The position numbers and the translations under genes are program-made. The notes under the pieces were generated by a model, which ran no database searches, was not told the DNA's origin, and saw nothing but the letters and a program-made list of their open reading frames with translations. This document shows, piece by piece, positions 1 to 64,000 of a stretch of 64,000 bases of DNA. Source of the stretch: Candidatus Jettenia caeni (lineage in GTDB: Bacteria; Planctomycetota; Brocadiia; Brocadiales; Brocadiaceae). Numbering within the stretch: position 1 is the first letter of the stretch; each line of letters starts with the position of its first letter. The DNA is taken from contig BAFH01000004.1 of assembly GCA_000296795.1 (NCBI GenBank), positions 372,001-436,000 of the forward strand, written 5' to 3'.

Positions 1-617
1 TGAACGATAATCCCCTTTTTATCCCCCTCTTAAAGGTCATTGATACTATCGTTCGATTCCGCTTCAAAAAGTATGCTGCCGATAAAGGGTACGACGATAA
101 AGATAACTATCATTTCGTGGTGAATGAACTCAAAGCAGAACTCATTATCCCCCATCGGGAGGAAACAAAAACCTCACCCTCTTTAGAACTCTTTCGCATC
201 AAAGATCAGGTATACCACTGTACCAAAGTTGATATGCCTCTCAGACCGAATGGCTCTGATAAAAAACAAAACGCAGTTATGTTCAAATGCCCCAATGGAT
301 TTGACGGCTTCTCATGCCCTCATGCCACTGGATGCCTGAAACAGGGACAAACGCACAAAACGTTCAAAGTTCAGATACAAGACGACCTCCGTATCTTTGG
401 AACTCCTACTACCCCAAAAGGCTCTCTCCAGTGGAAAGATGACTTTAAAAAAAGAACTTCCGTCGAGCGGGTATTCTCCGACAACAAACGGGTTCGTCAG
501 GTTGCTTCATTTCTGAATTTCAATCTTACCGCCATCTTTACCCATGTGGTTGTTGCCTTTGTAGCTCACAACCTTACCGTTATTTTCGACCACTTCAAGG
601 ATACTTTCCGGACATGA
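1..617 (+). CDS. DDE-type transposase, 5'-truncated by the window edge
   Basis: The reading frame is open from base 3 to the TGA at 615-617, so only the C-terminal part (about 204 residues) of a longer gene is visible; the GTG at 117 is internal, not a real start. A Cys-rich stretch (CPNGFDGFSCPHATGC) and the closing motif with TSVERVFSDNKR match the C-terminal catalytic part of DDE transposases, where the Glu of the SVER segment is the likely third acidic residue. The tail is hydrophobic, ending FRT. The left half of the element, its partner inverted repeat and any target-site duplication lie outside the window, so IS family and completeness cannot be judged. Confidence 0.7.
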   Translation, partial: NDNPLFIPLLKVIDTIVRFRFKKYAADKGYDDKDNYHFVVNELKAELIIPHREETKTSPSLELFRIKDQVYHCTKVDMPLRPNGSDKKQNAVMFKCPNGFDGFSCPHATGCLKQGQTHKTFKVQIQDDLRIFGTPTTPKGSLQWKDDFKKRTSVERVFSDNKRVRQVASFLNFNLTAIFTHVVVAFVAHNLTVIFDHFKDTFRT

Positions 618-850
618 ATCCATTATCTCTTGATAAAATCCATACAATTTCTCATTCGCACGGAGATACTCCATCCGGAAACGCCTGTTTTACGATATAT
701 TTTCCCTGTTTTGCCTACTTTTGCCTATTTCTCTTCCTTTCCATATCTTCCTGTCCGGATTCCGGGTCTCCGGCTTTTTGAAAATTATCCTACGGATTCT
801 CCACACGGATCTTTTTCTGCCCCCCTTGCAAGACACTCGAATAATCATCC

Positions 851-921
851 TTTCCTCCCTTTTCTAAACTTATACTTCTTTCCCCCCTTTTTTAAAGGGG
901 GGTTAGGGGGGATTAGAGGGG
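851..921. repeat. Purine/pyrimidine dispersed repeat (CCCCCTTTN-AAAGGGGG type)
   Basis: A pyrimidine-rich stretch runs through CTAAACTTATACTTCTTTCC and folds back on a following AAAGGGGGGTTAGGGGG tract. Closely related sequence occurs at 10987-11052 and 38683-38741, and looser relatives at 16360-16490 and 28413-28612, so this is a dispersed intergenic family. The 109-residue open frame across it (630-959) is a by-product of the repeat (PPFFKGGLGG), not a gene. Confidence 0.75.
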
Positions 922-971
922 AATATTGGACACACATTGCTCTTTCTCCAGGGGGATAGCCTCCTTTTTCA

Positions 972-1080
972 TGGAACATTATTCTTAGCTTGATGCATAT
1001 GCCTTACCGCACCCGTCAAATACATACACGGGGAAGATAGCAACCCTAAAGGGTTGCCCTACAGAATTGAAATTCCTTAA
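972..1080. repeat. Dispersed repeat (GATGCATATGCC ... ATAGCAACCCTAAAGGGTTGC)
   Basis: Two modules lie side by side. The first, ATGGAACATTATTCTTAGC plus TTGATGCATATGCC, recurs near 38983-39012. The second, a short palindrome GCAACCCTAAAGGGTTGC followed by CCCTACAGAATTGAAATTCC, recurs at about 7021-7068, 11573-11613 and 41412-41455. Bases 1081-1383, up to the sigma-factor gene, are AT-rich; I see no gene there and no convincing sigma-70 promoter with good spacing. Confidence 0.7.
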
Positions 1081-1383
1081 CGTTAAATTAGATTTTGACA
1101 ACTACAGAAATTATCATATTCTGAAAATTTTTTATCATACTCTGGTTTTTGAAGGAAATAAGTAATTCCCCTTTTTAATTTTTTTCTTCTATAAACCAAA
1201 GATTTTTATGAGCAAAACCCATAAATATGGGTAAATATTTTATCATTAAAATCTGAAAATTCAAGCACTTATGATCTATTTTCAAAATACATATTTTGTG
1301 CAACAATTTTTTAAAAAAATATGTTATAAATAGCGGAATTAACATATTTTATAAATCTTAATTCAAAGTAGGAAAACCCAAAC

Positions 1384-2865
1384 ATGGACAAATTTGAATA
1401 TAAAATTAGCTATCTTCCCGATATAAATCCTGAGAATTTTATTGGTGAAGATGATTTTAATGATGGGGAAAGCCTTGAGGAAAAGGTAAAATACAAGGAC
1501 TATGACCCCGTTCGTCTCTATCTGAAAGAGATGTCCCATTTGCCCTTATTATCCCGTGAAGAAGAATTCCATCTGGCAAAGAAGATAAAGGTTATAAGCC
1601 GGTTACTTCACAGAAGGGTGCTGAATTTTGATTATGCCCTGGAAAAATACTTACATATTCTGGAGGAAGTAGAAAGCGAATCGGACCTTGTTCAATTTAT
1701 CGATACAACGGTAACAAAAGATCAAAGTAAAAACGAGAGGGTTGAACAAATCTGCACAGTTACCGGAAAAATCAGAGAAATAATTGAAGCAAATCGGAGA
1801 GACTATGAAAAGATTAACAAAGGAACCGTTCCGGGATACGTAAAAACCAGAACTCTCAGGAATATAGCAGCCAGGAAAAGAAAAGCAACCAGAGAATTAG
1901 AGGCTATGCATATTCGTACAGAAACAATATTGCCCGTTATGAGACAACTATTAGATGTCTTGTCTGAACTGGTAAGATTTGAAGAACAATCAAGGGGTTC
2001 GCATCGTAAGAAAGAATCTTACAAAAAGCTTCTGTACAGTATTGATGAAATAAAAACACTTTTAATAATTCCTGTTGAAGAAATAGAGAAGGCTATTCAT
2101 ATGATTCATTCCATTTACCATGCATATGAATCTGCCAGGAAAAGATTCTCTGAGGGCAATTTAAGGTTAGTGGTAAGTATCGCAAAAAAATACCGGAAAC
2201 GCGGTCTTGCCTTTCATGATCTTATCCAGGAAGGAAATACGGGTCTTATGAGAGCTATCGATAAATACGATTACCGTATGGGCTTCAAATTTAGCACGTA
2301 TGCTACCTGGTGGATTAAGCAAGCGATTATCAGGGCAATAGACGATAAAGCAAGGACAGTACGAATCCCTGTGCATATGACAGAAGTAATTAACAAAACA
2401 ACGCAGGTGTTAAAGAACACCCATTGGAATCTTGACAGAAAGCCTAAGTTAGAAAGCATTGCAAAAGAAGCAAACATTCCTCTTGCAGAAGTTTTCAGGG
2501 TATTTCGAATTGCATCGAGACCTATCTCACTAGAAAATCCTATTGGGAATGATGGTGAAACAATGTTTGAGGATTTTATCCAGGACAAAAAGACGGAATC
2601 GCCGGTCTTTTTGGCTCACCAATCTTTGCTTAAGGAGCAGTTAGAAAAGGTCCTTAATACCTTAAGTCACCGGGAACGCGAAGTGATTAAGCTGCGTTTT
2701 GGTATCGGTGATGGCTATACACACACCCTGGAAGAAATCGGGAAGAGGTTTAATATAACAAGGGAGCGAATTCGCCAAATCGAAGCCATCGCTATTCGTA
2801 AACTTCAACACCCACTACGAAGCAGGAAATTAGAAGGGTTCCTCGAAGGGGCTATGGCAAATTAG
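1384..2865 (+). CDS. rpoD: RNA polymerase sigma factor, sigma-70 primary (RpoD/SigA) type
   Basis: This sigma subunit directs RNA polymerase to promoters. In 493 residues, region 1.2 ([10 protein letters not shown], about 41-50) is followed by a long basic helical non-conserved segment. Region 2 (about 255-325) carries the core-binding and -10 recognition block with [20 protein letters not shown] and [13 protein letters not shown]. Region 3 comes next, then region 4 (about 415-488) with the -35 helix around [10 protein letters not shown]. It is shorter than E. coli RpoD (613 aa) because a large acidic region 1.1 is missing, so it could be one of several RpoD-like paralogues rather than the sole housekeeping factor. 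The gene stands alone, with a hairpin just downstream. Confidence 0.93.
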
Positions 2866-2883
2866 AGAGATGTCTTACCTTTG

Positions 2884-2916
2884 ATAGAGGCTTCATTTTA
2901 TATGAAGCCTCTCTAT
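2884..2916 (+). terminator. Hairpin terminator downstream of the sigma factor
   Basis: A perfect 11-bp stem AGAGGCTTCAT / ATGAAGCCTCT (2886-2896 with 2902-2912) has a 5-nt loop. It lies 20 bases after the sigma-factor stop and between convergent genes. The downstream tract (CTATCTTCTC) is only moderately T-rich. Confidence 0.55.
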
Positions 2917-2942
2917 CTTCTCATATCTCAAATGAAATGATA

Positions 2943-3038
2943 CTACTTAACCTTCTCATGTTTCCTTCGCCGTCGTTTCAGAAGATATTTTTTTCTGTTT
3001 AATCTATGCTTTTTTTTACCAGCAAAACCATTTGCCAT
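2943..3038 (-). CDS. 31-aa highly basic protein, candidate small ribosomal protein (AURKAIP1/COX24 or bS22-like)
   Basis: The minus strand encodes a 31-residue protein starting MANGFAGKKKHRLNRKK and ending with a run of Lys/Arg (KRRRRKHEKVK). The ATG at 3038 is preceded by AAGAGG with 6-nt spacing, a strong ribosome binding site for so short a frame. More than half the residues are Lys, Arg or His, and KKKHR followed by a basic helix resembles the small AURKAIP1/COX24-type proteins and actinobacterial bS22 that bind ribosomal RNA. This is a resemblance judged by eye. The gene lies convergent to the sigma-factor gene and divergent from clpX. The alternative is a chance frame in an AT-rich gap, but the RBS and composition argue against that. 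Confidence 0.6.
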   Translation of the reverse strand: MANGFAGKKKHRLNRKKYLLKRRRRKHEKVK

Positions 3039-3294
3039 ATCAATCCTCTTAACAGTTTACTATAAGATAAAGTATAAAATAAGTATTATATTTTACCAAT
3101 AACAAATCCTGGGTTCAATAAAATAGTATTTATGCTGATAAATATTTGCACGATACCATACCAAAATCGATTGAGAAGTTTTTTCCAAAAACAATTGTTA
3201 AAAAAAGATTTGCATCTTATTAAATCGTCTGTTAACATTAGCTTACACCTGAAAGGTATTCATTGGTATTTCATTTTTATGAGGTATAAATATT

Positions 3295-4542
3295 ATGGCA
3301 AAAAAAGCCAATACAAATAAAATGGGTTGCTCGTTTTGTGGCAGGAACTATGAGTCAGTAAGCCGTTTAATTCAAGGCAATACTAATATTTTCATTTGTA
3401 ATGAATGTGTTGAGGCTTGCCATATACTTCTTAAAAAAGACCAGAAACATGTTCCTATTAAGCCTCTGGGGAAAATACCTACTCCTACACAAATAAATGG
3501 AATATTAGACGAGTATATTATAGGCCAGGAAAAAGCAAAAAAGACACTTGCCGTTGCTGTTTATAATCACTATAAACGTTTGATCACAAGTTCCAGCAAC
3601 GAAGGAGTTGAATTAGAAAAGAGTAATATATTGCTTATAGGGCCTACTGGTTCCGGCAAGACACTTTTAGCTCGTACCCTTGCTAAGATACTTGACGTGC
3701 CCTTTGCAATCGCAGACGCAACAACACTTACTGAGGCTGGCTATGTAGGGGAGGATGTAGAGAATGTATTATTGGCATTATTAAGAAATGCAGATTTTAA
3801 CCTCCAGCGAGCTCAACAGGGAATTATCTACATAGATGAAATTGATAAGGTTGCCAGAAAAAGTCCTAACCCATCCATCACAAGAGACGTCTCTGGTGAA
3901 GGAGTTCAACAGGCATTATTAAAAATGCTGGAAGGTACTGTGGCTAATGTACCTCCTCAAGGGGGAAGAAAGCATCCGGAACAGCAGTACATCCAAATGG
4001 ACACAAAAGATATTCTCTTTATTTGTGGTGGCACTTTTACCGGTATAGAAGAGATTATCAGAAGAAGAATCGGAAAAAGAAACATTGGGTTTAATGCCAG
4101 GAGTATTGATAATGATAATAAAGATGAACCCCTTAGTAACCTCCTGAATAAGATAGAAGTTGAAGATATTATTAATTACGGAATGATTGTTGAGTTCGTA
4201 GGCCGACTACCAATCCTCGCCCCTTTAATGCCACTTACACAAGATGATCTTATCAAGATCATGACAGAGCCCAAAAATGCCCTGGTAAGGCAATATCAAA
4301 AATTCTTTGAGATGGAGCAAGCAAAACTAGAATTTTCTCATGAGGCATTATTAGAGGTCAGCAAAAAGGCATTTGAAAAGCAGACAGGCGCAAGGGCCTT
4401 ACGGTCAGTATTTGAGAGTTTTATGCTCGATGCCATGTATCATTTGCCTTCCCATAAGGAAAATGTCTCATTTCTTGTCACACCTGCCGTTGTTCGTGGT
4501 GAAACACCCCTGATGGCACAAAAATATAGAAAGACTGCATAG
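3295..4542 (+). CDS. clpX: ATP-dependent Clp protease ATP-binding subunit ClpX
   Basis: AAA+ unfoldase that recognises tagged or native substrates, threads them into ClpP and also remodels complexes. The 415-aa length fits the family (about 420). The N-terminal zinc-binding domain has Cys12, Cys15, Cys35 and Cys38 (CSFCG ... CNECV). Walker A is GPTGSGKT (about 117-124), Walker B is IIYIDEID (about 178), and the substrate-loop region reads [11 protein letters not shown]. The C-terminal small domain contains TGARALRS, a sensor-2 arginine signature. The start is at an ATG preceded by GAGGT. No clpP or tig lies beside it, unlike the usual tig-clpP-clpX order, so the peptidase must be encoded elsewhere. 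Confidence 0.96.
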
Positions 4543-4638
4543 ATGGTCATTTACACTCAGAATCAAGAGATTGCTTCAGACAATACCCTTGCAATGACAC
4601 GTTAAACACAACACGAACAAACCATGTCCCTGTAGGGA

Positions 4639-4704
4639 TCGTTTGTCTGTGCCACCCTGAAAACCGCTTACATACAATGAAAATTCTTATACAATCAAGC
4701 TATG
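4639..4704. repeat. Dispersed repeat, second copy at 10791-10856
   Basis: The stretch beginning GTTTGTCTGTGCCACCCTGA and ending ACAATCAAGCTA is nearly identical, over about 66 bases, to 10791-10856. It lies in the clpX-Uma2 gap with a partial copy of a second motif (GAGATTGCTTCAG, about 4567) that also occurs near 26933. Confidence 0.75.
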
Positions 4705-4708
4705 GCAG

Positions 4709-4730
4709 TTCAATCGAGGACGACTGAACC
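4709..4730. repeat. Short palindromic hairpin, GTTCAATCG family
   Basis: GTTCAATCG-AGGA-CGACTGAAC forms a 9-bp stem with one G-T pair. Two related hairpins lie at 16144-16167 and 60501-60524, each in an intergenic space shortly after a gene. Confidence 0.6.
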
Positions 4731-4749
4731 AATAAGAAAGAAGATATGA

Positions 4750-5301
4750 TCAGAATATCTTTTTTAGCTCTATATTTAACCCCTTGAAATAAGGGGATTT
4801 GAAAATATCACCTTTGTAGTACGTATTACAGAGTATGAAGTTGTTGTCTTTCAGGGTATAAACTTCAATTAACTCTTCTGTAGGATACACAATCCAAAAT
4901 TCTTTAACACCAAACTTCGCATACAAGTTCTTCTTCTGTACCAGATCCCTGTGAGCGGTATTTTCTGAAATTATCTCAACAACAAGATCGGGTGCCCCCT
5001 GAATATTTTTTTCACCTATAATATTTAATCTGTCTTTTGAAATAAATAAAATATCGGGCTGAACGACATTGCTGTTATCAAAATAAACATCACACGGAGC
5101 ATCAAAGATTTCTCCCAGATTGTTTGCCCTGACAAACCTCAATAACTCAAATTCAAGCTCTCTTGAAACCGATTGATGTTTTGGGGTTGGTGAAGGTGTC
5201 ATGAGCAATACCCCTTCAATAAGTTCATATCTCGTATCATCAGATGTTTTAAGATAATCCTCATAGGTATATCTTTTCTTTTCAATAGTGGTTTGTGCCA
5301 T
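4750..5301 (-). CDS. Uma2 family (DUF820) PD-(D/E)XK nuclease-like protein
   Basis: The 183-aa protein has the Uma2 pattern: YTYEDYL and YELIEG near the N-terminus, then VQPDILFIS, APDLVVEIIS and KKNLYAKFGVKEFWIVYP. The Asp and Glu of the PDI and VVEIIS segments plus the downstream Lys form the putative nuclease core. The family is widespread in cyanobacteria and planctomycetes, often in many copies per genome, and its biological role is unsettled. I chose the start MAQTTIEK because AGAGGA lies 8 nt upstream; a longer frame from 5325 has no comparable signal. It is monocistronic, flanked by repeats, and a plausible selfish or horizontally moving gene. Confidence 0.85.
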   Translation of the reverse strand: MAQTTIEKKRYTYEDYLKTSDDTRYELIEGVLLMTPSPTPKHQSVSRELEFELLRFVRANNLGEIFDAPCDVYFDNSNVVQPDILFISKDRLNIIGEKNIQGAPDLVVEIISENTAHRDLVQKKNLYAKFGVKEFWIVYPTEELIEVYTLKDNNFILCNTYYKGDIFKSPYFKGLNIELKKIF

Positions 5302-5359
5302 AAAAGATTCCTCTGGGAAATGCAAAATTTTTAAAAATTTTCCTATTCTTACACCATTC

Positions 5360-6949
5360 TTATTTCGTTACCAGCATAAGTCTTTTTAATTCAATTTCAG
5401 CATCCCCTTTTCTCTTAAGCTTGTTGTAGAGAGATGCAAGATTTTTATGAATAATAGGGTTAAACGGATTAATACTATTTGCTTGTGACAAAATTTTTAC
5501 AGCGGCATCGTACTCACCTTTGCGTTGATAAAGTTCACCAAGTGAAATATAGGTAGTAGAATACTCCGGATAATATTCAAGGGCAACCTTTAAGATTTCT
5601 TCAGCCTTCGTATATTGGGTATCCATTATATAAGACATGGCTAATTTATTCTGAATTTGCGGTGATATATTGTTAGCCTTCCTGAATGCCTTCTCATACT
5701 CTACAATTGCCGCACTATGTAATCCCTCCCGGCGTAAGAGATCGCCAAGGATAGCAAATCTCCTGGCATCTTTTACCTCTATTTCGGCAACGCTCTCTAT
5801 ATCATCTACCAATGATGATGATTCCTTAAGCCTTGTAGGAAGCACTTGAATACCATGAACCCTCCGGAACTTCTTTTGCTTTAAATCTTGCAGCCAATTT
5901 TTTTCAAATTCATCAAATGGAACTCCTATTGCCGATAGTATTGCATCTTCCGTTGATTTTCCCTCTTTAATACTATCCAGAATTGTTGTTAATAAAGGAT
6001 AGCCACCACGATTGAACAGATAATCAATTACGGTAAATACTTCAGCAAAAGCAAGGGCTGTATCCTCTTTCTTTTTCAATTTTGCAAGGGAAGGGTGCAT
6101 TTGCCTGAAGGTAATAAAATAATCTTTTTCTACCGCTTCGGCCAGTAAACTTTCCAAAGAAACGGGAAGCTTGGGTGATACACCCTCAAACCAGCGTTCT
6201 TCTTCATATTTGGCAATACCCTCATGAAGCCAAATAGGCACACGATTATAAGTCTTTTTCATGATTACATAGTGTACGTACTCATGGGTTAGGGTATCAA
6301 GCCATTGATATCCTCTCGGCTGGAGACGCGGACTTGTGATAATTACACGGTTAAATAAGCAAATCGCTACGGTGCCGGAGGTTTCTATCTCTTCTTTGGT
6401 AAGGGTTGAAATAGCACAAAAACTTTCTGCATCAGGAAATACTTCAACGAGAATTGGCTCCTTTGGGAAGTACCCGAGATCATTGCCAATAGCATGATAA
6501 GCCTTTTCAAGGGTTTCTAAAGCATAGTCAGCGAGTATAGCGTCCTTGTCTTCGTTATATCGAAATAAGAAGTGCTCGGTTTTAATTTCTTTGAACTTGC
6601 TCGTTGTTTGATAAATCTTATCTACAAGATCATAAAACGCCCGGCCTCTTTGAGCAATCTCAGGTTCTTGTAATGCATCCTTTAAAAATGATAACGCCTC
6701 CTGGTAATTCCCCTCATAGAATCGTACTTCACCCGCAAAAAAGCGCACATAGGGGTTTTCCGGAGCAACCGAAAGCAGATTACTGACAACAGTTGCTGCT
6801 TCCCCAATTTGCCATGTCTGTAAACATTCCTCTCCGTAGTTTATTTCATCAATAACATCAAAAAATTTTTCCCCCTGAGCAATAGCCTTAAACTCAAATA
6901 ATATAAGAACTACTGCGATAGATACAATGGTAATACATATTTTTTTCAT
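5360..6949 (-). CDS. Secreted peptidase-MA-like metalloprotease with TPR repeats
   Basis: This 529-aa protein has a Sec signal peptide (cleavage probable after KAIA, about residue 24) and an N-terminal TPR-like helical region (about 30-115). A gluzincin-like domain carries HEYVH (residues 222-226) with a downstream WLHEG whose Glu (243) would be the third zinc ligand; this is the peptidase MA-like arrangement. At least three C-terminal TPR units (about 390-520) suggest it docks partner proteins in the periplasm or paryphoplasm. The substrate is unknown. The gene is followed on the same strand by the Uma2-like gene and preceded by a repeat, so it is probably its own transcription unit. Confidence 0.8.
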   Translation of the reverse strand: MKKICITIVSIAVVLILFEFKAIAQGEKFFDVIDEINYGEECLQTWQIGEAATVVSNLLSVAPENPYVRFFAGEVRFYEGNYQEALSFLKDALQEPEIAQRGRAFYDLVDKIYQTTSKFKEIKTEHFLFRYNEDKDAILADYALETLEKAYHAIGNDLGYFPKEPILVEVFPDAESFCAISTLTKEEIETSGTVAICLFNRVIITSPRLQPRGYQWLDTLTHEYVHYVIMKKTYNRVPIWLHEGIAKYEEERWFEGVSPKLPVSLESLLAEAVEKDYFITFRQMHPSLAKLKKKEDTALAFAEVFTVIDYLFNRGGYPLLTTILDSIKEGKSTEDAILSAIGVPFDEFEKNWLQDLKQKKFRRVHGIQVLPTRLKESSSLVDDIESVAEIEVKDARRFAILGDLLRREGLHSAAIVEYEKAFRKANNISPQIQNKLAMSYIMDTQYTKAEEILKVALEYYPEYSTTYISLGELYQRKGEYDAAVKILSQANSINPFNPIIHKNLASLYNKLKRKGDAEIELKRLMLVTK

Positions 6950-6972
6950 CTTTTATCTCTTCATAAAGAGTA

Positions 6973-7070
6973 GGGCAAGGCTTCAGCCTTGCTTCCCTTA
7001 CCTGAATACGTGCATATAGGATAGCAACCCTAAAGGGTTGCCGCCTTACAGAATTGAATTTTCTATACTA
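6973..7070. repeat. Dispersed repeat (AAGGCTTCAGCCTTGC plus GCAACCCTAAAGGGTTGCC)
   Basis: Two palindromes in series, AAGGCTTCAGCCTTGC-like and GCAACCCTAAAGGGTTGC, are followed by TACAGAATTGAATTTTC. The same order occurs at 11527-11614 and, with CTTTCGCC and AAACCTAAAGGTTT substituted, at 41388-41455. The variant stems keep their pairing. Confidence 0.75.
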
Positions 7071-7120
7071 TATTTTATGTAATAATGAGGCATTCGGCTT
7101 CCAATCAGACCTATTGAATA

Positions 7121-10100
7121 TTAATCAACCAATCGCTGATAATAATCTCTATTGAGATCTTTATATTTTTCTGGTAACCCTTCTTTTAATGCATCCAGAA
7201 TATCTTGCCGAAACTCTTTTGGTACCTTGTATGCTTCTTCCGAAGGTATTTCAACTTTTTCTGTAGAAGCGCCAAACTGGCCTTCTTCCATTCGGCCACG
7301 GAAAGGTCTTGGCATTGGCATAGGCAAACCGGCCCCCATCATTCCCTTTGAAATACGTTCCTTTGCCATCTCCATACCTTTCTTCGCCTCGGCAAGGCGG
7401 TACAGCGATTCTCTTTCATCAATAACAGAACCCTGGGCATCATGCTTTTCCAACTTTTCCTTTGCCTGTCCCATGGATTTCGATGCCATATCAAGCTGTT
7501 TGTCTGCATTCTCATCCATAAATGGATTTTGCTGAGAAAGTTTATCCGCCTTTTCTCTAAGCTCTTCCGTCTCTTCCTGAAGTTCCTGCTGTTCCCTGGC
7601 ATATTTTTCTAAGGTATTCTGGTCTTCTTCCGTCAAACCGGAAAGCTGCTGTTCTTCAAGCGTTTGTATCATAGATTCAAGATCGTTAACGATTTGCTGG
7701 TTCAGGTTGGCAGCGTCGTTAACCTTCTGGGATACCTCAAGATCTTTCTTTGGTATATCCTCTTTCTGGGTAACTTTTTGCCTCAGGATATTTTGCGTAC
7801 GATTATTCCACTGATTCAAATTTTGCGATAATTCCTTTGCCAGATTCAATGATTCCTTTGCATCCCACCCCTTTAGCATCTCTTCTAAATGGGAAATTGT
7901 TTCATCTGTTTGCGGCAGTTCCCGGGACAGCGAAAGAAAATTCCTCAGCAACGGATCTTTGTTAATTTCCCTGTTCAGCTCGGCATTTTGTCCAAATAGT
8001 TCGGATAATTTTTCAGATTCCTCCTGGAATTGATCAATATCATCATCACTGCCAAATAGTTCGCTTAACCGGCTTGCCATCGCATCTCTTTCCTCTGACA
8101 TACGCTTCAAGTCGCGATTTACCCGCAGATATTCCTGCAACAAGGTGTTTTTAGCCAGGATATCTTTGGTTTCCATGAGGTCTTTTTTAATCATGCCCAA
8201 TCTCTTTTCCTGTTTTTCAAAAAATGAAGGAAAGGTCTCGTTCATCGATTCTGATGCGCGTTTCTGGATATCTTTCTTCAAGGTATCAGTATTTTCCGTA
8301 AGCTCTCTTTCCTTACTTTCTAATTCGGATATTTTATCTGATAATTGACTAGTCTCCTTCAGCATATCATTATAGGATGAATCTGCAAAATTTTGCGCGG
8401 AAGACTTCATCTGATTCATCATTTCCTGAATACTGGAAAGGAGTTTTTGCGCAGCTTGGAGGGCTGCATTCAGGTCTCCCTTATTGAACGCATCTTTCAT
8501 AGCATCCATTTCTTTCATAAGATCGTTCTGCTCAATTTTTTTGAGGGCATCTGCATTAAAGAATTCATCCATATGCTCCCCCTGCGCCATCTTCATAAGC
8601 TTCTCCATCATTTGCTGAATAGTTTCCTCAATTCGCTTCAGTTCTGACAATACCTTCTCATTGAGTTTTGCATCCTCTCCCTTACGTAGTGTATCAAGCA
8701 GTTTTTCAATATTGTTTTGAGATTGAATAAGATTCTTTCCCGTGTCTACAACATCCTCAAGCTTTTGCTTTTCTATCATCTCGTTCAAAAAGAGAATACC
8801 CTGTTCAACCTCCGCCACTTCTTCATCCTGAACTTTCTGCAATTCCTTCAGCAAGGAAACAGGCATTTGATTTTCGACTACTTCCCGTATTGACTGAAAA
8901 ATAGCGGTCTGCTTTTTATCAGTAACATTCCGGAACTTATTTTTGAGGTTTTCGAGAGAATAATATACACTGTAATTTGCCATAGTATCGTCTTGCATCC
9001 TTACTAAAACTTCGGTAAACAACCCTATGATTTTCCTCGCCTGTTCCTGGATACCTTCCTGTATCATCGCTAAATAATCTTTCGATGAGCACTTTTCATC
9101 ATCGACTCTCTTCGTTAAATCATCGGATAACATATGCAGCATTTCCTGCAATAATGCTTCCTGCAGTTGAATAAGTTCCTGATGCTTCTTTTTAGAACTA
9201 TATATCTCTAAATAATATATTTTGGAATTGCTAACTTTTGGGCCTGATATCGTATCATTATCCTTTACTTCTACATGGTATGCAATCTTATCGTCCGGCC
9301 GCAGACCCAATTCGCTAAGCGACCATACGTAAGCCCCACTATACTGATTTTGTTTCCTGCGAAAACTGTTGAGTGTTTTTGGCTTCCTTTCGTTTTCCTG
9401 CTCAAATACAAGGGTAATTTCATCTATGCCGAAATCATCTTTAGCTGTGTACCTGATATCTACCGTATCTTTTTCATTAACCGTAATATCTTTTCCGGGA
9501 GAACTGATAGACACTTCAGGGTACTGATCTGATTCCAGTTGTATGGTATGAGAAGCCGTATCTTTAAAAATCCTGCCGGTTGAGTCAGTAGTCTCAAAAA
9601 CATATGTCCCGCTTTCAAACAATGATAAAGTACCTCTCATGGTTTTACCATTTTCTATCACCAGGGGAATTCTCGTTGAATCATTAACAACAATCCCTGC
9701 AGATGCTACAGGCCGATCACTGGTTGCGCTAATCTGCACCTCACTCCCCTTTAACGCTTTGATTTCACCACTGGTGTTGTAAAGAGTTTTTGACTGCAAT
9801 TCTGAGTACAGAGGATATCGATAAACTATGGTAATATCTCCAATAACGGGACATGAATACACAACGGGTCCTTTCTCATCAATATCTCTTCCACTGCCAA
9901 GGTAGCTAAAAAGAAGTGGTATATTTTTATTCAGGTATGAGCGGTTGAATACATACATCGTACCGAAAGCAAGCGCAGAAACAATAAGAACTGCATAGCA
10001 AAATCGCGGAAAACCTTTACTAATCACACGGTTAATATCCAAAGACCTTAGCTGATTTGCCGTGTTATCCACAAGCAGAGAGATCATTTGCCCGGAGTAT

Positions 10101-10567
10101 TTCACCGCATTCTTCCGTGATGTATCCCTGGTCAATTGAATCGAACTTATGAGGGTATTATTTAAAGAAGGATACCTTTCTTCTATCAGAAGCGCAATTT
10201 TCTCTTTACTGAATAAGGAAAGCAGGGGAAGCAGCAGCACCCTTAAAAAAACAAAGGATAGTATAAAAAGACTCCCCATATAAAAAATAAAAATCCCGTA
10301 GGGGAACCATAAAAGGGCGTAGATACCGATTGCGCCTACCATGATGATAAACAGGCATGCAGAAAGCAGAAGAGCTGCTCCTCCTGATACTCTGCTTATC
10401 ATAGCCTTTTTACAAACCGCCCGTAAAGATAATCTTATGGTGTTATAGCTATCCTGTGACTTAGTATCTCTGGAGCTGAGAAAGATAATAAAATCAACAA
10501 AATCCGTAAGGGTTTGTTTGTATTTTAGAAATAATTTTTTTATAAATTTGATTATACCCGAAGACAT
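7121..10567 (-). CDS. Large DUF4175-like membrane/coiled-coil protein
   Basis: At 1148 aa this is the longest gene in the window. Two hydrophobic helices (about 61-86 and 90-115) and a third (about 190-207) anchor the N-terminus. An Ig-like extracytoplasmic region (about 235-455) with repeated beta-rich segments such as ISSPGKDITVNEKDT follows. The rest (about 470-1100) is a very long Gln/Glu/Lys/Met-rich coiled coil, ending in a Pro/Gly/Met patch and a conserved-looking tail (PKEFRQDILDALKEG). The order of membrane anchor, strand-rich domain and low-complexity coil matches the DUF4175/TIGR02302-type proteins of alphaproteobacteria and planctomycetes, whose function is unknown. GGGGGT precedes the ATG. 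A structural envelope role is inference only. Confidence 0.75.
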   Translation of the reverse strand: MSSGIIKFIKKLFLKYKQTLTDFVDFIIFLSSRDTKSQDSYNTIRLSLRAVCKKAMISRVSGGAALLLSACLFIIMVGAIGIYALLWFPYGIFIFYMGSLFILSFVFLRVLLLPLLSLFSKEKIALLIEERYPSLNNTLISSIQLTRDTSRKNAVKYSGQMISLLVDNTANQLRSLDINRVISKGFPRFCYAVLIVSALAFGTMYVFNRSYLNKNIPLLFSYLGSGRDIDEKGPVVYSCPVIGDITIVYRYPLYSELQSKTLYNTSGEIKALKGSEVQISATSDRPVASAGIVVNDSTRIPLVIENGKTMRGTLSLFESGTYVFETTDSTGRIFKDTASHTIQLESDQYPEVSISSPGKDITVNEKDTVDIRYTAKDDFGIDEITLVFEQENERKPKTLNSFRRKQNQYSGAYVWSLSELGLRPDDKIAYHVEVKDNDTISGPKVSNSKIYYLEIYSSKKKHQELIQLQEALLQEMLHMLSDDLTKRVDDEKCSSKDYLAMIQEGIQEQARKIIGLFTEVLVRMQDDTMANYSVYYSLENLKNKFRNVTDKKQTAIFQSIREVVENQMPVSLLKELQKVQDEEVAEVEQGILFLNEMIEKQKLEDVVDTGKNLIQSQNNIEKLLDTLRKGEDAKLNEKVLSELKRIEETIQQMMEKLMKMAQGEHMDEFFNADALKKIEQNDLMKEMDAMKDAFNKGDLNAALQAAQKLLSSIQEMMNQMKSSAQNFADSSYNDMLKETSQLSDKISELESKERELTENTDTLKKDIQKRASESMNETFPSFFEKQEKRLGMIKKDLMETKDILAKNTLLQEYLRVNRDLKRMSEERDAMASRLSELFGSDDDIDQFQEESEKLSELFGQNAELNREINKDPLLRNFLSLSRELPQTDETISHLEEMLKGWDAKESLNLAKELSQNLNQWNNRTQNILRQKVTQKEDIPKKDLEVSQKVNDAANLNQQIVNDLESMIQTLEEQQLSGLTEEDQNTLEKYAREQQELQEETEELREKADKLSQQNPFMDENADKQLDMASKSMGQAKEKLEKHDAQGSVIDERESLYRLAEAKKGMEMAKERISKGMMGAGLPMPMPRPFRGRMEEGQFGASTEKVEIPSEEAYKVPKEFRQDILDALKEGLPEKYKDLNRDYYQRLVD

Positions 10568-10710
10568 GATATTACCCCCTTTTCATACACAAATTTAAGG
10601 TTATGCCTTGAGTGTGCATTTGTCAAACAAAATTTTCTTATTTTCATAGCACAGATTTAAAACCCGGGGGTAGCCTTCACCCCATATGCATCAAGTTATC
10701 GTTTAGCCAA

Positions 10711-10809
10711 GGGTGGCACTGACAAACTCTGTTTGTCAGTGTGGTATATTCCCTATCCACGTTGGCATTTGAAGCAATCACGGACAAACTCCGTTTGTCC
10801 GTGCCACCC
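10711..10809. repeat. Composite palindromic element with AAACTCYGTTT cores
   Basis: The outer arms GGGTGGCAC / GTGCCACCC enclose two smaller perfect palindromes, TGACAAACTCTGTTTGTCA and GGACAAACTCCGTTTGTCC. A related element with different but still self-complementary flanks lies at 38756-38945. Confidence 0.75.
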
Positions 10810-10845
10810 TGAAACCCGCTTACATACAATGAAAATTCCTATACA

Positions 10846-11052
10846 ATCAAGCTAAAATATGGAAACGGTGAAAAATAGCAAATCATCCGTAATCCCCCTT
10901 GGTCCCCCTTTAAAAAAGGGGGAAATGGTACATGTTTTAGAAAAGCGGGAAAAAAGAAGTCTCCCTTTAGAAAAGCAGGAAACCCCGTTCCCTCTTCTCT
11001 AAACTTATCCTTCTTTCCTCCCTTTCTAAAGGGGGATTAGAGGGGATTAGAA
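10846..11052. repeat. About 200-bp dispersed repeat, second copy at 38471-38741
   Basis: The element begins CAAGCTAAAATATGGAAACG and carries several CCCCCTTT / AAAGGGGG blocks with MRE-like GTTTTAGAAAAG spacers. It aligns along its length with 38471-38741. Bases 10568-11133 hold no gene; a frame at 10967-11164 is repeat sequence. Confidence 0.7.
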
Positions 11053-11133
11053 TGATAGCTTCCATCTGAAGTTTTAGATCTGCAACCTGAATCGCACTGA
11101 AGTGCAGAGGAGAAGGGATGTATGCAGGGTTTA

Positions 11134-11457
11134 CTAGCTGATCCCGGTTTCTTGTACTACCCAATCAAGATAATTCTTTGAGACATGGCTAAGAGGTATA
11201 GCAATAATTTCTGGAACTTCGTAGCTGTGTATTTGTCTGATACGTTTCTCTACGATATCAAATTTGTCGTCTTTTGTTTTCAATATCATTAACACTTCAT
11301 GCTCAGCACACAACTTACCTTTCCACTTAAAGATAGATTCAACCGGCTGAACAATGTTACAACAGGCAATGTGGCCTTCTTCTACAAGGACGTTGCCAAT
11401 CCTTCTCGCCTCTTCCAGTGATTTTGCTGTCGAAAAAATTATAATGACTTTTGACAT
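11134..11457 (-). CDS. cutA: CutA1 divalent-ion tolerance protein
   Basis: CutA is a small trimeric ferredoxin-like protein linked to copper and divalent-cation tolerance; its exact biochemical role is debated. The 107-aa product has the family pattern: a first strand with STAKSLEEARRI, then ACCNIVQPVESIFKWKGK (the conserved Cys and YxWxGK-like turn), EVLMILKTK, and HSYEVPEIIAIPL with the conserved Y-E-V-P-E segment. The length is normal. I start at MSKVIII (11457) because the open frame upstream runs into a dispersed repeat and adds nothing recognisable. It is transcribed alone on the minus strand. Confidence 0.93.
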   Translation of the reverse strand: MSKVIIIFSTAKSLEEARRIGNVLVEEGHIACCNIVQPVESIFKWKGKLCAEHEVLMILKTKDDKFDIVEKRIRQIHSYEVPEIIAIPLSHVSKNYLDWVVQETGIS

Positions 11458-11526
11458 ACCGTTCCAAATTACCTCAACATTATCGTAACTACTCAAAATA
11501 ATGCAGGGTCGATATGTATCGATGCA

Positions 11527-11614
11527 GGCCAAGGCTTCAGCCTTGCATCCCTCGCCTGAATACATACACACGGGATAGCAACCCTAAAGGGTGCCCTACA
11601 GAATTGAAATTCCT
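11527..11614. repeat. Dispersed repeat, copy of 6973-7070
   Basis: AAGGCTTCAGCCTTGCATCC, then CCTGAATACATACACACGGG, then the GCAACCCTAAAGGGT palindrome and CTACAGAATTGAAATTCC. It lies directly upstream of cutA and may have displaced the original promoter. Confidence 0.75.
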
Positions 11615-11658
11615 ATGCACTTAATCAGAGCAAACACAAGATCCTTCTCTGCCATAGT

Positions 11659-12084
11659 TTACGCATTACCTCTGCTCAGTTCTCTCTCGACCGTCTGTTT
11701 ATCGCACATACCGCCATGTCTTTTTAAACAGGATTCTATCTCTCTTCCCCCCTCTTCATCACGTGTCACATACACTAACGTACACCGGCATCCATGAGCG
11801 CTTTTACAACCTGCATGCGGGGGTTTTATCGTATGCAGCATCTTATGATTGGGCAGCAGGTATCGCCCGTCTAATGTCATACACACATCGCAGGTACCAC
11901 CGTCTTTAACTGCTAAATAGAAGACATAGGCAATTTCTTTCAGCTGCATATCAGCTACCTCTGCCTCTTTATATGTTCTTCTGCGATCCTGATGGATAGT
12001 TCTCGTTGTCCTGCCTTTTAAACTATTTTTTATGAGATAATATATGACACAGACAATGATAAAAAAAATAATAAAACGCGTCAT
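11659..12084 (-). CDS. Membrane-anchored small protein with MuF-like Cys/His motif
   Basis: The 141-aa protein has one N-terminal transmembrane helix (about 3-18), a basic linker, and a Cys/His-rich module: GTCDVCMTLDG (Cys65, Cys68), PPHAGC (His90, Cys93) and GCRCTLVYV (Cys99, Cys101). The spacing C-x2-C, LDG, P-P-x-H and C-R-C resembles the zinc-binding C-terminus of phage head-morphogenesis (MuF) proteins. No other phage genes are nearby and the protein is far too short to be one, so this is probably an independent cytoplasm- or periplasm-facing zinc module. Start and stop abut the preceding gene with a 3-nt gap, so it is co-transcribed with the two genes upstream. Function unknown. Confidence 0.65.
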   Translation of the reverse strand: MTRFIIFFIIVCVIYYLIKNSLKGRTTRTIHQDRRRTYKEAEVADMQLKEIAYVFYLAVKDGGTCDVCMTLDGRYLLPNHKMLHTIKPPHAGCKSAHGCRCTLVYVTRDEEGGREIESCLKRHGGMCDKQTVERELSRGNA

Positions 12085-12087
12085 GTA

Positions 12088-12318
12088 TTATACAGTACCT
12101 TTAGGATTTCTTAACATAAACAAAAACAACCCTCCCATTACCAGTACTGTTTGCGTTAAGATAATACTTCTAATCCATATCGCAAAACATTTCCATACCA
12201 GCTCAATCCCTTGTATCTGTTCAAACGCATGCGTAACGCGCCGAAAGGTATAAATAGCGATGATAAAGATAAAGACTGCCATACTCATGATGATAACCGT
12301 CTTCAATTTTTGTCTCAT
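12088..12318 (-). CDS. Small two-helix membrane protein, unknown
   Basis: The 76-aa product starts MRQKLKTVIIMS and has two hydrophobic helices (about 7-25 and 50-70) separated by a short amphipathic stretch. I recognise no family. The start at 12318 is 14 nt after the stop of the TPR lipoprotein gene; a longer frame to 12360 would overlap that gene and lacks a better ribosome binding site. Its place between the TPR lipoprotein and the Cys-rich membrane protein suggests the three form one envelope-associated operon. Confidence 0.6.
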   Translation of the reverse strand: MRQKLKTVIIMSMAVFIFIIAIYTFRRVTHAFEQIQGIELVWKCFAIWIRSIILTQTVLVMGGLFLFMLRNPKGTV

Positions 12319-12331
12319 GGTTATTGATCTC

Positions 12332-13621
12332 TCAACTATCATGTTTATCAAAGGTAACAATTACCTTTTCAGATTCCTTTTTTTTCCTTACTATTTCTAA
12401 ATCACTTTCCCTTTGCTTATTCGAATTTACATCCATGGCCCTTTTATATTCAAAAACCGCTTCATCCAGCATACCTTTCTGCTCATAAACATATGCCAAA
12501 TTATAATGGGCATCTTTATTTTCAGAATCGGTAACCGTTTTCCTGAATTCATCGATAGCGTCATCTACCATATTTTTACTCGCATATGCCAATCCCAGAT
12601 TAAAATGGGTTTTTGCCGATGCAGGGTTTAATTCCGACAGTTTCTTCCATGTAGAAATCGCATCATCATAGAGACCTTGTTGGAAATAGAGTACGCCCAG
12701 TTTATTGTATGCCTCCGGAAAATCCGGATTGGATACAATTGCTTTATTGTACAGAACCGTAGCCTTGTCGAACAAGCCTTTATCGGCATAAACCTCACCG
12801 AGCTTATAAAGGGCGTGGGTGTTATTTGGATTGGTCTTTACGATATTTTCATATTCCAAAATTGCCTCATCACAGAACCCCTTCCCACGATATGCCTCGG
12901 CAAGACCAAGCCGGACTGAAATATTGAAAGGATCTTTTGCAAGAACCTCCTTATATACCCGTATAGCCTCATCCAGCATTCCTTTCATCGCATACGTATG
13001 ACCAAGATAGCTCGGAGCCATCATGTCATTGGGGTTTTCATGAATGACTTTTTTAAAAGACGTTATGGCCTCATCCAAAAATCCTCTGGTATACTGACCA
13101 TATGCAGAAATATTTCCCGCAGAAATTTCTTTGCTCGCTATTTGGTATGCCTGGGTCTTTTCATATACTCTTTTCTCTTCACTGGCTAACTCCAAATTTC
13201 TCTTGGCTTCCATATCTGTAGGATTTATTTTTATCGCCACAGTATGCTCCGCTATTGCCTCATCGAACATATTCTTATTCCTGTATGCGAACCCCAGATT
13301 ATCATGCGCCTTTGAATACTCAGGATTGCACCTGATTGCCAGTTTAAATTCAGCAATCGCCTCATCAAACATCTTCTTCCTGCAATACGCCACACCTAAA
13401 TTGTTATGCGCTTCTGCAAAATCTGGTTTAACCACAAGAGACCTTTGGAATTGAACAATTGCCTCATCGATCATATCCTTATTCACATAACTTGCGCCGA
13501 AATTATTAAACTCCATCGCTAATTGATATTTGTCACCTTCGCTGACATGATTTTTTTTATCCGCTGAGGCACAACCAAGGAAGCTCAGAAAAATACAGAT
13601 ACTTACAAACGCTCTTTTCAT
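12332..13621 (-). CDS. TPR-repeat lipoprotein
   Basis: The 429-aa protein begins MKRAFVSICIFLSFLGCAS, a signal peptide with a lipobox-like LSFLGC, so the mature N-terminal Cys is probably lipidated. The rest is about eleven tandem 34-residue TPR units (for example AIVQFQRSLVVKPDFAEAHN and later copies) with one disordered gap near residues 135-150. It should act as a periplasm-side scaffold for protein complexes; the partner is unknown. The start at 13621 is supported by AAAGGA 9 nt upstream; a longer open frame to 13708 has no RBS. Bases 13622-14036 hold the divergent promoters for this gene and kaiC; I see no further gene. Confidence 0.85.
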   Translation of the reverse strand: MKRAFVSICIFLSFLGCASADKKNHVSEGDKYQLAMEFNNFGASYVNKDMIDEAIVQFQRSLVVKPDFAEAHNNLGVAYCRKKMFDEAIAEFKLAIRCNPEYSKAHDNLGFAYRNKNMFDEAIAEHTVAIKINPTDMEAKRNLELASEEKRVYEKTQAYQIASKEISAGNISAYGQYTRGFLDEAITSFKKVIHENPNDMMAPSYLGHTYAMKGMLDEAIRVYKEVLAKDPFNISVRLGLAEAYRGKGFCDEAILEYENIVKTNPNNTHALYKLGEVYADKGLFDKATVLYNKAIVSNPDFPEAYNKLGVLYFQQGLYDDAISTWKKLSELNPASAKTHFNLGLAYASKNMVDDAIDEFRKTVTDSENKDAHYNLAYVYEQKGMLDEAVFEYKRAMDVNSNKQRESDLEIVRKKKESEKVIVTFDKHDS

Positions 13622-14036
13622 GTATAGGTATCCTTTCACATTAACCATTTTGAAAATCCCCTGGTCATAATTATAAAAACTTCTTTTTACGGTATTCAAT
13701 TGTATCATGATATTTTATGAAGAAAAATGAAAAACTGTGTATCTTTAAAGAGATGTATCTCTACAAATATGCATTATTACTTTATAGGGAATCCGCAGCA
13801 AAGTCAATGATAAAACCCGTGGTACTTTAAATACAACGAATGAATTCTTCTGTACTTCATTTAAAAAAGATATTATACTCGACAAACGAAACAATCCTAC
13901 TACTCTCGCTCTTTTTCGCAATGCATTCCCATCTGAGAAAATTGCGAGAAAAGACTCAAAACTATACACTATTTCAAAAATTTCTCAAAAATTTCTTTTT
14001 ACCTAGTAAAATTCATAAAAACGAAAGGAAGAAAAA

Positions 14037-15770
14037 TTGGTAAAAACAAAAAAGCACTTGACTTCCAAATTGGAAAAAAGCCCTACAGGAATTCAGGGGT
14101 TTGACGAGATTACCGAAGGTGGAGTACCGAAAGGGCGTCCCACACTTATCTGTGGAGGACCTGGATGCGGTAAAACCCTCTTCGCAATGGAATTTCTCGT
14201 AAGAGGCGCAACCATGTTTCATGAACCAGGTATTTTCGTCGCTTTTGAGGAGAATTCAGAAGAGCTTACGCAGAACGTATCATCATTGGGCTTTCACCTG
14301 GAAGAGCTTTCTGCACGGAAAAAGATCATTCTTGATTATATTTATATCGACCGGAGCGAGATTGAAGTAACGGGTGAATACGACCTCGAAGGGTTATTTG
14401 TACGACTTGGCTATTTGATAGATTCCATAGGAGCAAAAAGGGTCGTGCTCGATACCCTGGAATCACTTTTTGCAAACCTGCCGAATGAGGCCATACTCAG
14501 GGCGGAACTCAGAAGGTTATTCCGATGGCTCAAGGAAAAAGGAGTCACTGCGGTAATTACCGCTGAAAGAGGCGATAGATCGCTTACACGTTATGGGCTT
14601 GAGGAATACGTTTCTGATTGCGTTGTCCTGCTTGAACATATCGTTATAGAGCAAGTAGCTACCAGACGACTACGCATAGTAAAATACCGGGGGTCATCGC
14701 ATGGAACAAATGAATACCCCTTTCTTATTGACAGGACCGGAATCTCCGTTCTCCCTATAACCTCACTTGAGCTGAAACACACAGTAACGAGCGAGAGAAT
14801 CTCAACGGGCATAGAACGCCTGGATGTTATGCTCGAAGGCAGGGGCTATTATGCCGGCAGCAGTATCCTCGTCTCCGGAACGGCTGGAACCGGAAAGACA
14901 AGTATCGCAGCTCATTTCGCAAATTCTGTAAGTAAAAACGGTCAAAAATGTCTCTATCTGGCATTTGAGGAATCAGAAAATCAAATAATACGAAATATGC
15001 ACTCTATAGGATTAAATCTCGGGCAATGGGTTAACAAGGGACTATTGCAATTTCATGCTACCCGCCCTACATTTTACGGGATCGAGATGCATCTGGTAAA
15101 AATCCATGATGTGATACAGGCTTTTAATCCGGACGTCGTTATATTTGACCCCATCACAAATCTGATCACTATAGGGGGCGCAAAAGAGGTTAAGTCAATG
15201 CTGACTCGCCTTATTGATTTCTTGAAGGAAAAAAGAATAACCATACTTATGACAAATCTCTCTCATCAGGGTACCCCAGAAGAAACCGAGATCGGGATCT
15301 CTTCCCTGGTGGATACATGGATTCTCCTTCAGGATATAGAAATGAATGGAGAACGCAATCGCGGCATGTACATCTTAAAATCTCGCGGTATGGCGCACTC
15401 AAACCAGGTACGAGAGTTCCTGTTGACACCTGAGGGAATAAAACTCCAGGATGTTTATATCGGTGAAGGCCAGGTCTTTATGGGTTCATCAAGATTAAAC
15501 CAGGAGGCCAGGGATAGAGCCAACGCCTTACTCCGCAAGCAGGAAATCGAGAGAAAACAGCGCGATCTTGAACGGAAACGGGAACTTGTCGAATCACAAA
15601 TTGCAGCCCTTCACGCTCAATTTCAGACAGAGGAAGAGGAACTCAAGATGGCAATCGAACAGGAAAAAACACGTGAGGACATATTTCTCAGAGACCGCAA
15701 GCAATTATTAAAGATGAGGAAAGGGGATATTGAGGCTGTACCGCTAAATCAGAAAGGGAAAAAAGAATGA
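14037..15770 (+). CDS. kaiC: KaiC-family two-domain ATPase
   Basis: KaiC is a RecA-fold ATPase and autokinase, the core of the cyanobacterial clock, with homologues of mostly unknown role in other bacteria. The 577-aa protein has both domains: CI with Walker A GGPGCGKT (40-47) and paired Glu in [11 protein letters not shown] with GTAGTGKT (about 281-288) and [10 protein letters not shown]. The segment aligned with the Synechococcus phosphosites (Ser431/Thr432) reads GISSLVDTW, giving Ser422-Ser423, so phosphorylation is chemically possible. The C-terminal 80 residues form a charged coil not found in the cyanobacterial protein. The start is a TTG behind AAAGGAAG. It overlaps kaiB by 4 nt. Confidence 0.92.
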
Positions 15771-16132
15771 AAGAGCGCAAAGGAAAGATTACCGGCAAAA
15801 AGACGATAAAGAAAAAAATAGCTTCCGGAACAAGCAAAAAGGTAAAAAAAGGGAATGATGCCTGGAATCTGCGATTATATGTAGCAGGACAAACTCCAAA
15901 ATCCCTCACGGCTTTAATGAACCTGAAGAAAATATGCGATGAGCACCTGAAAGGCAAATATCACATCGAGGTGATAGACCTTTTGAAGAACCCGAAACTT
16001 GCTAAGGGAGATCAGATACTGGCCATTCCAACTCTGGTAAGAAGGCTTCCGCCTCCTTTAAAAAAGATACTGGGAGATCTATCGGATACGGAACGAGTCC
16101 TTGTAGGGCTCGACCTTCTCCCCTATAGTTAA
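15767..16132 (+). CDS. kaiB: KaiB-family protein, close to canonical
   Basis: KaiB is a fold-switching thioredoxin-like protein that binds KaiC. This 121-aa copy has a Lys-rich 30-residue N-terminal extension and then a well conserved domain: [53 protein letters not shown] and [17 protein letters not shown]. Nearly every position that is conserved in cyanobacterial KaiB is kept. The start ATG overlaps the kaiC stop (ATGA), so the two are translationally coupled. No kaiA is present, as expected outside cyanobacteria. Confidence 0.93.
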
Positions 16133-16143
16133 TTCACTTAGCC

Positions 16144-16167
16144 GGTTCAATCGTCTTCGATTAAACC
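16144..16167. repeat. Short palindromic hairpin, GGTTCAATCG family
   Basis: GGTTCAATCG-TCTT-CGATTAAACC forms a 10-bp stem with one mismatch or wobble pair. It lies 11 nt after the kaiB stop, so it could act as a terminator-like or RNA-protecting structure. A near-copy lies at 60501-60524, with a related AATTC-C-T prefix. Confidence 0.6.
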
Positions 16168-16234
16168 ATACGGTCGAACTCATCAAGAGGATTTAAGCTC
16201 ATGTCCTCATAAATAACCATGCCAACCGTTTCGA

Positions 16235-16549
16235 GGCTGTCCAAAAAGGCTAAGAGCCTATCCGAAAACCCCTATAAGCTACAGAAAGAATGTGTTTCAA
16301 AAGAGGTTTTCGGATAGACTCTAATAGTTAGCGCGCCAAACGAAGCTCAGGGCAAAACAAAGGAGAAGTAATCCCCCTGATCCCCCTTGAGAAAAGGAGG
16401 AAATAGTGAAATTCCCCTTTTCTCAAGCATTCACCATTTTTCCCTTTTCTAAAATACTTCCACATCTCCTCCTTTCCTAAAGGGGGATTACGATGCTTCA
16501 GTTGCTTCTCCTTCGCAATGGGGCATAATACTATCTTTTTGGACAGGCC
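16235..16549. repeat. About 315-bp MITE-like element with inverted ends
   Basis: The element is bounded by GGCTGTCCAAAAA (16235-16247) and TTTTTGGACAGGCC (16536-16549), imperfect inverted ends. Inside lie an 18-bp inverted repeat (16253-16270 with 16305-16322, around TATCCGAAAACC) and several CCCCCTT / AAGGGGG tracts. A second, inverted copy of much of it lies at 28347-28640. There is no transposase inside. The remaining bases up to the second kaiB (16550-16971) show no convincing gene. Confidence 0.6.
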
Positions 16550-16971
16550 GGGCTTTAAGATTTTAAAGATTTTTTTCATGGCAATACTGGAGAGACCTTG
16601 TATAATTATCAATTGTCATACCTACACAAGTGCAGATAAGAATAGCTTCTTGAGTTCTCTGTATGACCTATGGCTTTTGAACGAACACCCGCTAGCAAAT
16701 ACTTACGGAATCGAGAACATTGAACACATAGAATTATTCAAATAAGGTGTGAAATGGTGTAATAAGAATTGAATTCCTTCTCTGATTTTTCAAAAAATAA
16801 ACCTTTATGGAATCCAGATAAATAATAACGTGTGTGTATTCACATCCTCCGCTTTCGCAAAGACGCCCTGCAAAGATTGCTCCATACCTGGTAGGGAAAA
16901 TTGCGCGATAATCCATCCTTCTTTTGAGTAGCTACAAGTTAGCAAAAAAATTATATTTGAAAGGAAAGCAT

Positions 16972-17421
16972 ATGGCAAATCAGAACTTAGAAAAAGCCAT
17001 AAAGGACTTTGCAAAGATCCTCCAGGAATCTTTGCATGAACATTTCTCCTTCAGGCTTTACGTGGCGGGCACCTCAAAGAAATCGTCAAAAGCCATAATG
17101 AATATAAAAAATTTTTGTGAAAAATATCTGAAAGGGCGTTACGAGCTGGAGGTCATGGATATTTACCAGCAACCTAAATCCTTGCTGGATGAACACGTGA
17201 TAGCGGCCCCTACACTTATCAAGAAACTACCACTCCCTTTGAAAAAATTAATCGGGGATATGTCAAATGTGGACAGTATCCTCATAGCGCTTGATATAAA
17301 ACCACGGAAAGAAAGAGAGAACGATAGAAAGGGAGAGGAAGGAAGGAAGGAAGGAAGGAAGGAAGGAAGGAAGGAAGGAAGGAAAGAAGGAAAGAAGGAA
17401 AGAAGGAAAGAGCAAAAGTAA
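16972..17421 (+). CDS. Second KaiB-family protein, with a repeat-encoded basic tail
   Basis: The 149-aa protein starts MANQNLEK behind AAAGGA (6 nt spacing); an earlier TTG at 16924 has no RBS. A helical N-terminal segment precedes a KaiB domain (FRLYVAGTSKKS, FCEKYLKGRY, APTLIKKLPLPLKKLIGDMS), which is more diverged than the first copy. The C-terminal 40 residues are a Lys/Arg/Glu/Gly tail of RKEG units encoded by a GGAA microsatellite. The KaiB fold ends before the tail, so length change there may be tolerated. It ends 13 nt before the kinase gene, so the two are probably one transcript. Confidence 0.85.
   Translation: MANQNLEKAIKDFAKILQESLHEHFSFRLYVAGTSKKSSKAIMNIKNFCEKYLKGRYELEVMDIYQQPKSLLDEHVIAAPTLIKKLPLPLKKLIGDMSNVDSILIALDIKPRKERENDRKGEEGRKEGRKEGRKEGRKEGKKERRKEQK
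17337..17384. repeat. (GGAA)12 tandem microsatellite inside the second kaiB gene
   Basis: Twelve uninterrupted copies of GGAA are followed by about 30 nt of imperfect AAAGAAGG units, all within the coding frame. A tetranucleotide tract changes frame with each single-unit slip and returns to frame only every three units. This is the form expected of a slipped-strand contingency locus, and is rare in ordinary bacterial genes. Confidence 0.9.
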
Positions 17422-17433
17422 AAGGTTGAAAGC

Positions 17434-19800
17434 ATGATGGACATGGAACATAAAACAAAATCTGAACTCATACAAGAGGTGGAGGAGCTTCAAACCCGGC
17501 TCAATGAGGCAGAGGAGGCTCTGCGCGCCATAAGAAGCGGCGATGTGGATGCTATCGTTGTTAGTGGGCCTAAGGGAGAGCAGGTTTACTCTTTAACGAG
17601 TGCAGAACATCCGTATCGCGTTATTGTAGAAAGTATAAACGAAGGGGCTGTAACCCTTACCCCTGATGGCACCATTCTCTATGCAAATAAACGTATCGCA
17701 GAAATGCTAAAACTCCCTCTGGAAAAGATAATAAGCCGCTCATTTTATGATCTCATATTGGAAAAAGACATCAAATCCTTTTCTCAACTCCTGGAAAAAG
17801 GCTTAAAGAAAGGTTCGAAAGAGAGATTTACACTTATAAGCAGTGAGAATACCTATGTGCCGGTATACCTTTCGTTAAATTCGTTCTTAATTGATGATAA
17901 GCCTAATGTGAGTATGGTTATAACTGATTTAACGGGCATACTAGAGGCAGAAGCATTTTCTGGCACGATCCTGGATCAGGCAGCAGAATCCATTATTGTT
18001 TGTAATGAACATGGCCTTATCACGCGGGTAAATCCAGCAGCTCAGGCATTATGCGGTAAAAAGCTCTACCTGCAACCATTCGATACGGTATTTCCCCTTA
18101 CCTATGGAAACGGAAAAGACGGCAATCAGATACAAGCCTTTTCCATTTCTACCGCCCTGCAGGGGCAAACACTCAAAAATAGAGAGGTAGAATTGTGTGA
18201 AGGCGGACGGACTCTTAATCTTATTTTAAATGCCGGGCCGCTTACCAGCGTTCAAAATAAAAATCTGGGTTGTGTAATTAATCTCACCGATATAACGGCA
18301 CGTAAAAAGGCTGAGAAGGCCCTTGAGATTGACCAGAAGCGGTTCTTTTCCCTCCTGAACGAACTTCCTGGTTATGTTTTTCTCCAGGCGCCTGACTATT
18401 CCATCCGTTATGCAAACCGCTATTTTTGTGAGATCTTTGGGAAACCCGATGGAAAGCCATGCTACAAAATAACCCAACGAGGCAGAAAGCCATGTGAAAA
18501 TTGCCCTGCCTCCCAAAATCTTAAAACGAAAAACAGAACAACCTGGGAATGGACTTCACCGGACGGAAAAATTTATCAGGTATATAATTATCCATTTACC
18601 GATATTGACGGTTCCCCTCTTACCCTCGAGTTAGGAATTGACATAAGTGACCGCAAGCGTGCCGAGGAAGCATCACGTATAAGTGAAAACAAGTATCAAT
18701 TACTCTTTGAGAGCCTTCCCCAAAGGATATTTTATAAAGACAAAAATCTGATCTATGTATCCTGCAATGAAAATTTAGCCAGGGACTTACATATCAGCCC
18801 AAATGAGATCATGGGAAAGACAGATTACGACCTCTATCCCAAAGGACTTGCCAATGCATACCGGGAAGCGGATACAAGCGTTATAGAATCAGGACAGACA
18901 GAGGATACAGAAGAGGAGTATGTCAAAGATGGGAAAAAGTTAATTATTCGCACGGTGAGAACTCCCATAAAGGACGAGAACGGTAATGTCCTTGGTATCC
19001 TGGGTGCATTCCTCGACATTACCGAAAAGATAACTTTGCAGAGAGAGGCTGAACGCTCGCGGCATCTTGCAGCATTGGGAGAATTGGCAGCCGGTGTGGG
19101 CCATGAAATCAATAACCCTATAACCGGCATTATCAACTGTGCCCAAATACTGTTTAACAAAAGCAAAGAGGAAAGCAGAGAAAAAGATCTCGCCAGACGA
19201 ATTATCAAAGAAGGTAATCGTATAGCCAACATAGTCCACAGCCTCCTTTCCTTTGCCAGAAGGGACACCCGTGAAAAAAAGAGCGTGGTTAGCATTCGTG
19301 AAATCCTCTACGAAACACTTATTCTGACGGAGGCATATTTACGCAAAGAGGGTATCAGGATAAAGCTGGATATTCCACACAATCTGCCTGCAATAGCGGT
19401 ACATCCACATTTGATTCAGCAAGTCTTTTTAAATGTCATCAATAATGCACGGTATGCCCTGAACCAAAAATATCCGGAGGCAAATGATAATAAAACCCTT
19501 GAGATTTCGGGTGAAGAAGTAACGATCGATGATCGCCCCTATGTGAAGATGATGTTTTACGATCAAGGCATCGGTATACCTGCCAGGATAAAAGACAAAA
19601 TAATGGAACCATTTTTCACCACAAAACCTACTGGTAAAGGAACGGGATTAGGCTTAAATGTGAGCCACAACATTATCAGTAACTATCGTGGTAAAATTAC
19701 CATTGATAGTAAAGAGGGAGAATTTACCAAAGTTACAATCATACTACCAGCAATATCCCAGTCTCACGAAAATTGCCAAAAGACAGAAACAGAGAAGTAG
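17434..19800 (+). CDS. Multi-PAS sensor histidine kinase of the Kai module
   Basis: The 788-aa soluble kinase has no membrane helix. An N-terminal coiled coil contains EEALRAIRSGDVDAIVV, a phrase common in kinases encoded beside kaiB/kaiC outside cyanobacteria. Four PAS segments follow (about 60-170, 180-290, 300-410 and 415-530); the third contains CYKITQRGRKPCENCP, with Cys pairs that could bind a cofactor or metal. The HisKA box reads GHEINNP with His557. The HATPase domain has NARYAL (N box), DQGIGIP, FFTTKPTGKGTGLGL. No response regulator is adjacent. Input from KaiC/KaiB is inferred from gene order only. Confidence 0.9.
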   Translation: MMDMEHKTKSELIQEVEELQTRLNEAEEALRAIRSGDVDAIVVSGPKGEQVYSLTSAEHPYRVIVESINEGAVTLTPDGTILYANKRIAEMLKLPLEKIISRSFYDLILEKDIKSFSQLLEKGLKKGSKERFTLISSENTYVPVYLSLNSFLIDDKPNVSMVITDLTGILEAEAFSGTILDQAAESIIVCNEHGLITRVNPAAQALCGKKLYLQPFDTVFPLTYGNGKDGNQIQAFSISTALQGQTLKNREVELCEGGRTLNLILNAGPLTSVQNKNLGCVINLTDITARKKAEKALEIDQKRFFSLLNELPGYVFLQAPDYSIRYANRYFCEIFGKPDGKPCYKITQRGRKPCENCPASQNLKTKNRTTWEWTSPDGKIYQVYNYPFTDIDGSPLTLELGIDISDRKRAEEASRISENKYQLLFESLPQRIFYKDKNLIYVSCNENLARDLHISPNEIMGKTDYDLYPKGLANAYREADTSVIESGQTEDTEEEYVKDGKKLIIRTVRTPIKDENGNVLGILGAFLDITEKITLQREAERSRHLAALGELAAGVGHEINNPITGIINCAQILFNKSKEESREKDLARRIIKEGNRIANIVHSLLSFARRDTREKKSVVSIREILYETLILTEAYLRKEGIRIKLDIPHNLPAIAVHPHLIQQVFLNVINNARYALNQKYPEANDNKTLEISGEEVTIDDRPYVKMMFYDQGIGIPARIKDKIMEPFFTTKPTGKGTGLGLNVSHNIISNYRGKITIDSKEGEFTKVTIILPAISQSHENCQKTETEK

Positions 19801-19830
19801 ATAAAACAGAGTTACTCAAAATGATGCCGG

Positions 19831-19855
19831 ATTCCCGATAAAGACGTTCGGGAAT
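19831..19855. repeat. Short inverted repeat ATTCCCGA / TCGGGAAT
   Basis: An 8-bp stem with a 9-nt loop lies 30 nt after the kinase stop and may serve as its weak terminator. The sequence CCCGAATGTCAGGTATAT, close to one arm, recurs near 20007 and 24915. The rest of 19801-20119 holds no gene. Confidence 0.5.
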
Positions 19856-20056
19856 GACAGAAGGAACCAAGAGAGAAAACAACCTGGGGATGTTGTATGC
19901 AACGGGTATTTCTTCTGAAAAGGACTCAGAGATTATTCCGCCTTTGACATGGCAACCTATCCACCGTTAAAAAATAGTTCTACTGCTCAGCTTAAAAGAA
20001 AACCTCCCGAATGTCAGGTATATAAAAACAATACCTTCTTTCTCAACAGGCAATTA

Positions 20057-20084
20057 TTGACTTTTTTTGTGTTTATGTTATAGA
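20057..20084 (+). promoter_or_regulatory. Sigma-70 type promoter candidate
   Basis: TTGACT (20057-20062), a 16-nt spacer and TATAGA (20079-20084) lie about 35 nt upstream of the next ATG. It fits a promoter for the secreted-protein/porin pair. Confidence 0.5.
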
Positions 20085-20119
20085 TAATACAGTCTGGTTA
20101 ACCCTTTATCTCTAAAAAC

Positions 20120-20752
20120 ATGAGAAAAACCGCTTCTATTTGTTTCATTCTCCTCCTCAGTCTATCAATTCTGAGCCAACATAGCGCTCACGGATATGGA
20201 TACGCCAGAGAAGAAGACCCCCTCATTCAGGCATTTCGGGCTATTATTTTTTACGGAAGACAAGCCAACTGGTCAAAGGTTACGGCGGAAGTCAACAGCA
20301 TCAGTGATCGTATTGCAGATATCCATAAGGTATTTAAAATAGACCTTAAGCCCCGGATTGAACATGCCATACAGCAGAGAGATTTTCAGATTATGGTAAA
20401 TCATATGGCTAATCTTATCTTTTTAGCTATCCGTGAAAAATTTTATTATAATCGCCAGGAAAGATTAGAAATTTTTGTCCGTTCCAAGGTACGATTAAGA
20501 TTGGCGGAAGAGTATTATAGCACTTTGCTTGCAGGAAATGTAAGAGACTATGATATCCGGCATAAGACTAAGTTGCATGAGAGTATCCACTACCGGTTTG
20601 CAGATGCACGCAATACGCTCGGTAGTATGGGATTTCTCGGCGCGGGCACAGTAAAACCCAACGTAAAGAATTTTGAAATACTAGCGAAAGAAATAGAGGA
20701 TTTCCTGCTGCAGGCATTCCCTTATTTTGAGACAGGTATAGACCCTTACTAA
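20120..20752 (+). CDS. Secreted helical protein, unknown function
   Basis: The 210-aa protein has a signal peptide (MRKTASICFILLLSLSILS, cleavage likely after AHG near residue 26). The mature part is alpha-helical and rich in Arg, with paired segments (AFRAIIFYGRQANW, LIFLAIREKFYYNRQE, LRLAEEYYSTLLAG). It contains no Cys pair or haem motif. I do not recognise a family. It lies 100 nt upstream of a porin gene on the same strand, so a periplasmic role alongside that porin is plausible. No clear ribosome binding site precedes the ATG. Confidence 0.7.
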   Translation: MRKTASICFILLLSLSILSQHSAHGYGYAREEDPLIQAFRAIIFYGRQANWSKVTAEVNSISDRIADIHKVFKIDLKPRIEHAIQQRDFQIMVNHMANLIFLAIREKFYYNRQERLEIFVRSKVRLRLAEEYYSTLLAGNVRDYDIRHKTKLHESIHYRFADARNTLGSMGFLGAGTVKPNVKNFEILAKEIEDFLLQAFPYFETGIDPY

Positions 20753-20852
20753 TCATGGAACTTCATGCTTTAGTCTTTCTCTATGAATAATTACATTCCT
20801 ATAAAAGTGCAAATAATGATACCAGGAATCTGATCTTATTTTCAGCAATTAC

Positions 20853-22010
20853 ATGAGATGTAAGCTTCTTGCATTATGCATAGCAATCTTTTTCTTATCC
20901 TGTATGTGCCCTGCAGAAGATCATGTTGATATATCTGCAACCGATAAATCTGAATCAGGTGGCACGCCGGAAGAACAACCGGTTATTTCACCAGAAGATT
21001 ATTATTTTCATGTTGAATCCATTTCTCCGGCGGCCGAAGAGGACTGGAAAAAATTCCATTTCCATGGATTTTTTGCAGTTACTACGCCCATTCATGGCCG
21101 TGATGATGATTCCCAGCAACCCTCTTCCCGGTTTTTGGAAGAAAATGAACTCACCCTTTGGCTGGGCAAACAGATCTCCAGGAAGTTATCATTTGATTCC
21201 GAGATTGAAATAAAACAGGGTTTTGAAAAATATGAGTTAGAAAAATTTGAATTTGATTATGAGATTATGAGTAAATTCCTGATAGTCCGGGTAGGAAAGT
21301 TCAAATATCCCTTCGGTATAGAGAGATTTGTAGAATCCGCCCCTTTAAATAAATTGGTGGATCGCCCCTTTCCCTCTATCAGAATTATACCCGGGACATA
21401 TTCTGATATCGGGGGAATGTTATATGGTACTGTTCCTTTGTTTTACAATACAAAACTGAAATATGAAATAGCCGTAACAAACGGCCTCGAAGGGCCGGAC
21501 CCAAAGGACACACAACAACTCTGGGATAATAATAGCAATAAGGCCATTGGCGGCAGACTAGGGTACGAATTTCTGACGGGGCTGGAAATAGGTGTATCCT
21601 ATTCACAGGGAAAGTACGATGAGGATAACCGGTTAGCTATTGATTTTTTAGGGGCAGATATTCAATTCAGAAGAGGTAATTGGGAAATGCGGGGTGAATA
21701 TATTACCAGTCATGTAGAACAAGAATCAGTCGATGGCGGAGATTTCCATCGAAACGGTTACTATCTCCAAACATCCTATAAATACCCGTTCCATGTAAAC
21801 TATCTCAGATATTTGGAGGGTGTCTTCCGGTTCGACTCTGTAGACCCTAACAGGAATATTACCGATGGGAATGAAGCAGACCGTATTGCCATCGGTATGA
21901 ATTACTCTCCCATAGAACATGTAGAATTTAAATTTGAGTATGAGGTTGAGAATGAACCCGGAGAAGGAATTCACGGAAAATCATTTATTCAAGCCATAGT
22001 CAGATGGTAG
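20853..22010 (+). CDS. Outer-membrane porin, OprO/OprP-like beta-barrel
   Basis: The 385-aa protein has an N-terminal export signal (MRCKLLALCIAIFFLSC; a Cys at 16 could be a lipobox). A barrel of alternating strands follows, with turns such as LWLGKQISRKLSFDSEIEI and FKYPFGIERF. It ends in the outer-membrane assembly signal, an aromatic last residue (AIVRW). FLIVRVGKFKYPFG and the FxFDxE-like strands match phosphate-selective porins O and P. Substrate preference cannot be read from sequence by eye. It has a poor RBS, possibly translated with the preceding gene. Confidence 0.8.
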   Translation: MRCKLLALCIAIFFLSCMCPAEDHVDISATDKSESGGTPEEQPVISPEDYYFHVESISPAAEEDWKKFHFHGFFAVTTPIHGRDDDSQQPSSRFLEENELTLWLGKQISRKLSFDSEIEIKQGFEKYELEKFEFDYEIMSKFLIVRVGKFKYPFGIERFVESAPLNKLVDRPFPSIRIIPGTYSDIGGMLYGTVPLFYNTKLKYEIAVTNGLEGPDPKDTQQLWDNNSNKAIGGRLGYEFLTGLEIGVSYSQGKYDEDNRLAIDFLGADIQFRRGNWEMRGEYITSHVEQESVDGGDFHRNGYYLQTSYKYPFHVNYLRYLEGVFRFDSVDPNRNITDGNEADRIAIGMNYSPIEHVEFKFEYEVENEPGEGIHGKSFIQAIVRW

Positions 22011-22151
22011 TATTTTACCTCAACCTGAAACCAAACAAATGCTATGCCAATTTAATCTTTACATAAACAAACAAATATTGTAAATTCATAACGATTTTTC
22101 TGGTCTTTTATATCTCGATAGAAAAGTAACGATACTATTTGGAGATAGGTT

Positions 22152-24830
22152 ATGAGATTTCTGATCTTACCGGGTAGTTCTACAGACCGGGAACTATTCA
22201 CGCAAATATTGCAAAAGAATTTCTATGACTCCTGCTTTATAAATGCAATCCATCAAAAGGATTTCAACGAGGCAACTACCCAAAGCAATTTCGATGTAGC
22301 GATTATGGGTTATTATTCTGGCTGGACAGATGGGCCGAGCATCCTTACAACACTAAAAAAACAATTTCCTTCTCTCCCCGTGATAATAGTTGCCAATACA
22401 ACGGATGAGAAAATTGCCATAGCGGAAATGAAATTAGGTTTAACCGATTTCATCCTCAGGGAACATATAAACCGCCTGCCTGAAGCAATACACGAAAGCA
22501 TGAAAAAGGCTCAATTATCGAGGGTGTATGGTGAAGCACAACGGGAAAACGAAACGTACTATCAGCTTTTGTTCGAAAATAATCCATATCCTATGTGGAT
22601 TTCTGATCAGGAAACACTCTCTTTTCTGGCCGTAAATAATGCCACAATTCATCATTACGGCTATTCCCGTGAAGAATTTCTCCGTATGACCATGCAAGAT
22701 ATTTGTATCACCGAACATATTTCCACCTTACTCGATCACCTGGCAAGAGAGCGTATTTCTTCGGAACTTTGTTCAAACGGTACCGGTATAGGGAGACACC
22801 GGCGAAAAGATGGAGCATCTATTGACGTAGAAATCACAAGAAATCAGATATTCTTTAACGGGAAAAAAGCTGTCCTTGTTCTGATTCATGATATCACCAA
22901 ATGGAAAAGGGTGGAAGAAGAATTGAGAAAATATGAAATACTATTTTCTAAGATAAGAGATCTTGCGTATATTTGTGACCCCAAAGGTATCATTCTATTT
23001 CTGAATAAGATATTTGAAAAATTCACAAATCGGAAGCCTGAAGAATTCATAGGAAAATCATTCGAACCCCTGTTTGATGAAGAAAACCTGAACAAAGCAA
23101 AGGCTATCCGCGCAAGAACATTGAATGGGGAAAACCTGCAATTTGAGCTTACTTTTAAAGATACGGGAATAGTATGTGAATATAAAAATTTTCCTTTAAT
23201 GGATGAGAAAGGGGTTGTTATCGGGACTATTGGTATAGCGAGAGATGTTACTGAACGCAAGGAAATTGAACAACGCATGAGTATTCAGTATGCTGTAACG
23301 CGTATACTGGCAGAATCCGTTACTCTTCATGAAGCAACTCTAAAAATTATTCAAACGGTATGTGAAAGCCAGAAATGGGATTTGGGTATATGGTGGACCG
23401 TAGAGAAGAGAACCAACATGCTCCGGTGTACTGATATCTGGCATAAGCCTTCAATAATAGCTGAAGAATTTGTAGCGATCAATCGACGCACGGTCTTTTC
23501 CCCCAGTATCGGGTTACCTGGCCGCGTCTATATCAGCGGTAAACCTTGCTGGATTGCAGATATTGTTTTTGATGCAGATTTTCCCCGGTCACACATTGCA
23601 GCCAAAGAAAACTTGCATGCTGCTTTTGGTTTTCCCATTCTTTGTGGAAAAGAGGTGCTTGGCGTTATGGAGTTTTTTAGTCAAAAGATATGGCAACCTG
23701 ATAAAAATCTGATTCTCATGATGGCCTCCATCGGAGAACAGATCGGTCAGTTTACCGAAAAAAAGCAAGCCGAAGAATCTCTCAGGCGCAGAATAGACTT
23801 TGAAAAGACTATAGCAAGTATTTCTACACGATTTGTTATTCTTTCAGACTTAAACAATGCTATTGATATTGCATTAGCCGATGCTGGGCAGCTCAGTGGA
23901 GCCAGCAGGGCGTATCTTTTCCAGTTACGGGACAATGGTAGCATTGTTGACAACACCCATGAGTGGTGCAATCATGGGGTTCAGCCTGAAATTCAGAATC
24001 TTCAAAATATCCCTGTCCCGATGTTTCCCTGGTGGAAAGAAAATATGTATGCCGGTAATACCATTCATATTACCGATGTCTCACAGATGCCTCCTGAAGC
24101 TGCCGCAGAAAAAGAAATCCTGGAAAAACAAGGTGTCAAATCACTGTTAGCCCTGCCGGTATATGCTGAAAAGAAACTGGCAGGGTTTATCGGTTTTGAC
24201 AATACGATAGCTACCGGCACATGGAATGAGGATGATTTGAACCTGCTTCGCATTACAGCAGAAATTATAGGAAACGCAATAGCACGGAAACAATCAGAAG
24301 CTATTATCAACTATATGGCATACCACGATGCCCTTACGAGTTTACCGAACCGCATATTATTTCAAAACCGTTTAGAAGTAGCTATACTTCATGCAAAGCA
24401 AAATGCACGGGCCGTAGCTATTATGATCCTTGACCTGGATAATTTCAAGATCATTAATGATTCCCTTGGCCATCATACAGGAGATTTGCTCCTAAAAGCT
24501 GTTGCAGAACGATTAATGCAGTGTGTACGGAAAAGCGATACGATCGCCCGCATGGGTGGCGATGAATTTATGATCATCCTCAACGAGCTTATGCAGATAC
24601 AGGATGCTGCCCTGATCGCACAAAAAATTCTGCGTACCTTATATCAACCTTTTCAATTCAACGGCCATAAGATATACACGAGCGCCAGTATTGGCATTAG
24701 CCTCTACCCACAGGATGCCAGTGATACAGAAGGTCTGATCAAACATGCCGATATTGCCATGTACCTCTCGAAGGAATACGGCAAAAACAAATATCGCTTC
24801 TATAAGTCTGATTTGAATACCGATATGTAA
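22152..24830 (+). CDS. Receiver-PAS-PAS-GAF-GAF-GGDEF protein (diguanylate cyclase)
   Basis: The 892-aa protein is predicted to make cyclic di-GMP. In order it has a receiver-like domain (1-120), two PAS domains (about 130-255 and 260-375), two GAF-like domains (about 380-545 and 550-715) and GGDEF (about 720-890). The signature reads GGDEF (802-806) and is preceded by RKSD, an RxxD inhibitory site five residues upstream, so product feedback is likely. The receiver has lost its phosphoacceptor: where DxxLPG is expected it reads IMGYYSGWTDG. It cannot be a conventional response regulator and may sense by dimerisation or partner binding. It stands alone, with SD-like GGAGAT before the ATG. Confidence 0.9.
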   Translation: MRFLILPGSSTDRELFTQILQKNFYDSCFINAIHQKDFNEATTQSNFDVAIMGYYSGWTDGPSILTTLKKQFPSLPVIIVANTTDEKIAIAEMKLGLTDFILREHINRLPEAIHESMKKAQLSRVYGEAQRENETYYQLLFENNPYPMWISDQETLSFLAVNNATIHHYGYSREEFLRMTMQDICITEHISTLLDHLARERISSELCSNGTGIGRHRRKDGASIDVEITRNQIFFNGKKAVLVLIHDITKWKRVEEELRKYEILFSKIRDLAYICDPKGIILFLNKIFEKFTNRKPEEFIGKSFEPLFDEENLNKAKAIRARTLNGENLQFELTFKDTGIVCEYKNFPLMDEKGVVIGTIGIARDVTERKEIEQRMSIQYAVTRILAESVTLHEATLKIIQTVCESQKWDLGIWWTVEKRTNMLRCTDIWHKPSIIAEEFVAINRRTVFSPSIGLPGRVYISGKPCWIADIVFDADFPRSHIAAKENLHAAFGFPILCGKEVLGVMEFFSQKIWQPDKNLILMMASIGEQIGQFTEKKQAEESLRRRIDFEKTIASISTRFVILSDLNNAIDIALADAGQLSGASRAYLFQLRDNGSIVDNTHEWCNHGVQPEIQNLQNIPVPMFPWWKENMYAGNTIHITDVSQMPPEAAAEKEILEKQGVKSLLALPVYAEKKLAGFIGFDNTIATGTWNEDDLNLLRITAEIIGNAIARKQSEAIINYMAYHDALTSLPNRILFQNRLEVAILHAKQNARAVAIMILDLDNFKIINDSLGHHTGDLLLKAVAERLMQCVRKSDTIARMGGDEFMIILNELMQIQDAALIAQKILRTLYQPFQFNGHKIYTSASIGISLYPQDASDTEGLIKHADIAMYLSKEYGKNKYRFYKSDLNTDM

Positions 24831-25054
24831 TAGTACCTTGAACAGGGATTATTTTTCCATGCAGAGTATCATCCCCAGATGTTTTTCTGCCATTTCTATT
24901 CTCCATTTGTCATTCCCGAATGTCAGGTATATCGTGCTTAATCATAAAAAATATAGTAGAATAACTATAGATACATAAGACCTGAATTATCTTGAATCCT
25001 CTAAGGTTGCTGATAGAATCAAAGAAAATCAAAAAACAGAGAACCATGTAAACC

Positions 25055-26614
25055 ATGCCAAAATTCCAAAAAATTCTACACCCGGAAAAGTTTAACTTAA
25101 TCCTGTACTATACAATCACCAGTTTTGTGGTTATTACCCTGCTCAGCCTGGCGGTAGGCTGGATATTCCCGCGTATGGAGAGTCAGGAGCTGATGAAACG
25201 AAGTGAGGAATATGCGCGGTATTTTATCACGCATCTCAACTATGAGATTTATAAAGATTTTCTTCATCCAACCCTTAAGCTCGACAAGTACGTTGATCTG
25301 GAAAAGAATCACAAGCAATTCAGGAAACTCGACAAAATCGTTCGGGAAAATTTATATGGGTTAAACATAAAAAAGCTGTATTTATACGATCTGGAAGGTC
25401 ATATCATTTATAGTACAGTGCCCGAACATATCGGATTTACCCTTGACCAGGGCAATAATAAAAATCTCGATTCCGCCATTCACGGTATTCATGCATCCGC
25501 GCTACGCCTGGCAGGCGCAACGGATTCAAAAGGCTCCCATGTCGTTGAAACCTTGCTGGAAAGCTATTATCCTTTCTACGAACTGGAAGAGAATGGATAT
25601 AAAAAAGGCCGTCAGGTGGGAGTATTAGAGATATATCAGGATATGTCGGGATTGAAAAAACAAATGATCAAAGCACGGAAAAAAGCAATTATTATGACAA
25701 GTTCAGCAATGGGTGTTTTATTTCTCATTCTCTTTCTCATCGTTCTCAAGGCAGCAAGAATTATTCATGCGAGGGCAAAGCAGTTGATCGATGCACGAAA
25801 TACCCTGGAACAGAAAGTCGAGGAACGGACATTTGAAATCCGTGAAGCATATAAAAAATTACAGGATACCCAGCGTAAGTTAATACAATCTGAAAAATTG
25901 GCAAGTATTGGCACCCTGGTTACCGGACTAGCCCATGAAATTAATAACCCACTCGCCTCAGTAGCAAGTTGTGCTGAAGGCTTAATTGAACGGTTTATAG
26001 CCATTCCGAATCGTAACAGGCAAAATTTGAGTGGGGATTTTGAGGTATTCCCTGAATACCTGAAGATCATCTGTGATGAAACCTACCGGTGTAAATCTAT
26101 CATCTCAAATCTCCTGAATTTCTCCAGACATTCGGAACCAAAATTTGAAAAAATTAATGTTCATCGTATTATTCACGAGGCTCTTTCCATTGTTCAGCAT
26201 CAACCTCAGTCAAAATGCCAGAAGATACAACTCCATCTTTCTGAGGAACCCTGTAATATCATTGGAGATCCGCAGCAGTTGAAACAGGTCTTTCTGAATT
26301 TGCTTATCAATTCACTTCATGCGACCGAAGAAAGCGGTAGTATCTTTATATCTACCTGCCGAAAACAGACATTTATACAAATAACTTTCAAAGATTCCGG
26401 CATGGGGATTAAACGGGAACATCTCGATAAGATATTCGATCCGTTCTTTACTACAAAACCAACAGGAAAAGGCACCGGACTTGGACTTGCCATATGTTAT
26501 GGTATTATAGATGTCCACAACGGCAGAATTGAGGTGTTCAGTGAAGGCCCCGGCAAAGGCGCTACGTTTACCATAGTGTTACCGTTAGCGATAGAGGTAG
26601 AGATAAATTCATGA
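25055..26614 (+). CDS. Membrane sensor histidine kinase (NtrB/AtoS-like)
   Basis: The 519-aa protein has two membrane helices (about 15-38 and 213-235) flanking a periplasmic sensor of about 175 residues. A coiled-coil linker, a HisKA domain with GLAHEINNPLAS (His294) and a HATPase domain with QVFLNLLINSLHA, DSGMGI and FFTTKPTGKGTGLGL follow. The probable partner is the sigma-54 regulator encoded 2.2 kb downstream, beyond an IS110-type element. Bases 24831-25054 upstream hold a fragment of the CCCGAATGTCAGG repeat and no gene. Confidence 0.9.
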   Translation: MPKFQKILHPEKFNLILYYTITSFVVITLLSLAVGWIFPRMESQELMKRSEEYARYFITHLNYEIYKDFLHPTLKLDKYVDLEKNHKQFRKLDKIVRENLYGLNIKKLYLYDLEGHIIYSTVPEHIGFTLDQGNNKNLDSAIHGIHASALRLAGATDSKGSHVVETLLESYYPFYELEENGYKKGRQVGVLEIYQDMSGLKKQMIKARKKAIIMTSSAMGVLFLILFLIVLKAARIIHARAKQLIDARNTLEQKVEERTFEIREAYKKLQDTQRKLIQSEKLASIGTLVTGLAHEINNPLASVASCAEGLIERFIAIPNRNRQNLSGDFEVFPEYLKIICDETYRCKSIISNLLNFSRHSEPKFEKINVHRIIHEALSIVQHQPQSKCQKIQLHLSEEPCNIIGDPQQLKQVFLNLLINSLHATEESGSIFISTCRKQTFIQITFKDSGMGIKREHLDKIFDPFFTTKPTGKGTGLGLAICYGIIDVHNGRIEVFSEGPGKGATFTIVLPLAIEVEINS

Positions 26615-26692
26615 GAATTATGGTATATCCTGGCTTACAATCTCATGGAATGTATAGGAAATTCAACGTTTTTCGTTATGCCATGAACATAC

Positions 26693-26760
26693 CCCTACCC
26701 CCTCTCAAGAGGGGAATTGGAGAAGTCCCCTCTTGGGAGAGGATTGAGGAGTGGGGAAAA
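26693..26760. repeat. CCCCTCTCAAGAGGGG dispersed repeat
   Basis: A palindrome CCCCTCTCAAGAGGGG-like core is followed by AGTCCCCTCTTGGGAGAGG, ending GGAGTGGGG. It is a second repeat family, distinct from the CCCCCTTT/AAAGGGGG family. A related motif is read as coding sequence in the U32 gene (about 40300). Confidence 0.6.
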
Positions 26761-26896
26761 AGCCGTTGGATTTTGTCTTTTAAAGCCCAAGCTATAGCAT
26801 CCAACAGATGAAACCGAGCAGAATGTAGCGAAAGTTGGTCTTTGGTTGTATGCGAATGTAGGGAACATGATGGAATCCTTAAACATGTCATTGCGA

Positions 26897-26973
26897 GGGC
26901 ATTGTCCGAAGCAATCCTTTGCATGTTCCAGAAGAGATTGCTTCAGAAAAGATCCTCGCAATGGTAATATGAA
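26897..26973. repeat. CATTGCGAGG / CCTCGCAATG palindromic repeat
   Basis: The arms ATTGCGAGGGCATTGTCCGA and GAAGCAATCC face GAGATTGCTTCAG and CCTCGCAATGG, an imperfect inverted repeat about 77 nt long. A fragment (GAGATTGCTTCAGACAATAC, then CTTGCAATGAC) lies at 4566-4600. The type is widespread in bacteria as an intergenic repeat. Confidence 0.65.
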
Positions 26974-27002
26974 AAAGCAGCGTCCTTCCAAGGAGGTTAA
27001 AA

Positions 27003-27102
27003 AGCCTTGAACAGGCAATAACCTTTTGTGATATTAAATATCATAAAGGCTTGAGACCACCAATGAAGGTGGTAAGACTTTAAACCTTGGAAAGGAGGCT
27101 GT
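27003..27102 (+). ncRNA. Structured leader of the IS110-type element, possible bridge RNA region
   Basis: The non-coding bases before the transposase fold into CCTTTTGTGATATT / AATATCATAAAGG and CCACC-AATGA-AGGTGG hairpins. IS110-group elements encode a bridge RNA in the non-coding end next to the transposase gene, so this is the place to expect one. Whether it retains guide loops cannot be decided by eye. Confidence 0.35.
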
Positions 27103-27834
27103 ATGATAAAGTATATAGGATTGGATGCACATTCGTCAGCCTGTACATTCAATGTAACGGATGAAAGAGGGAGAGAAGCAGACAACACTACGATTGAGAG
27201 CAACGGTCGGCTTTTGGTGAAGTATTTGAGGGGCATAGAGGGTGTTAAGAAACTGACCTTTGAAGAGTGTGAATTAAGCAACTGGCTCTATGAGATATTG
27301 AGACCAGAAGTAGATGAGCTGATCGTATGCAATCCAGTAGCAAATGGTGACTACAAGAAGAAAAAGACGGAGAAGATGGAAGAAAGCAGGCAGGAATATG
27401 GAAAAGAGATCGTTCGATGCAGTAAGGGATTTAAAGAGATAAAATATCTCAAGAGCATTCCCGGTATTGGGAGTATCCAGGCGGCGAAGATCGTCTCCCA
27501 GGTAATAGACCCGGAGAGATTTAGCAGTAAGTACAAATATTACAGCTACTGTGGGTTGGTGAGGCATAAGAGGATAAGTGACGGCAGGGGATATGGGAGT
27601 GAAAAGATTTGGGGAAATCGGATATTAAAATGCGTATACAAGATGGCAGGACATTCGGTTTTAAAGGGTAAGAGCGGTTTAAGGAACTATTACGATACCT
27701 TGCGGTTGAGAGGTATCAGTCATGACAATGCCTATAATGCAGTATGTCGTAAGATAGCGGCAATATCTTTAAGCGTATGGAGGAAGAGTGAGAACTATAA
27801 TGACAGACTGATCACCGGCAATCTAATCAAGTAA
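27103..27834 (+). pseudogene. IS110-family transposase, internally deleted
   Basis: The 243-aa frame begins with the IS110 N-terminal DEDD-type segment (GLDAHSSACTF, FEECELSNWLYEIL, IVCNPVAN). It then jumps through a Lys/Glu/Arg stretch directly to the C-terminal transposase_20 part (LKSIPGIGSIQAAKIVSQV, YYSYCGLVRHKR). Normal IS110 transposases are about 330-400 aa; the missing middle is where the KSDKIDA-like acidic motif should be, so two catalytic Asp residues are gone. The deletion is in frame and the C-terminus with its Ser segment is intact. It cannot be an active transposase on this reading. A GGAGG precedes the ATG. Confidence 0.85.
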
Positions 27835-28346
27835 AACAGGGTAAGAAGGCATGAAAGGCTGGTTCGCACCTGTTTTCTTGACAGAGGGATGAGATCCAGA
27901 TGTCATTGACCCAAAGAGGTCCAACGCAATGGTTGATCCGCCCTCGTTTAAATCTAAAATTACCATGCTCAGCAAAGAGCACCGATAGATGACTGAAAAC
28001 CGATTGCCAAAGGTATTTCAGAGAAGGTAAGAGAAAGAGAACGATAATAACCCGTTTGTCATTCATGCACTCGATACTTTAATAGCTTGATTAGCCCCAA
28101 TTAAGCGGGAAGGACGCATGGCAAGAAAACAGTTCCTTTGTTTTTTTGTCAACAGGAACATTATTTTTTCTTGACATGCTTTTTCATAGATGACCATCAG
28201 GGTAGTCCTTCGTCAGTTGAGGATATGTTCGGTTTCATCCTTGGAATACTGTAATTCAACGTAAAGAGTAACAATGGAGCATTTCTCCTTAAGTTATCTA
28301 TAGTTGCTCAAAATACTGTTGGATCGTAAGGGTATGGTATGGATAA

Positions 28347-28640
28347 GGGCTGTCCAAAAAGGGTAATAGGTAGTAGCATCGTATCATTGCAAAGGAGGAG
28401 CGACTGAAGCATCTTAATCCCCCTTGCTCCCCCTTTAGAAAAGGGGGAGACATATAAGTGTTTAGAAAAGGAAGGACTTGGGAATCTCTGTCAAAGGGAA
28501 AATACAGGAATTGTTAATCCTCTTTCCTCTCTCACGAAGGAAATACCCGTATCTCCTCTTTTCTCAACACTCGTACATTTCCCCCTTTTCTAAAGGGGGA
28601 TCAAGGGGGATTACTTCTTCTTTGCTCTGGGCTTTGGCTT
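28347..28640. repeat. Inverted copy of the 16235-16549 element
   Basis: It begins GGGCTGTCCAAAAAGGG. The segment with AAAGGAGGAGCGACTGAAGC is the reverse complement of 16490-16515, and AAGGGGGATTACTTCTTC with CTCTGGGC matches 16340-16365 in reverse. CCCCCTTT / AAAGGGGG tracts fill the middle. The rest of 27835-28346 is the IS110 downstream end and non-coding sequence; I see no gene there. The closing TTTGGACAGCCC end was not found. Confidence 0.6.
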
Positions 28641-28776
28641 GCCCGCAATGACTATGAAAAAATAATCTCTTAGGACAACTTCCGAGTCAGGTTTGCGTCT
28701 TTGCAAGGCAAAGGCCTCGCCCTACATCGCCAAGTATTTTATAATAAAAAATCATTTTGAGAATTACGATAATTTT

Positions 28777-30126
28777 ATGGGAAAGAAACCTACTATTATA
28801 TTTACTGATGACGAAGATACGTTTCGGAATATTATGGCAAAAGAACTAAGCCGCATGGGATATAAGGTAACCTGTTGCGCCAGCGGCGCAGAGACCTTAA
28901 AAAATATGCAGGAACGGGATTTTGATGTGGTAATACTGGATATTACGATGCCTGGCATGGATGGCATTGAGACCCTGAGAAAGATAAAAGATCTGGAGTC
29001 AACGACAGAGGTAATTATCCTGACAGGCCAGGGCACTATTGAAAACGCTGTTCAGGCTATCAAGTCAGGAGCCTATGATTATCTTACCAAGCCGTGCCGG
29101 TTACATGAACTCGATGTGTTGCTGCAAAAGGCGCTTGAAAAAAGGCAATTACAGAGAGAAAACGCACATCTCAAAAGACTGGTAAAAGATGCCCAGGGAA
29201 CCTCTATCATGGTCGGGAACAGCATTGCAATAAACGCACTATATAAAATGATTCATAAAGTAGCGCCCTCAGACGCAATCGTATTGATTCAGGGGGAGAG
29301 CGGCACGGGTAAGGAACTCATCGCTCAAATAATCCACCAGCTCAGCACAAGAGCACATAAGCCATTTGTCGTGGTTAACTGTGCGACCTTACAGGAAACT
29401 CTCCTGGAAAGTGAACTTTTTGGGCATATAAAAGGGGCATTTACCGGTGCTACCGAATCACGAATAGGCCTGTTTGAAGTAGCAGACGGAGGCACCTTAT
29501 TCCTGGATGAGATTGGAGAATTAACGGTTAATACACAAGCAAAGCTTCTTCGTGTTGTTCAATCAGGTGAAGTTCGGCGCGTTGGCGATAACAGGATCAT
29601 TACCGTAGATACCCGCATACTTGCAGCTACAAATAAAAACCTGGTACTGGAGGTAAAAAACGGAAAATTCAGAGAAGATCTCTATTTCCGGTTAAACGTA
29701 ATTACATTATCCCTTCCTTCACTGCGGGAACGACAGGAAGATATCCCCATTTTAATTGATCACTTTCTCGATAATTTCTGTCAAAATACACAAAAGAAAA
29801 AGCTCCTTCCGGAAGCAATGTCGGTAATGATGCAATATCCCTGGCCAGGAAATATCCGGGAGTTGAAGAATACCCTTGAGCGATTGGTCGTGTTGACAGA
29901 AGGCGATACTATCTCTCCTGAGGATTTACCCGATAACATCCGGAACCCACTCCTGACCTCAGGAGAAATAAAAGGGGCGGAAATAACCCTTTCTGATATT
30001 GAAAAGAAACATATCCTTAAGGTACTTCATGAAAAACAAGGAAATAAAACACTCACTGCAGAGGCTCTTGGTATATCTTTGAAAACTTTATATAATAAAT
30101 TAAAAGCTTACCACATTGATCGATAG
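28777..30126 (+). CDS. Sigma-54-dependent response regulator, NtrC family
   Basis: The 449-aa activator has a receiver (acidic pair DDED near the start, phosphoacceptor Asp55 in [12 protein letters not shown], and a conserved Lys in YLTKP). Its AAA+ domain has Walker A GESGTGKE, the sigma-54-contacting GAFTGA loop in [12 protein letters not shown], and Walker [14 protein letters not shown] Fis-type helix-turn-helix follows ([19 protein letters not shown]). I start at MGKKPTIIF because the longer frame to 28693 lies in a repeat-bounded region. It is probably the partner of the membrane kinase at 25055-26614. I did not find a clear -24/-12 promoter, and its targets are unknown. Confidence 0.93.
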
Positions 30127-30310
30127 CTACAGTCTTTTATTCTATGATAATTTCTTTTGGCAATTTATAAAACTTGATATATAATTATTGAGAATAAGGA
30201 TTATTTCCCGTCTGATACTCGTGTGTATGGACTTCACTTTTCAAATAGGCTTATAAAGGCTGGTACCACACGTTTATGATTTGTGAATTTCTCTTAAGAT
30301 TCTCCTGTTG

Positions 30311-31012
30311 ATGGAACCGGACATTTCTATCGTTATTCCAGTCTATAATGAGGTCGATAATATAGAACCTCTCGGCAACTCTATTATCAACGCCATGCAA
30401 AATCAGAATTATGAGGTAATTTTTGTTAATGATGGCAGCACTGACGGCAGTGGCGATGCATTAGAAAAATGGTGTGCTCAATATACGCACTTCCGTACCA
30501 TCCACTTTATGAAGAACGCAGGCCAAACTGCTGCCATGGATGCAGGCTTTCGGCATGCCAGAGGAAAATATGTAATCTCTATGGATGCTGATTTGCAAAA
30601 TGATCCTGCGGATATTCCCAAATTACTTGAGAAACTGAATACCTATGATATGGTATGCGGGTGGAGGCAGAAGAGAAACGATCCGTGGATTAAGCGCATT
30701 TCTTCCCGGGTAGCCAATTCAATAAGAAATAGACTCTCATGGGAAGATATTAAGGATACGGGATGTTCCCTCAAGGCTTATCGGAAAGAATGTCTCAATC
30801 GGATTAAGCTGTTTCATGGTATGCATCGGTTTTTGCCAACATTATTTAAAATGGAAGGTTTTACGGTTACTGAAATCGTGGTAAACCATTATCCGAGAAA
30901 ATTTGGGAAATCAAAGTACGGGGTATTTAATAGAGCATTCAGGGCGTTTATAGACCTGTTGGTTATACGCTGGATGAAGAAACGCAAACTTAATTATGAG
31001 GTTAAACCATGA
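30311..31012 (+). CDS. Family 2 glycosyltransferase, DPM1/polyprenyl-phosphate sugar type
   Basis: The 233-aa product has the GT2 signatures SIVIPVYNEV at the N-terminus, NDGSTDGS and MDADLQNDP (the DxD-type metal-binding Asp pair). It ends with a Lys/Arg-rich stretch (RWMKKRKLNYEVKP) and has no strong membrane helix, matching soluble dolichol/undecaprenyl-phosphate mannose synthases. It would make a polyprenyl-phosphate sugar donor. The ATG at 30311 follows a TTG; the GTTG context has only a weak RBS. It overlaps the next gene by 4 nt. Confidence 0.85.
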   Translation: MEPDISIVIPVYNEVDNIEPLGNSIINAMQNQNYEVIFVNDGSTDGSGDALEKWCAQYTHFRTIHFMKNAGQTAAMDAGFRHARGKYVISMDADLQNDPADIPKLLEKLNTYDMVCGWRQKRNDPWIKRISSRVANSIRNRLSWEDIKDTGCSLKAYRKECLNRIKLFHGMHRFLPTLFKMEGFTVTEIVVNHYPRKFGKSKYGVFNRAFRAFIDLLVIRWMKKRKLNYEVKP

Positions 31013-31338
31013 CGAATTTCGCAGCACATCTTAATGTTTGGGTTATTCTGGGTTTTCTAGGACAATTCTTGTTCGGTTCCCGATTTTTTGTACAGTGGGT
31101 TGCTTCGGAAAAGCGCGGTGAAAGTATCATTCCGGAAATATTCTGGTACCTAAGTATGGCAGGTAGTATGATACTTTTGACCTATGCAATCTACCGTAGC
31201 GATCCCGTATTTATCATGGGGCAATGTTCAGGACTTTTTATTTATATACGTAATATCATGTTGATCTATAAGAAGAAAAAAGTAATGACCGCTACTCCAA
31301 GTAACAAATTCAGTTTACAAAAAACAGTTGCCGAATAA
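31009..31338 (+). CDS. LAB_N (lipid-A biosynthesis N-terminal) domain protein
   Basis: The 109-aa protein has three membrane helices and the motifs FLGQFLFGSRFFVQW and ESIIPEIFWYLSMAGS that mark the small LAB_N family, EmrE/ArnE-like flippase-related proteins. It overlaps the GT2 gene by ATGA, and a GT39-like enzyme follows, so the three would cover synthesis, translocation and use of a polyprenyl-linked sugar. Its own activity is inferred from context. Confidence 0.85.
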   Translation: MTNFAAHLNVWVILGFLGQFLFGSRFFVQWVASEKRGESIIPEIFWYLSMAGSMILLTYAIYRSDPVFIMGQCSGLFIYIRNIMLIYKKKKVMTATPSNKFSLQKTVAE

Positions 31339-31408
31339 AAAAATTATAACCATTTACGAATCAACTGTATAGAGACATGGTGCACCGTACCCCTACAGTT
31401 TGAATTCC

Positions 31409-32983
31409 ATGAATTTCCGTTACAGGGTAACTATCCTGTTTTGTATCTGTCTTTTGACACGTCTGTGTTTCGTTGCACAATATCTCGACAGTTGTGACAG
31501 CATAGACTTTGCCTTAGGACTCCGCGATTATGACATATCCCGCCTTCAGCCTCATTTCCCGGGGTATCCGGTATACCTGTTTACTTCATGGCTTTTTTTC
31601 AAATTATTTCATCATGATGTTTGGGCGTTAGTAATACCCGGTGTACTTTGTAGTAGCCTTACTATCTATCCGCTTTCTTCACTTGCCAGACACCTGTTCT
31701 CCGAAAGAGTCGCACTCCTAACTGCAGTCCTTTACCTTATTAACCCACTCTGCTGGTTGCAGGCTGAGCGGCCCACCTCCGATGCTATGGGTCTGTTTTT
31801 TATAATCGCATCTGCTTATTTCCTGTATCGTATAACATTTTCTGATTGTGATAATAATCAATCGTCCGGAAAGAAAATATATCTTCTTCTGGGCAGTCTA
31901 TGCTTAGGCTTCGGATTAGGAGTACGGCTTTCCTACTTTCCCTTCATTATTTTGTGGATAGCTGTTGTAGTGTACTTAACTACGCGAAGTATACACCTCA
32001 AAAAACATAGTACTTTCTATGGATGCACAGGATTTATTACCGGTATATCCTTGTGGCTTTTTCCTCAGATAGCTTATATCGGCTGGTATCATCTTTGGAA
32101 AAATGGCCTTTTCTTCTCACATGGCCATTTTACCGATTGGGGTGGTTCGATAGTTACCTTCGGCGGATTGAGGAGAATCGCTTGCCTCGTGAGATCAATA
32201 TGGGAATATGGACTTGGTGGCTGGTGGTCAGGTTCCTCTTTTTCCCGATTGATACCATCCTTCGTAATGGTGATTTCTCTTCTTTATTCATTCAAACAGC
32301 ATTTCTCTGACCGACAACGCTGGTTCCTGGGAATGTATATGATTCCTTACCTAATCTGGATTCATTTCGGACAAAATGTTGCAAACCCACGCCATATACT
32401 GCCGGTCATACCGATACTGTTACTATTCATTTCCCACGGTCTGTGCAAGGCCTATGAGGAGGTGAGCAGGGACATCTCCATACGAAGAAATATTTTTTTA
32501 TTCATAAGGTCCTTTCCCGGTTTTCCACCCAAGCCTTATAGAGGAAGAAAGGAAAGAGATGGCAGTCTCACTGCAGCGTACTGCCCTGTACTTTTTATCC
32601 TGACACTTATTGTCAGTATGTCAATATTCTCATTGAAATTGGTTATCAGATACCATCACCATATTCCTGCACCAATACGGCTGGTCCAATTTGTTGAAAG
32701 GCAGTTTGATAATCTTTCTACAAGGATCTACTGCAGTGAAGAGAAAAGATTTTTTGAGTACTATACACCCTTATGGGATGTAAGAATGGTAAGAAACGCA
32801 GCACAACTGAATTTTGACCTGCAATCTTCAATAGATAAACCCCAAAATATCCTCGTAGTCCATGTATCAGGAGAAGATAAACAATTTGGAACAGAGCGCT
32901 CATCTTTAATCATGTTTCAGGGAAATCCATATACGGATGGACTATATAAAAATTTGTTTCTCTCCGTATGGAATAATTTATAA
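31409..32983 (+). CDS. GT39-like (PMT/ArnT) membrane glycosyltransferase
   Basis: The 524-aa protein has about 10-11 hydrophobic helices. The N-terminal luminal loop keeps acidic residues (DSCDSIDFALGLRDYD), as in family-39 enzymes that use polyprenyl-phosphate sugars. Further segments include FPGYPVYLFTSW and AERPTSDAMGLFF. It should add a sugar to a lipid or protein acceptor on the outer face of the inner membrane. A charged loop near residues 370-395 (FPPKPYRGRKERDG) looks inserted and unlike the membrane regions around it. The ATG at 31409 is preferred over the TTG at 31400. Confidence 0.75.
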   Translation: MNFRYRVTILFCICLLTRLCFVAQYLDSCDSIDFALGLRDYDISRLQPHFPGYPVYLFTSWLFFKLFHHDVWALVIPGVLCSSLTIYPLSSLARHLFSERVALLTAVLYLINPLCWLQAERPTSDAMGLFFIIASAYFLYRITFSDCDNNQSSGKKIYLLLGSLCLGFGLGVRLSYFPFIILWIAVVVYLTTRSIHLKKHSTFYGCTGFITGISLWLFPQIAYIGWYHLWKNGLFFSHGHFTDWGGSIVTFGGLRRIACLVRSIWEYGLGGWWSGSSFSRLIPSFVMVISLLYSFKQHFSDRQRWFLGMYMIPYLIWIHFGQNVANPRHILPVIPILLLFISHGLCKAYEEVSRDISIRRNIFLFIRSFPGFPPKPYRGRKERDGSLTAAYCPVLFILTLIVSMSIFSLKLVIRYHHHIPAPIRLVQFVERQFDNLSTRIYCSEEKRFFEYYTPLWDVRMVRNAAQLNFDLQSSIDKPQNILVVHVSGEDKQFGTERSSLIMFQGNPYTDGLYKNLFLSVWNNL

Positions 32984-33174
32984 AACAGGTAATAATTACC
33001 ATTATCATCGGTAAATATTACACAGTTCTCTATTCACATTAACAATTCGTAACAGGCAAAATAAAAATTTATTCAGTGTTAACTCCTCCAAATCCAAAGC
33101 ATCTGGCGTAAATATCTTCCTTACCTGACTTTCCTGAAAGACTTGGTACACTTGTTGCTTATTTAGTAAATTAA

Positions 33175-34419
33175 ATGAGACATAAAACGATACTCATAAC
33201 AGGTGCAACAGGGTTTTTGGGAAGTTACATTGCAAGGGAACTTTCTGAAGCAGGATTTCATCTCAAACTCCTTGTCAGGAAGAAATCCACCATCGGGGCA
33301 AAAGAAAGAGCCTCAGAAATCTTCCCACCCTATGGAACAAAAGAATCTGCACTTCATTTACTACGAAAACAGAATCATCTTGAAATAATTGAAGGAGATG
33401 TTTCAAAGAATAATTTTGAACTTGATATGATGAATTATTTAAGACTGGCGGAAACTGTTGATGAAGTATTTCACTGTGCTGCGGCTACAAAATTTGATGA
33501 TGATATAAGTGATGTCCATACCCGTACAAACGTATTCGGGGCGGAACTCATCGCTCTATTCTGTATAACAGGAAAACTGAAGCGACTTCACTATATCAGT
33601 ACAGCCTATGTCGCCGGAAGAAGACGCGAAACGATTCTTGAAAACGAATTAGAAAAAAAACAGCTATTCAATAATAACTATGAAAGGTCTAAATATATTG
33701 CCGAAAGAACTATATCGATGTTTGCCAGGCATTACCAGATTCCCTATACCATCTATCGGCCAAGCATAATTACGGGAGATGCAACCACAGGATACACGAA
33801 AAATTACGATAATATTTATGTATTTGGTAAAGGATTGAGCCACCTTAAGAATTATGAGATGCGGGATAGGCGTAAAGGCAATGACCGAACCAATTCAGGC
33901 AATGAAAACCATTTTCTATCCTTGAAAGTCCCTGGCGATAAATACGGCACGGTAAACCTGATACCCGTAGATTATGCTGCACGTTCCATTGTTACCATAT
34001 CCCGGAATGAGGAAAGTTTAAACAAGACATTCCATATCGTAAATCCATCTCCCCCTACTTTAGGTGAACTTGCGGAGTGGATGAGGATCGCAACAGGTGT
34101 CCACCATGTAAAATTGATACCTATGCATGAGTTTCAAGCTCAGCAACATACCCTGCAGGAAAAGCTGCTTTTTCATTGGACTAAAGCCTTTCAACCCTAT
34201 ATGTTTGGAGAACCGAGTTTTGACTCCACAGGCACAAGAAATCTGCTCCGTGGCACAGGAATCGAGTGTCCCCTCATTACCCAGGAACTTGTAAATCGTT
34301 TTCTCCAGTATGCAATTGATACAAACTGGGGCAATCAAGGACAAACTGCAGCCAATATACATTTCGATGATAGGAATGTGATAAATTCCGACAATACTTT
34401 GCACAGTATTAACCAATGA
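33175..34419 (+). CDS. NAD(P)-dependent thioester/fatty-acyl reductase-like SDR (male-sterility type)
   Basis: The 414-aa protein has an N-terminal Rossmann fold (TGATGFLGSYIARELSEAG), a YISTAYVAGRRR segment, and the catalytic YERSK motif (Tyr and Lys four apart). The pattern is NAD_binding_4 (fatty-acyl-CoA/thioester reductase), unlike a simple sugar epimerase. A Lys/Arg/Asn-rich insert at about 225-245 interrupts the fold. It overlaps the SCP2 gene by 4 nt. It heads a cassette with lipid-transfer, export and acyl-activation genes, so reduction of an activated fatty acid is the favoured role. Sugar or sterol substrate remains possible. Confidence 0.8.
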   Translation: MRHKTILITGATGFLGSYIARELSEAGFHLKLLVRKKSTIGAKERASEIFPPYGTKESALHLLRKQNHLEIIEGDVSKNNFELDMMNYLRLAETVDEVFHCAAATKFDDDISDVHTRTNVFGAELIALFCITGKLKRLHYISTAYVAGRRRETILENELEKKQLFNNNYERSKYIAERTISMFARHYQIPYTIYRPSIITGDATTGYTKNYDNIYVFGKGLSHLKNYEMRDRRKGNDRTNSGNENHFLSLKVPGDKYGTVNLIPVDYAARSIVTISRNEESLNKTFHIVNPSPPTLGELAEWMRIATGVHHVKLIPMHEFQAQQHTLQEKLLFHWTKAFQPYMFGEPSFDSTGTRNLLRGTGIECPLITQELVNRFLQYAIDTNWGNQGQTAANIHFDDRNVINSDNTLHSINQ

Positions 34420-34781
34420 ATCAAAGACCAGAAATTCCAGAAAATATTACCCATGCTGAGTATTTTAACCGGTTATTAAAGGACAGGGTAAATATGTCTC
34501 CCCTTCCTAAAATATCAGATCTTCATGCTATTATCCAATTCGAGATAACAGATAATGGAAACGGAATATGGAACATCGTGGTAGAAAACGGCCTGGTAAA
34601 AGAGGTAACAAAAGAGATATGTGAACAGCCCACGTGCACCTTCACCCTGAACAGCGCAACATTTCTGTCCATTATCAGACGAGAAATAACACCCCAGCAG
34701 GCTTTTTTTAAAGGGCAGGTAGAAATAAAAGGGCATATGCTTTTGGCATTAAAGATGAACATCCTTGTTCATTATATGTAA
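34416..34781 (+). CDS. SCP2 sterol-carrier-like lipid-binding protein
   Basis: The 121-aa protein has the SCP2 pattern: IIQFEITDNGNGIWNIVVENG, TCTFTLNSATFLSII, and AFFKGQVEIKGHMLLALKM. SCP2 domains bind fatty-acyl or sterol-like lipids and move them between membranes or to enzymes. It has no signal peptide, so it acts in the cytoplasm. It is translationally coupled to the reductase gene and is followed by an RND exporter 25 nt later. Confidence 0.85.
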   Translation: MNQRPEIPENITHAEYFNRLLKDRVNMSPLPKISDLHAIIQFEITDNGNGIWNIVVENGLVKEVTKEICEQPTCTFTLNSATFLSIIRREITPQQAFFKGQVEIKGHMLLALKMNILVHYM

Positions 34782-34806
34782 TAGGGAAAAAATTCTGGTA
34801 TAAAAA

Positions 34807-37149
34807 TTGGAAAATTACATCCGAACCATTCTCAAATACAGAAAAGTAATTCTGGCTTGTATTGCCGTTATAACGCTGTTCCTGGGTTATTCTGCCAAAA
34901 ATATGAGAACCGATAATTCTATAGAAATCTGGCTTTCAAAAAATGATGCAGACCTGGATTATTATAAGAAATTTTTAAATACATTTGGAGATGAAGAGTT
35001 TTTGGTTATTGCCTTCAGTTCGGTTACCCTGTTTACCGGAGATCGTATCAAGGAAATTAATACCATAGCTGAAAGATTGAAAAAGTTGAATGGTATTGTA
35101 CAGGTTATATCATTAGCCGATGTATTTAAAGACACAATCACCTCTTCCCTTTTTAAGGCAAAAATTAAGGCTCAAAACGACCGCTCATATATGAATATTT
35201 TTAAGCAACACATACTCACAGACCCAATGTATCAAAATACTATTATTTCCAAAAACGGTAAGACTACAGCTATTATAGCAACAGTTAAAAGCCCTGGACC
35301 GGAATCAAGAAGACAACTCATATCGGAAGTAAGAACACTCCTCCATGAAATGACTGACAGATCAGGAGGCACAAAGGATAGGAAATCTCATTATCATCTG
35401 GCAGGCCCCTCCGTTGTAAATGCCGAGCTTGACCGTATGTCAAAACAGGATATGGCCAGGTTTACACCGTTTATGTTTCTTATGTCGATCATTGTATTGG
35501 GATGTTTATTGAGAAAAGTCTCCGGAGTATTCGTTTCACTATTGACCGTCGGAGTTTGCATATTATGGGTTACGGGTTGCTTTGTATTACTGGGACAAAC
35601 CATGAATATGATCTCCAATATGCTACTTCCCCTAACCTTCATCATTTCCCTTTCAACCTCAATCCATCTTGTCAGCCATTATTACCACGAGAGAAACTTT
35701 TCCATAAGCAATGAAGACGCTGTCTATAACACGATACAGCATATTGGTATACCTATTTTTATGACCAGTATTACAACAGTAATTGGATTTATATCATTGG
35801 CTACCAGTAGTATTCCACCCGTTTTTATTACCGGTCTGTTTATGGCCGGATGCGCAGCGCTTACCTTCGTGATCAGTTTAACGTGCATACCCATACTACT
35901 TTCCTTTATCCCGCATCAGATTTCCGTCAGTATTACAAACGCTCCCGACACCGGGAAAGGACATACGGTATCCCTCACAGAAAACTGGTTTGCAGAAGGA
36001 TTAGATAAAGAATACTATTTTCATGCCATGCTATCCTGGCTAGGAGGCTTCATCGTAAAACACAAGACCCTTATACTGCTCTGTGGCCTTACTGCGGGAA
36101 CGGTTTCTGTACTGGGCATCTCAAGAATCCGGATAGAATCAGACATCATGGCCTCCTTTCCAAAGAATAGCCAAATTGCCAGAGATAACAACTATATCGA
36201 GAGGCATCTTATGGGCCTGCTGCCAGTCGAGATCGTTGCTAAGACAACAGATGGCGTTACTCTTCTTCAGCCTGATATACTGAACAATCTGGCATGTCTC
36301 CAAAGATATCTTTATAGCATACCCGAAGTAACCAGTTCGCTTTCCATGGTAAACTATATCCAAAAGGCACACCAACGAGCAACCAGCAATAAACCACAGC
36401 ATTCATTTATTCCGAACACTGAAAAAGAGATAGCCAATTATATGAAGCTGGCTTCTTTCTATGGCGGTAAACAGGTACATTGCTTGCATACAGAAGGATA
36501 TACCGATGCAAGGATATCAGTACGGATGAAACAGGTAGGTTCAAACCGGTATCAAACTATTATACAATCAATAAAAGAACATATTTCGCAACATTTGAAT
36601 ACAACCGCCCTGTCATGGCACATTACGGGAATTATTCCCCTTCTCATTAACGTACAGGATAATATTCTCCGGAGCGAGATACAGTCATTTTCCCTGGCCT
36701 TTTTGTTAACCTTCATTTCAACAGTAGTTGTCTTAAAATCGGTCAGGATTGGACTCATCAGCATCATCCCCAATGTGTTGCCGATTACGATAACACTGGG
36801 CTTAATGGGTTTTACCGGTATGAAACTTGATGCAGCAACGATCATGATTGCCAGTATTGCATTGGGAATTTCCGTCGATAATACGATCCATATTTTTTAT
36901 CGCTTTAAAAAAGAATTTTCTCGTGATGCCGATTATTCAAAAGCGGTATGCCGTACATTGCAGGGAGCGGGAAAAACAGCTCTGTTTACCTCTCTGTCGG
37001 CTGCCTTTGGATTTATGGTCTTTTCCTTCTCAGGTTTTAAACCCATACAATATTTTGGCATGTTAACAAGCGTTACTATGGTAAACGCCATTGTATCTGA
37101 TTTATTTATATCTCCAAGCTGCCTGATGTTATTTAAACCGAGATTTTGA
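34807..37149 (+). CDS. RND/MMPL-family lipid exporter, HpnN-like
   Basis: The 780-aa protein has the twofold RND layout: one helix, a large loop with YYKKFLNTFGDEEFL, five helices, a second loop and five more helices. The GISVDNTIHIFYRF segment with its two Asp/Asn-type residues matches the MMPL/HpnN proton-relay helix. RND proteins of this type export hopanoids or other lipids to the outer membrane. The start is TTG with a weak RBS. Together with SCP2 and the acyl reductase it would move a modified lipid; whether the cargo is a ladderane, a hopanoid or an alkane is open. Confidence 0.85.
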   Translation: MENYIRTILKYRKVILACIAVITLFLGYSAKNMRTDNSIEIWLSKNDADLDYYKKFLNTFGDEEFLVIAFSSVTLFTGDRIKEINTIAERLKKLNGIVQVISLADVFKDTITSSLFKAKIKAQNDRSYMNIFKQHILTDPMYQNTIISKNGKTTAIIATVKSPGPESRRQLISEVRTLLHEMTDRSGGTKDRKSHYHLAGPSVVNAELDRMSKQDMARFTPFMFLMSIIVLGCLLRKVSGVFVSLLTVGVCILWVTGCFVLLGQTMNMISNMLLPLTFIISLSTSIHLVSHYYHERNFSISNEDAVYNTIQHIGIPIFMTSITTVIGFISLATSSIPPVFITGLFMAGCAALTFVISLTCIPILLSFIPHQISVSITNAPDTGKGHTVSLTENWFAEGLDKEYYFHAMLSWLGGFIVKHKTLILLCGLTAGTVSVLGISRIRIESDIMASFPKNSQIARDNNYIERHLMGLLPVEIVAKTTDGVTLLQPDILNNLACLQRYLYSIPEVTSSLSMVNYIQKAHQRATSNKPQHSFIPNTEKEIANYMKLASFYGGKQVHCLHTEGYTDARISVRMKQVGSNRYQTIIQSIKEHISQHLNTTALSWHITGIIPLLINVQDNILRSEIQSFSLAFLLTFISTVVVLKSVRIGLISIIPNVLPITITLGLMGFTGMKLDAATIMIASIALGISVDNTIHIFYRFKKEFSRDADYSKAVCRTLQGAGKTALFTSLSAAFGFMVFSFSGFKPIQYFGMLTSVTMVNAIVSDLFISPSCLMLFKPRF

Positions 37150-37235
37150 ATGGATACAATAATTCGGATTTCTCTGGATAGTATTTTCTTTCTCCACAAT
37201 TATTGGCACGTAGCCCATACAGGAGATAGTACTAC

Positions 37236-38435
37236 ATGAGCAGGATATCTACTCATACTATAAAATATTATGATCTTCTCCAGAAAGAGGACCGGCTCGT
37301 CTCAGATCAAAGGGTAAGATTGCTAACAATTCAGGATGCCAAATGGTTTTCAACGTCAAGAGATGCATGGATACAAAAGGTACTATCCATTCACTTTGAT
37401 CCTGATAGTGGCTCACCATACTGGCTTCAAAAGGAAAAGATTTTAAAGATCAATGCACGAAAGGACATCTCTTCCCTGGAAGATTTACACCTATTAGGTC
37501 CTATGGAGGAAGAAGACCTTCGGCGATACCCACTTGAGTATTTTATTCCCAAAATTTACCAGAAGCATAAGGAAAAGCTCATACTGGGAGAAACAGCAGG
37601 AACAACAGGTCTCCCAAAAGTAACAGCATATTTAAGAGACGAGTTCTACATCACTTTTGTAGAGTGGTTCAGGTACATTGCAGTACATCGTGGATTCCCA
37701 AAAGGTCTTCATTGGTTATGGGTTGGACCCAGCGGCCCCCATATTATAGGCAAGGCAGTCGGTCCTGTAGCAAAAAGCATGGGGAGCATGGATCCATTTT
37801 CCATTGATATGGACCCGCGATGGGTAAAAAAACTGAAACCCGATTCCCTCGGATACAACAGATATCTTCATCATATTATTGAACAGGCATTGGACATATT
37901 GAAACGCCAGCATATCGGGGTAATCTATTCAACTCCTCCCCTGTTAATGGCTCTGGCTGAAGCGATGAAAATTGAACAAAGAATGGAGATACGCGGCATC
38001 CATTACGGCGGAGTTGCTCTCGGAGAAGAACAACTGAGAAAGCTTAGGAATGAACTTTTTCCCAATGCTGTCCATATCGCTGGTTATGGAAATACCCTGT
38101 TTGGTCTGTGTATGGAAATTGCAGAATCTCCGCATGGCAATCTGGATTATTACCCACCAGGGCCTCGTATGATTCTCCAGGTTGTTTCAGCGAAAAATGG
38201 CATGCAGCCTGATAAACAGCGTCTTACTCAAGTTGTTGAATACGGAGAAAAGGGACAAGTAGTATGCCATCGGTTTGACGAGTCCTTTTTTATCCCTAAT
38301 ATGTTTGAAAGGGACGAAGCCGTTCGAATTGCGCCTACAAAAAATGCTCAATCTCTCGGTATTTATCAGGATGGTGTTAGAAATCCGTCATTATTACATG
38401 GATTAGAGGCAAACGTGAAGACAGGAGTTTATTAA
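37236..38435 (+). CDS. Acyl-activating adenylate-forming enzyme (PaaK/LuxE-like)
   Basis: The 399-aa protein has the adenylate-forming signature GETAGTTGLPK, a YxGYGNT-like segment (IAGYGNTLFGLC), and a C-terminal half with VVEYGEKGQVV. Its length and N-terminus (YWLQKEKI) are closer to phenylacetate-CoA ligase and LuxE acyl-protein synthetase than to long acyl-CoA synthetases. It would activate a carboxylic acid for the reductase at the head of the cassette, the pairing used by LuxE/LuxC. A 5' gap of 86 nt follows the exporter gene. Confidence 0.8.
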   Translation: MSRISTHTIKYYDLLQKEDRLVSDQRVRLLTIQDAKWFSTSRDAWIQKVLSIHFDPDSGSPYWLQKEKILKINARKDISSLEDLHLLGPMEEEDLRRYPLEYFIPKIYQKHKEKLILGETAGTTGLPKVTAYLRDEFYITFVEWFRYIAVHRGFPKGLHWLWVGPSGPHIIGKAVGPVAKSMGSMDPFSIDMDPRWVKKLKPDSLGYNRYLHHIIEQALDILKRQHIGVIYSTPPLLMALAEAMKIEQRMEIRGIHYGGVALGEEQLRKLRNELFPNAVHIAGYGNTLFGLCMEIAESPHGNLDYYPPGPRMILQVVSAKNGMQPDKQRLTQVVEYGEKGQVVCHRFDESFFIPNMFERDEAVRIAPTKNAQSLGIYQDGVRNPSLLHGLEANVKTGVY

Positions 38436-38470
38436 AAATACGATGTAAAACCGGCAGAAGGAGAGAATCT

Positions 38471-38741
38471 TATATGCATCAAGCTAAAATGTGCAAACGG
38501 TGAAGAATAACAAACTACCCGTAATCCCCCTTAGTCCCCCTTTAGAAAAGGGGGAAATCCAAACCCCCTTGATTCCCTTTAAAAAGAGGGAGATGGTGAA
38601 TGTTTTAAAAGAAGGGGAAATGTGTGAGTGATTGAGGAAAGGGGGAAATATATGGGTGTTTTAGAAAAGAGGGAAATTCCTCGTTCCCCCTTTTCTAAAC
38701 TTATCCTTCTTTCTCCACTTTTCTAAAGGGGGGTTAGGGGC
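38471..38741. repeat. About 270-bp dispersed repeat, copy of 10846-11052
   Basis: It starts CAAGCTAAAATGTGCAAACG, has repeated CCCCCTTT / AAAGGGGG blocks and GGGTGTTTTAGAAAAG-type spacers, and ends CTAAACTTATCCTTCTTTC followed by AAAGGGGGGTTAGGGG. It aligns to 10846-11052 along most of its length, with extra blocks in the middle. Confidence 0.7.
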
Positions 38742-38755
38742 ATATGCATCAAGCT

Positions 38756-38945
38756 AAGCGCTGGTAGCTTGCTATCTTGCTCCCAAACTCTGTTTGGGAG
38801 CGCGCGTGTCCGAGAAACTCTGTTTCTCGAATCAAGAAGTATCTGGTCGTATGGTTCCTCAAAACTATAGATTCTCGAAACGGAGTTTCCAAGCAATTAC
38901 GTTCCCAAACAGAGTTTGGGAGCAAGCTACTAACGAGCTACGAGA
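38756..38945. repeat. Nested palindromic element with AAACTCTGTTT cores
   Basis: The outer arms TAGCTTGCT / AGCAAGCTA enclose CTCCCAAACTCTGTTTGGGAG, CGAGAAACTCTGTTTCTCG, a half-site CTCGAAACGGAGTTTCC and TCCCAAACAGAGTTTGGGA. The core AAACTC-GTTT is shared with 10711-10809, while each flank changes on both sides together and so keeps base pairing. Confidence 0.75.
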
Positions 38946-38977
38946 ACCAATATAGGCCCAAAGGGCTGGAAGTCTAT

Positions 38978-39102
38978 TTTTTTATGGAATAATATTCTTA
39001 ACTTGATGCATATAGGGGCGAATCTTGTGTTCACCCTGATCGTGAGAAAACGCACAGGTCTTGAATTTACACAAAGGGTGGGCGAACACAAGGTTCGCCC
39101 CT
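38978..39102. repeat. Repeat with ATTCTTAACTTGATGCATAT and a GGGGCGAA / TTCGCCCC palindrome
   Basis: ATGGAATAATATTCTTAAC plus TTGATGCATATA matches 972-1003. It joins a long palindrome with arms AGGGGCGAATCTTGTGTTC and GAACACAAGGTTCGCCCCT. A fragment GGATTCGCCCCTACC lies near 48189. The whole gap 38436-39155 is repeat sequence with no gene. Confidence 0.7.
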
Positions 39103-39155
39103 ACTATGATCCAGCAGTATTTTGAGTAACTACCTTATTATTGAGAGAGGATATT

Positions 39156-41381
39156 ATGAAATTATCTGAAACAGCTATCGAACTACTTGCGCCGGCTGGC
39201 CGCTGGGAGACATTAACAGCGGTGATAGAGGCTGGCGCTGATGCAGTATATATTGGTGGTAAACGCTTTAATATGCGGCTTCACAGGTCAGATTTCAATT
39301 TTAGTAATGAGCAGATCACAGAGGCTGTGCAATTCGCACATAAGAGGAAAGTAAAACTGTATATTACGGTAAACAATTTGCTTGACAATGATGAACTGGG
39401 TGAGATCACACATTTCCTTACCTTTTTACGTGAAATTCAAGTTGATGCTATTATAGTTCAGGATCTGGGGATTTTACATCTCATGCGACAAACGGGAATT
39501 CACATACCCATCCATATCAGTACGATGATGAACATTCATAATATTGAATCTGCATTTACCCTACAGGAATTGGGGGTAAAACGTATCGTTACCTCCCGGG
39601 ATATCTCCCTGTCGCAGGTAAAAGAAATACAGGAAAAAACAGGCATTGAGGTTGAGTATTTTGTACATGGAGATCTTTGTGTTTGCCAAAGTGGACAGTG
39701 CTATGCAAGCGGCGTGCTATTTGGTAAAAGCGCCAACCGGGGTGAATGTATGAAACCATGCCGATGGAATTATACCCTTGTGGAAAGCGTCTCGGGACAG
39801 CCAATAGGAGACCTCCCTTCAGGATATTTATTGGCAATGAAAGATATGTGTCTCCTGAGGCATATTCCAGACCTTATCCATGCAGGGATCTGCTCCTTTA
39901 AAATCGAGGGACGAATGAGGCATGCCGATTTTCTCAGAACAGTAGTGAGTATCTATCGTAAGGCAATAGATGCTTATCTTGATAGCCCCGCTACGTATTA
40001 TATGAATTCTGCAGAGTATGAGCAATTGTATAACCATCGGGTGCGTGAATTCACAACCTCCATAGCATTTACCCCTGCATCAGCTTCCATTATTGATTTT
40101 TCGGGTAATCGTGAACCTCTCTTTTTAAGCCGTGCAGCAAAAGAAACGTCGCTTACAAAAGAAGACATCTACAACAATCCCTTTGAGGACCTCTTCACGG
40201 TTCCATGGCTACAAAGAATGCAGGAGATTCCTCCATCTAGTCCCTTCCATAAGGAAAGGAATTGCGATCTCTCCTCCCTTGTTGACAGAGATAGTAGTTC
40301 CCCTACCCTTGATGGAAGGGATAGAGGAGAGGAAGAAAACCCTTCGATACCCTCTTTAGGGGAAAACCTCTGTGTTCATCCTTCTGTAACGCCACCCGTT
40401 CTCCATACTTCTGTTACAAAATATACAGAGTCGTTACACCCTTTATTATCGGTAAAAGTGAGTTCATTAAGCGCACTCAGAACAGCGCTGGAGCAAGGCG
40501 CAGACCGCATATATATCAGCGGTGAGGTATCACCCTTGAGAAAACAGTTCTGGACAAAATCATCCTACCGGGAAGCATGTAAAAGAGTCCACGATACCGG
40601 TAAAACTATCGGAATAGGTACGCCGCGGATAACAACAGCCCTTGAAATGGATAATATGGAATGGTTATTCGAACAGGCCTCCCTATCAGGTATTGATTAC
40701 ATCCTGGTTCATAATCTGGGTACCATGCGCCTGGCTATGAAATTTAATGTAAAAGTCCTTGCGGATTATTCTCTGAACATTCTCAATATACAGGCGGTAA
40801 ACCTTTTAGAGGATCTTGGCGCCTTAGGAATTACCGCGTCTCCGGAATGCTCTTATAAATATTTAAGACAGTTATCTCATGAAATATCTCTGCCTGTGGA
40901 ATGTATCGTACATGGACCTGTTTCCAGCATGGTACTTGAACACTGCATCCCTGCCATGGTAACTTCTAAATCGCATAAAAAAGACCATTGCAGACAGGTA
41001 TGTCAATACATGGGATATGCCCTGAAAGATGAACGGGGAGAAATACGCCCAATCGAAATAGACCAATACTGCCGTAATCATCTCTTACTGGCAAGGGATA
41101 TCTGCGTATTACCTTATCTCCATACGTTTCTGCAAACCGGGATAAAAGCATTAAGAATTGAGGCGCAGTATTATGAAGACGGGTTTATAAAAACCCTGGT
41201 TGGCTTATACCATAAGTACTTGAATATAGCGCAAGAATATCCCTATCTCTCATTACCTATACAGGAAAGTGATTGGGATACATTAGCGAAAGAAAGTCCC
41301 CGGGGTCTTAATCTGGGTGGCTATACACAAGATATAACACATTCAAAAAGCACAGCAGGAATAATGAGAAGTATCAAATAG
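39156..41381 (+). CDS. Two-module peptidase U32 family protein
   Basis: U32 proteins are misnamed peptidases; several are prephenate-dependent hydroxylation enzymes for tRNA or 23S rRNA (TrhP, RlhA), usually with a Cys-ligated iron-sulfur cluster. The 741-aa protein has an N-terminal module (LLAPAGRWETLTAVIEAGADAVYIGG at about 10-36 in parts) with Cys-rich HGDLCVCQSGQCYASG and GECMKPCRWNY. A second module has VECIVHGPVSSM and HCRQVCQYMGYAL. The linker (about 360-430) is low-complexity and reads through a dispersed repeat. The start ATG follows GAGAGG; a TTG at 39141 is in frame but poorer. Confidence 0.85.
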   Translation: MKLSETAIELLAPAGRWETLTAVIEAGADAVYIGGKRFNMRLHRSDFNFSNEQITEAVQFAHKRKVKLYITVNNLLDNDELGEITHFLTFLREIQVDAIIVQDLGILHLMRQTGIHIPIHISTMMNIHNIESAFTLQELGVKRIVTSRDISLSQVKEIQEKTGIEVEYFVHGDLCVCQSGQCYASGVLFGKSANRGECMKPCRWNYTLVESVSGQPIGDLPSGYLLAMKDMCLLRHIPDLIHAGICSFKIEGRMRHADFLRTVVSIYRKAIDAYLDSPATYYMNSAEYEQLYNHRVREFTTSIAFTPASASIIDFSGNREPLFLSRAAKETSLTKEDIYNNPFEDLFTVPWLQRMQEIPPSSPFHKERNCDLSSLVDRDSSSPTLDGRDRGEEENPSIPSLGENLCVHPSVTPPVLHTSVTKYTESLHPLLSVKVSSLSALRTALEQGADRIYISGEVSPLRKQFWTKSSYREACKRVHDTGKTIGIGTPRITTALEMDNMEWLFEQASLSGIDYILVHNLGTMRLAMKFNVKVLADYSLNILNIQAVNLLEDLGALGITASPECSYKYLRQLSHEISLPVECIVHGPVSSMVLEHCIPAMVTSKSHKKDHCRQVCQYMGYALKDERGEIRPIEIDQYCRNHLLLARDICVLPYLHTFLQTGIKALRIEAQYYEDGFIKTLVGLYHKYLNIAQEYPYLSLPIQESDWDTLAKESPRGLNLGGYTQDITHSKSTAGIMRSIK

Positions 41382-41387
41382 TCAAGA

Positions 41388-41455
41388 GTGCAGGGCGAGG
41401 CTTTCGCCTTGCAAAGGCGCAAACCTAAAGGTTTGCCCTACAGAATTGAAATTCC
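41388..41455. repeat. Dispersed repeat, variant of 6973-7070
   Basis: GGCGAGGCTTTCGCCTTGC and GCGCAAACCTAAAGGTTTGC palindromes are followed by CCTACAGAATTGAAATTCC. Compared with the copies at 7 kb and 11.5 kb the stems are changed on both sides together (ACCC/GGGT to AACC/GGTT), so pairing is preserved. Confidence 0.7.
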
Positions 41456-41487
41456 TACGTATATTAATAGTATAAGGAATTATCGTT

Positions 41488-42774
41488 ATGATAATAAACT
41501 ATATCGGGCCTGATGACATCATTCGGAAAAAACAGGAATATTTGATTCCCTGCGTCTATCACTTCTATAAAAAGCCCATGCAAATTGTCCGGGGCAAGAT
41601 GCAATATCTGTATGATCATACAGGTAAACAATATCTGGATTTTTATGGTGGGGTATCCGTGATGAATGCAGGTCACTGTAATCCAGAAATTATCGAAAAG
41701 ATATGTAGTCAAATTGGAACGCTTCAGCATACCACTACCATATATCTAACCCAACCTATTGTGGATCTGGCAGAAAAACTTTTTCAGATTACTCCACAGA
41801 CACTGAAACGTTCATTCTTTTGTGCCAGCGGGTCCGAGGCAAACGACGGAGCTACTCTCCTGGCTCAATTATATACGAAAAGGCATAAGTTCATTGCCGT
41901 TCAGCAGGGACTCCATGGACGCACAAGACTTACTATGAACCTTACCGGTATCCCGATGTGGCGAACAGACCCTTATCCCCTGAGCGATATTGTTCATATC
42001 CCTGCCGCATACTGTTACCGTTGCGCATTTGGGCTTACTTATCCCCGATGTGATTTAACATGCGCAAAGCATATTGGAGATATTATTAAAAACGATGACT
42101 TTGCTGCCTTTATTATCGAACCGATCCATGGCAACGGAGGCATTATTACTCCGCCACCGGAATATTTTCAGATAATTCGGGAAATCCTCGATAAACACAA
42201 CGTACTCCTTATAACGGACGAAGTGCAAACAGGGTTTGGCAGGACGGGAGAGATGTTTGCCATTGAGCACTGGGGTGTTATACCCGATATTATGACTATG
42301 GCCAAAGCACTAGCCAACGGCACTCCTATAGGCGCCTTTATCACAAATGATAGAATTGCTTCAGCATACACACGTCCCGGAGCATCTACAACAGGTGGCA
42401 ACCCCGTATCAGCAACCGCAGCGTTAGCAACTATCGATGTTGTTGAAAAATACCAGCTTGTGCAGAGAGCAAAAGAGTTGGGTGATTACTTCAAAGACAA
42501 ATTAAAAACAGTACAACAAAGTCACAACCTCATAGGAGATGTGCGCGGGAAAGGACTCATGTTAGGTATTGAACTTGTTAAAGAGGACAAAGTCCCTGCT
42601 GCAGAAGAAACAGATTATATCCTCGAAGAGTTAAAAGATCGTGGAATCCTTGCAGGAAAGACTGGTATATCGCGTAATGTGCTCACTTTTCAACCGCCTT
42701 TGATAATCACCCGCAATAATATAGATCAGGTAGTAGAAACATTGGATGAGGTATTGTCACATACACAAAAATAA
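41488..42774 (+). CDS. Class III (acetylornithine/AGXT2-like) aminotransferase
   Basis: The 428-aa PLP enzyme has the class III signatures: GSEANDGATLLA, DEVQTGFGRTG with the catalytic Asp, and the Schiff-base Lys273 in MAKALANGTPIG. It has an N-terminal FYGGVSVMNAGHCNP as in alanine-glyoxylate aminotransferase 2 and related omega-aminotransferases. Four Cys between residues 170 and 195 (CYRCAFGLTYPRCDLTC) are unusual and may bind a metal or a redox group. It ends 2 nt before a GTG that could start the cytochrome b gene; its link to the respiratory cluster is positional only. Confidence 0.9.
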   Translation: MIINYIGPDDIIRKKQEYLIPCVYHFYKKPMQIVRGKMQYLYDHTGKQYLDFYGGVSVMNAGHCNPEIIEKICSQIGTLQHTTTIYLTQPIVDLAEKLFQITPQTLKRSFFCASGSEANDGATLLAQLYTKRHKFIAVQQGLHGRTRLTMNLTGIPMWRTDPYPLSDIVHIPAAYCYRCAFGLTYPRCDLTCAKHIGDIIKNDDFAAFIIEPIHGNGGIITPPPEYFQIIREILDKHNVLLITDEVQTGFGRTGEMFAIEHWGVIPDIMTMAKALANGTPIGAFITNDRIASAYTRPGASTTGGNPVSATAALATIDVVEKYQLVQRAKELGDYFKDKLKTVQQSHNLIGDVRGKGLMLGIELVKEDKVPAAEETDYILEELKDRGILAGKTGISRNVLTFQPPLIITRNNIDQVVETLDEVLSHTQK

Positions 42775-42785
42775 AAGTGAAAATA

Positions 42786-43379
42786 ATGCTTCAAAAAGAC
42801 GTACTACATAATAAAGACCATACAGAAACCATTCATGAGATTGAAAACGAGAATTTTCTCAAGGAATTCATAGAAAGTAGTATCACCAGGCGGTTAATTC
42901 CTAAAGGTTTGAGCTGGTTTGGATGTATGGGCGGATTATCACTACTGGCATTTATAATTCAACTGGGAACCGGTATATTTCTTATGTTTTACTTTGTTCC
43001 CAGTACAAGAGAAGCGTTAGCCAGCATTCACTATGTAAGCCATAAGGTTTCTTATGGATGGCTTATCCAACGTACCCACGCTATAGGACCACATATTATG
43101 ATTGGAATGGTACTAAGCCATATGATCCGTATTCTCTTCAAAGGAATCTATCATCATCCGCGGGAGCTGCATTGGGTATCAGGGGCTTGCCTGCTTATCT
43201 TAACGTTACTTATGTATTACACAGGGAGTTTACTACCCGCCCACAATGACAAATATTCAACCATACATTTGACATACCTGTATGCTATACACGTCGCAGG
43301 TATTCCACTGGCTATGGTAGTATGTATGGGTATGCATTTCTTTATGATTCGCAAAACAGGTATTTATGAACCCCTGTAA
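42786..43379 (+). CDS. Cytochrome b6-type membrane cytochrome b (N-terminal half)
   Basis: The 197-aa protein has four membrane helices and both bis-His haem b pairs: His98 and His112 in helix B (THAIG...LSH) and His169 and His184 in helix D (AIHVAGIP...MHFFMIRKTGI). It has the 14- and 15-residue spacings of cytochrome b6, plus PRELHWVSG. Cys47 in WFGCMGG matches the Cys that binds the extra haem c of b6f-type complexes, so a third haem is likely. It is separate from subunit IV, as in b6f. A GTG at 42777 is an alternative start. No Rieske gene is in the window. Confidence 0.88.
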   Translation: MLQKDVLHNKDHTETIHEIENENFLKEFIESSITRRLIPKGLSWFGCMGGLSLLAFIIQLGTGIFLMFYFVPSTREALASIHYVSHKVSYGWLIQRTHAIGPHIMIGMVLSHMIRILFKGIYHHPRELHWVSGACLLILTLLMYYTGSLLPAHNDKYSTIHLTYLYAIHVAGIPLAMVVCMGMHFFMIRKTGIYEPL

Positions 43380-43421
43380 TAGGTAAAATGGAAAGCAAAA
43401 CCAGAGGTACTGAGATATAAA

Positions 43422-43871
43422 ATGAAAGACTATACAAAACACAAAAGACCTGAAATGCTCGAACCATTCTTCCCAAATGAGATATTCAGGCATATCATCG
43501 TCTCCTGCTTCTTCATTGTTATCGAATTAATCGCCGTTATCGTATTCCCATTGCCTGCTAACTTAGTAATCAAAAAGCCAGATCACATTCCCTGGTTTTT
43601 GTTACCCGTGTATAAACTAAACAAACTTATTCACCATGAGACCCTGTTCATTTCTCTCTTAATGCTCTTTGCATTGTTATTTATCTCATGGCCATTTCTT
43701 GTAAGCAGAAAAAGGCATACGGCATTACCTATTAACAAGGAACAGGATACCCGTATTCATCATGTTTGCTATACTAGAAGACACGTCAATTTATGGCAAA
43801 GTCCAATTCCATTTACCATTGTTATCGTTGTTATTATCTCGGTAGTTATGTTATGTTTTGTAAACCTGTGA
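43422..43871 (+). CDS. Cytochrome b subunit IV-like protein (C-terminal half of cytochrome b)
   Basis: The 149-aa protein has three membrane helices and aligns with PetD/subunit IV: FFPNEIFRHIIVSCFF, then KPDHIPWFLLPVYKLNKL, then SLLMLFALLFISWPFLV. The Qo-site motif normally read PEWY becomes IPWF, so the catalytic Glu is missing. Quinol oxidation by the usual bifurcating route is doubtful. Six to eight Arg/His/Lys residues precede the last helix. It overlaps the next gene by 19 nt, implying coupled translation. Confidence 0.75.
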   Translation: MKDYTKHKRPEMLEPFFPNEIFRHIIVSCFFIVIELIAVIVFPLPANLVIKKPDHIPWFLLPVYKLNKLIHHETLFISLLMLFALLFISWPFLVSRKRHTALPINKEQDTRIHHVCYTRRHVNLWQSPIPFTIVIVVIISVVMLCFVNL

Positions 43872-44836
43872 AATTACTCCCAAAACTTCTTCCCGTTTTC
43901 TTTTCAGCCGTAGGGCTTCTATCATCCGGCTGTGTTATCTATCCTGAATTAGTAGAAAAAGGGATGTATGCTCCGAAATCAGAACGGTGTGGAGATTGTC
44001 ATAAAGATATTTATAACGAATGGAAGAATTCTCCTCATGCCCGCAGTTTTACAAATGCCGAATTTAAGGAAGAGACGAACACCTATCAGTTTACTTTTTG
44101 TTTAGGATGCCATGTCCCGGAAACTATTTTTACGGATAAAAAAATTGAACCACGCAGCGAGAATCTGGCAGAAGGTGTGCATTGTAACAGTTGCCATTTG
44201 AATGATTGCAAATTAAGTGGCCCTACGCCTGCACATGGACCGCATCCCATACATGAGAAGAATCAATTCTTTAGAACAAGTGAGATGTGCGGGAAATGTC
44301 ATATAGGCACATTTCTGGCATGGCAGAAATCAGATACAATTGAAGAGAAAAAGACATGCCAGGATTGTCATATGCCCTCCATAAAACGGAAACTCATTCA
44401 GGATGATCCCTGGCAAAAGATATATCCGAAGAGAGAAGGAAAGCAACATCTGTTTTCATCACAAACCTTGTTCGATACACATAACACGTTATTAACCATG
44501 TCATTTATAAAGGTCATTCAATGCAATGGCAGGATTGAGGGTATCCTGGAATTAGAAAATACGGGTACCCCCCATGGCATACCTACAGGAGATTATGGAT
44601 ACAGAGAGGTTGTTCTAACAATAGAATTACAGGATGAAGCAGGCCGGGTCGAAGATTTAAAAAAGGAAAGTTTCTTTGTCGAAATGAAAACAGCTCTCCA
44701 ATACAGGGAAAAAAGATGCATCCCGTTTTATTTTCATTACGATGGCGATTCGTATGCAATTAAGGCCACGATACATCGAATATCCTTTCATAAGGATACG
44801 GATATTCTCCTGGCAGAGGTAAAATATACATCGTAA
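43853..44836 (+). CDS. Pentahaem c-type cytochrome, cytochrome c554-like lipoprotein
   Basis: The 327-aa protein has a signal sequence with a lipobox-like SSGC and five CxxCH motifs: CGDCH, CLGCH, CNSCH, CGKCH and CQDCH. The first lies in CGDCHKDIYNEWKNSPHARS, characteristic of the cytochrome c-552/554 family. A beta-rich C-terminal domain (HGIPTGDYGYREVVLTIEL) follows the haem region. The start at 43853 inside the preceding gene puts the signal peptide at the N-terminus. It should accept electrons from the cytochrome b module on the exported side of the membrane. Confidence 0.9.
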   Translation: MFCKPVKLLPKLLPVFFSAVGLLSSGCVIYPELVEKGMYAPKSERCGDCHKDIYNEWKNSPHARSFTNAEFKEETNTYQFTFCLGCHVPETIFTDKKIEPRSENLAEGVHCNSCHLNDCKLSGPTPAHGPHPIHEKNQFFRTSEMCGKCHIGTFLAWQKSDTIEEKKTCQDCHMPSIKRKLIQDDPWQKIYPKREGKQHLFSSQTLFDTHNTLLTMSFIKVIQCNGRIEGILELENTGTPHGIPTGDYGYREVVLTIELQDEAGRVEDLKKESFFVEMKTALQYREKRCIPFYFHYDGDSYAIKATIHRISFHKDTDILLAEVKYTS

Positions 44837-44844
44837 CATCAGGT

Positions 44845-46287
44845 ATGTTTAAAGAGGTAAAAGAATTAAATAAAAGAACTGCTGTCAGGCTTGCAATAGC
44901 TTCCCTTATAGCGATAGGGATACTTGGTATTACTTTGTTTATCACAGGAGCACAACCGAAGCGCTCACACTATTGTGCTAAATGCCATAATCATGTCTCG
45001 TTCAATAATGCGTGTAAAAAATCGTTACCGAAAGATATTGCCTGTATTGAATGCCATACCCATGAGAATAAAATTACGGCTGTACTAGCTCTGGAGATAA
45101 GAGATGAACATTGTACTGCAGAGCAGTGTCATCCCTTAAGCAAATTATCAGCACAATCAACCCAATACAAAAAACTGAAACCGTTTCAACATAAAACACA
45201 TCTTATAAAAGAAAGCAACGAAAACACCGGAAGTCTCAAACTAAGATGCACCTCATGCCATGCCGCTATGAGTGAAGAAAAACATTTTGAAATAGATACC
45301 AGTACGTGTAATATATGCCATTTTATTTCGCAATTTGCCACAGCACAATCCCGCTTTCTCACTTCTCCCTCATCTCAAGGAGAAAATGCATCAAAATCGT
45401 ATACGATGATAAATACCCGGCAACTCGTTCATACAGAGGAGGAGAAAAGATCTGTTTCCGAATGTACCTTATGCCACGATCATATAGAAAAAACTAAAGA
45501 GATATATGGAAAGATTTTTGAACATGAGGTGTATGAGAAAAACGAAAAAGTATCCTGCTCTGATTGCCATTTTAAAATCATACAAGGAGATGGAATCGTA
45601 GATAAAAACAACTGTTACCGGTGCCATGTAAAGATTTCTGATGCTTTGAATACTGTTTCAGAACTGCACGATATCCATATTGACCAGCATAAGACCGCTT
45701 GCACTTCATGTCATACTCCTATTACACACGGATGGCCTAAAACAAGGAATAAGGTTTATGGGGATAATAACCTGAAATCCATCGATTCAAACTATACGAT
45801 ACAGAATTTGATCATGACCGGCCTGGGTGGCATGGGTATTAAAGGTGAACCTGATCCTATGTATCTTGCAACATTGAATTGTTCTGCATGCCATAAGGAT
45901 GAAGAGTTCTATACAAATGTAGCATCAGAGATATGCAACAATTGCCATGACAAAGGATTTGATACAATAGTATCTGAACAAATGCAATTTGTAAAATTAA
46001 GGATACACGTGTTGAGAGCTTTATTGATACAGGTAAAGAGACATCATACTATTGATACAGATGCTATTGTGCGGCAAATTATACTCCGATTACACCCATT
46101 ACTTTCTTCTCTTATGTATCCTTACAAAGCAGAAAAGAATCTTTTCCCTTTTGATACCATAGTCCATGAGGCAGAAATAAATTATAATCTCATAAAAGAG
46201 GATGGCAGTTTCGGTGTCCATAACATTAAGCATGTAAAAGATCTTTTAGACTATAGCATTGCAAATTTAAAACAAATCGTAAAATAA
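44845..46287 (+). CDS. Decahaem (or 11-haem) c-type cytochrome with membrane anchor
   Basis: The 480-aa protein has one N-terminal helix (about 12-34), probably a NapC/NrfH-like anchor. It has ten CxxCH sites: CAKCH, CIECH, CTSCH, CNICH, CTLCH, CSDCH, CYRCH, CTSCH, CSACH and CNNCH. An extra CTAEQCH (CX4CH) could carry an eleventh haem, which would require an unusual attachment. The last 130 residues are helical without haem sites. It starts 8 nt after the pentahaem gene, so it is in the same operon. A short Ser/Gly/Asn segment near residue 175 looks inserted. Confidence 0.9.
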   Translation: MFKEVKELNKRTAVRLAIASLIAIGILGITLFITGAQPKRSHYCAKCHNHVSFNNACKKSLPKDIACIECHTHENKITAVLALEIRDEHCTAEQCHPLSKLSAQSTQYKKLKPFQHKTHLIKESNENTGSLKLRCTSCHAAMSEEKHFEIDTSTCNICHFISQFATAQSRFLTSPSSQGENASKSYTMINTRQLVHTEEEKRSVSECTLCHDHIEKTKEIYGKIFEHEVYEKNEKVSCSDCHFKIIQGDGIVDKNNCYRCHVKISDALNTVSELHDIHIDQHKTACTSCHTPITHGWPKTRNKVYGDNNLKSIDSNYTIQNLIMTGLGGMGIKGEPDPMYLATLNCSACHKDEEFYTNVASEICNNCHDKGFDTIVSEQMQFVKLRIHVLRALLIQVKRHHTIDTDAIVRQIILRLHPLLSSLMYPYKAEKNLFPFDTIVHEAEINYNLIKEDGSFGVHNIKHVKDLLDYSIANLKQIVK

Positions 46288-46292
46288 ACCCT

Positions 46293-47255
46293 ATGATTAA
46301 ACCTCTTTTTTTCCTTATTTTTTCTCTTGGCATTATTTCATTACAACAATCAGTTCAAGGGAATAATACTCTTTTACGAAAGCCATACAGGGCAGTAAAT
46401 TCCATACTATCTCATACGGGAATGGAAATGCGCATTTCTCCTTCTTCAGGAGTGTCTGAAGAGCAATTAGCAAAATCCCAAAATAAATCTCCCTTCCCTA
46501 CAACTTCTTGTACTGACAGATGCCATGTAAATTATCTGGCATATCGTACTATGTATCAGAAGAAGACTTTCAAACATAAAACACATTCTCCCGATAAAGG
46601 TTTGGAATGCCATCAGTGCCACAATAACGATCCGGTTAATAAAAGCACACACGGCAATTTAGTTATACAAAATGAGGATTGTTGGATATGCCATCATAAA
46701 AGATCAGGTAAAAAATCCACAGACCCTTTATCCTCGCAAGAGAACGGAAATCTCTTTACCTCCATAGTCCCCCTTAATCCCCCTTTAGAAAAGGGGGACA
46801 AGAATTCTCCTTTTATAAAGAAAGATTGGAGAGATTATGGATTTACAGGGAAGAAAAGATCAACAGATAATGGGGATTGCTTGAAGTGCCACGCAGAGGT
46901 AGAGCAATATATCAACGGGAGTATTCAAAATATAGGCACAGAAGTACCTGATTGGATGTCTAACTGGGTCTCCTGTACTGATTGTCATAGATTGGAATCG
47001 AATGAAAATTCGTTTAAATCTGTGCGAACATATTGCATAGAATGCCACAATCCAGATTACGGGCTGTTATACGATGCGTGGAAGGAGGTTATTGACAGTA
47101 AAACTAAACACTTTTACCAAAATAACGCGCATACTTCAAGCATACAATACCGTCTGAGGTTGGTTCAATCTTATGGCATGCACAACTTTCGCCTGTCTCA
47201 AATGATCTTAAAATCAATTGAGCCGTTGGCAAATAAGGAGAAACGTAGATCATGA
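46293..47255 (+). CDS. Five/six-haem c-type cytochrome with a repeat-derived insertion
   Basis: The 320-aa protein has a signal peptide (MIKPLFFLIFSLGIISLQQS) and five CxxCH sites (CHQCH, CWICH, CLKCH, CTDCH and CIECH) plus CTDRCH (CX3CH) near the N-terminus. Residues about 157-172 (IVPLNPPLEKGDKNSPF) are encoded by a copy of the CCCCCTTT / AAAGGGGG intergenic repeat, in frame and between two haem sites. The protein may tolerate a disordered loop there. Its start lies 5 nt after the decahaem gene. Confidence 0.88.
   Translation: MIKPLFFLIFSLGIISLQQSVQGNNTLLRKPYRAVNSILSHTGMEMRISPSSGVSEEQLAKSQNKSPFPTTSCTDRCHVNYLAYRTMYQKKTFKHKTHSPDKGLECHQCHNNDPVNKSTHGNLVIQNEDCWICHHKRSGKKSTDPLSSQENGNLFTSIVPLNPPLEKGDKNSPFIKKDWRDYGFTGKKRSTDNGDCLKCHAEVEQYINGSIQNIGTEVPDWMSNWVSCTDCHRLESNENSFKSVRTYCIECHNPDYGLLYDAWKEVIDSKTKHFYQNNAHTSSIQYRLRLVQSYGMHNFRLSQMILKSIEPLANKEKRRS
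46764..46803. repeat. Intragenic copy of the CCCCCTTT / AAAGGGGG dispersed repeat
   Basis: CATAGTCCCCCTTAATCCCC followed by CTTTAGAAAAGGGGGAC is the same core as intergenic copies at about 28416 and 38520. It is in frame in the cytochrome gene and adds Pro/Leu/Lys/Gly-rich residues with no haem ligand. Confidence 0.8.
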
Positions 47256-47947
47256 TTGAAGAATCTGTGTACCTGTATGCTGATACATTAAAGCTGGAAG
47301 GGATATTAACCTATGATGAGGATGCACTTCCATCATCAGCAATCTTATTATGTGCACCCCATCCTAATTTGGGTGGCGATATGGATAATAATGTTATTAC
47401 AAGCATTGCACGAGTATCGGCTGATATGGGATTTTTATCTCTTCGATTCAACTACCGTGGTGTGGGAAATAGTGAAAGTCACGAGAAGGACATCGTTCAA
47501 AAATTTCATTACTGGGAAGAGTCTTTACATGGAAGGAATTTAATGGATGCCGTCACTGACACACAAGCCGCTCTCGACTTCTTGCTTTCACAAATTGCCG
47601 TACACGATAGAATATTTGTTGCCGGATATTCATTTGGCGCCCTCGTTGGTATGAAAATGGGCACAGAGAGCAGCAGAGTATTGGCTTTTGCTTCTATCTC
47701 CACTCCTTTTGGCCGGTACAATCTTGATTTTTTATCCCATTGTAACAAGGAAAAATTATTTATTTATAGTCAAAACGATTTTGCAACCACGGCAGAGGAG
47801 ACCGTAAACGGTTTTACAAAAATATCATCGCCCAAAATTTTAGAATTAATAGAGAATAGCGATCATTTCTACAGGAATCAGGAGGATAAGGTTTCACAAA
47901 AAGTTTGTTCCTTTTTTAGCCATATCAAGGTTCATGAAAGAAAATAG
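47252..47947 (+). CDS. Alpha/beta hydrolase
   Basis: The 231-aa protein has the alpha/beta-hydrolase nucleophile elbow GYSFGA (Ser), an oxyanion-side HPNLGGDMDN near the N-terminus, FNYRGVGNSES and a likely catalytic His in ENSDHFYR near residue 210. The nearest well-described pattern is the small CocE/NonD/YghX-like hydrolases of broad bacteria. Substrate unknown. It overlaps the cytochrome gene by 4 nt (ATGA), so it is co-transcribed; a role in haem or lipid handling is possible but unsupported. Confidence 0.8.
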   Translation: MIEESVYLYADTLKLEGILTYDEDALPSSAILLCAPHPNLGGDMDNNVITSIARVSADMGFLSLRFNYRGVGNSESHEKDIVQKFHYWEESLHGRNLMDAVTDTQAALDFLLSQIAVHDRIFVAGYSFGALVGMKMGTESSRVLAFASISTPFGRYNLDFLSHCNKEKLFIYSQNDFATTAEETVNGFTKISSPKILELIENSDHFYRNQEDKVSQKVCSFFSHIKVHERK

Positions 47948-48014
47948 AAAATAAGGCCACTTTATAAAATCGTAACACTTTTTTCAAAAAACTAAATTGT
48001 TACTAAAAATCAAA

Positions 48015-48042
48015 TTGAAAAGAAATAAAATCATGGTATAAT
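48015..48042 (+). promoter_or_regulatory. tRNA promoter
   Basis: TTGAAA (48015-48020), 16-nt spacer, TATAAT (48037-48042), 12 nt before the tRNA 5' end. Confidence 0.75.
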
Positions 48043-48054
48043 TTTACTTTCTCA

Positions 48055-48128
48055 GGGCCCATAGCTCAGCCGGTTAGAGCAGCGGACTCATAATCCGCGT
48101 GTCCAAGGTTCGAATCCTTGTGGGCCCA
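48055..48128 (+). tRNA. tRNA with CAU anticodon (elongator Met or Ile2)
   Basis: The 74-nt gene folds into a standard cloverleaf. The acceptor GGGCCC pairs with GGGCCC at 48122-48127, the D arm is AGCTCAGCCGGTTAGAGC, the anticodon stem GCGGA/TCCGC holds the loop CTCATAA, and the T arm has GGTTCGAATCC. The anticodon CAU is at 48089-48091. The strong acceptor and AUAGCUCAG start suit either elongator tRNA-Met or the lysidine-modified tRNA-Ile2; the initiator is excluded because 1-72 is a pair. The CCA end is not encoded, so it must be added. Confidence 0.95.
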
Positions 48129-48251
48129 CTTACCTATAAAATCGCATATCCCAGATGGCAAACTCTCAATTAACCAGGGCAAATACAGGATTCGCCCCTA
48201 CCTCGGTTTTGTATCATATTTTGAATAGAGTGAGTATAGATATTAAATAAA

Positions 48252-48290
48252 AATCCCCCTATATCTCTTTCTGGAAAATATAGGGGGATT
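48252..48290. terminator. Bidirectional hairpin terminator between the tRNA and the porin
   Basis: A perfect 13-bp stem AATCCCCCTATAT / ATATAGGGGGATT (48252-48264, 48278-48290) has a 13-nt loop. On the minus strand it is followed by a T-rich run (TTTATTTAATA) as needed for the porin transcript; the plus side has a weaker ATTATATACTTTT tail. Confidence 0.8.
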
Positions 48291-48381
48291 ATATACTTTT
48301 CGAATTTCACTACCCAATAGTGAATAAAACTTTGTTTTAATTCCTGTTACCGATCAGAAAACAGAGAACAAAATTAAGTTT

Positions 48382-49614
48382 TTAGAATAGGTATTCGATG
48401 CCAATACCATAAATATTCTCTGATGAATCATGGACACCAATAGCATCAGGATCGGAGTAATGGTTAAAGCGGTATTCAGGCCTAAATAAGAGATTCTCTC
48501 TCATCTTAATATTACAGGTAAGGGTAACTTCCCATATTGTTTGATCAAAAAATCTTACCCCATCGGTATCATCAAAATACTCGTATCGTACAACTCCCTG
48601 AATCCAATTGGTAAAATCATACAAAGCATAACCCGCAACACCCCACCAGTGGCCCGTATTCCCTAAAGCCAGGCCATTTCCGATATCCATTGCAGCATCC
48701 TGCGCTTGACCCCAATCGCCATTAAGGATAAATGATAACTTTTCAGTTAGTTGATACGTAGCTACAACATCAAACAAGTGGGTCAAACCCCCATTCGTGC
48801 TCCTTCGCTGAACATTAACTGGAATTGGGCCCTTTGGATTATCCCATCCCTCAGCTCCGTGGATTCCTCCCAGGGAAACAAAGGCTTTTTCTGTTGGTTT
48901 GTAGGTAAGATACCATCCAAATGACTTTGATGAGTTGTTATCAACAAAGGAATCCCATCCATTGACCCCATAGAGACTCAAACTTACCTTATCGGTAAAA
49001 TCATAACTAGCGCTTATACCTGTGTGGGTAAAAGGAATAGCATTATTGTAAAGAATTCCATGCTGATAATTGGGGTTATTTATATTTTCTACCAATTCTG
49101 CCCCAATCCAGGTATAGAACTTACCAAACCGAAAGGTAATACCACTACCAATTGGCGCCTTCCAGGAAACGTTTGCTGTTGCAACGGTAAAAATATCATC
49201 ACGGTCTGGATCACTTGTGCCAGGTTCACCCAGAAAGGTAATTCTCTTTGCTTTCTCGCCAAAATACGTATGTAATTGCCAACCTATCGGACTCTCATCA
49301 GTAACCGCCTTATCCACAAAGAGTGCAAAGCTCTCAAAGGTAAGTGAGTGATTTTCATTTTCACCAATAAAATTTAGCGGGCTGAGGTTGTTTTGTCCTG
49401 AAGGAGCCTCATCGTTATAAAAATAATTTGTATCAACAAAACCACTTACTTTCATATCTTTTAGTAAATTTACAAGTCCACTCTCTTCTGCTGGCATGAC
49501 CGGCGCTGCTTCTTCTGGTACCACGTCTAAAACTTGTGCAAAAATCGGCGTAGTAAAACCCGCCATTGCACTACATAATATCCCTGCCAACCCCCACTTA
49601 TATAAATTCTTCAT
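48382..49614 (-). CDS. Outer-membrane beta-barrel porin (BBP2/OmpL-like)
   Basis: The 410-aa protein has a signal peptide (MKNLYKWGLAGILCSAMAG, cleavage likely at IFA). After a Pro/Glu-rich stretch it forms a barrel of about 14-16 strands with aromatic girdle residues, and ends in IYGIGIEYLF with the terminal Phe needed for BAM-dependent assembly. KVSGFVDTNYFYN and WQLHTYFGEKAKRI are typical of putative beta-barrel porin-2. GGAGAG precedes the start at 49614; the longer frame uses TTG. Its substrate is not predictable from sequence alone. Bases 49615-50136 upstream are AT-rich; the porin promoter must lie there, but I see no gene. Confidence 0.85.
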   Translation of the reverse strand: MKNLYKWGLAGILCSAMAGFTTPIFAQVLDVVPEEAAPVMPAEESGLVNLLKDMKVSGFVDTNYFYNDEAPSGQNNLSPLNFIGENENHSLTFESFALFVDKAVTDESPIGWQLHTYFGEKAKRITFLGEPGTSDPDRDDIFTVATANVSWKAPIGSGITFRFGKFYTWIGAELVENINNPNYQHGILYNNAIPFTHTGISASYDFTDKVSLSLYGVNGWDSFVDNNSSKSFGWYLTYKPTEKAFVSLGGIHGAEGWDNPKGPIPVNVQRRSTNGGLTHLFDVVATYQLTEKLSFILNGDWGQAQDAAMDIGNGLALGNTGHWWGVAGYALYDFTNWIQGVVRYEYFDDTDGVRFFDQTIWEVTLTCNIKMRENLLFRPEYRFNHYSDPDAIGVHDSSENIYGIGIEYLF

Positions 49615-50136
49615 CAGAACTTCTCTCCTTTCCTTCAATAAAAGGGCTTAACATGTAAATCCATACGCCTCAAGGCAATGAGCAAACATACCTATGGTAT
49701 TTTATATATAGCTCTCCCTCCTTTCCTGACCGTAATTTATTTTATCAAAATAATTAAGAGAGTTACTCCTTTTACTAAAACGAAATTAAGCAAAACAAAT
49801 ACCTTTACAAATATTTCAGAATAAATAAATATTTCAGTATCTATAAATTACAAGCTCACATAAATAGGCTTGCTTAAGTCTGTAAAAATCAACAACTTAC
49901 TACATACAAGACTTAAAGCAAAGGGAAAAGATACAGATCTTGCGTTTTGATCAAGAGAAATATAGAACTTATGGCATTTCTTTTATCCATTTGAATTTAG
50001 CCATAAATGTGGATGATATGGTGCAATGGCTAGCTTAACAAGCTTTTTAATTGCTGCATTTTATATTTACAAAGGCTTTTGTCAATAAAAATCTTACATA
50101 ATTTAATAAAATATTAATAATCTTAGATCATTTTTC

Positions 50137-50164
50137 TTGACCTCTATCATTTTATGGTTATAAT
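50137..50164 (+). promoter_or_regulatory. Promoter of the formate-THF ligase gene
   Basis: TTGACC (50137-50142), a 16-nt spacer and TATAAT (50159-50164) give a good sigma-70 promoter. The transcript would have a leader of about 150 nt before the ATG; I see no strong riboswitch fold in it. Confidence 0.7.
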
Positions 50165-50321
50165 TTCACACTTCACTATTATTCTGTAATAGATATATAT
50201 AGGGTTATGAATCGTATACTTTACATTTTACTACGTGTTAAGCAGCCATTTATATAAAAGGCAATTCGAATTTAATTTTAAGGCAATAATATCTTAAGAA
50301 TATTATTAAGGAGAAAAAACA

Positions 50322-52085
50322 ATGGCGTTGGACCCCACCAAGCACGCGGATTGGGAAATAGCAGAAGAAGCTGAAACCCGAATGAAAACGGTATATCAGT
50401 TGGCCGAAGAGTTAGGTCTGGAAAAAGAAGAACTGCTTCCTCACGGGCATTACGTGGCAAAGGTTGATTTTAATAAGGTATTGAAACGGGTTGAGAAAAA
50501 GCCCGATGGAAAATTCATTGATGTAACAGCCATAACACCAACACCTCTGGGCGAAGGAAAATCGACCACTACTATGGGATTAGTGCAGGGATTAGGGAAA
50601 AGAGATAAAAGGGTTATCGGCGCCATTCGGCAGCCATCAGGAGGGCCGACCATGAATATCAAAGGGTCTGCTGCTGGTGGCGGGCTCTCCCAATGCATTC
50701 CGTTAACACCTTTTTCACTTGGGTTGACAGGCGATATAAACGCCATTATGAACGCTCACAATTTGGCTATGGTGGCCCTTACATCCAGAGTGCAACATGA
50801 ATTCAATTACAACGACGAAGAGCTTGCAAAAAGGAATTTAAAACGTCTTAATATCGATACCGACAGAATAGAACTTAAATGGATTATAGACTTTTGCGCC
50901 CAGGCACTGAGAAAAATAATAATCGGTATCGGGAGCAGGATGGATGGTTTTATGATGGAGTCTGGATTTGCCATAGCAGTATCTTCTGAAATTATGGCAA
51001 TTCTCTCGGTAGCTAAAGATTTAAAAGATATGAGGGAGCGGATAGGCAAAATGGTTGTTGCCTATGATAAAAAAGGCAGTCCAATAACTACTACCGATCT
51101 TGAAGTGGCAGGCGCTATGACGGCATGGATGATAGAGGCTATTAATCCGAACCTGATGCAGACTATTGAGGGACAACCGGTATTTGTTCATGCGGGACCT
51201 TTTGCCAATATTGCTATTGGTCAGTCCTCAATTATCGCAGACAGACTTGGCTTAAAATTAGGTGACTATCACGTAACGGAATCGGGGTTCGGAGCAGATA
51301 TCGGATTTGAAAAATTCTGGAATTTAAAATGCCGCTACTCAGGACAACTCCCCAATGCAGCGGTAATTGTTACCACTGTCCGCGCAATGAAATGCCATGG
51401 CGGCGCTCCTATCCCGGTACCGGGCCGTCCTTTGGATCCAGCCTACAAAGAAGAAAACGTTGGATGGGTGGAAAAAGGAACAGAGAATCTCATCCATCAT
51501 ATCAACACAGTGAAGAAGGCCGGAATTAATCCTGTAGTTTGCATCAATAACTTCCATACGGATACAGATGCCGAAATTAAAGCAATCCGCCGACTGGCAG
51601 AAAAGGCCGGAGCCCGTGTTGCCCTGTCTCAGCACTGGCTAAAAGGAGGTGAAGGAGCATTAGAACTAGCTGATGCAGTAATTGATGCATGCAATCAGCC
51701 TAATAATTTTAAATTCCTTTATGACTTAAGCGCTCCTTTAAAAACACGTATTGAACTGATTGCAAAGGAAGTTTACGGTGCAGATGGAGTTGATTATACA
51801 TCAGAGGCCTTAACAAAAATCAAGATATTGGATAACGATCCTGACATTTCAAAAATGGGAACCTGCATGGTCAAAACCCATCTTTCGATCACCGATAATC
51901 CACAATTAAAAGGCGCACCGAGGGGCTGGAGATTACGTATTCGGGATATTTTAACCTTCAAAGGAGCAGGGTTTGTAGTACCAATGGCAGGAGATATAAA
52001 ACTTATGCCAGGAACCAGCTCTGATCCTGCATTCCGGCGTGTGGATGTTGATGTAAATACCGGAAAAGTAAAGGGAGTTTTTTAG
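50322..52085 (+). CDS. fhs: Formate-tetrahydrofolate ligase
   Basis: Fhs makes 10-formyl-THF from formate, THF and ATP, the entry step of the methyl branch of the Wood-Ljungdahl pathway and of one-carbon supply. The 587-aa product has the nucleotide loop [19 protein letters not shown]-like, followed by [19 protein letters not shown], and conserved [23 protein letters not shown] and later KTHLSIT. It is slightly longer than the usual 555-560 aa at the N-terminus, where [14 protein letters not shown] is still helical and plausible. It is consistent with acetyl-CoA-pathway carbon fixation in anammox bacteria. GGAG precedes the start. Confidence 0.97.
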
Positions 52086-52125
52086 TCCTTTAATTCCTGA
52101 TTGAGAGACTACGACTGCTGTTTAT

Positions 52126-52164
52126 AAAAGGCTGTTGAACAAAATAGCTCAACAGCCTTTTTTA
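52126..52164 (+). terminator. Rho-independent terminator of fhs
   Basis: Stem AAAAGGCTGTTGA / TCAACAGCCTTTT of 13 bp with a 10-nt loop and a run of T residues after it. Confidence 0.92.
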
Positions 52165-52184
52165 TTCTGTTCCTAAACATTACC

Positions 52185-52213
52185 TTGACTATATACTTGT
52201 ATTTGCTTACAAT
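52185..52213 (+). promoter_or_regulatory. Promoter of secA
   Basis: TTGACT (52185-52190), 17-nt spacer and TACAAT (52208-52213); near-consensus, about 95 nt upstream of the secA start. Confidence 0.75.
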
Positions 52214-52307
52214 AATCAAGAATATGCCTTTTAATCCTGATAATACTATGATTTTAAGTGAAGAATCTGACTTATAAAATACCGGTAAAATTTTTTAATA
52301 CTAAGCC

Positions 52308-54926
52308 ATGAGCATATTAACAAAAATATTTGGAACCTCTAATGACCGGTTCCTGAAAAAGATTAAACCTGTTGTAGACCAAATTAATACCCTCGAGACC
52401 AGGATGATGTCTCTAACCGATGCTGAGCTTCGCCAAAAGACGGACGAGTTTAAAGAACGGTTATCCAACGGAGAAATCATGGACAATCTCTTGCCGGAAG
52501 CATTTGCAACGGTGAGAGAGGCAAGCCGAAGAATCCTGATAGCCCCCAATCCTGATAGTCCTAATCGTACCATGCGCCACTTTGATGTTCAGTTAATCGG
52601 TGGTATTGTCCTGCACCAGGGAAAGATAGCTGAAATGGCGACTGGTGAAGGAAAAACCTTGGTTGCAACATTGCCAGCTTACCTGAATGCCTTAGCAGGG
52701 AAAGGTGTTCATATCGTTACAGTTAATGATTATCTGGCGAAACGTGATAGAGACTGGATGAGTCCCTTGTATGAATTCTTAGGATTAAAAGCCGGCGCTA
52801 TTCAATCGCACCAGGAATATGGAGAGAAAAAAGCTGCCTATTTATGCGATATTACCTACGGAACAAATAATGAATTCGGTTTTGATTATCTTCGTGATAA
52901 TATGAGGGTTCGGTCAGAAGAGCAGGTACAGATTAGCCGGGGTCTGAATTATGCCATTGTCGATGAGGTTGATAGTATTCTTATTGATGAAGCACGTACT
53001 CCTTTAATTATCTCTGGTTCGGCAGAGGAATCAACGGAAAAATATTATATAGCAGATAAAGTTGCCAGACGTTTAAAATTCGGAAAGCATTTTGAAATAA
53101 AAGAAAAAGAGCGAATGTCGCACCTTACGGAGGAAGGCATTGAGGAAGTTGAGAAACTGCTGAATGTGGATAGCATTTACACCGATAGGAATATGGAGTG
53201 GCCACACTACATTGAACAAGCCCTTCGTGCACATCATCTCTTCAAAAACGATAAGGACTATATCGTTAAAGGGGGCGAGGTAGTTATCGTAGATGAATTT
53301 ACCGGACGTTTGATGGAAGGCCGTGTATGGAGCGACGGGTTGCACCAGGCTGTGCAAGCAAAGGAACATCAGCGTATCAAAGAGGAAAACCAAACTCTTG
53401 CAACAATAACACTCCAGAATTTCTACAGATTGTATAAGAAACTTGCCGGAATGACAGGCACAGCAATAACAGAAGCTGCAGAATTTGATAAGATATACAG
53501 ACTTGAAGTAATTTCTATTCCCACAAATAAACCGATGCGTCGTACAAATTTTCCAGACCGTGTTTATCGGACCGAAAAAGAAAAATTCGATGCTATCATC
53601 AAAGAGATTGTAGAAGTACACAAACAAGGAAGACCTATATTGGTTGGGACGGTATCTATTGAAAAATCGGAACTCCTCAGTGAAAAACTCATGAGAGAAG
53701 GTATCGAACATGAAGTACTCAACGCCAAACAACATGAGCGAGAAGCGCACATAGTCGCAAAAGCCGGACAACCGGGAAACGTTACCATTGCTACGAATAT
53801 GGCGGGAAGAGGAACAGATATAGTCCTCGGCGAAGGGGTTGCAACTATGGGCGGACTCCACATTATCGGCACCGAGAGGCATGAGGCAAGGCGTATTGAC
53901 AACCAGCTTCGTGGCCGAGCAGGACGCCAGGGAGATCCAGGCTCATCCCGATTCTATGTCTCATTACAAGATGATTTAATGCGTATTTTTGCTTCAGAGC
54001 GTGTAAGCTCACTTCTCAAAACATTCGGTATGGAAGAAGGTATGGCAATTGAGCATACCATGGTTTCCAAATCTATTGAACGGGCACAGAAAAAGGTTGA
54101 AGAGCACAATTTTGAAATTCGTAAACATCTGCTCGAATATGATGAGGTTATGGACGAACAGAGAAAGGCGATTTATACCTTAAGGCAGAATGTGCTTGAA
54201 GGTAAGTATCTTCGGGACTATGTAGTTCAAATGATAGAAGATTGTATCAGGGAAATAGTGAATTTCGCTTACAATACAAAGCACAGCAGCGACGAGGAAG
54301 AGGCATTTGATCTTGCCGCCTGGTTTAAACAAAAATTTGGTGTAGCAATTGATCTGGATGAGGTTGAAGAAAAAACCCGTCAGAACATAGAAAATTTTTT
54401 GATAAAGAAATCTACTGAGACATACGGAACAAAGGAAAATACCATTGGCAAAGATCAGATGGAAAAGATTGCTCAAATACTTTTACTGGAAAAAATTGAC
54501 ACGAAGTGGAAAGACCACCTGTATGCTATGGATCATCTGAGGTCGGGCATTGGTCTCCGGGGATATGCCCAGGTAGACCCGAGAATTGAATATAAAAGGG
54601 AAGCGCTCGGTATGTTTGAGGGTATGAATCTCGCAATTAGAGATGAAGTAACGGATCTCATATTTAGACTACAACTGGGAGAAGAAGCGGAGAAAAAAGA
54701 TATATGGCATCCTGACCACTATGTTCACCAGGAAGTTTCTGGATTAAATACAATACAACAATCTCCGGTTGAAGTTGCGGCTGGTCATATAGAAAATACA
54801 ACTCCCGAAGCGCCTGTTGAGCAAAAGTTAGAACCCATTAAAGTATCAGTCAAGATCGGTAGAAACCAACCGTGTCCATGCGGTAGTGGCAGAAAATTCA
54901 AACAGTGTTGTGGCAGAACCATGTAA
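52308..54926 (+). CDS. secA: Protein translocase ATPase SecA
   Basis: SecA drives export of unfolded proteins through SecYEG using ATP. The 872-aa protein has the DEAD-type motor with Walker A MATGEGKTLVAT (about 107), EVDSILIDEAR-type Walker B, NDYLAKRD, and the second motor domain with TNMAGRGTDIVLG and GRAGRQGDPGSS. The preprotein-crosslinking and helical-scaffold domains follow, and a C-terminal zinc-binding tail (NQPCPCGSGRKFKQCCG) with the CxC...CC pattern. Length is normal (E. coli 901). It lies downstream of its own promoter and upstream of waaA. Confidence 0.98.
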   Translation: MSILTKIFGTSNDRFLKKIKPVVDQINTLETRMMSLTDAELRQKTDEFKERLSNGEIMDNLLPEAFATVREASRRILIAPNPDSPNRTMRHFDVQLIGGIVLHQGKIAEMATGEGKTLVATLPAYLNALAGKGVHIVTVNDYLAKRDRDWMSPLYEFLGLKAGAIQSHQEYGEKKAAYLCDITYGTNNEFGFDYLRDNMRVRSEEQVQISRGLNYAIVDEVDSILIDEARTPLIISGSAEESTEKYYIADKVARRLKFGKHFEIKEKERMSHLTEEGIEEVEKLLNVDSIYTDRNMEWPHYIEQALRAHHLFKNDKDYIVKGGEVVIVDEFTGRLMEGRVWSDGLHQAVQAKEHQRIKEENQTLATITLQNFYRLYKKLAGMTGTAITEAAEFDKIYRLEVISIPTNKPMRRTNFPDRVYRTEKEKFDAIIKEIVEVHKQGRPILVGTVSIEKSELLSEKLMREGIEHEVLNAKQHEREAHIVAKAGQPGNVTIATNMAGRGTDIVLGEGVATMGGLHIIGTERHEARRIDNQLRGRAGRQGDPGSSRFYVSLQDDLMRIFASERVSSLLKTFGMEEGMAIEHTMVSKSIERAQKKVEEHNFEIRKHLLEYDEVMDEQRKAIYTLRQNVLEGKYLRDYVVQMIEDCIREIVNFAYNTKHSSDEEEAFDLAAWFKQKFGVAIDLDEVEEKTRQNIENFLIKKSTETYGTKENTIGKDQMEKIAQILLLEKIDTKWKDHLYAMDHLRSGIGLRGYAQVDPRIEYKREALGMFEGMNLAIRDEVTDLIFRLQLGEEAEKKDIWHPDHYVHQEVSGLNTIQQSPVEVAAGHIENTTPEAPVEQKLEPIKVSVKIGRNQPCPCGSGRKFKQCCGRTM

Positions 54927-54999
54927 TTATAGAGTCGTATTCATACTCATAATACTGGCAAAGAACATACAATAAACCTGAAAGCTCATTTCATCTTGC

Positions 55000-56304
55000 A
55001 TGCCTACAATTTTCGATGTTATTTACATAACAGCGCTTATCCTCGGTTCACCATATCTTCTTGTGAAATGTATTACCAGTAAACGGCATCGTTCCGGCTT
55101 GCTGCAGCGCCTCGGATGGATTACGATAAAACAAGAAAAAAAATCTTGTATATGGATCCATTGTGCTTCAGTTGGAGAAATTTTAACTGTAAAAACACTT
55201 GTAAAACACTTTGAAAAAGAGTTTAATAACTTAAGTATAGTAATATCTACCAACACCAACACAGGATTAACGGTTGCAAAGATGCATTTTGCTGAAAAAA
55301 ACATTTTTTATTTTCCTCTTGATTTAAGCTGGATAATTTATAAGGTACTGGATGTCATACAACCGAAATGCCTCCTATTGATCGAGTTGGAGATATGGCC
55401 CAATCTCCTGATAGCAGCGGCCAGAAGGCGTATTCCCGTAGCCTTGCTCAATGCCAGGATATCCGAAAAGTCGCTAAAATGGTATCGCTTCTTAGGTAAG
55501 ATTTCAAAAAAATTTCTTACAAGCTTAACCATACAAGAAAATATGTATTGCGCAAGATCTAAAATCGATGCAGTCCACCTTATGAATCTTGGTATATCAG
55601 AACCACAAGTTACTGTCACAGGAAACATGAAATTTGATAATATAATAACCGCCATTTCTGAAAATAAAAAAAAACAGTTACTGGATTTATTTGAAATTGA
55701 TACGCGGGATAAGGTTATTATTTGTGGAAGCACACACGAGGGTGAAGAGGCTATTATTCTCAAGATCTTTAAGGAAATGAGTGCAAGATTTACTACATTA
55801 AGACTTATTTTAGCGCCCCGGCATATCGAAAGGGTTGATACGATAGCTACCTTAACTGAATCTACAGGGCTCAGGTTTATAAGAAAAACTTCCCTTGACA
55901 AGGGGAAAAAGATAGGTGAGCATAAGTACGGAACGGTTATCCTTATTGATACTGTAGGGGAATTACTTACTCTCTATAGCATTGCAGATTGTGTATTTAT
56001 TGGAAAAAGCCTTGTGCCGCAAGGCGGCCAAAATATAATGGAACCAGCGGGGCTGGCCAAACCGATTATTGCTGGACCGCACACATTCAATTTTCATGAG
56101 GAAGTTCGGTTATTAAAAGAAGCAGATGCTATAAAGATCGTTCAGAATGAATCAGAGTTATCCAATGAAATGATGTATCTTTTAGAGCATCCAAATGAGG
56201 CCAGGGAAATGGGCAGGAGAGCACAGTCTGTTATCATAAAACAAAAGGGTGCTACAGATCGTAATTTGAAATTGTTAAGGAAAATTTTATTGAAGGAGCG
56301 GTAG
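55000..56304 (+). CDS. waaA: 3-deoxy-D-manno-octulosonic-acid (Kdo) transferase
   Basis: WaaA attaches Kdo to lipid A on the inner membrane, so this organism makes LPS of a Gram-negative type. The 434-aa protein begins with a membrane-associated helix ([15 protein letters not shown]) and has the Kdo-transferase pattern: [48 protein letters not shown] with the catalytic Glu region, [24 protein letters not shown] and APRHIER. It starts 73 nt after secA and ends 8 nt before metK, so waaA-metK is probably one transcript. Confidence 0.95.
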
Positions 56305-56312
56305 TATCAGTT

Positions 56313-57479
56313 ATGAAAAAAGGAATTCATTTATTTACTTCGGAATCAGTATCAATGGGGCATCCGGATAAGGTTGCAGACCAGATATCTGATGCTGTAC
56401 TGGATGCAATGCTTGAACAAGACCCTATGAGCAGGGTAGCATGTGAGACGATGGTTACAACAGGAGTGGCCTTTGTAGCTGGCGAATTTACTACAAAGGC
56501 GAACGTTAACATTCCCGATATTGTGAGAAATACGGTAAAAGAGATTGGTTATACAGATGCTTCGATCGGATTCGATTATAATACCTGTGCAGTTATAACG
56601 AGTATCGGAAAACAATCACCCGACATTTCACAAGGGGTAAGCGGTGAAGGCCTCTATAAGGAAGAGGGTGCTGGCGACCAGGGAATGATGTTTGGTTATG
56701 CCTGCAATGATACCCCGGAACTTATGCCACTTCCGATTATGCTTGCACATAGAATTATTATAAAACTTGCCGAATTGAGGCAAAATAATATCGTGAAATA
56801 CTTACGCCCTGATGCAAAATCCCAGGTAACAGTAGAATATAAAGATCATAAACCTATCAGGGTCCACACGGTAGTCGTTTCTACTCAACATGCCCCGGAC
56901 GTAACGTATCAAACAATCAAAGAAGATATGGTTGAAAAAGTTATAAAAAAGGTAATCCCTGCAGATCTCCTGGATAGTAAGACAATCTACCATATAAATC
57001 CAACAGGACGTTTTGTAATTGGGGGCCCTCAGGGTGATTGTGGTTTAACGGGGAGAAAGATCATCGTGGATACCTATGGTGGCTGGGGACGGCACGGCGG
57101 CGGCGCTTTTTCCGGGAAGGATCCAACGAAAGTCGACCGAAGCGCATGCTATGCAGCCAGACATATTGCAAAGAATGTAGTGGCTTCAGGCCTGGCAGAC
57201 CGATGTGAGGCACAGGTGGCCTATGCTATTGGTGTAGCAAAACCTCTTGCTATCCATATTTATACAGAGGGTACGGGTAAGATTGCAGACGAAAAACTCA
57301 CTCAGATTTGCGAAACGGTTTTCGATATGACCCCAAAAGGTATTATTGAACGATTAAAACTCAGGAGACCTGTTTACAAGATTACGGCCAGACACGGTCA
57401 TTTTGGCAGGCCGGAAGACACCTTTACCTGGGAAAAAACGGATATGGTCGAAGCCTTACGAAAGGCTGCAGGTATTTAA
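56313..57479 (+). CDS. metK: S-adenosylmethionine synthetase
   Basis: MetK makes SAM from methionine and ATP. The 388-aa protein has the family motifs [21 protein letters not shown]-like at residues 8-29, [12 protein letters not shown] (ATP site), and the P-loop-like [22 protein letters not shown]. The length matches the family (about 385). It is encoded just upstream of the SAM-hydrolysing AhcY, so the methyl cycle is clustered. It starts 8 nt after waaA, with GGAG upstream. Confidence 0.97.
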
Positions 57480-57489
57480 AATCTGATAA

Positions 57490-58932
<1,443 letters not shown>

Positions 58933-58939
58933 TTACTCT

Positions 58940-60250
58940 ATGGCCATTATAAAACCATTTCAAGGATTACGGTTCAACCAGGATATTATCCATGATATTT
59001 CCTCTGTTGTAACACCGCCTTACGATGTGATTTCTCCTCAAGACCAGGAGCGGTATTATCAGGCTCATCCGAATAATATTATTCGCCTGGATCTGGGAAA
59101 GGATATTTCCGGCGATACAGAAAAAGTCAACAAGTATACCCGTGCGGCTGAATTCCTGAATACCTGGAAGAAAAATGGGATACTCAAACAAGAGGATGCT
59201 CCCGCAATTTATATTTATGATCAGGAATTTCTATCCGGCAATACATGGATAACCCGTAGAGGTTTTATTGCGCTGGTAAAGTTAGAACCTTTTGATAAAG
59301 GACATATCTATCCCCATGAGCAAACTCTTTCTGGTCCTAAAGCAGATCGTTTAAAACTTATCCAATCCTGCCAGGCAAATCTCAGTTCTATATTCGCACT
59401 CTTTCCCGATGAAAATAACATAATTGATACCTATTTATCTACGATTACTATCGCAAAGCCAAAAGTAGATTTTGTGGATGATGGTGGTGTAAAAAATAAG
59501 CTTTGGATCATAAAGGAAAATACTATTATTGACAGATTGATCTCACTTATGAAAGAAAAGCCACTCTTTATTGCTGACGGACATCATCGTTACGAGACTT
59601 CATTAACTTACCGGGAGCAAATGCGTAAGGAACAGAGTGGGCTTGGAAATGATTTACCCTTAGATTATGTAATGATGATGTGTGTGTCGATGAATAACCA
59701 CGGGTTAAAAGTACTCCCGGCTCATCGCCTCATCCGTAACATAAAAGATTATCGCTTTGATCATATCCTTCGGTCAATACAGGAGGCCTTTACCGTTGTG
59801 CCGCTCGACAGCAGGTATAAGATAGAGGATTTTATATCACACTTACATGCTGAAACGAAAAGCCATACCTTCGGCATGTATGTTGGCCAGAAAGATGCAT
59901 ATTATACATTACACTTAAGTAATCAGAAATTGTTAGATACGGTTTTCGCCAATGATCATCCGGAATGGAAGCATATCGATACTGGTATACTGCATGGCAT
60001 GATTATCAATAAGATATTAGGGATAAACGCCAGCGATGTTACCTTAAAAGACTATGTAAAATATGTAAAGGATGAAAGAGAAGCTGTAGCATTTGTAAAA
60101 TCAGGTCAATATCAATTGGCATTCTTTCTGAAGCCAACCCCTATCGAACAGGTAAAAGAAATTGCCATAGAACGAAAGGTTATGCCTCCAAAATCAACCT
60201 ATTTTTACCCAAAATTAATCACAGGTATTGTTATAAACAGTTTAAGCTAG
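58940..60250 (+). CDS. DUF1015 family protein
   Basis: The 436-aa product has the DUF1015 pattern: PFQGLRFNQ, VTPPYDVISPQDQERY, NIIRLDLG, IYIYDQEFL, GHIYPHEQTLSGPKADRL, FIADGHHRYETSLTYRE and ADGHHRYE. The family is of unconfirmed function; some members have been linked to serine kinase-like (SerK) folds and a nucleotide-binding role. Here it is encoded 7 nt after ahcY, likely co-transcribed. If it did phosphorylate serine, it would feed the sulfur chemistry discussed for the following operon, but that is inference. The start at MAIIKPF is at a good ATG. Confidence 0.88.
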   Translation: MAIIKPFQGLRFNQDIIHDISSVVTPPYDVISPQDQERYYQAHPNNIIRLDLGKDISGDTEKVNKYTRAAEFLNTWKKNGILKQEDAPAIYIYDQEFLSGNTWITRRGFIALVKLEPFDKGHIYPHEQTLSGPKADRLKLIQSCQANLSSIFALFPDENNIIDTYLSTITIAKPKVDFVDDGGVKNKLWIIKENTIIDRLISLMKEKPLFIADGHHRYETSLTYREQMRKEQSGLGNDLPLDYVMMMCVSMNNHGLKVLPAHRLIRNIKDYRFDHILRSIQEAFTVVPLDSRYKIEDFISHLHAETKSHTFGMYVGQKDAYYTLHLSNQKLLDTVFANDHPEWKHIDTGILHGMIINKILGINASDVTLKDYVKYVKDEREAVAFVKSGQYQLAFFLKPTPIEQVKEIAIERKVMPPKSTYFYPKLITGIVINSLS

Positions 60251-60313
60251 CTCTGTATGATTTTTAATGAAAATTTCATCTCCAAAAATCGTACAGGGTA
60301 ATGGCAAACACCC

Positions 60314-60342
60314 GTAGGGGCAGGTTTGAAACCTGCCTCTAC
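60314..60342. repeat. Palindromic repeat GTAGGGGCAGGTTT / AAACCTGCCTCTAC
   Basis: A near-perfect 14-bp stem with almost no loop. It lies in 60251-60618, a gene-free gap, and is a widespread type of short intergenic palindrome. Confidence 0.65.
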
Positions 60343-60500
60343 AACAACCATGGAAATTCCTCATCTCGCTTGCTCCGGTATACCGGCTTCTGAGTAAAGA
60401 TTTCACGCCCTTTTCTATACCAATACCCCTTCAAAAGAGTTATCAGAAGACTTACGCTCTGGAAACATTTCCAGCTTTCTTTAATCTTTGCTAATTCGCT

Positions 60501-60524
60501 GGTTCAATCGTCCACGATTAAACC
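60501..60524. repeat. Short palindromic hairpin, GGTTCAATCG family
   Basis: GGTTCAATCGT-CC-ACGATTAAACC, an 11-bp stem with one mismatch. It is almost identical to 16144-16167 except for the loop, which differs in paired positions as well (CTTC vs CCAC). Confidence 0.6.
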
Positions 60525-60618
60525 GAAATTGCAAACAAAAATCCCTTGTTCTGATACATTAAATTAATTAATTGACAGAATGTGACTTTTTCGTTATTAT
60601 GTGATAAGTTTTATTCGT

Positions 60619-60737
60619 CTTATCGAGAGTGGCAGAGGGACTGGCCCTGTGAAGCCACAGCAACCGGTCTTGTCTAGTAAATAAGCTAGGCAGGATGCTG
60701 GTGCTAATTCCTGTCTCATGATTTGGGAAAAGATAAG
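60619..60737 (+). ncRNA. SAM-I (S-box) riboswitch aptamer
   Basis: The region has the S-box core: closing stem P1 CTTATC (60619-60624) with GATAAG (60732-60737), GAGAGTGGCAGAGGGACTGG, CCTGTGAAGCCACAGCAACC, and GGTGCTAATTCCTG. Spacing and conserved bases agree with the SAM-I class. The aptamer binds SAM and turns off expression of the genes behind it, here the threonine-synthase-like gene. Confidence 0.95.
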
Positions 60738-60795
60738 ATAGGGACGTAGAAAAGCCTCTTCCTATCTTATGTAATAGAAAGAGGCTTTTTTATTT
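60733..60795 (+). terminator. SAM-I expression platform: antiterminator/terminator switch
   Basis: Three exclusive helices are visible. The antiterminator pairs ATAAGATAGG (60733-60742) with CCTATCTTAT (60761-60770). The terminator pairs AAGCCTCTT (60752-60760) with AAGAGGCTT (60779-60787), followed by T residues. SAM-bound P1 takes GATAAG away from the antiterminator, so the terminator forms. This is the classic transcriptional-off design. Confidence 0.92.
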
Positions 60796-60818
60796 GCTGA
60801 ATTTAATGGAGGCAAATG

Positions 60819-62063
60819 ATGGGATTTGTAAAAGGTCTAAAATGCCGGGAGTGTGGCAAGGCATATCCAAAAGAGCCGTTGCATGTGTGTAGCTTTTGCT
60901 TTGGTCCTTTAGAAGTCGATTACGATTATGATAAAATCAAGAAAGTCCTTACGAGAAAAGTCATAGAATCTCGTGGTAAAACGATGTGGCGTTATCGGGA
61001 GTTGCTTCCTATTGACGGAGAACCAACTGTCGGCGCTCAAGTTGGTTTTACACCTTTAATCAAAGCAAACAATCTGGCAAAAGTTCTGGGAGTGGAAGAA
61101 CTATACGTAAAAAATGACTCGGTAAATTACCCTACGTTTTCTTTTAAAGATCGGGTTGTCTCAACGGCTTTGACAAAAGCAAAAGAATTTGGGTATAAGA
61201 CGGTAGGATGTGCAACAACAGGAAATTTGGGAAATGCAGTCGCTGCTCAAGCTGTACAAGCAGGTTTGGAAAGTTATATCATTATGCCAGCCGACCTTGA
61301 ACAAGGCAAAATTATCGGAACATTAATCTACGGCACGAACGTAATAAAAATTAAAGGAAACTATGATAATGTAAATAAACTCTGCTCAGAAATTGCCGAT
61401 AAATATGGATGGGCCATTGTGAATGTAAATTTGAGACCTTACTATGGCGAGGGATCGAAAACGTATGGATATGAAATCATGGAACAACTCGGATGGAAAG
61501 TACCGAGACATATTATCGTTCCCATGGCAGGCGGGTCTTTAATTACGAAGATAGAAAAATCCATTAAAGAGTTTGCAAAATTAGGGCTTATTGATACAGC
61601 AGATACAAAATTACATGGCGCCCAGGCTACAGGAAGTTCTCCCATAACCACAGCAGTCAAGGCGGAAACCGATATAATAAAACCGGTAAAGCCAAAGACA
61701 ATTGCGCAATCAATTGCAATTGGTAATCCGGCTGATGGATTTTATTCTGTGAAAACCATTAATGTATCAGGCGGATGGGCAGAAGATGCAACGGATGATG
61801 AACTCGTGGAAGGCATTAAATTGCTTGCCAGAACTGAAGGTATTTTTACAGAAACAGCCGGCGGTGTAACGGTAGCAGTCACAAAAAAACTCATCGAGCA
61901 AGGCAAGATTCCCCGGAATGAATCTATTGTAATTAGTGTTACAGGAAATGGATTAAAAACCCAGGAGGCAGTACTGAATAAGTTAGAAATTCCAAAAATT
62001 ATCAATCCTTCTCTCGCTGAATTTGATGCCATTATGGAAGAGAAAATGTCTGCTGTACATTAA
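60819..62063 (+). CDS. thrC: Threonine-synthase-like PLP enzyme under SAM riboswitch control
   Basis: The 414-aa fold-type-II PLP enzyme has an N-terminal zinc-ribbon (CRECGKAY ... CSFCFGPLEVD), PTFSFKDRVVSTAL with the PLP Lys110, TTGNLGNAVAAQA (phosphate loop), and GGSLITKIEKS. The pattern is threonine synthase, which turns O-phosphohomoserine into threonine. Control by a SAM-I riboswitch is odd for threonine synthesis and suggests the enzyme diverts O-phosphohomoserine to homocysteine/methionine. Two ATGs overlap; the one at 60819 has the better 6-nt spacing from GGAGG. A sulfur-carrier gene follows. Confidence 0.85.
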   Translation: MGFVKGLKCRECGKAYPKEPLHVCSFCFGPLEVDYDYDKIKKVLTRKVIESRGKTMWRYRELLPIDGEPTVGAQVGFTPLIKANNLAKVLGVEELYVKNDSVNYPTFSFKDRVVSTALTKAKEFGYKTVGCATTGNLGNAVAAQAVQAGLESYIIMPADLEQGKIIGTLIYGTNVIKIKGNYDNVNKLCSEIADKYGWAIVNVNLRPYYGEGSKTYGYEIMEQLGWKVPRHIIVPMAGGSLITKIEKSIKEFAKLGLIDTADTKLHGAQATGSSPITTAVKAETDIIKPVKPKTIAQSIAIGNPADGFYSVKTINVSGGWAEDATDDELVEGIKLLARTEGIFTETAGGVTVAVTKKLIEQGKIPRNESIVISVTGNGLKTQEAVLNKLEIPKIINPSLAEFDAIMEEKMSAVH

Positions 62064-62097
62064 AGTTTACCTATTAAATCTGAAAGGAGTATTAAGA

Positions 62098-62385
62098 ATG
62101 TCAGTAACTGTACGTATCCCAACACCACTAAGAGCCGTTACTAAGGGAGCTGATGAGGTGAAGGTGGATGGGAAAAATATTAAGGATATTATTGAAAATC
62201 TTGAAGCTAATTATAAAGGGATTAAAGAAAGAATCTGCGATGGCGATGGTCAGATCAGAAGATTTATCAACTTTTATCTCAATGATGAAGATATCCGGTT
62301 TATGGGTAATTTAAATACACCGATAAAAGACGGCGATTATATATCCATAGTGCCTGCTATTGCTGGTGGAAATTATAGATTTTAA
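62098..62385 (+). CDS. MoaD/ThiS-like sulfur-carrier protein with extended C-terminus
   Basis: The 95-aa beta-grasp protein has the MoaD/ThiS pattern: VRIPTPLRAVTKG, then VDGKNIKDIIENLE, FINFYLNDEDIRF, and the end PAIAGGNYRF. The Gly-Gly pair that carries a thiocarboxylate is followed by four residues, so a protease would have to expose it, as with CysO in Mycobacterium. It is 34 nt after the threonine-synthase-like gene with AAAGGAG upstream, so both are under the same riboswitch. No ThiF/MoeB or JAMM protease gene is in the window. Confidence 0.85.
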   Translation: MSVTVRIPTPLRAVTKGADEVKVDGKNIKDIIENLEANYKGIKERICDGDGQIRRFINFYLNDEDIRFMGNLNTPIKDGDYISIVPAIAGGNYRF

Positions 62386-62392
62386 ACTCGTG

Positions 62393-62421
62393 AGGTTGGG
62401 TTTCGTTCCTCAACCCAACCT
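62393..62421. terminator. Palindromic hairpin AGGTTGGGTT / AACCCAACCT
   Basis: A 10-bp stem with a 9-nt loop. It lies between the convergent carrier and thyX genes and could terminate both. It is also a repeat type common in many bacteria. Confidence 0.6.
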
Positions 62422-62512
62422 ACACAGCTTGAAAAAGCCCCCCTGAATACAACTTTAAAGTATCGATCAAGCACAGGGCCCTGGTAACTCTATAGTATGA
62501 ATGGAAAAAATT

Positions 62513-63265
62513 CTATAAGAGGTTTTTAAACTTTTCCCGAACATCATCCATTTGACCACACGTCATCTGTCCCTCCGGGCATGTATCATGTACACAACCT
62601 GGACCTGCTTCTTTGAAAATATGGGGAGAAACTTGTTTAACGAGACGGAGCATCTCCGTTGCCATAGCCCTTATCTCCCACTGGGCGCGATTACAGCAAC
62701 GTACCTGAAAGAAATGTAACAGTTCACGGGCATTCATAGTAATGATAATCTTTGTCTCTGCAGCATTCGGCAATAAAAAACGGACATCCTCAAGGGCGCT
62801 TTCTCCGTTAGTCTCAAATGCACCTGCAAGCTCATCATACCACTCCTGAATGACCTTCATCTTTTCAAGAAACCACTCTCTTTTGCCTATTTTTTCTATA
62901 CTAGGAGGAACAATGAAATGAAATCCTCCCTTTTCCTTACCTTGCTGTCCGACATATCGCTGGCTCTGCTGGGAGTAAGATGCCAGGCGATGCCTTACGA
63001 TCTGGTGAGAACAGGCGCGTGAGATACCTTCTACACCGAAAGTAAAAGTAACATGCTCTATAGGCGAGAGATGACGCATATCGATCAATTTTTCAATAAA
63101 ACCTGCTTGGTCCTTGTTCTTAATCTGGTTTTTCAATTCAGCAACAGAAGCGGGACTATAGCATAGCTTAGCTGCCTGAGCTATTATTTCTTCAGGATCC
63201 GGTGTATACTGTAGTAATATTACCTGTAATTTGGATTCCGCCACAAATTTACTCTTAAAACTCAA
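62513..63265 (-). CDS. thyX: FAD-dependent thymidylate synthase ThyX
   Basis: ThyX makes dTMP using FAD, NADPH and methylene-THF, replacing ThyA; it releases THF rather than DHF. The 250-aa protein has the signature RHRLASYSQQSQRY with the RHRx7S motif, HLSPIEHVTFTFGVEG, and TMNARELLHFFQVR. The C-terminal Cys residues (CVHDTCPEGQMTC) are uncommon and may bind metal or be redox-active. It overlaps cobO by 11 nt on the minus strand. Confidence 0.95.
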   Translation of the reverse strand: MSFKSKFVAESKLQVILLQYTPDPEEIIAQAAKLCYSPASVAELKNQIKNKDQAGFIEKLIDMRHLSPIEHVTFTFGVEGISRACSHQIVRHRLASYSQQSQRYVGQQGKEKGGFHFIVPPSIEKIGKREWFLEKMKVIQEWYDELAGAFETNGESALEDVRFLLPNAAETKIIITMNARELLHFFQVRCCNRAQWEIRAMATEMLRLVKQVSPHIFKEAGPGCVHDTCPEGQMTCGQMDDVREKFKNLL

Positions 63266-63791
63266 TACCTTTTTGGGCTTTAATACCCTTTTTGTAACAA
63301 TGTTTAATATCGTGCATTTCCGTCACTATATCGGCTAGCTCAATAATTTTGCTATGAGCGTTGCGCCCTGTAAGAATCACATGTAATCTTTTCGGCCTCT
63401 CCTTCAATGCTGCTAGTATATCTTCAGCGTCTAAAAGGCCGTAGCTGGTCATGTTATTGATTTCGTCAAGAATAACAACATCGTACAAATCAGAAAAGAT
63501 TTCTTGTTTTGCATAATCCCATGATACTTTTGCATTTTCAATAATCTCATCCGTATAGGGGGTACCCGGCAGACCCTCCTTACGGATAAATCCCAGGCCT
63601 AACTGAACAATCCGAAAACCTGGTTCTAATCGCTTCATTGCTTCAAGTTCACCGGTATGCCATGCTCCTTTAATAAACTGAAGCATAAGCACTTTCATAC
63701 CATGTCCGGTAGCCCGGAGACCAAGCCCTAATGCAGCCGTAGTCTTGCCTTTTCCATCACCTGTATTTACTAGTATTAAGCCGTTTCCCAT
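63255..63791 (-). CDS. cobO: Cob(I)alamin adenosyltransferase, CobO/BtuR type
   Basis: The enzyme adenosylates corrinoids in the ATP-dependent cobalamin pathway. The 178-aa protein has the P-loop GDGKGKTTAALGLGLRA, VLMLQFIKG, VSWDYAKQEI, and DVVILDEINN, all typical of CobO/BtuR. The ATG at 63791 is preferred to the TTG two codons earlier. thyX shares its strand and overlaps its 3' end. Corrinoids are needed for the acetyl-CoA pathway methyltransfer that Fhs feeds, which fits the local theme but is not proof of linkage. Confidence 0.95.
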   Translation of the reverse strand: MGNGLILVNTGDGKGKTTAALGLGLRATGHGMKVLMLQFIKGAWHTGELEAMKRLEPGFRIVQLGLGFIRKEGLPGTPYTDEIIENAKVSWDYAKQEIFSDLYDVVILDEINNMTSYGLLDAEDILAALKERPKRLHVILTGRNAHSKIIELADIVTEMHDIKHCYKKGIKAQKGIEF

Positions 63792-63918
63792 AATCAACCG
63801 TCTTTGTTAAAATAAAAAATATATAGGTATTATAATATGTAAAAAGATTCTATTAATCAAGGAATTAAAGTTTGGTATAATAAGGTAGCAGAATCTTTTC
63901 TTGGAATCTTAAAATACC

Positions 63919-64000
63919 ATGCTTAATATGGGAACGTTTAGAGATGTTTTTCTGTTTATAAAACCGGGATATGTTGAAAGAAGGGAGATTATATGTCAGA
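63919..64000 (+). CDS. 5' end of a further gene, cut by the window edge
   Basis: Two overlapping starts are possible. One frame opens at 63919 (MLNMGTFRDVFLFIKPGY) and stays open to the edge. A better ribosome binding site (AAGGGAG) precedes the ATG at 63993, giving only MS before the edge. TATAAT-like sequence near 63874 may be the promoter. Which start is real cannot be decided here. Confidence 0.35.
   Translation, partial: MLNMGTFRDVFLFIKPGYVERREIICQ

Follow-up and report, generated by a model that had tools for sequence, protein, structure and literature searches.

Cytochrome bc complexes owe their energy saving to a Qo site and a Rieske protein, and a gene cluster of the anammox bacterium Candidatus Jettenia caeni raises the question of what a member of this family does when both seem to be gone. 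The window analysed here is a stretch of 64,000 nucleotides (C4:372001-436000) of the 4.09-Mb, four-contig genome. A first-pass annotation had read positions 42786-47255 as a split b6-type cytochrome b followed by three multihaem cytochromes, with coordinates and reading frames that we confirmed (Table 1). The genes for cytochrome b (cytb), subunit IV (SUIV) and the cytochromes C5, C10 and C6 are tightly packed on the + strand 3' of an aminotransferase gene, with C5 overlapping SUIV and a GTG at 42777 as an alternative start for cytb.

Table 1. Genes of the Rieske-less cluster and its surroundings (positions in the window)
Feature	Position	Strand	Remarks
Conserved upstream block	34807..41381	+	
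RND/MMPL transporter	34807-37149	+	Part of upstream block
Acyl-CoA-ligase-like	37236-38435	+	Part of upstream block
U32 peptidase/UbiU-like	39141-41381	+	Part of upstream block
Class III aminotransferase	41488..42774	+	Immediately 5' of cytb; neighbour conserved across the order
b6-like cytochrome b (cytb), 197 aa	42786..43379	+	bL/bH His ligands, haem-ci Cys47 and n-side loops intact
PetD-like subunit IV (SUIV), three predicted helices	43422..43871	+	IPWF at the PEWY position
C5, pentahaem c554-family cytochrome, predicted lipoprotein (LLSSGC)	43853..44836	+	Conserved C-terminal domain; weak ExtKL match
C10, N-terminally anchored cytochrome, 10 CXXCH + 1 CX4CH	44845..46287	+	Single copy in genome
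C6, exported cytochrome, 5 CXXCH + 1 CX3CH	46293..47255	+	
Alpha/beta hydrolase	47252..47947	+	4-base overlap with C6; next to C6 in most orthologous clusters

The product of 42786-43379 is a four-helix cytochrome b of the b6 type in which all four His haem ligands are present. It matches Pfam Cytochrome_B (E=1.9e-23), and its best PDB matches are cytochrome b6, by profile search (E=3.7e-48) and likewise by fold. The ligands and the Cys for an extra haem that had been picked out in the first pass are indeed present: the four His, the haem-ci Cys and the equivalents of R103 and R114 are invariant in 34/34 orthologues, and the haem ci/cn Cys is invariant in Rieske-bearing relatives too. The stretch running from the conserved TG behind helix C up to the helix-D His ligand of bL is, however, 24 residues long, compared with 54 in PetB. 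A cd1/cd2 hairpin of about 30 residues that contains PW(D/T)Q has been deleted in the Brocadiaceae-type family; this hairpin is the lid of the Qo site, on which the Rieske head docks. Scalindua-type genomes and G010, a genome of a third family, have kept the length of cd1/cd2 and lost PW-Q. Judged by its motifs, the Scalindua-type complex, with the hairpin present and both the SUIV Glu of the Qo motif and PW-Q lost, is an intermediate state. Mean pairwise identity within the anammox set was 0.82, 0.86 and 0.78 for n-side segments and 0.58 and 0.32 for p-side loops, compared with 0.82 and 0.78 for the p-side loops of the Rieske-bearing relatives.

The SUIV sequence alone had no match in Pfam or NCBIfam, and its fold model was weak (pLDDT 63, no Foldseek match). 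A profile of 12 orthologues matched PetD (6rqf_J, E=2.4e-8), which identifies the protein as a subunit IV. Alignment to the PetD profile placed the Trp of PEWY on Trp58 and the Glu on Pro57, bearing out the earlier reading of IPWF at this site. Among 35 SUIV homologues, 30 have Pro in the Glu column and the others Ser, Val, Leu or Ala; none (0/35) has Glu. Identity in the anammox set was 0.74 for the n-side segment and 0.49 for the ef loop, compared with 0.80 and 0.79 in relatives. Since the ef-loop Trp, the last Pro and neighbouring residues remain conserved, some p-side role may persist. At position 24, the anammox family has His (28 proteins) or Tyr (7), relatives have Met, and Glu occupies this place in the genome's two NAD(P)-linked complexes (L039 and L041). 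Glu residues are reported to ligate haem cN in the Kuste4569/Kustd1480-type pair (PMC12954380), and the change at position 24 could be a swap of the haem-ci ligand, with the match between this column and the published Glu being our own.

The Glu-less motif had been the main sign that the complex does not bifurcate electrons. It is not diagnostic, because L039 and L041 read KAPWYFLG at this place and nevertheless have a Rieske gene; Glu loss was thus discarded as proof of non-bifurcation. The claim itself is well supported, mainly by the lack of a spare Rieske protein, the hairpin deletion and the loss of Rieske, PEWY and PW-Q relative to the sister group. At the level of sequence, hairpin deletion together with a missing Rieske protein can show that bifurcation was lost, whereas the Glu-less motif by itself cannot.

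No Rieske 2Fe-2S gene was found in the cluster, as originally noted, or anywhere in the 64-kb window. Genome-wide, Pfam matched four Rieske proteins. Three are encoded near the three other cytochrome b genes, in keeping with the expectation of several bc-type complexes, and the fourth is a flavoprotein-like fusion of 517 aa whose N-terminal FAD-type GxGxxG motif marks it as something other than a bc-type subunit. The genome therefore has no unpaired bc-type Rieske protein, and supply from elsewhere in it was rejected. Scanning for the Rieske motif gave 0/71 hits in anammox-order sequences (the window and 70 loci), compared with 19/21 in controls. Retention of the ef-loop Trp and much of SUIV, and the lack of Glu in the Rieske-bearing complexes of this genome as well, would fit a complete Q-cycle complex that borrows its Rieske subunit from another complex or locus. 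That arrangement is nonetheless highly improbable, given that every bc-type Rieske protein has its own cytochrome b partner, that the docking hairpin is deleted and that no orthologous locus contains a Rieske motif. A 2025 paper lists three Rieske/cytochrome b complexes for anammox bacteria (PMC12954380); the complex described here is a fourth cytochrome b complex besides these.

The haem counts given for the three cytochromes in the first pass (5, 10/11 and 5/6) held, and the uncertain ones could be narrowed. The CX4CH motif of C10 is kept in 30/31 homologues and the CX3CH motif of C6 in 27/28, which makes 11 and 6 haems likely; the numbers above the CXXCH count are based solely on these conserved motifs. 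C10 is homologous to an 11-haem cytochrome in the clusters of Rieske-bearing relatives.

In a scan of named genomes, orthologues were confined to anammox bacteria (Jettenia, Brocadia, Kuenenia, Loosdrechtia, Scalindua and bins of the same order), and relatives at 33-40% identity came mostly from Phycisphaerae and other Planctomycetota. The closest of these have a Rieske gene directly 5' in 15/15 cases (L113-L127), and the Rieske-bearing relatives have PEWY intact in 13/13 aligned SUIV proteins and the PW-Q Trp with the hairpin in 11/11 aligned cytochromes b. In a cytochrome b tree (190 columns), the 35 anammox proteins grouped as a single clade (100/98), whose sister is the Rieske-bearing group (100/96 for the union of both). 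Because that sister group has PEWY and PW-Q intact, loss of the Rieske protein and the Qo site is derived within the anammox lineage. By these comparisons, the anammox form is derived: Rieske and Qo disappeared, the n-side face stayed conserved, and selection relaxed mainly on the Qo side.

The genes are not decaying. Ratios of dN/dS were 0.2-0.34 between congeners and 0.07-0.2 in more distant pairs where estimable, indicating working genes under purifying selection; values below 0.35 and conservation across the order rule out gene decay. SUIV was present in 22/22 genomes of the order with cytb and in 0/14 without (36 examined; the genomes are related and the p value is nominal). This coupling extends to genomes in which the cluster is split. 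In Kuenenia-type genomes (G029-G031) and G035, cytb adjoins the aminotransferase gene and SUIV-C5-C10 lies at another locus, 1.2 Mb away in G031, with all of them kept; in G017 and G022, SUIV-C5-C6 and cytb-C10-C6 occupy separate loci. The suggestion that partners may lie elsewhere thus fails for Rieske, none being unpaired, and holds for SUIV and cytochromes at the second locus of Kuenenia-type genomes. Second copies occur in G015, G019 and the congener G027.

Among known arrangements, the clusters with the sister cytochrome b (L113-L127), for which we found no published description in the literature, share the order cytb, SUIV, pentahaem cytochrome and further multihaem cytochromes, and several carry the homologue of C10. 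Unlike the anammox cluster, they have Rieske directly 5', intact PEWY and PW-Q and a full cd1/cd2 loop, some have SUIV fused to the pentahaem domain, and there are extra 10- and 13-haem cytochromes. Of the named systems, the Geobacter extHIJKLMNOPQS cluster comes closest; in it, multihaem cytochromes likewise accompany a split b6-like protein, and its members include the cytochrome b ExtP, the membrane protein ExtQ and the pentahaem ExtKL (PMC5877670). ExtP is the best NCBIfam match of cytb (E=1.3e-40; 139 bits, below the cut-off of 290), and C5 weakly matches ExtKL (E=9e-11). No counterparts were found here of three further members of the Geobacter cluster, ExtO (Rieske), ExtI (porin) and ExtH (rhodanese-like) (PMC5877670). 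L039 and L041, which represent the Kuste4569-4574 and Kustd1480-1485 types, also join a split b6-type cytochrome b and SUIV to multihaem cytochromes and share the Glu-less APWY. In them, by contrast, the cd loop is complete, Rieske and PW-Q or a similar motif are present, an NAD(P) oxidoreductase subunit belongs to the complex, and the cytochromes b are only 32-40% identical to the one described here. Mco of ANME archaea, CbcL and CymA similarly attach a Rieske-less membrane b (or c) subunit to multihaem cytochromes (PMC9012536), but these are unrelated membrane proteins and none is a member of the Rieske/cytochrome b family minus its Qo site. No description of a Rieske-less complex of this kind was found in the literature searched, which took in only a minority of subscription papers. 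The locus would offer a natural complex with a haem wire and an inner quinone site but without Qo and Rieske, and the sister group and the Scalindua-type intermediate make it part of an evolutionary series of separable parts.

Retention of bL, bH and ci and loss of Qo and Rieske would leave only a linear electron path, between quinone on the n side and cytochromes on the p side. The complex probably links quinone straight to the multihaem cytochromes, with no splitting of electron pairs. The reading that we favour, and consider reasonably likely, is a Rieske/cytochrome b complex that was stripped of Rieske and Qo and survives as a transmembrane haem wire, running preferentially from cytochrome to menaquinone. 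We infer the haem wiring, the quinone chemistry and the electron direction from conserved positions, the analogy with c554 and energetics. Conservation suggests a menaquinone site beside haem ci/bH on the n side, which would be joined via bH and bL to C5, C10 and C6 on the p side; lacking Rieske and Qo, such a wire would run no Q cycle and no bifurcation. Oxidations on the p side, such as those by HAO-like enzymes, would yield low-potential electrons that pass to bL, then bH, and then menaquinone at the n side. Flow in this direction would take up protons on the n side, move charge in the useful direction and conserve energy, whereas quinol-to-cytochrome flow would spend membrane potential. 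In ammonia oxidisers, the c554 family carries HAO electrons toward quinone. The membership of C5 in this family and the energetics make us lean to quinone reduction, to which we give about twice the weight of quinol oxidation. Calling the cluster a 'quinol-cytochrome c module', as the first-pass annotation did, presupposes a direction that the sequence does not give.

The same Rieske-less wire may instead work in reverse, with menaquinol oxidised on the n side and electrons leaving through bH and bL, first to C5/C10/C6 and then to acceptors in the periplasm, in the anammoxosome or outside the cell, in the manner of CymA, CbcL or Mco. Such a role would suit a partner set rich in multihaem cytochromes and the accessory distribution of the complex among genomes. 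The related Geobacter ext cluster has outer-membrane parts and is tied to selenite/tellurite reduction (PMC5877670), and anammox bacteria have been reported to transfer electrons out of the cell, a CymA-like protein being the proposed quinol oxidase (PMC7188810). No porin-cytochrome gene adjoins the cluster, however, and the cost in membrane potential also counts against this direction, so that we regard it as a serious but less probable option.

If electrons run from cytochrome to menaquinone, as we prefer, hydrazine is one conceivable source. The membrane protein that takes hydrazine electrons onward has yet to be assigned in anammox bacteria (PMC12954380), and the anatomy of the complex would suit a general hydrazine-dehydrogenase:quinone oxidoreductase, as would its conservation from Jettenia to Scalindua and its single occurrence in a third family (G010). 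A general role is nevertheless very unlikely. The complex is absent from ten genomes that carry hydrazine synthase and reach a completeness of 90% or more; it is thus not essential for anammox, and a universal partnership with hydrazine dehydrogenase is thereby refuted. Presence of hydrazine synthase and of cytb was also uncorrelated across 62 genomes (Fisher p=1, with the caveat that fragmented bins frequently fail to show the marker). The ten genomes leave room for at most a lineage-specific solution, or for another donor or acceptor. A narrower proposal, speculative and on balance rather unlikely, is that a bc-family member was stripped stepwise of Rieske and Qo to become an energy-conserving multihaem cytochrome c:menaquinone oxidoreductase, through which hydrazine or other nitrogen compounds would supply the quinone pool of its carriers with electrons. 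If it were true, a hydrazine-fed menaquinone oxidoreductase would supply at least one form of the membrane protein missing from anammox bioenergetics. The source genome itself encodes hydrazine synthase alpha.

The gene block upstream of the cytochrome module encodes an RND/MMPL transporter, an acyl-CoA-ligase-like protein, a U32 (UbiU/TrhP-like) protein and a class III aminotransferase. This block is conserved and adjoins the module in three families of the anammox order; its acyl-CoA-ligase-like gene was present in 30 of the 35 genomes that carry the b6-like cytochrome gene. The linker that connects the two U32 halves of the U32 protein (SSPFHKERNC...) is of low complexity and looks repeat-derived.

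Compared with the anammox version, the cluster of the Rieske-bearing relatives has an additional component, a cytochrome in which 10 haem motifs precede a hydrophobic b561-like membrane domain. In the second, paralogous module copies, an octahaem cytochrome takes the place of the pentahaem cytochrome C5 and carries a carboxypeptidase-regulatory-like domain at its N-terminal end.

Elsewhere in the genome, the fourth Rieske protein has no cytochrome b linked to it; it is a fusion of 517 aa that resembles FAD oxidoreductases and carries its Rieske domain at the C-terminal end. In each of the two anammox Rieske/cytochrome b complexes that are NAD(P)-linked, APWY replaces PEWY in subunit IV.

The reading frame of C6, the exported cytochrome of the module, runs through a copy of a palindromic, dispersed repeat (CCCCCTTTAGAAAAGGGGG type, ~37–57 bp). 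As this repeat type has 56 matches genome-wide, a mobile-like element is tolerated within a cytochrome gene.

Coordinates of the features discussed, by locus
Feature	Locus	Position
Upstream gene block	window	34807-42774
U32 protein	window	39141-41381
Repeat copy in C6	window	46760-46820
10-haem-motif/b561-like cytochrome	L115	11342-13582
Octahaem cytochrome	L047	5542-7560
Octahaem cytochrome	L051	8633-10567
Fourth Rieske protein	L042	3086-4639 (G000:C4:522393-522626)
Subunit IV, APWY	L039	5856-6572
Subunit IV, APWY	L041	3353-4186
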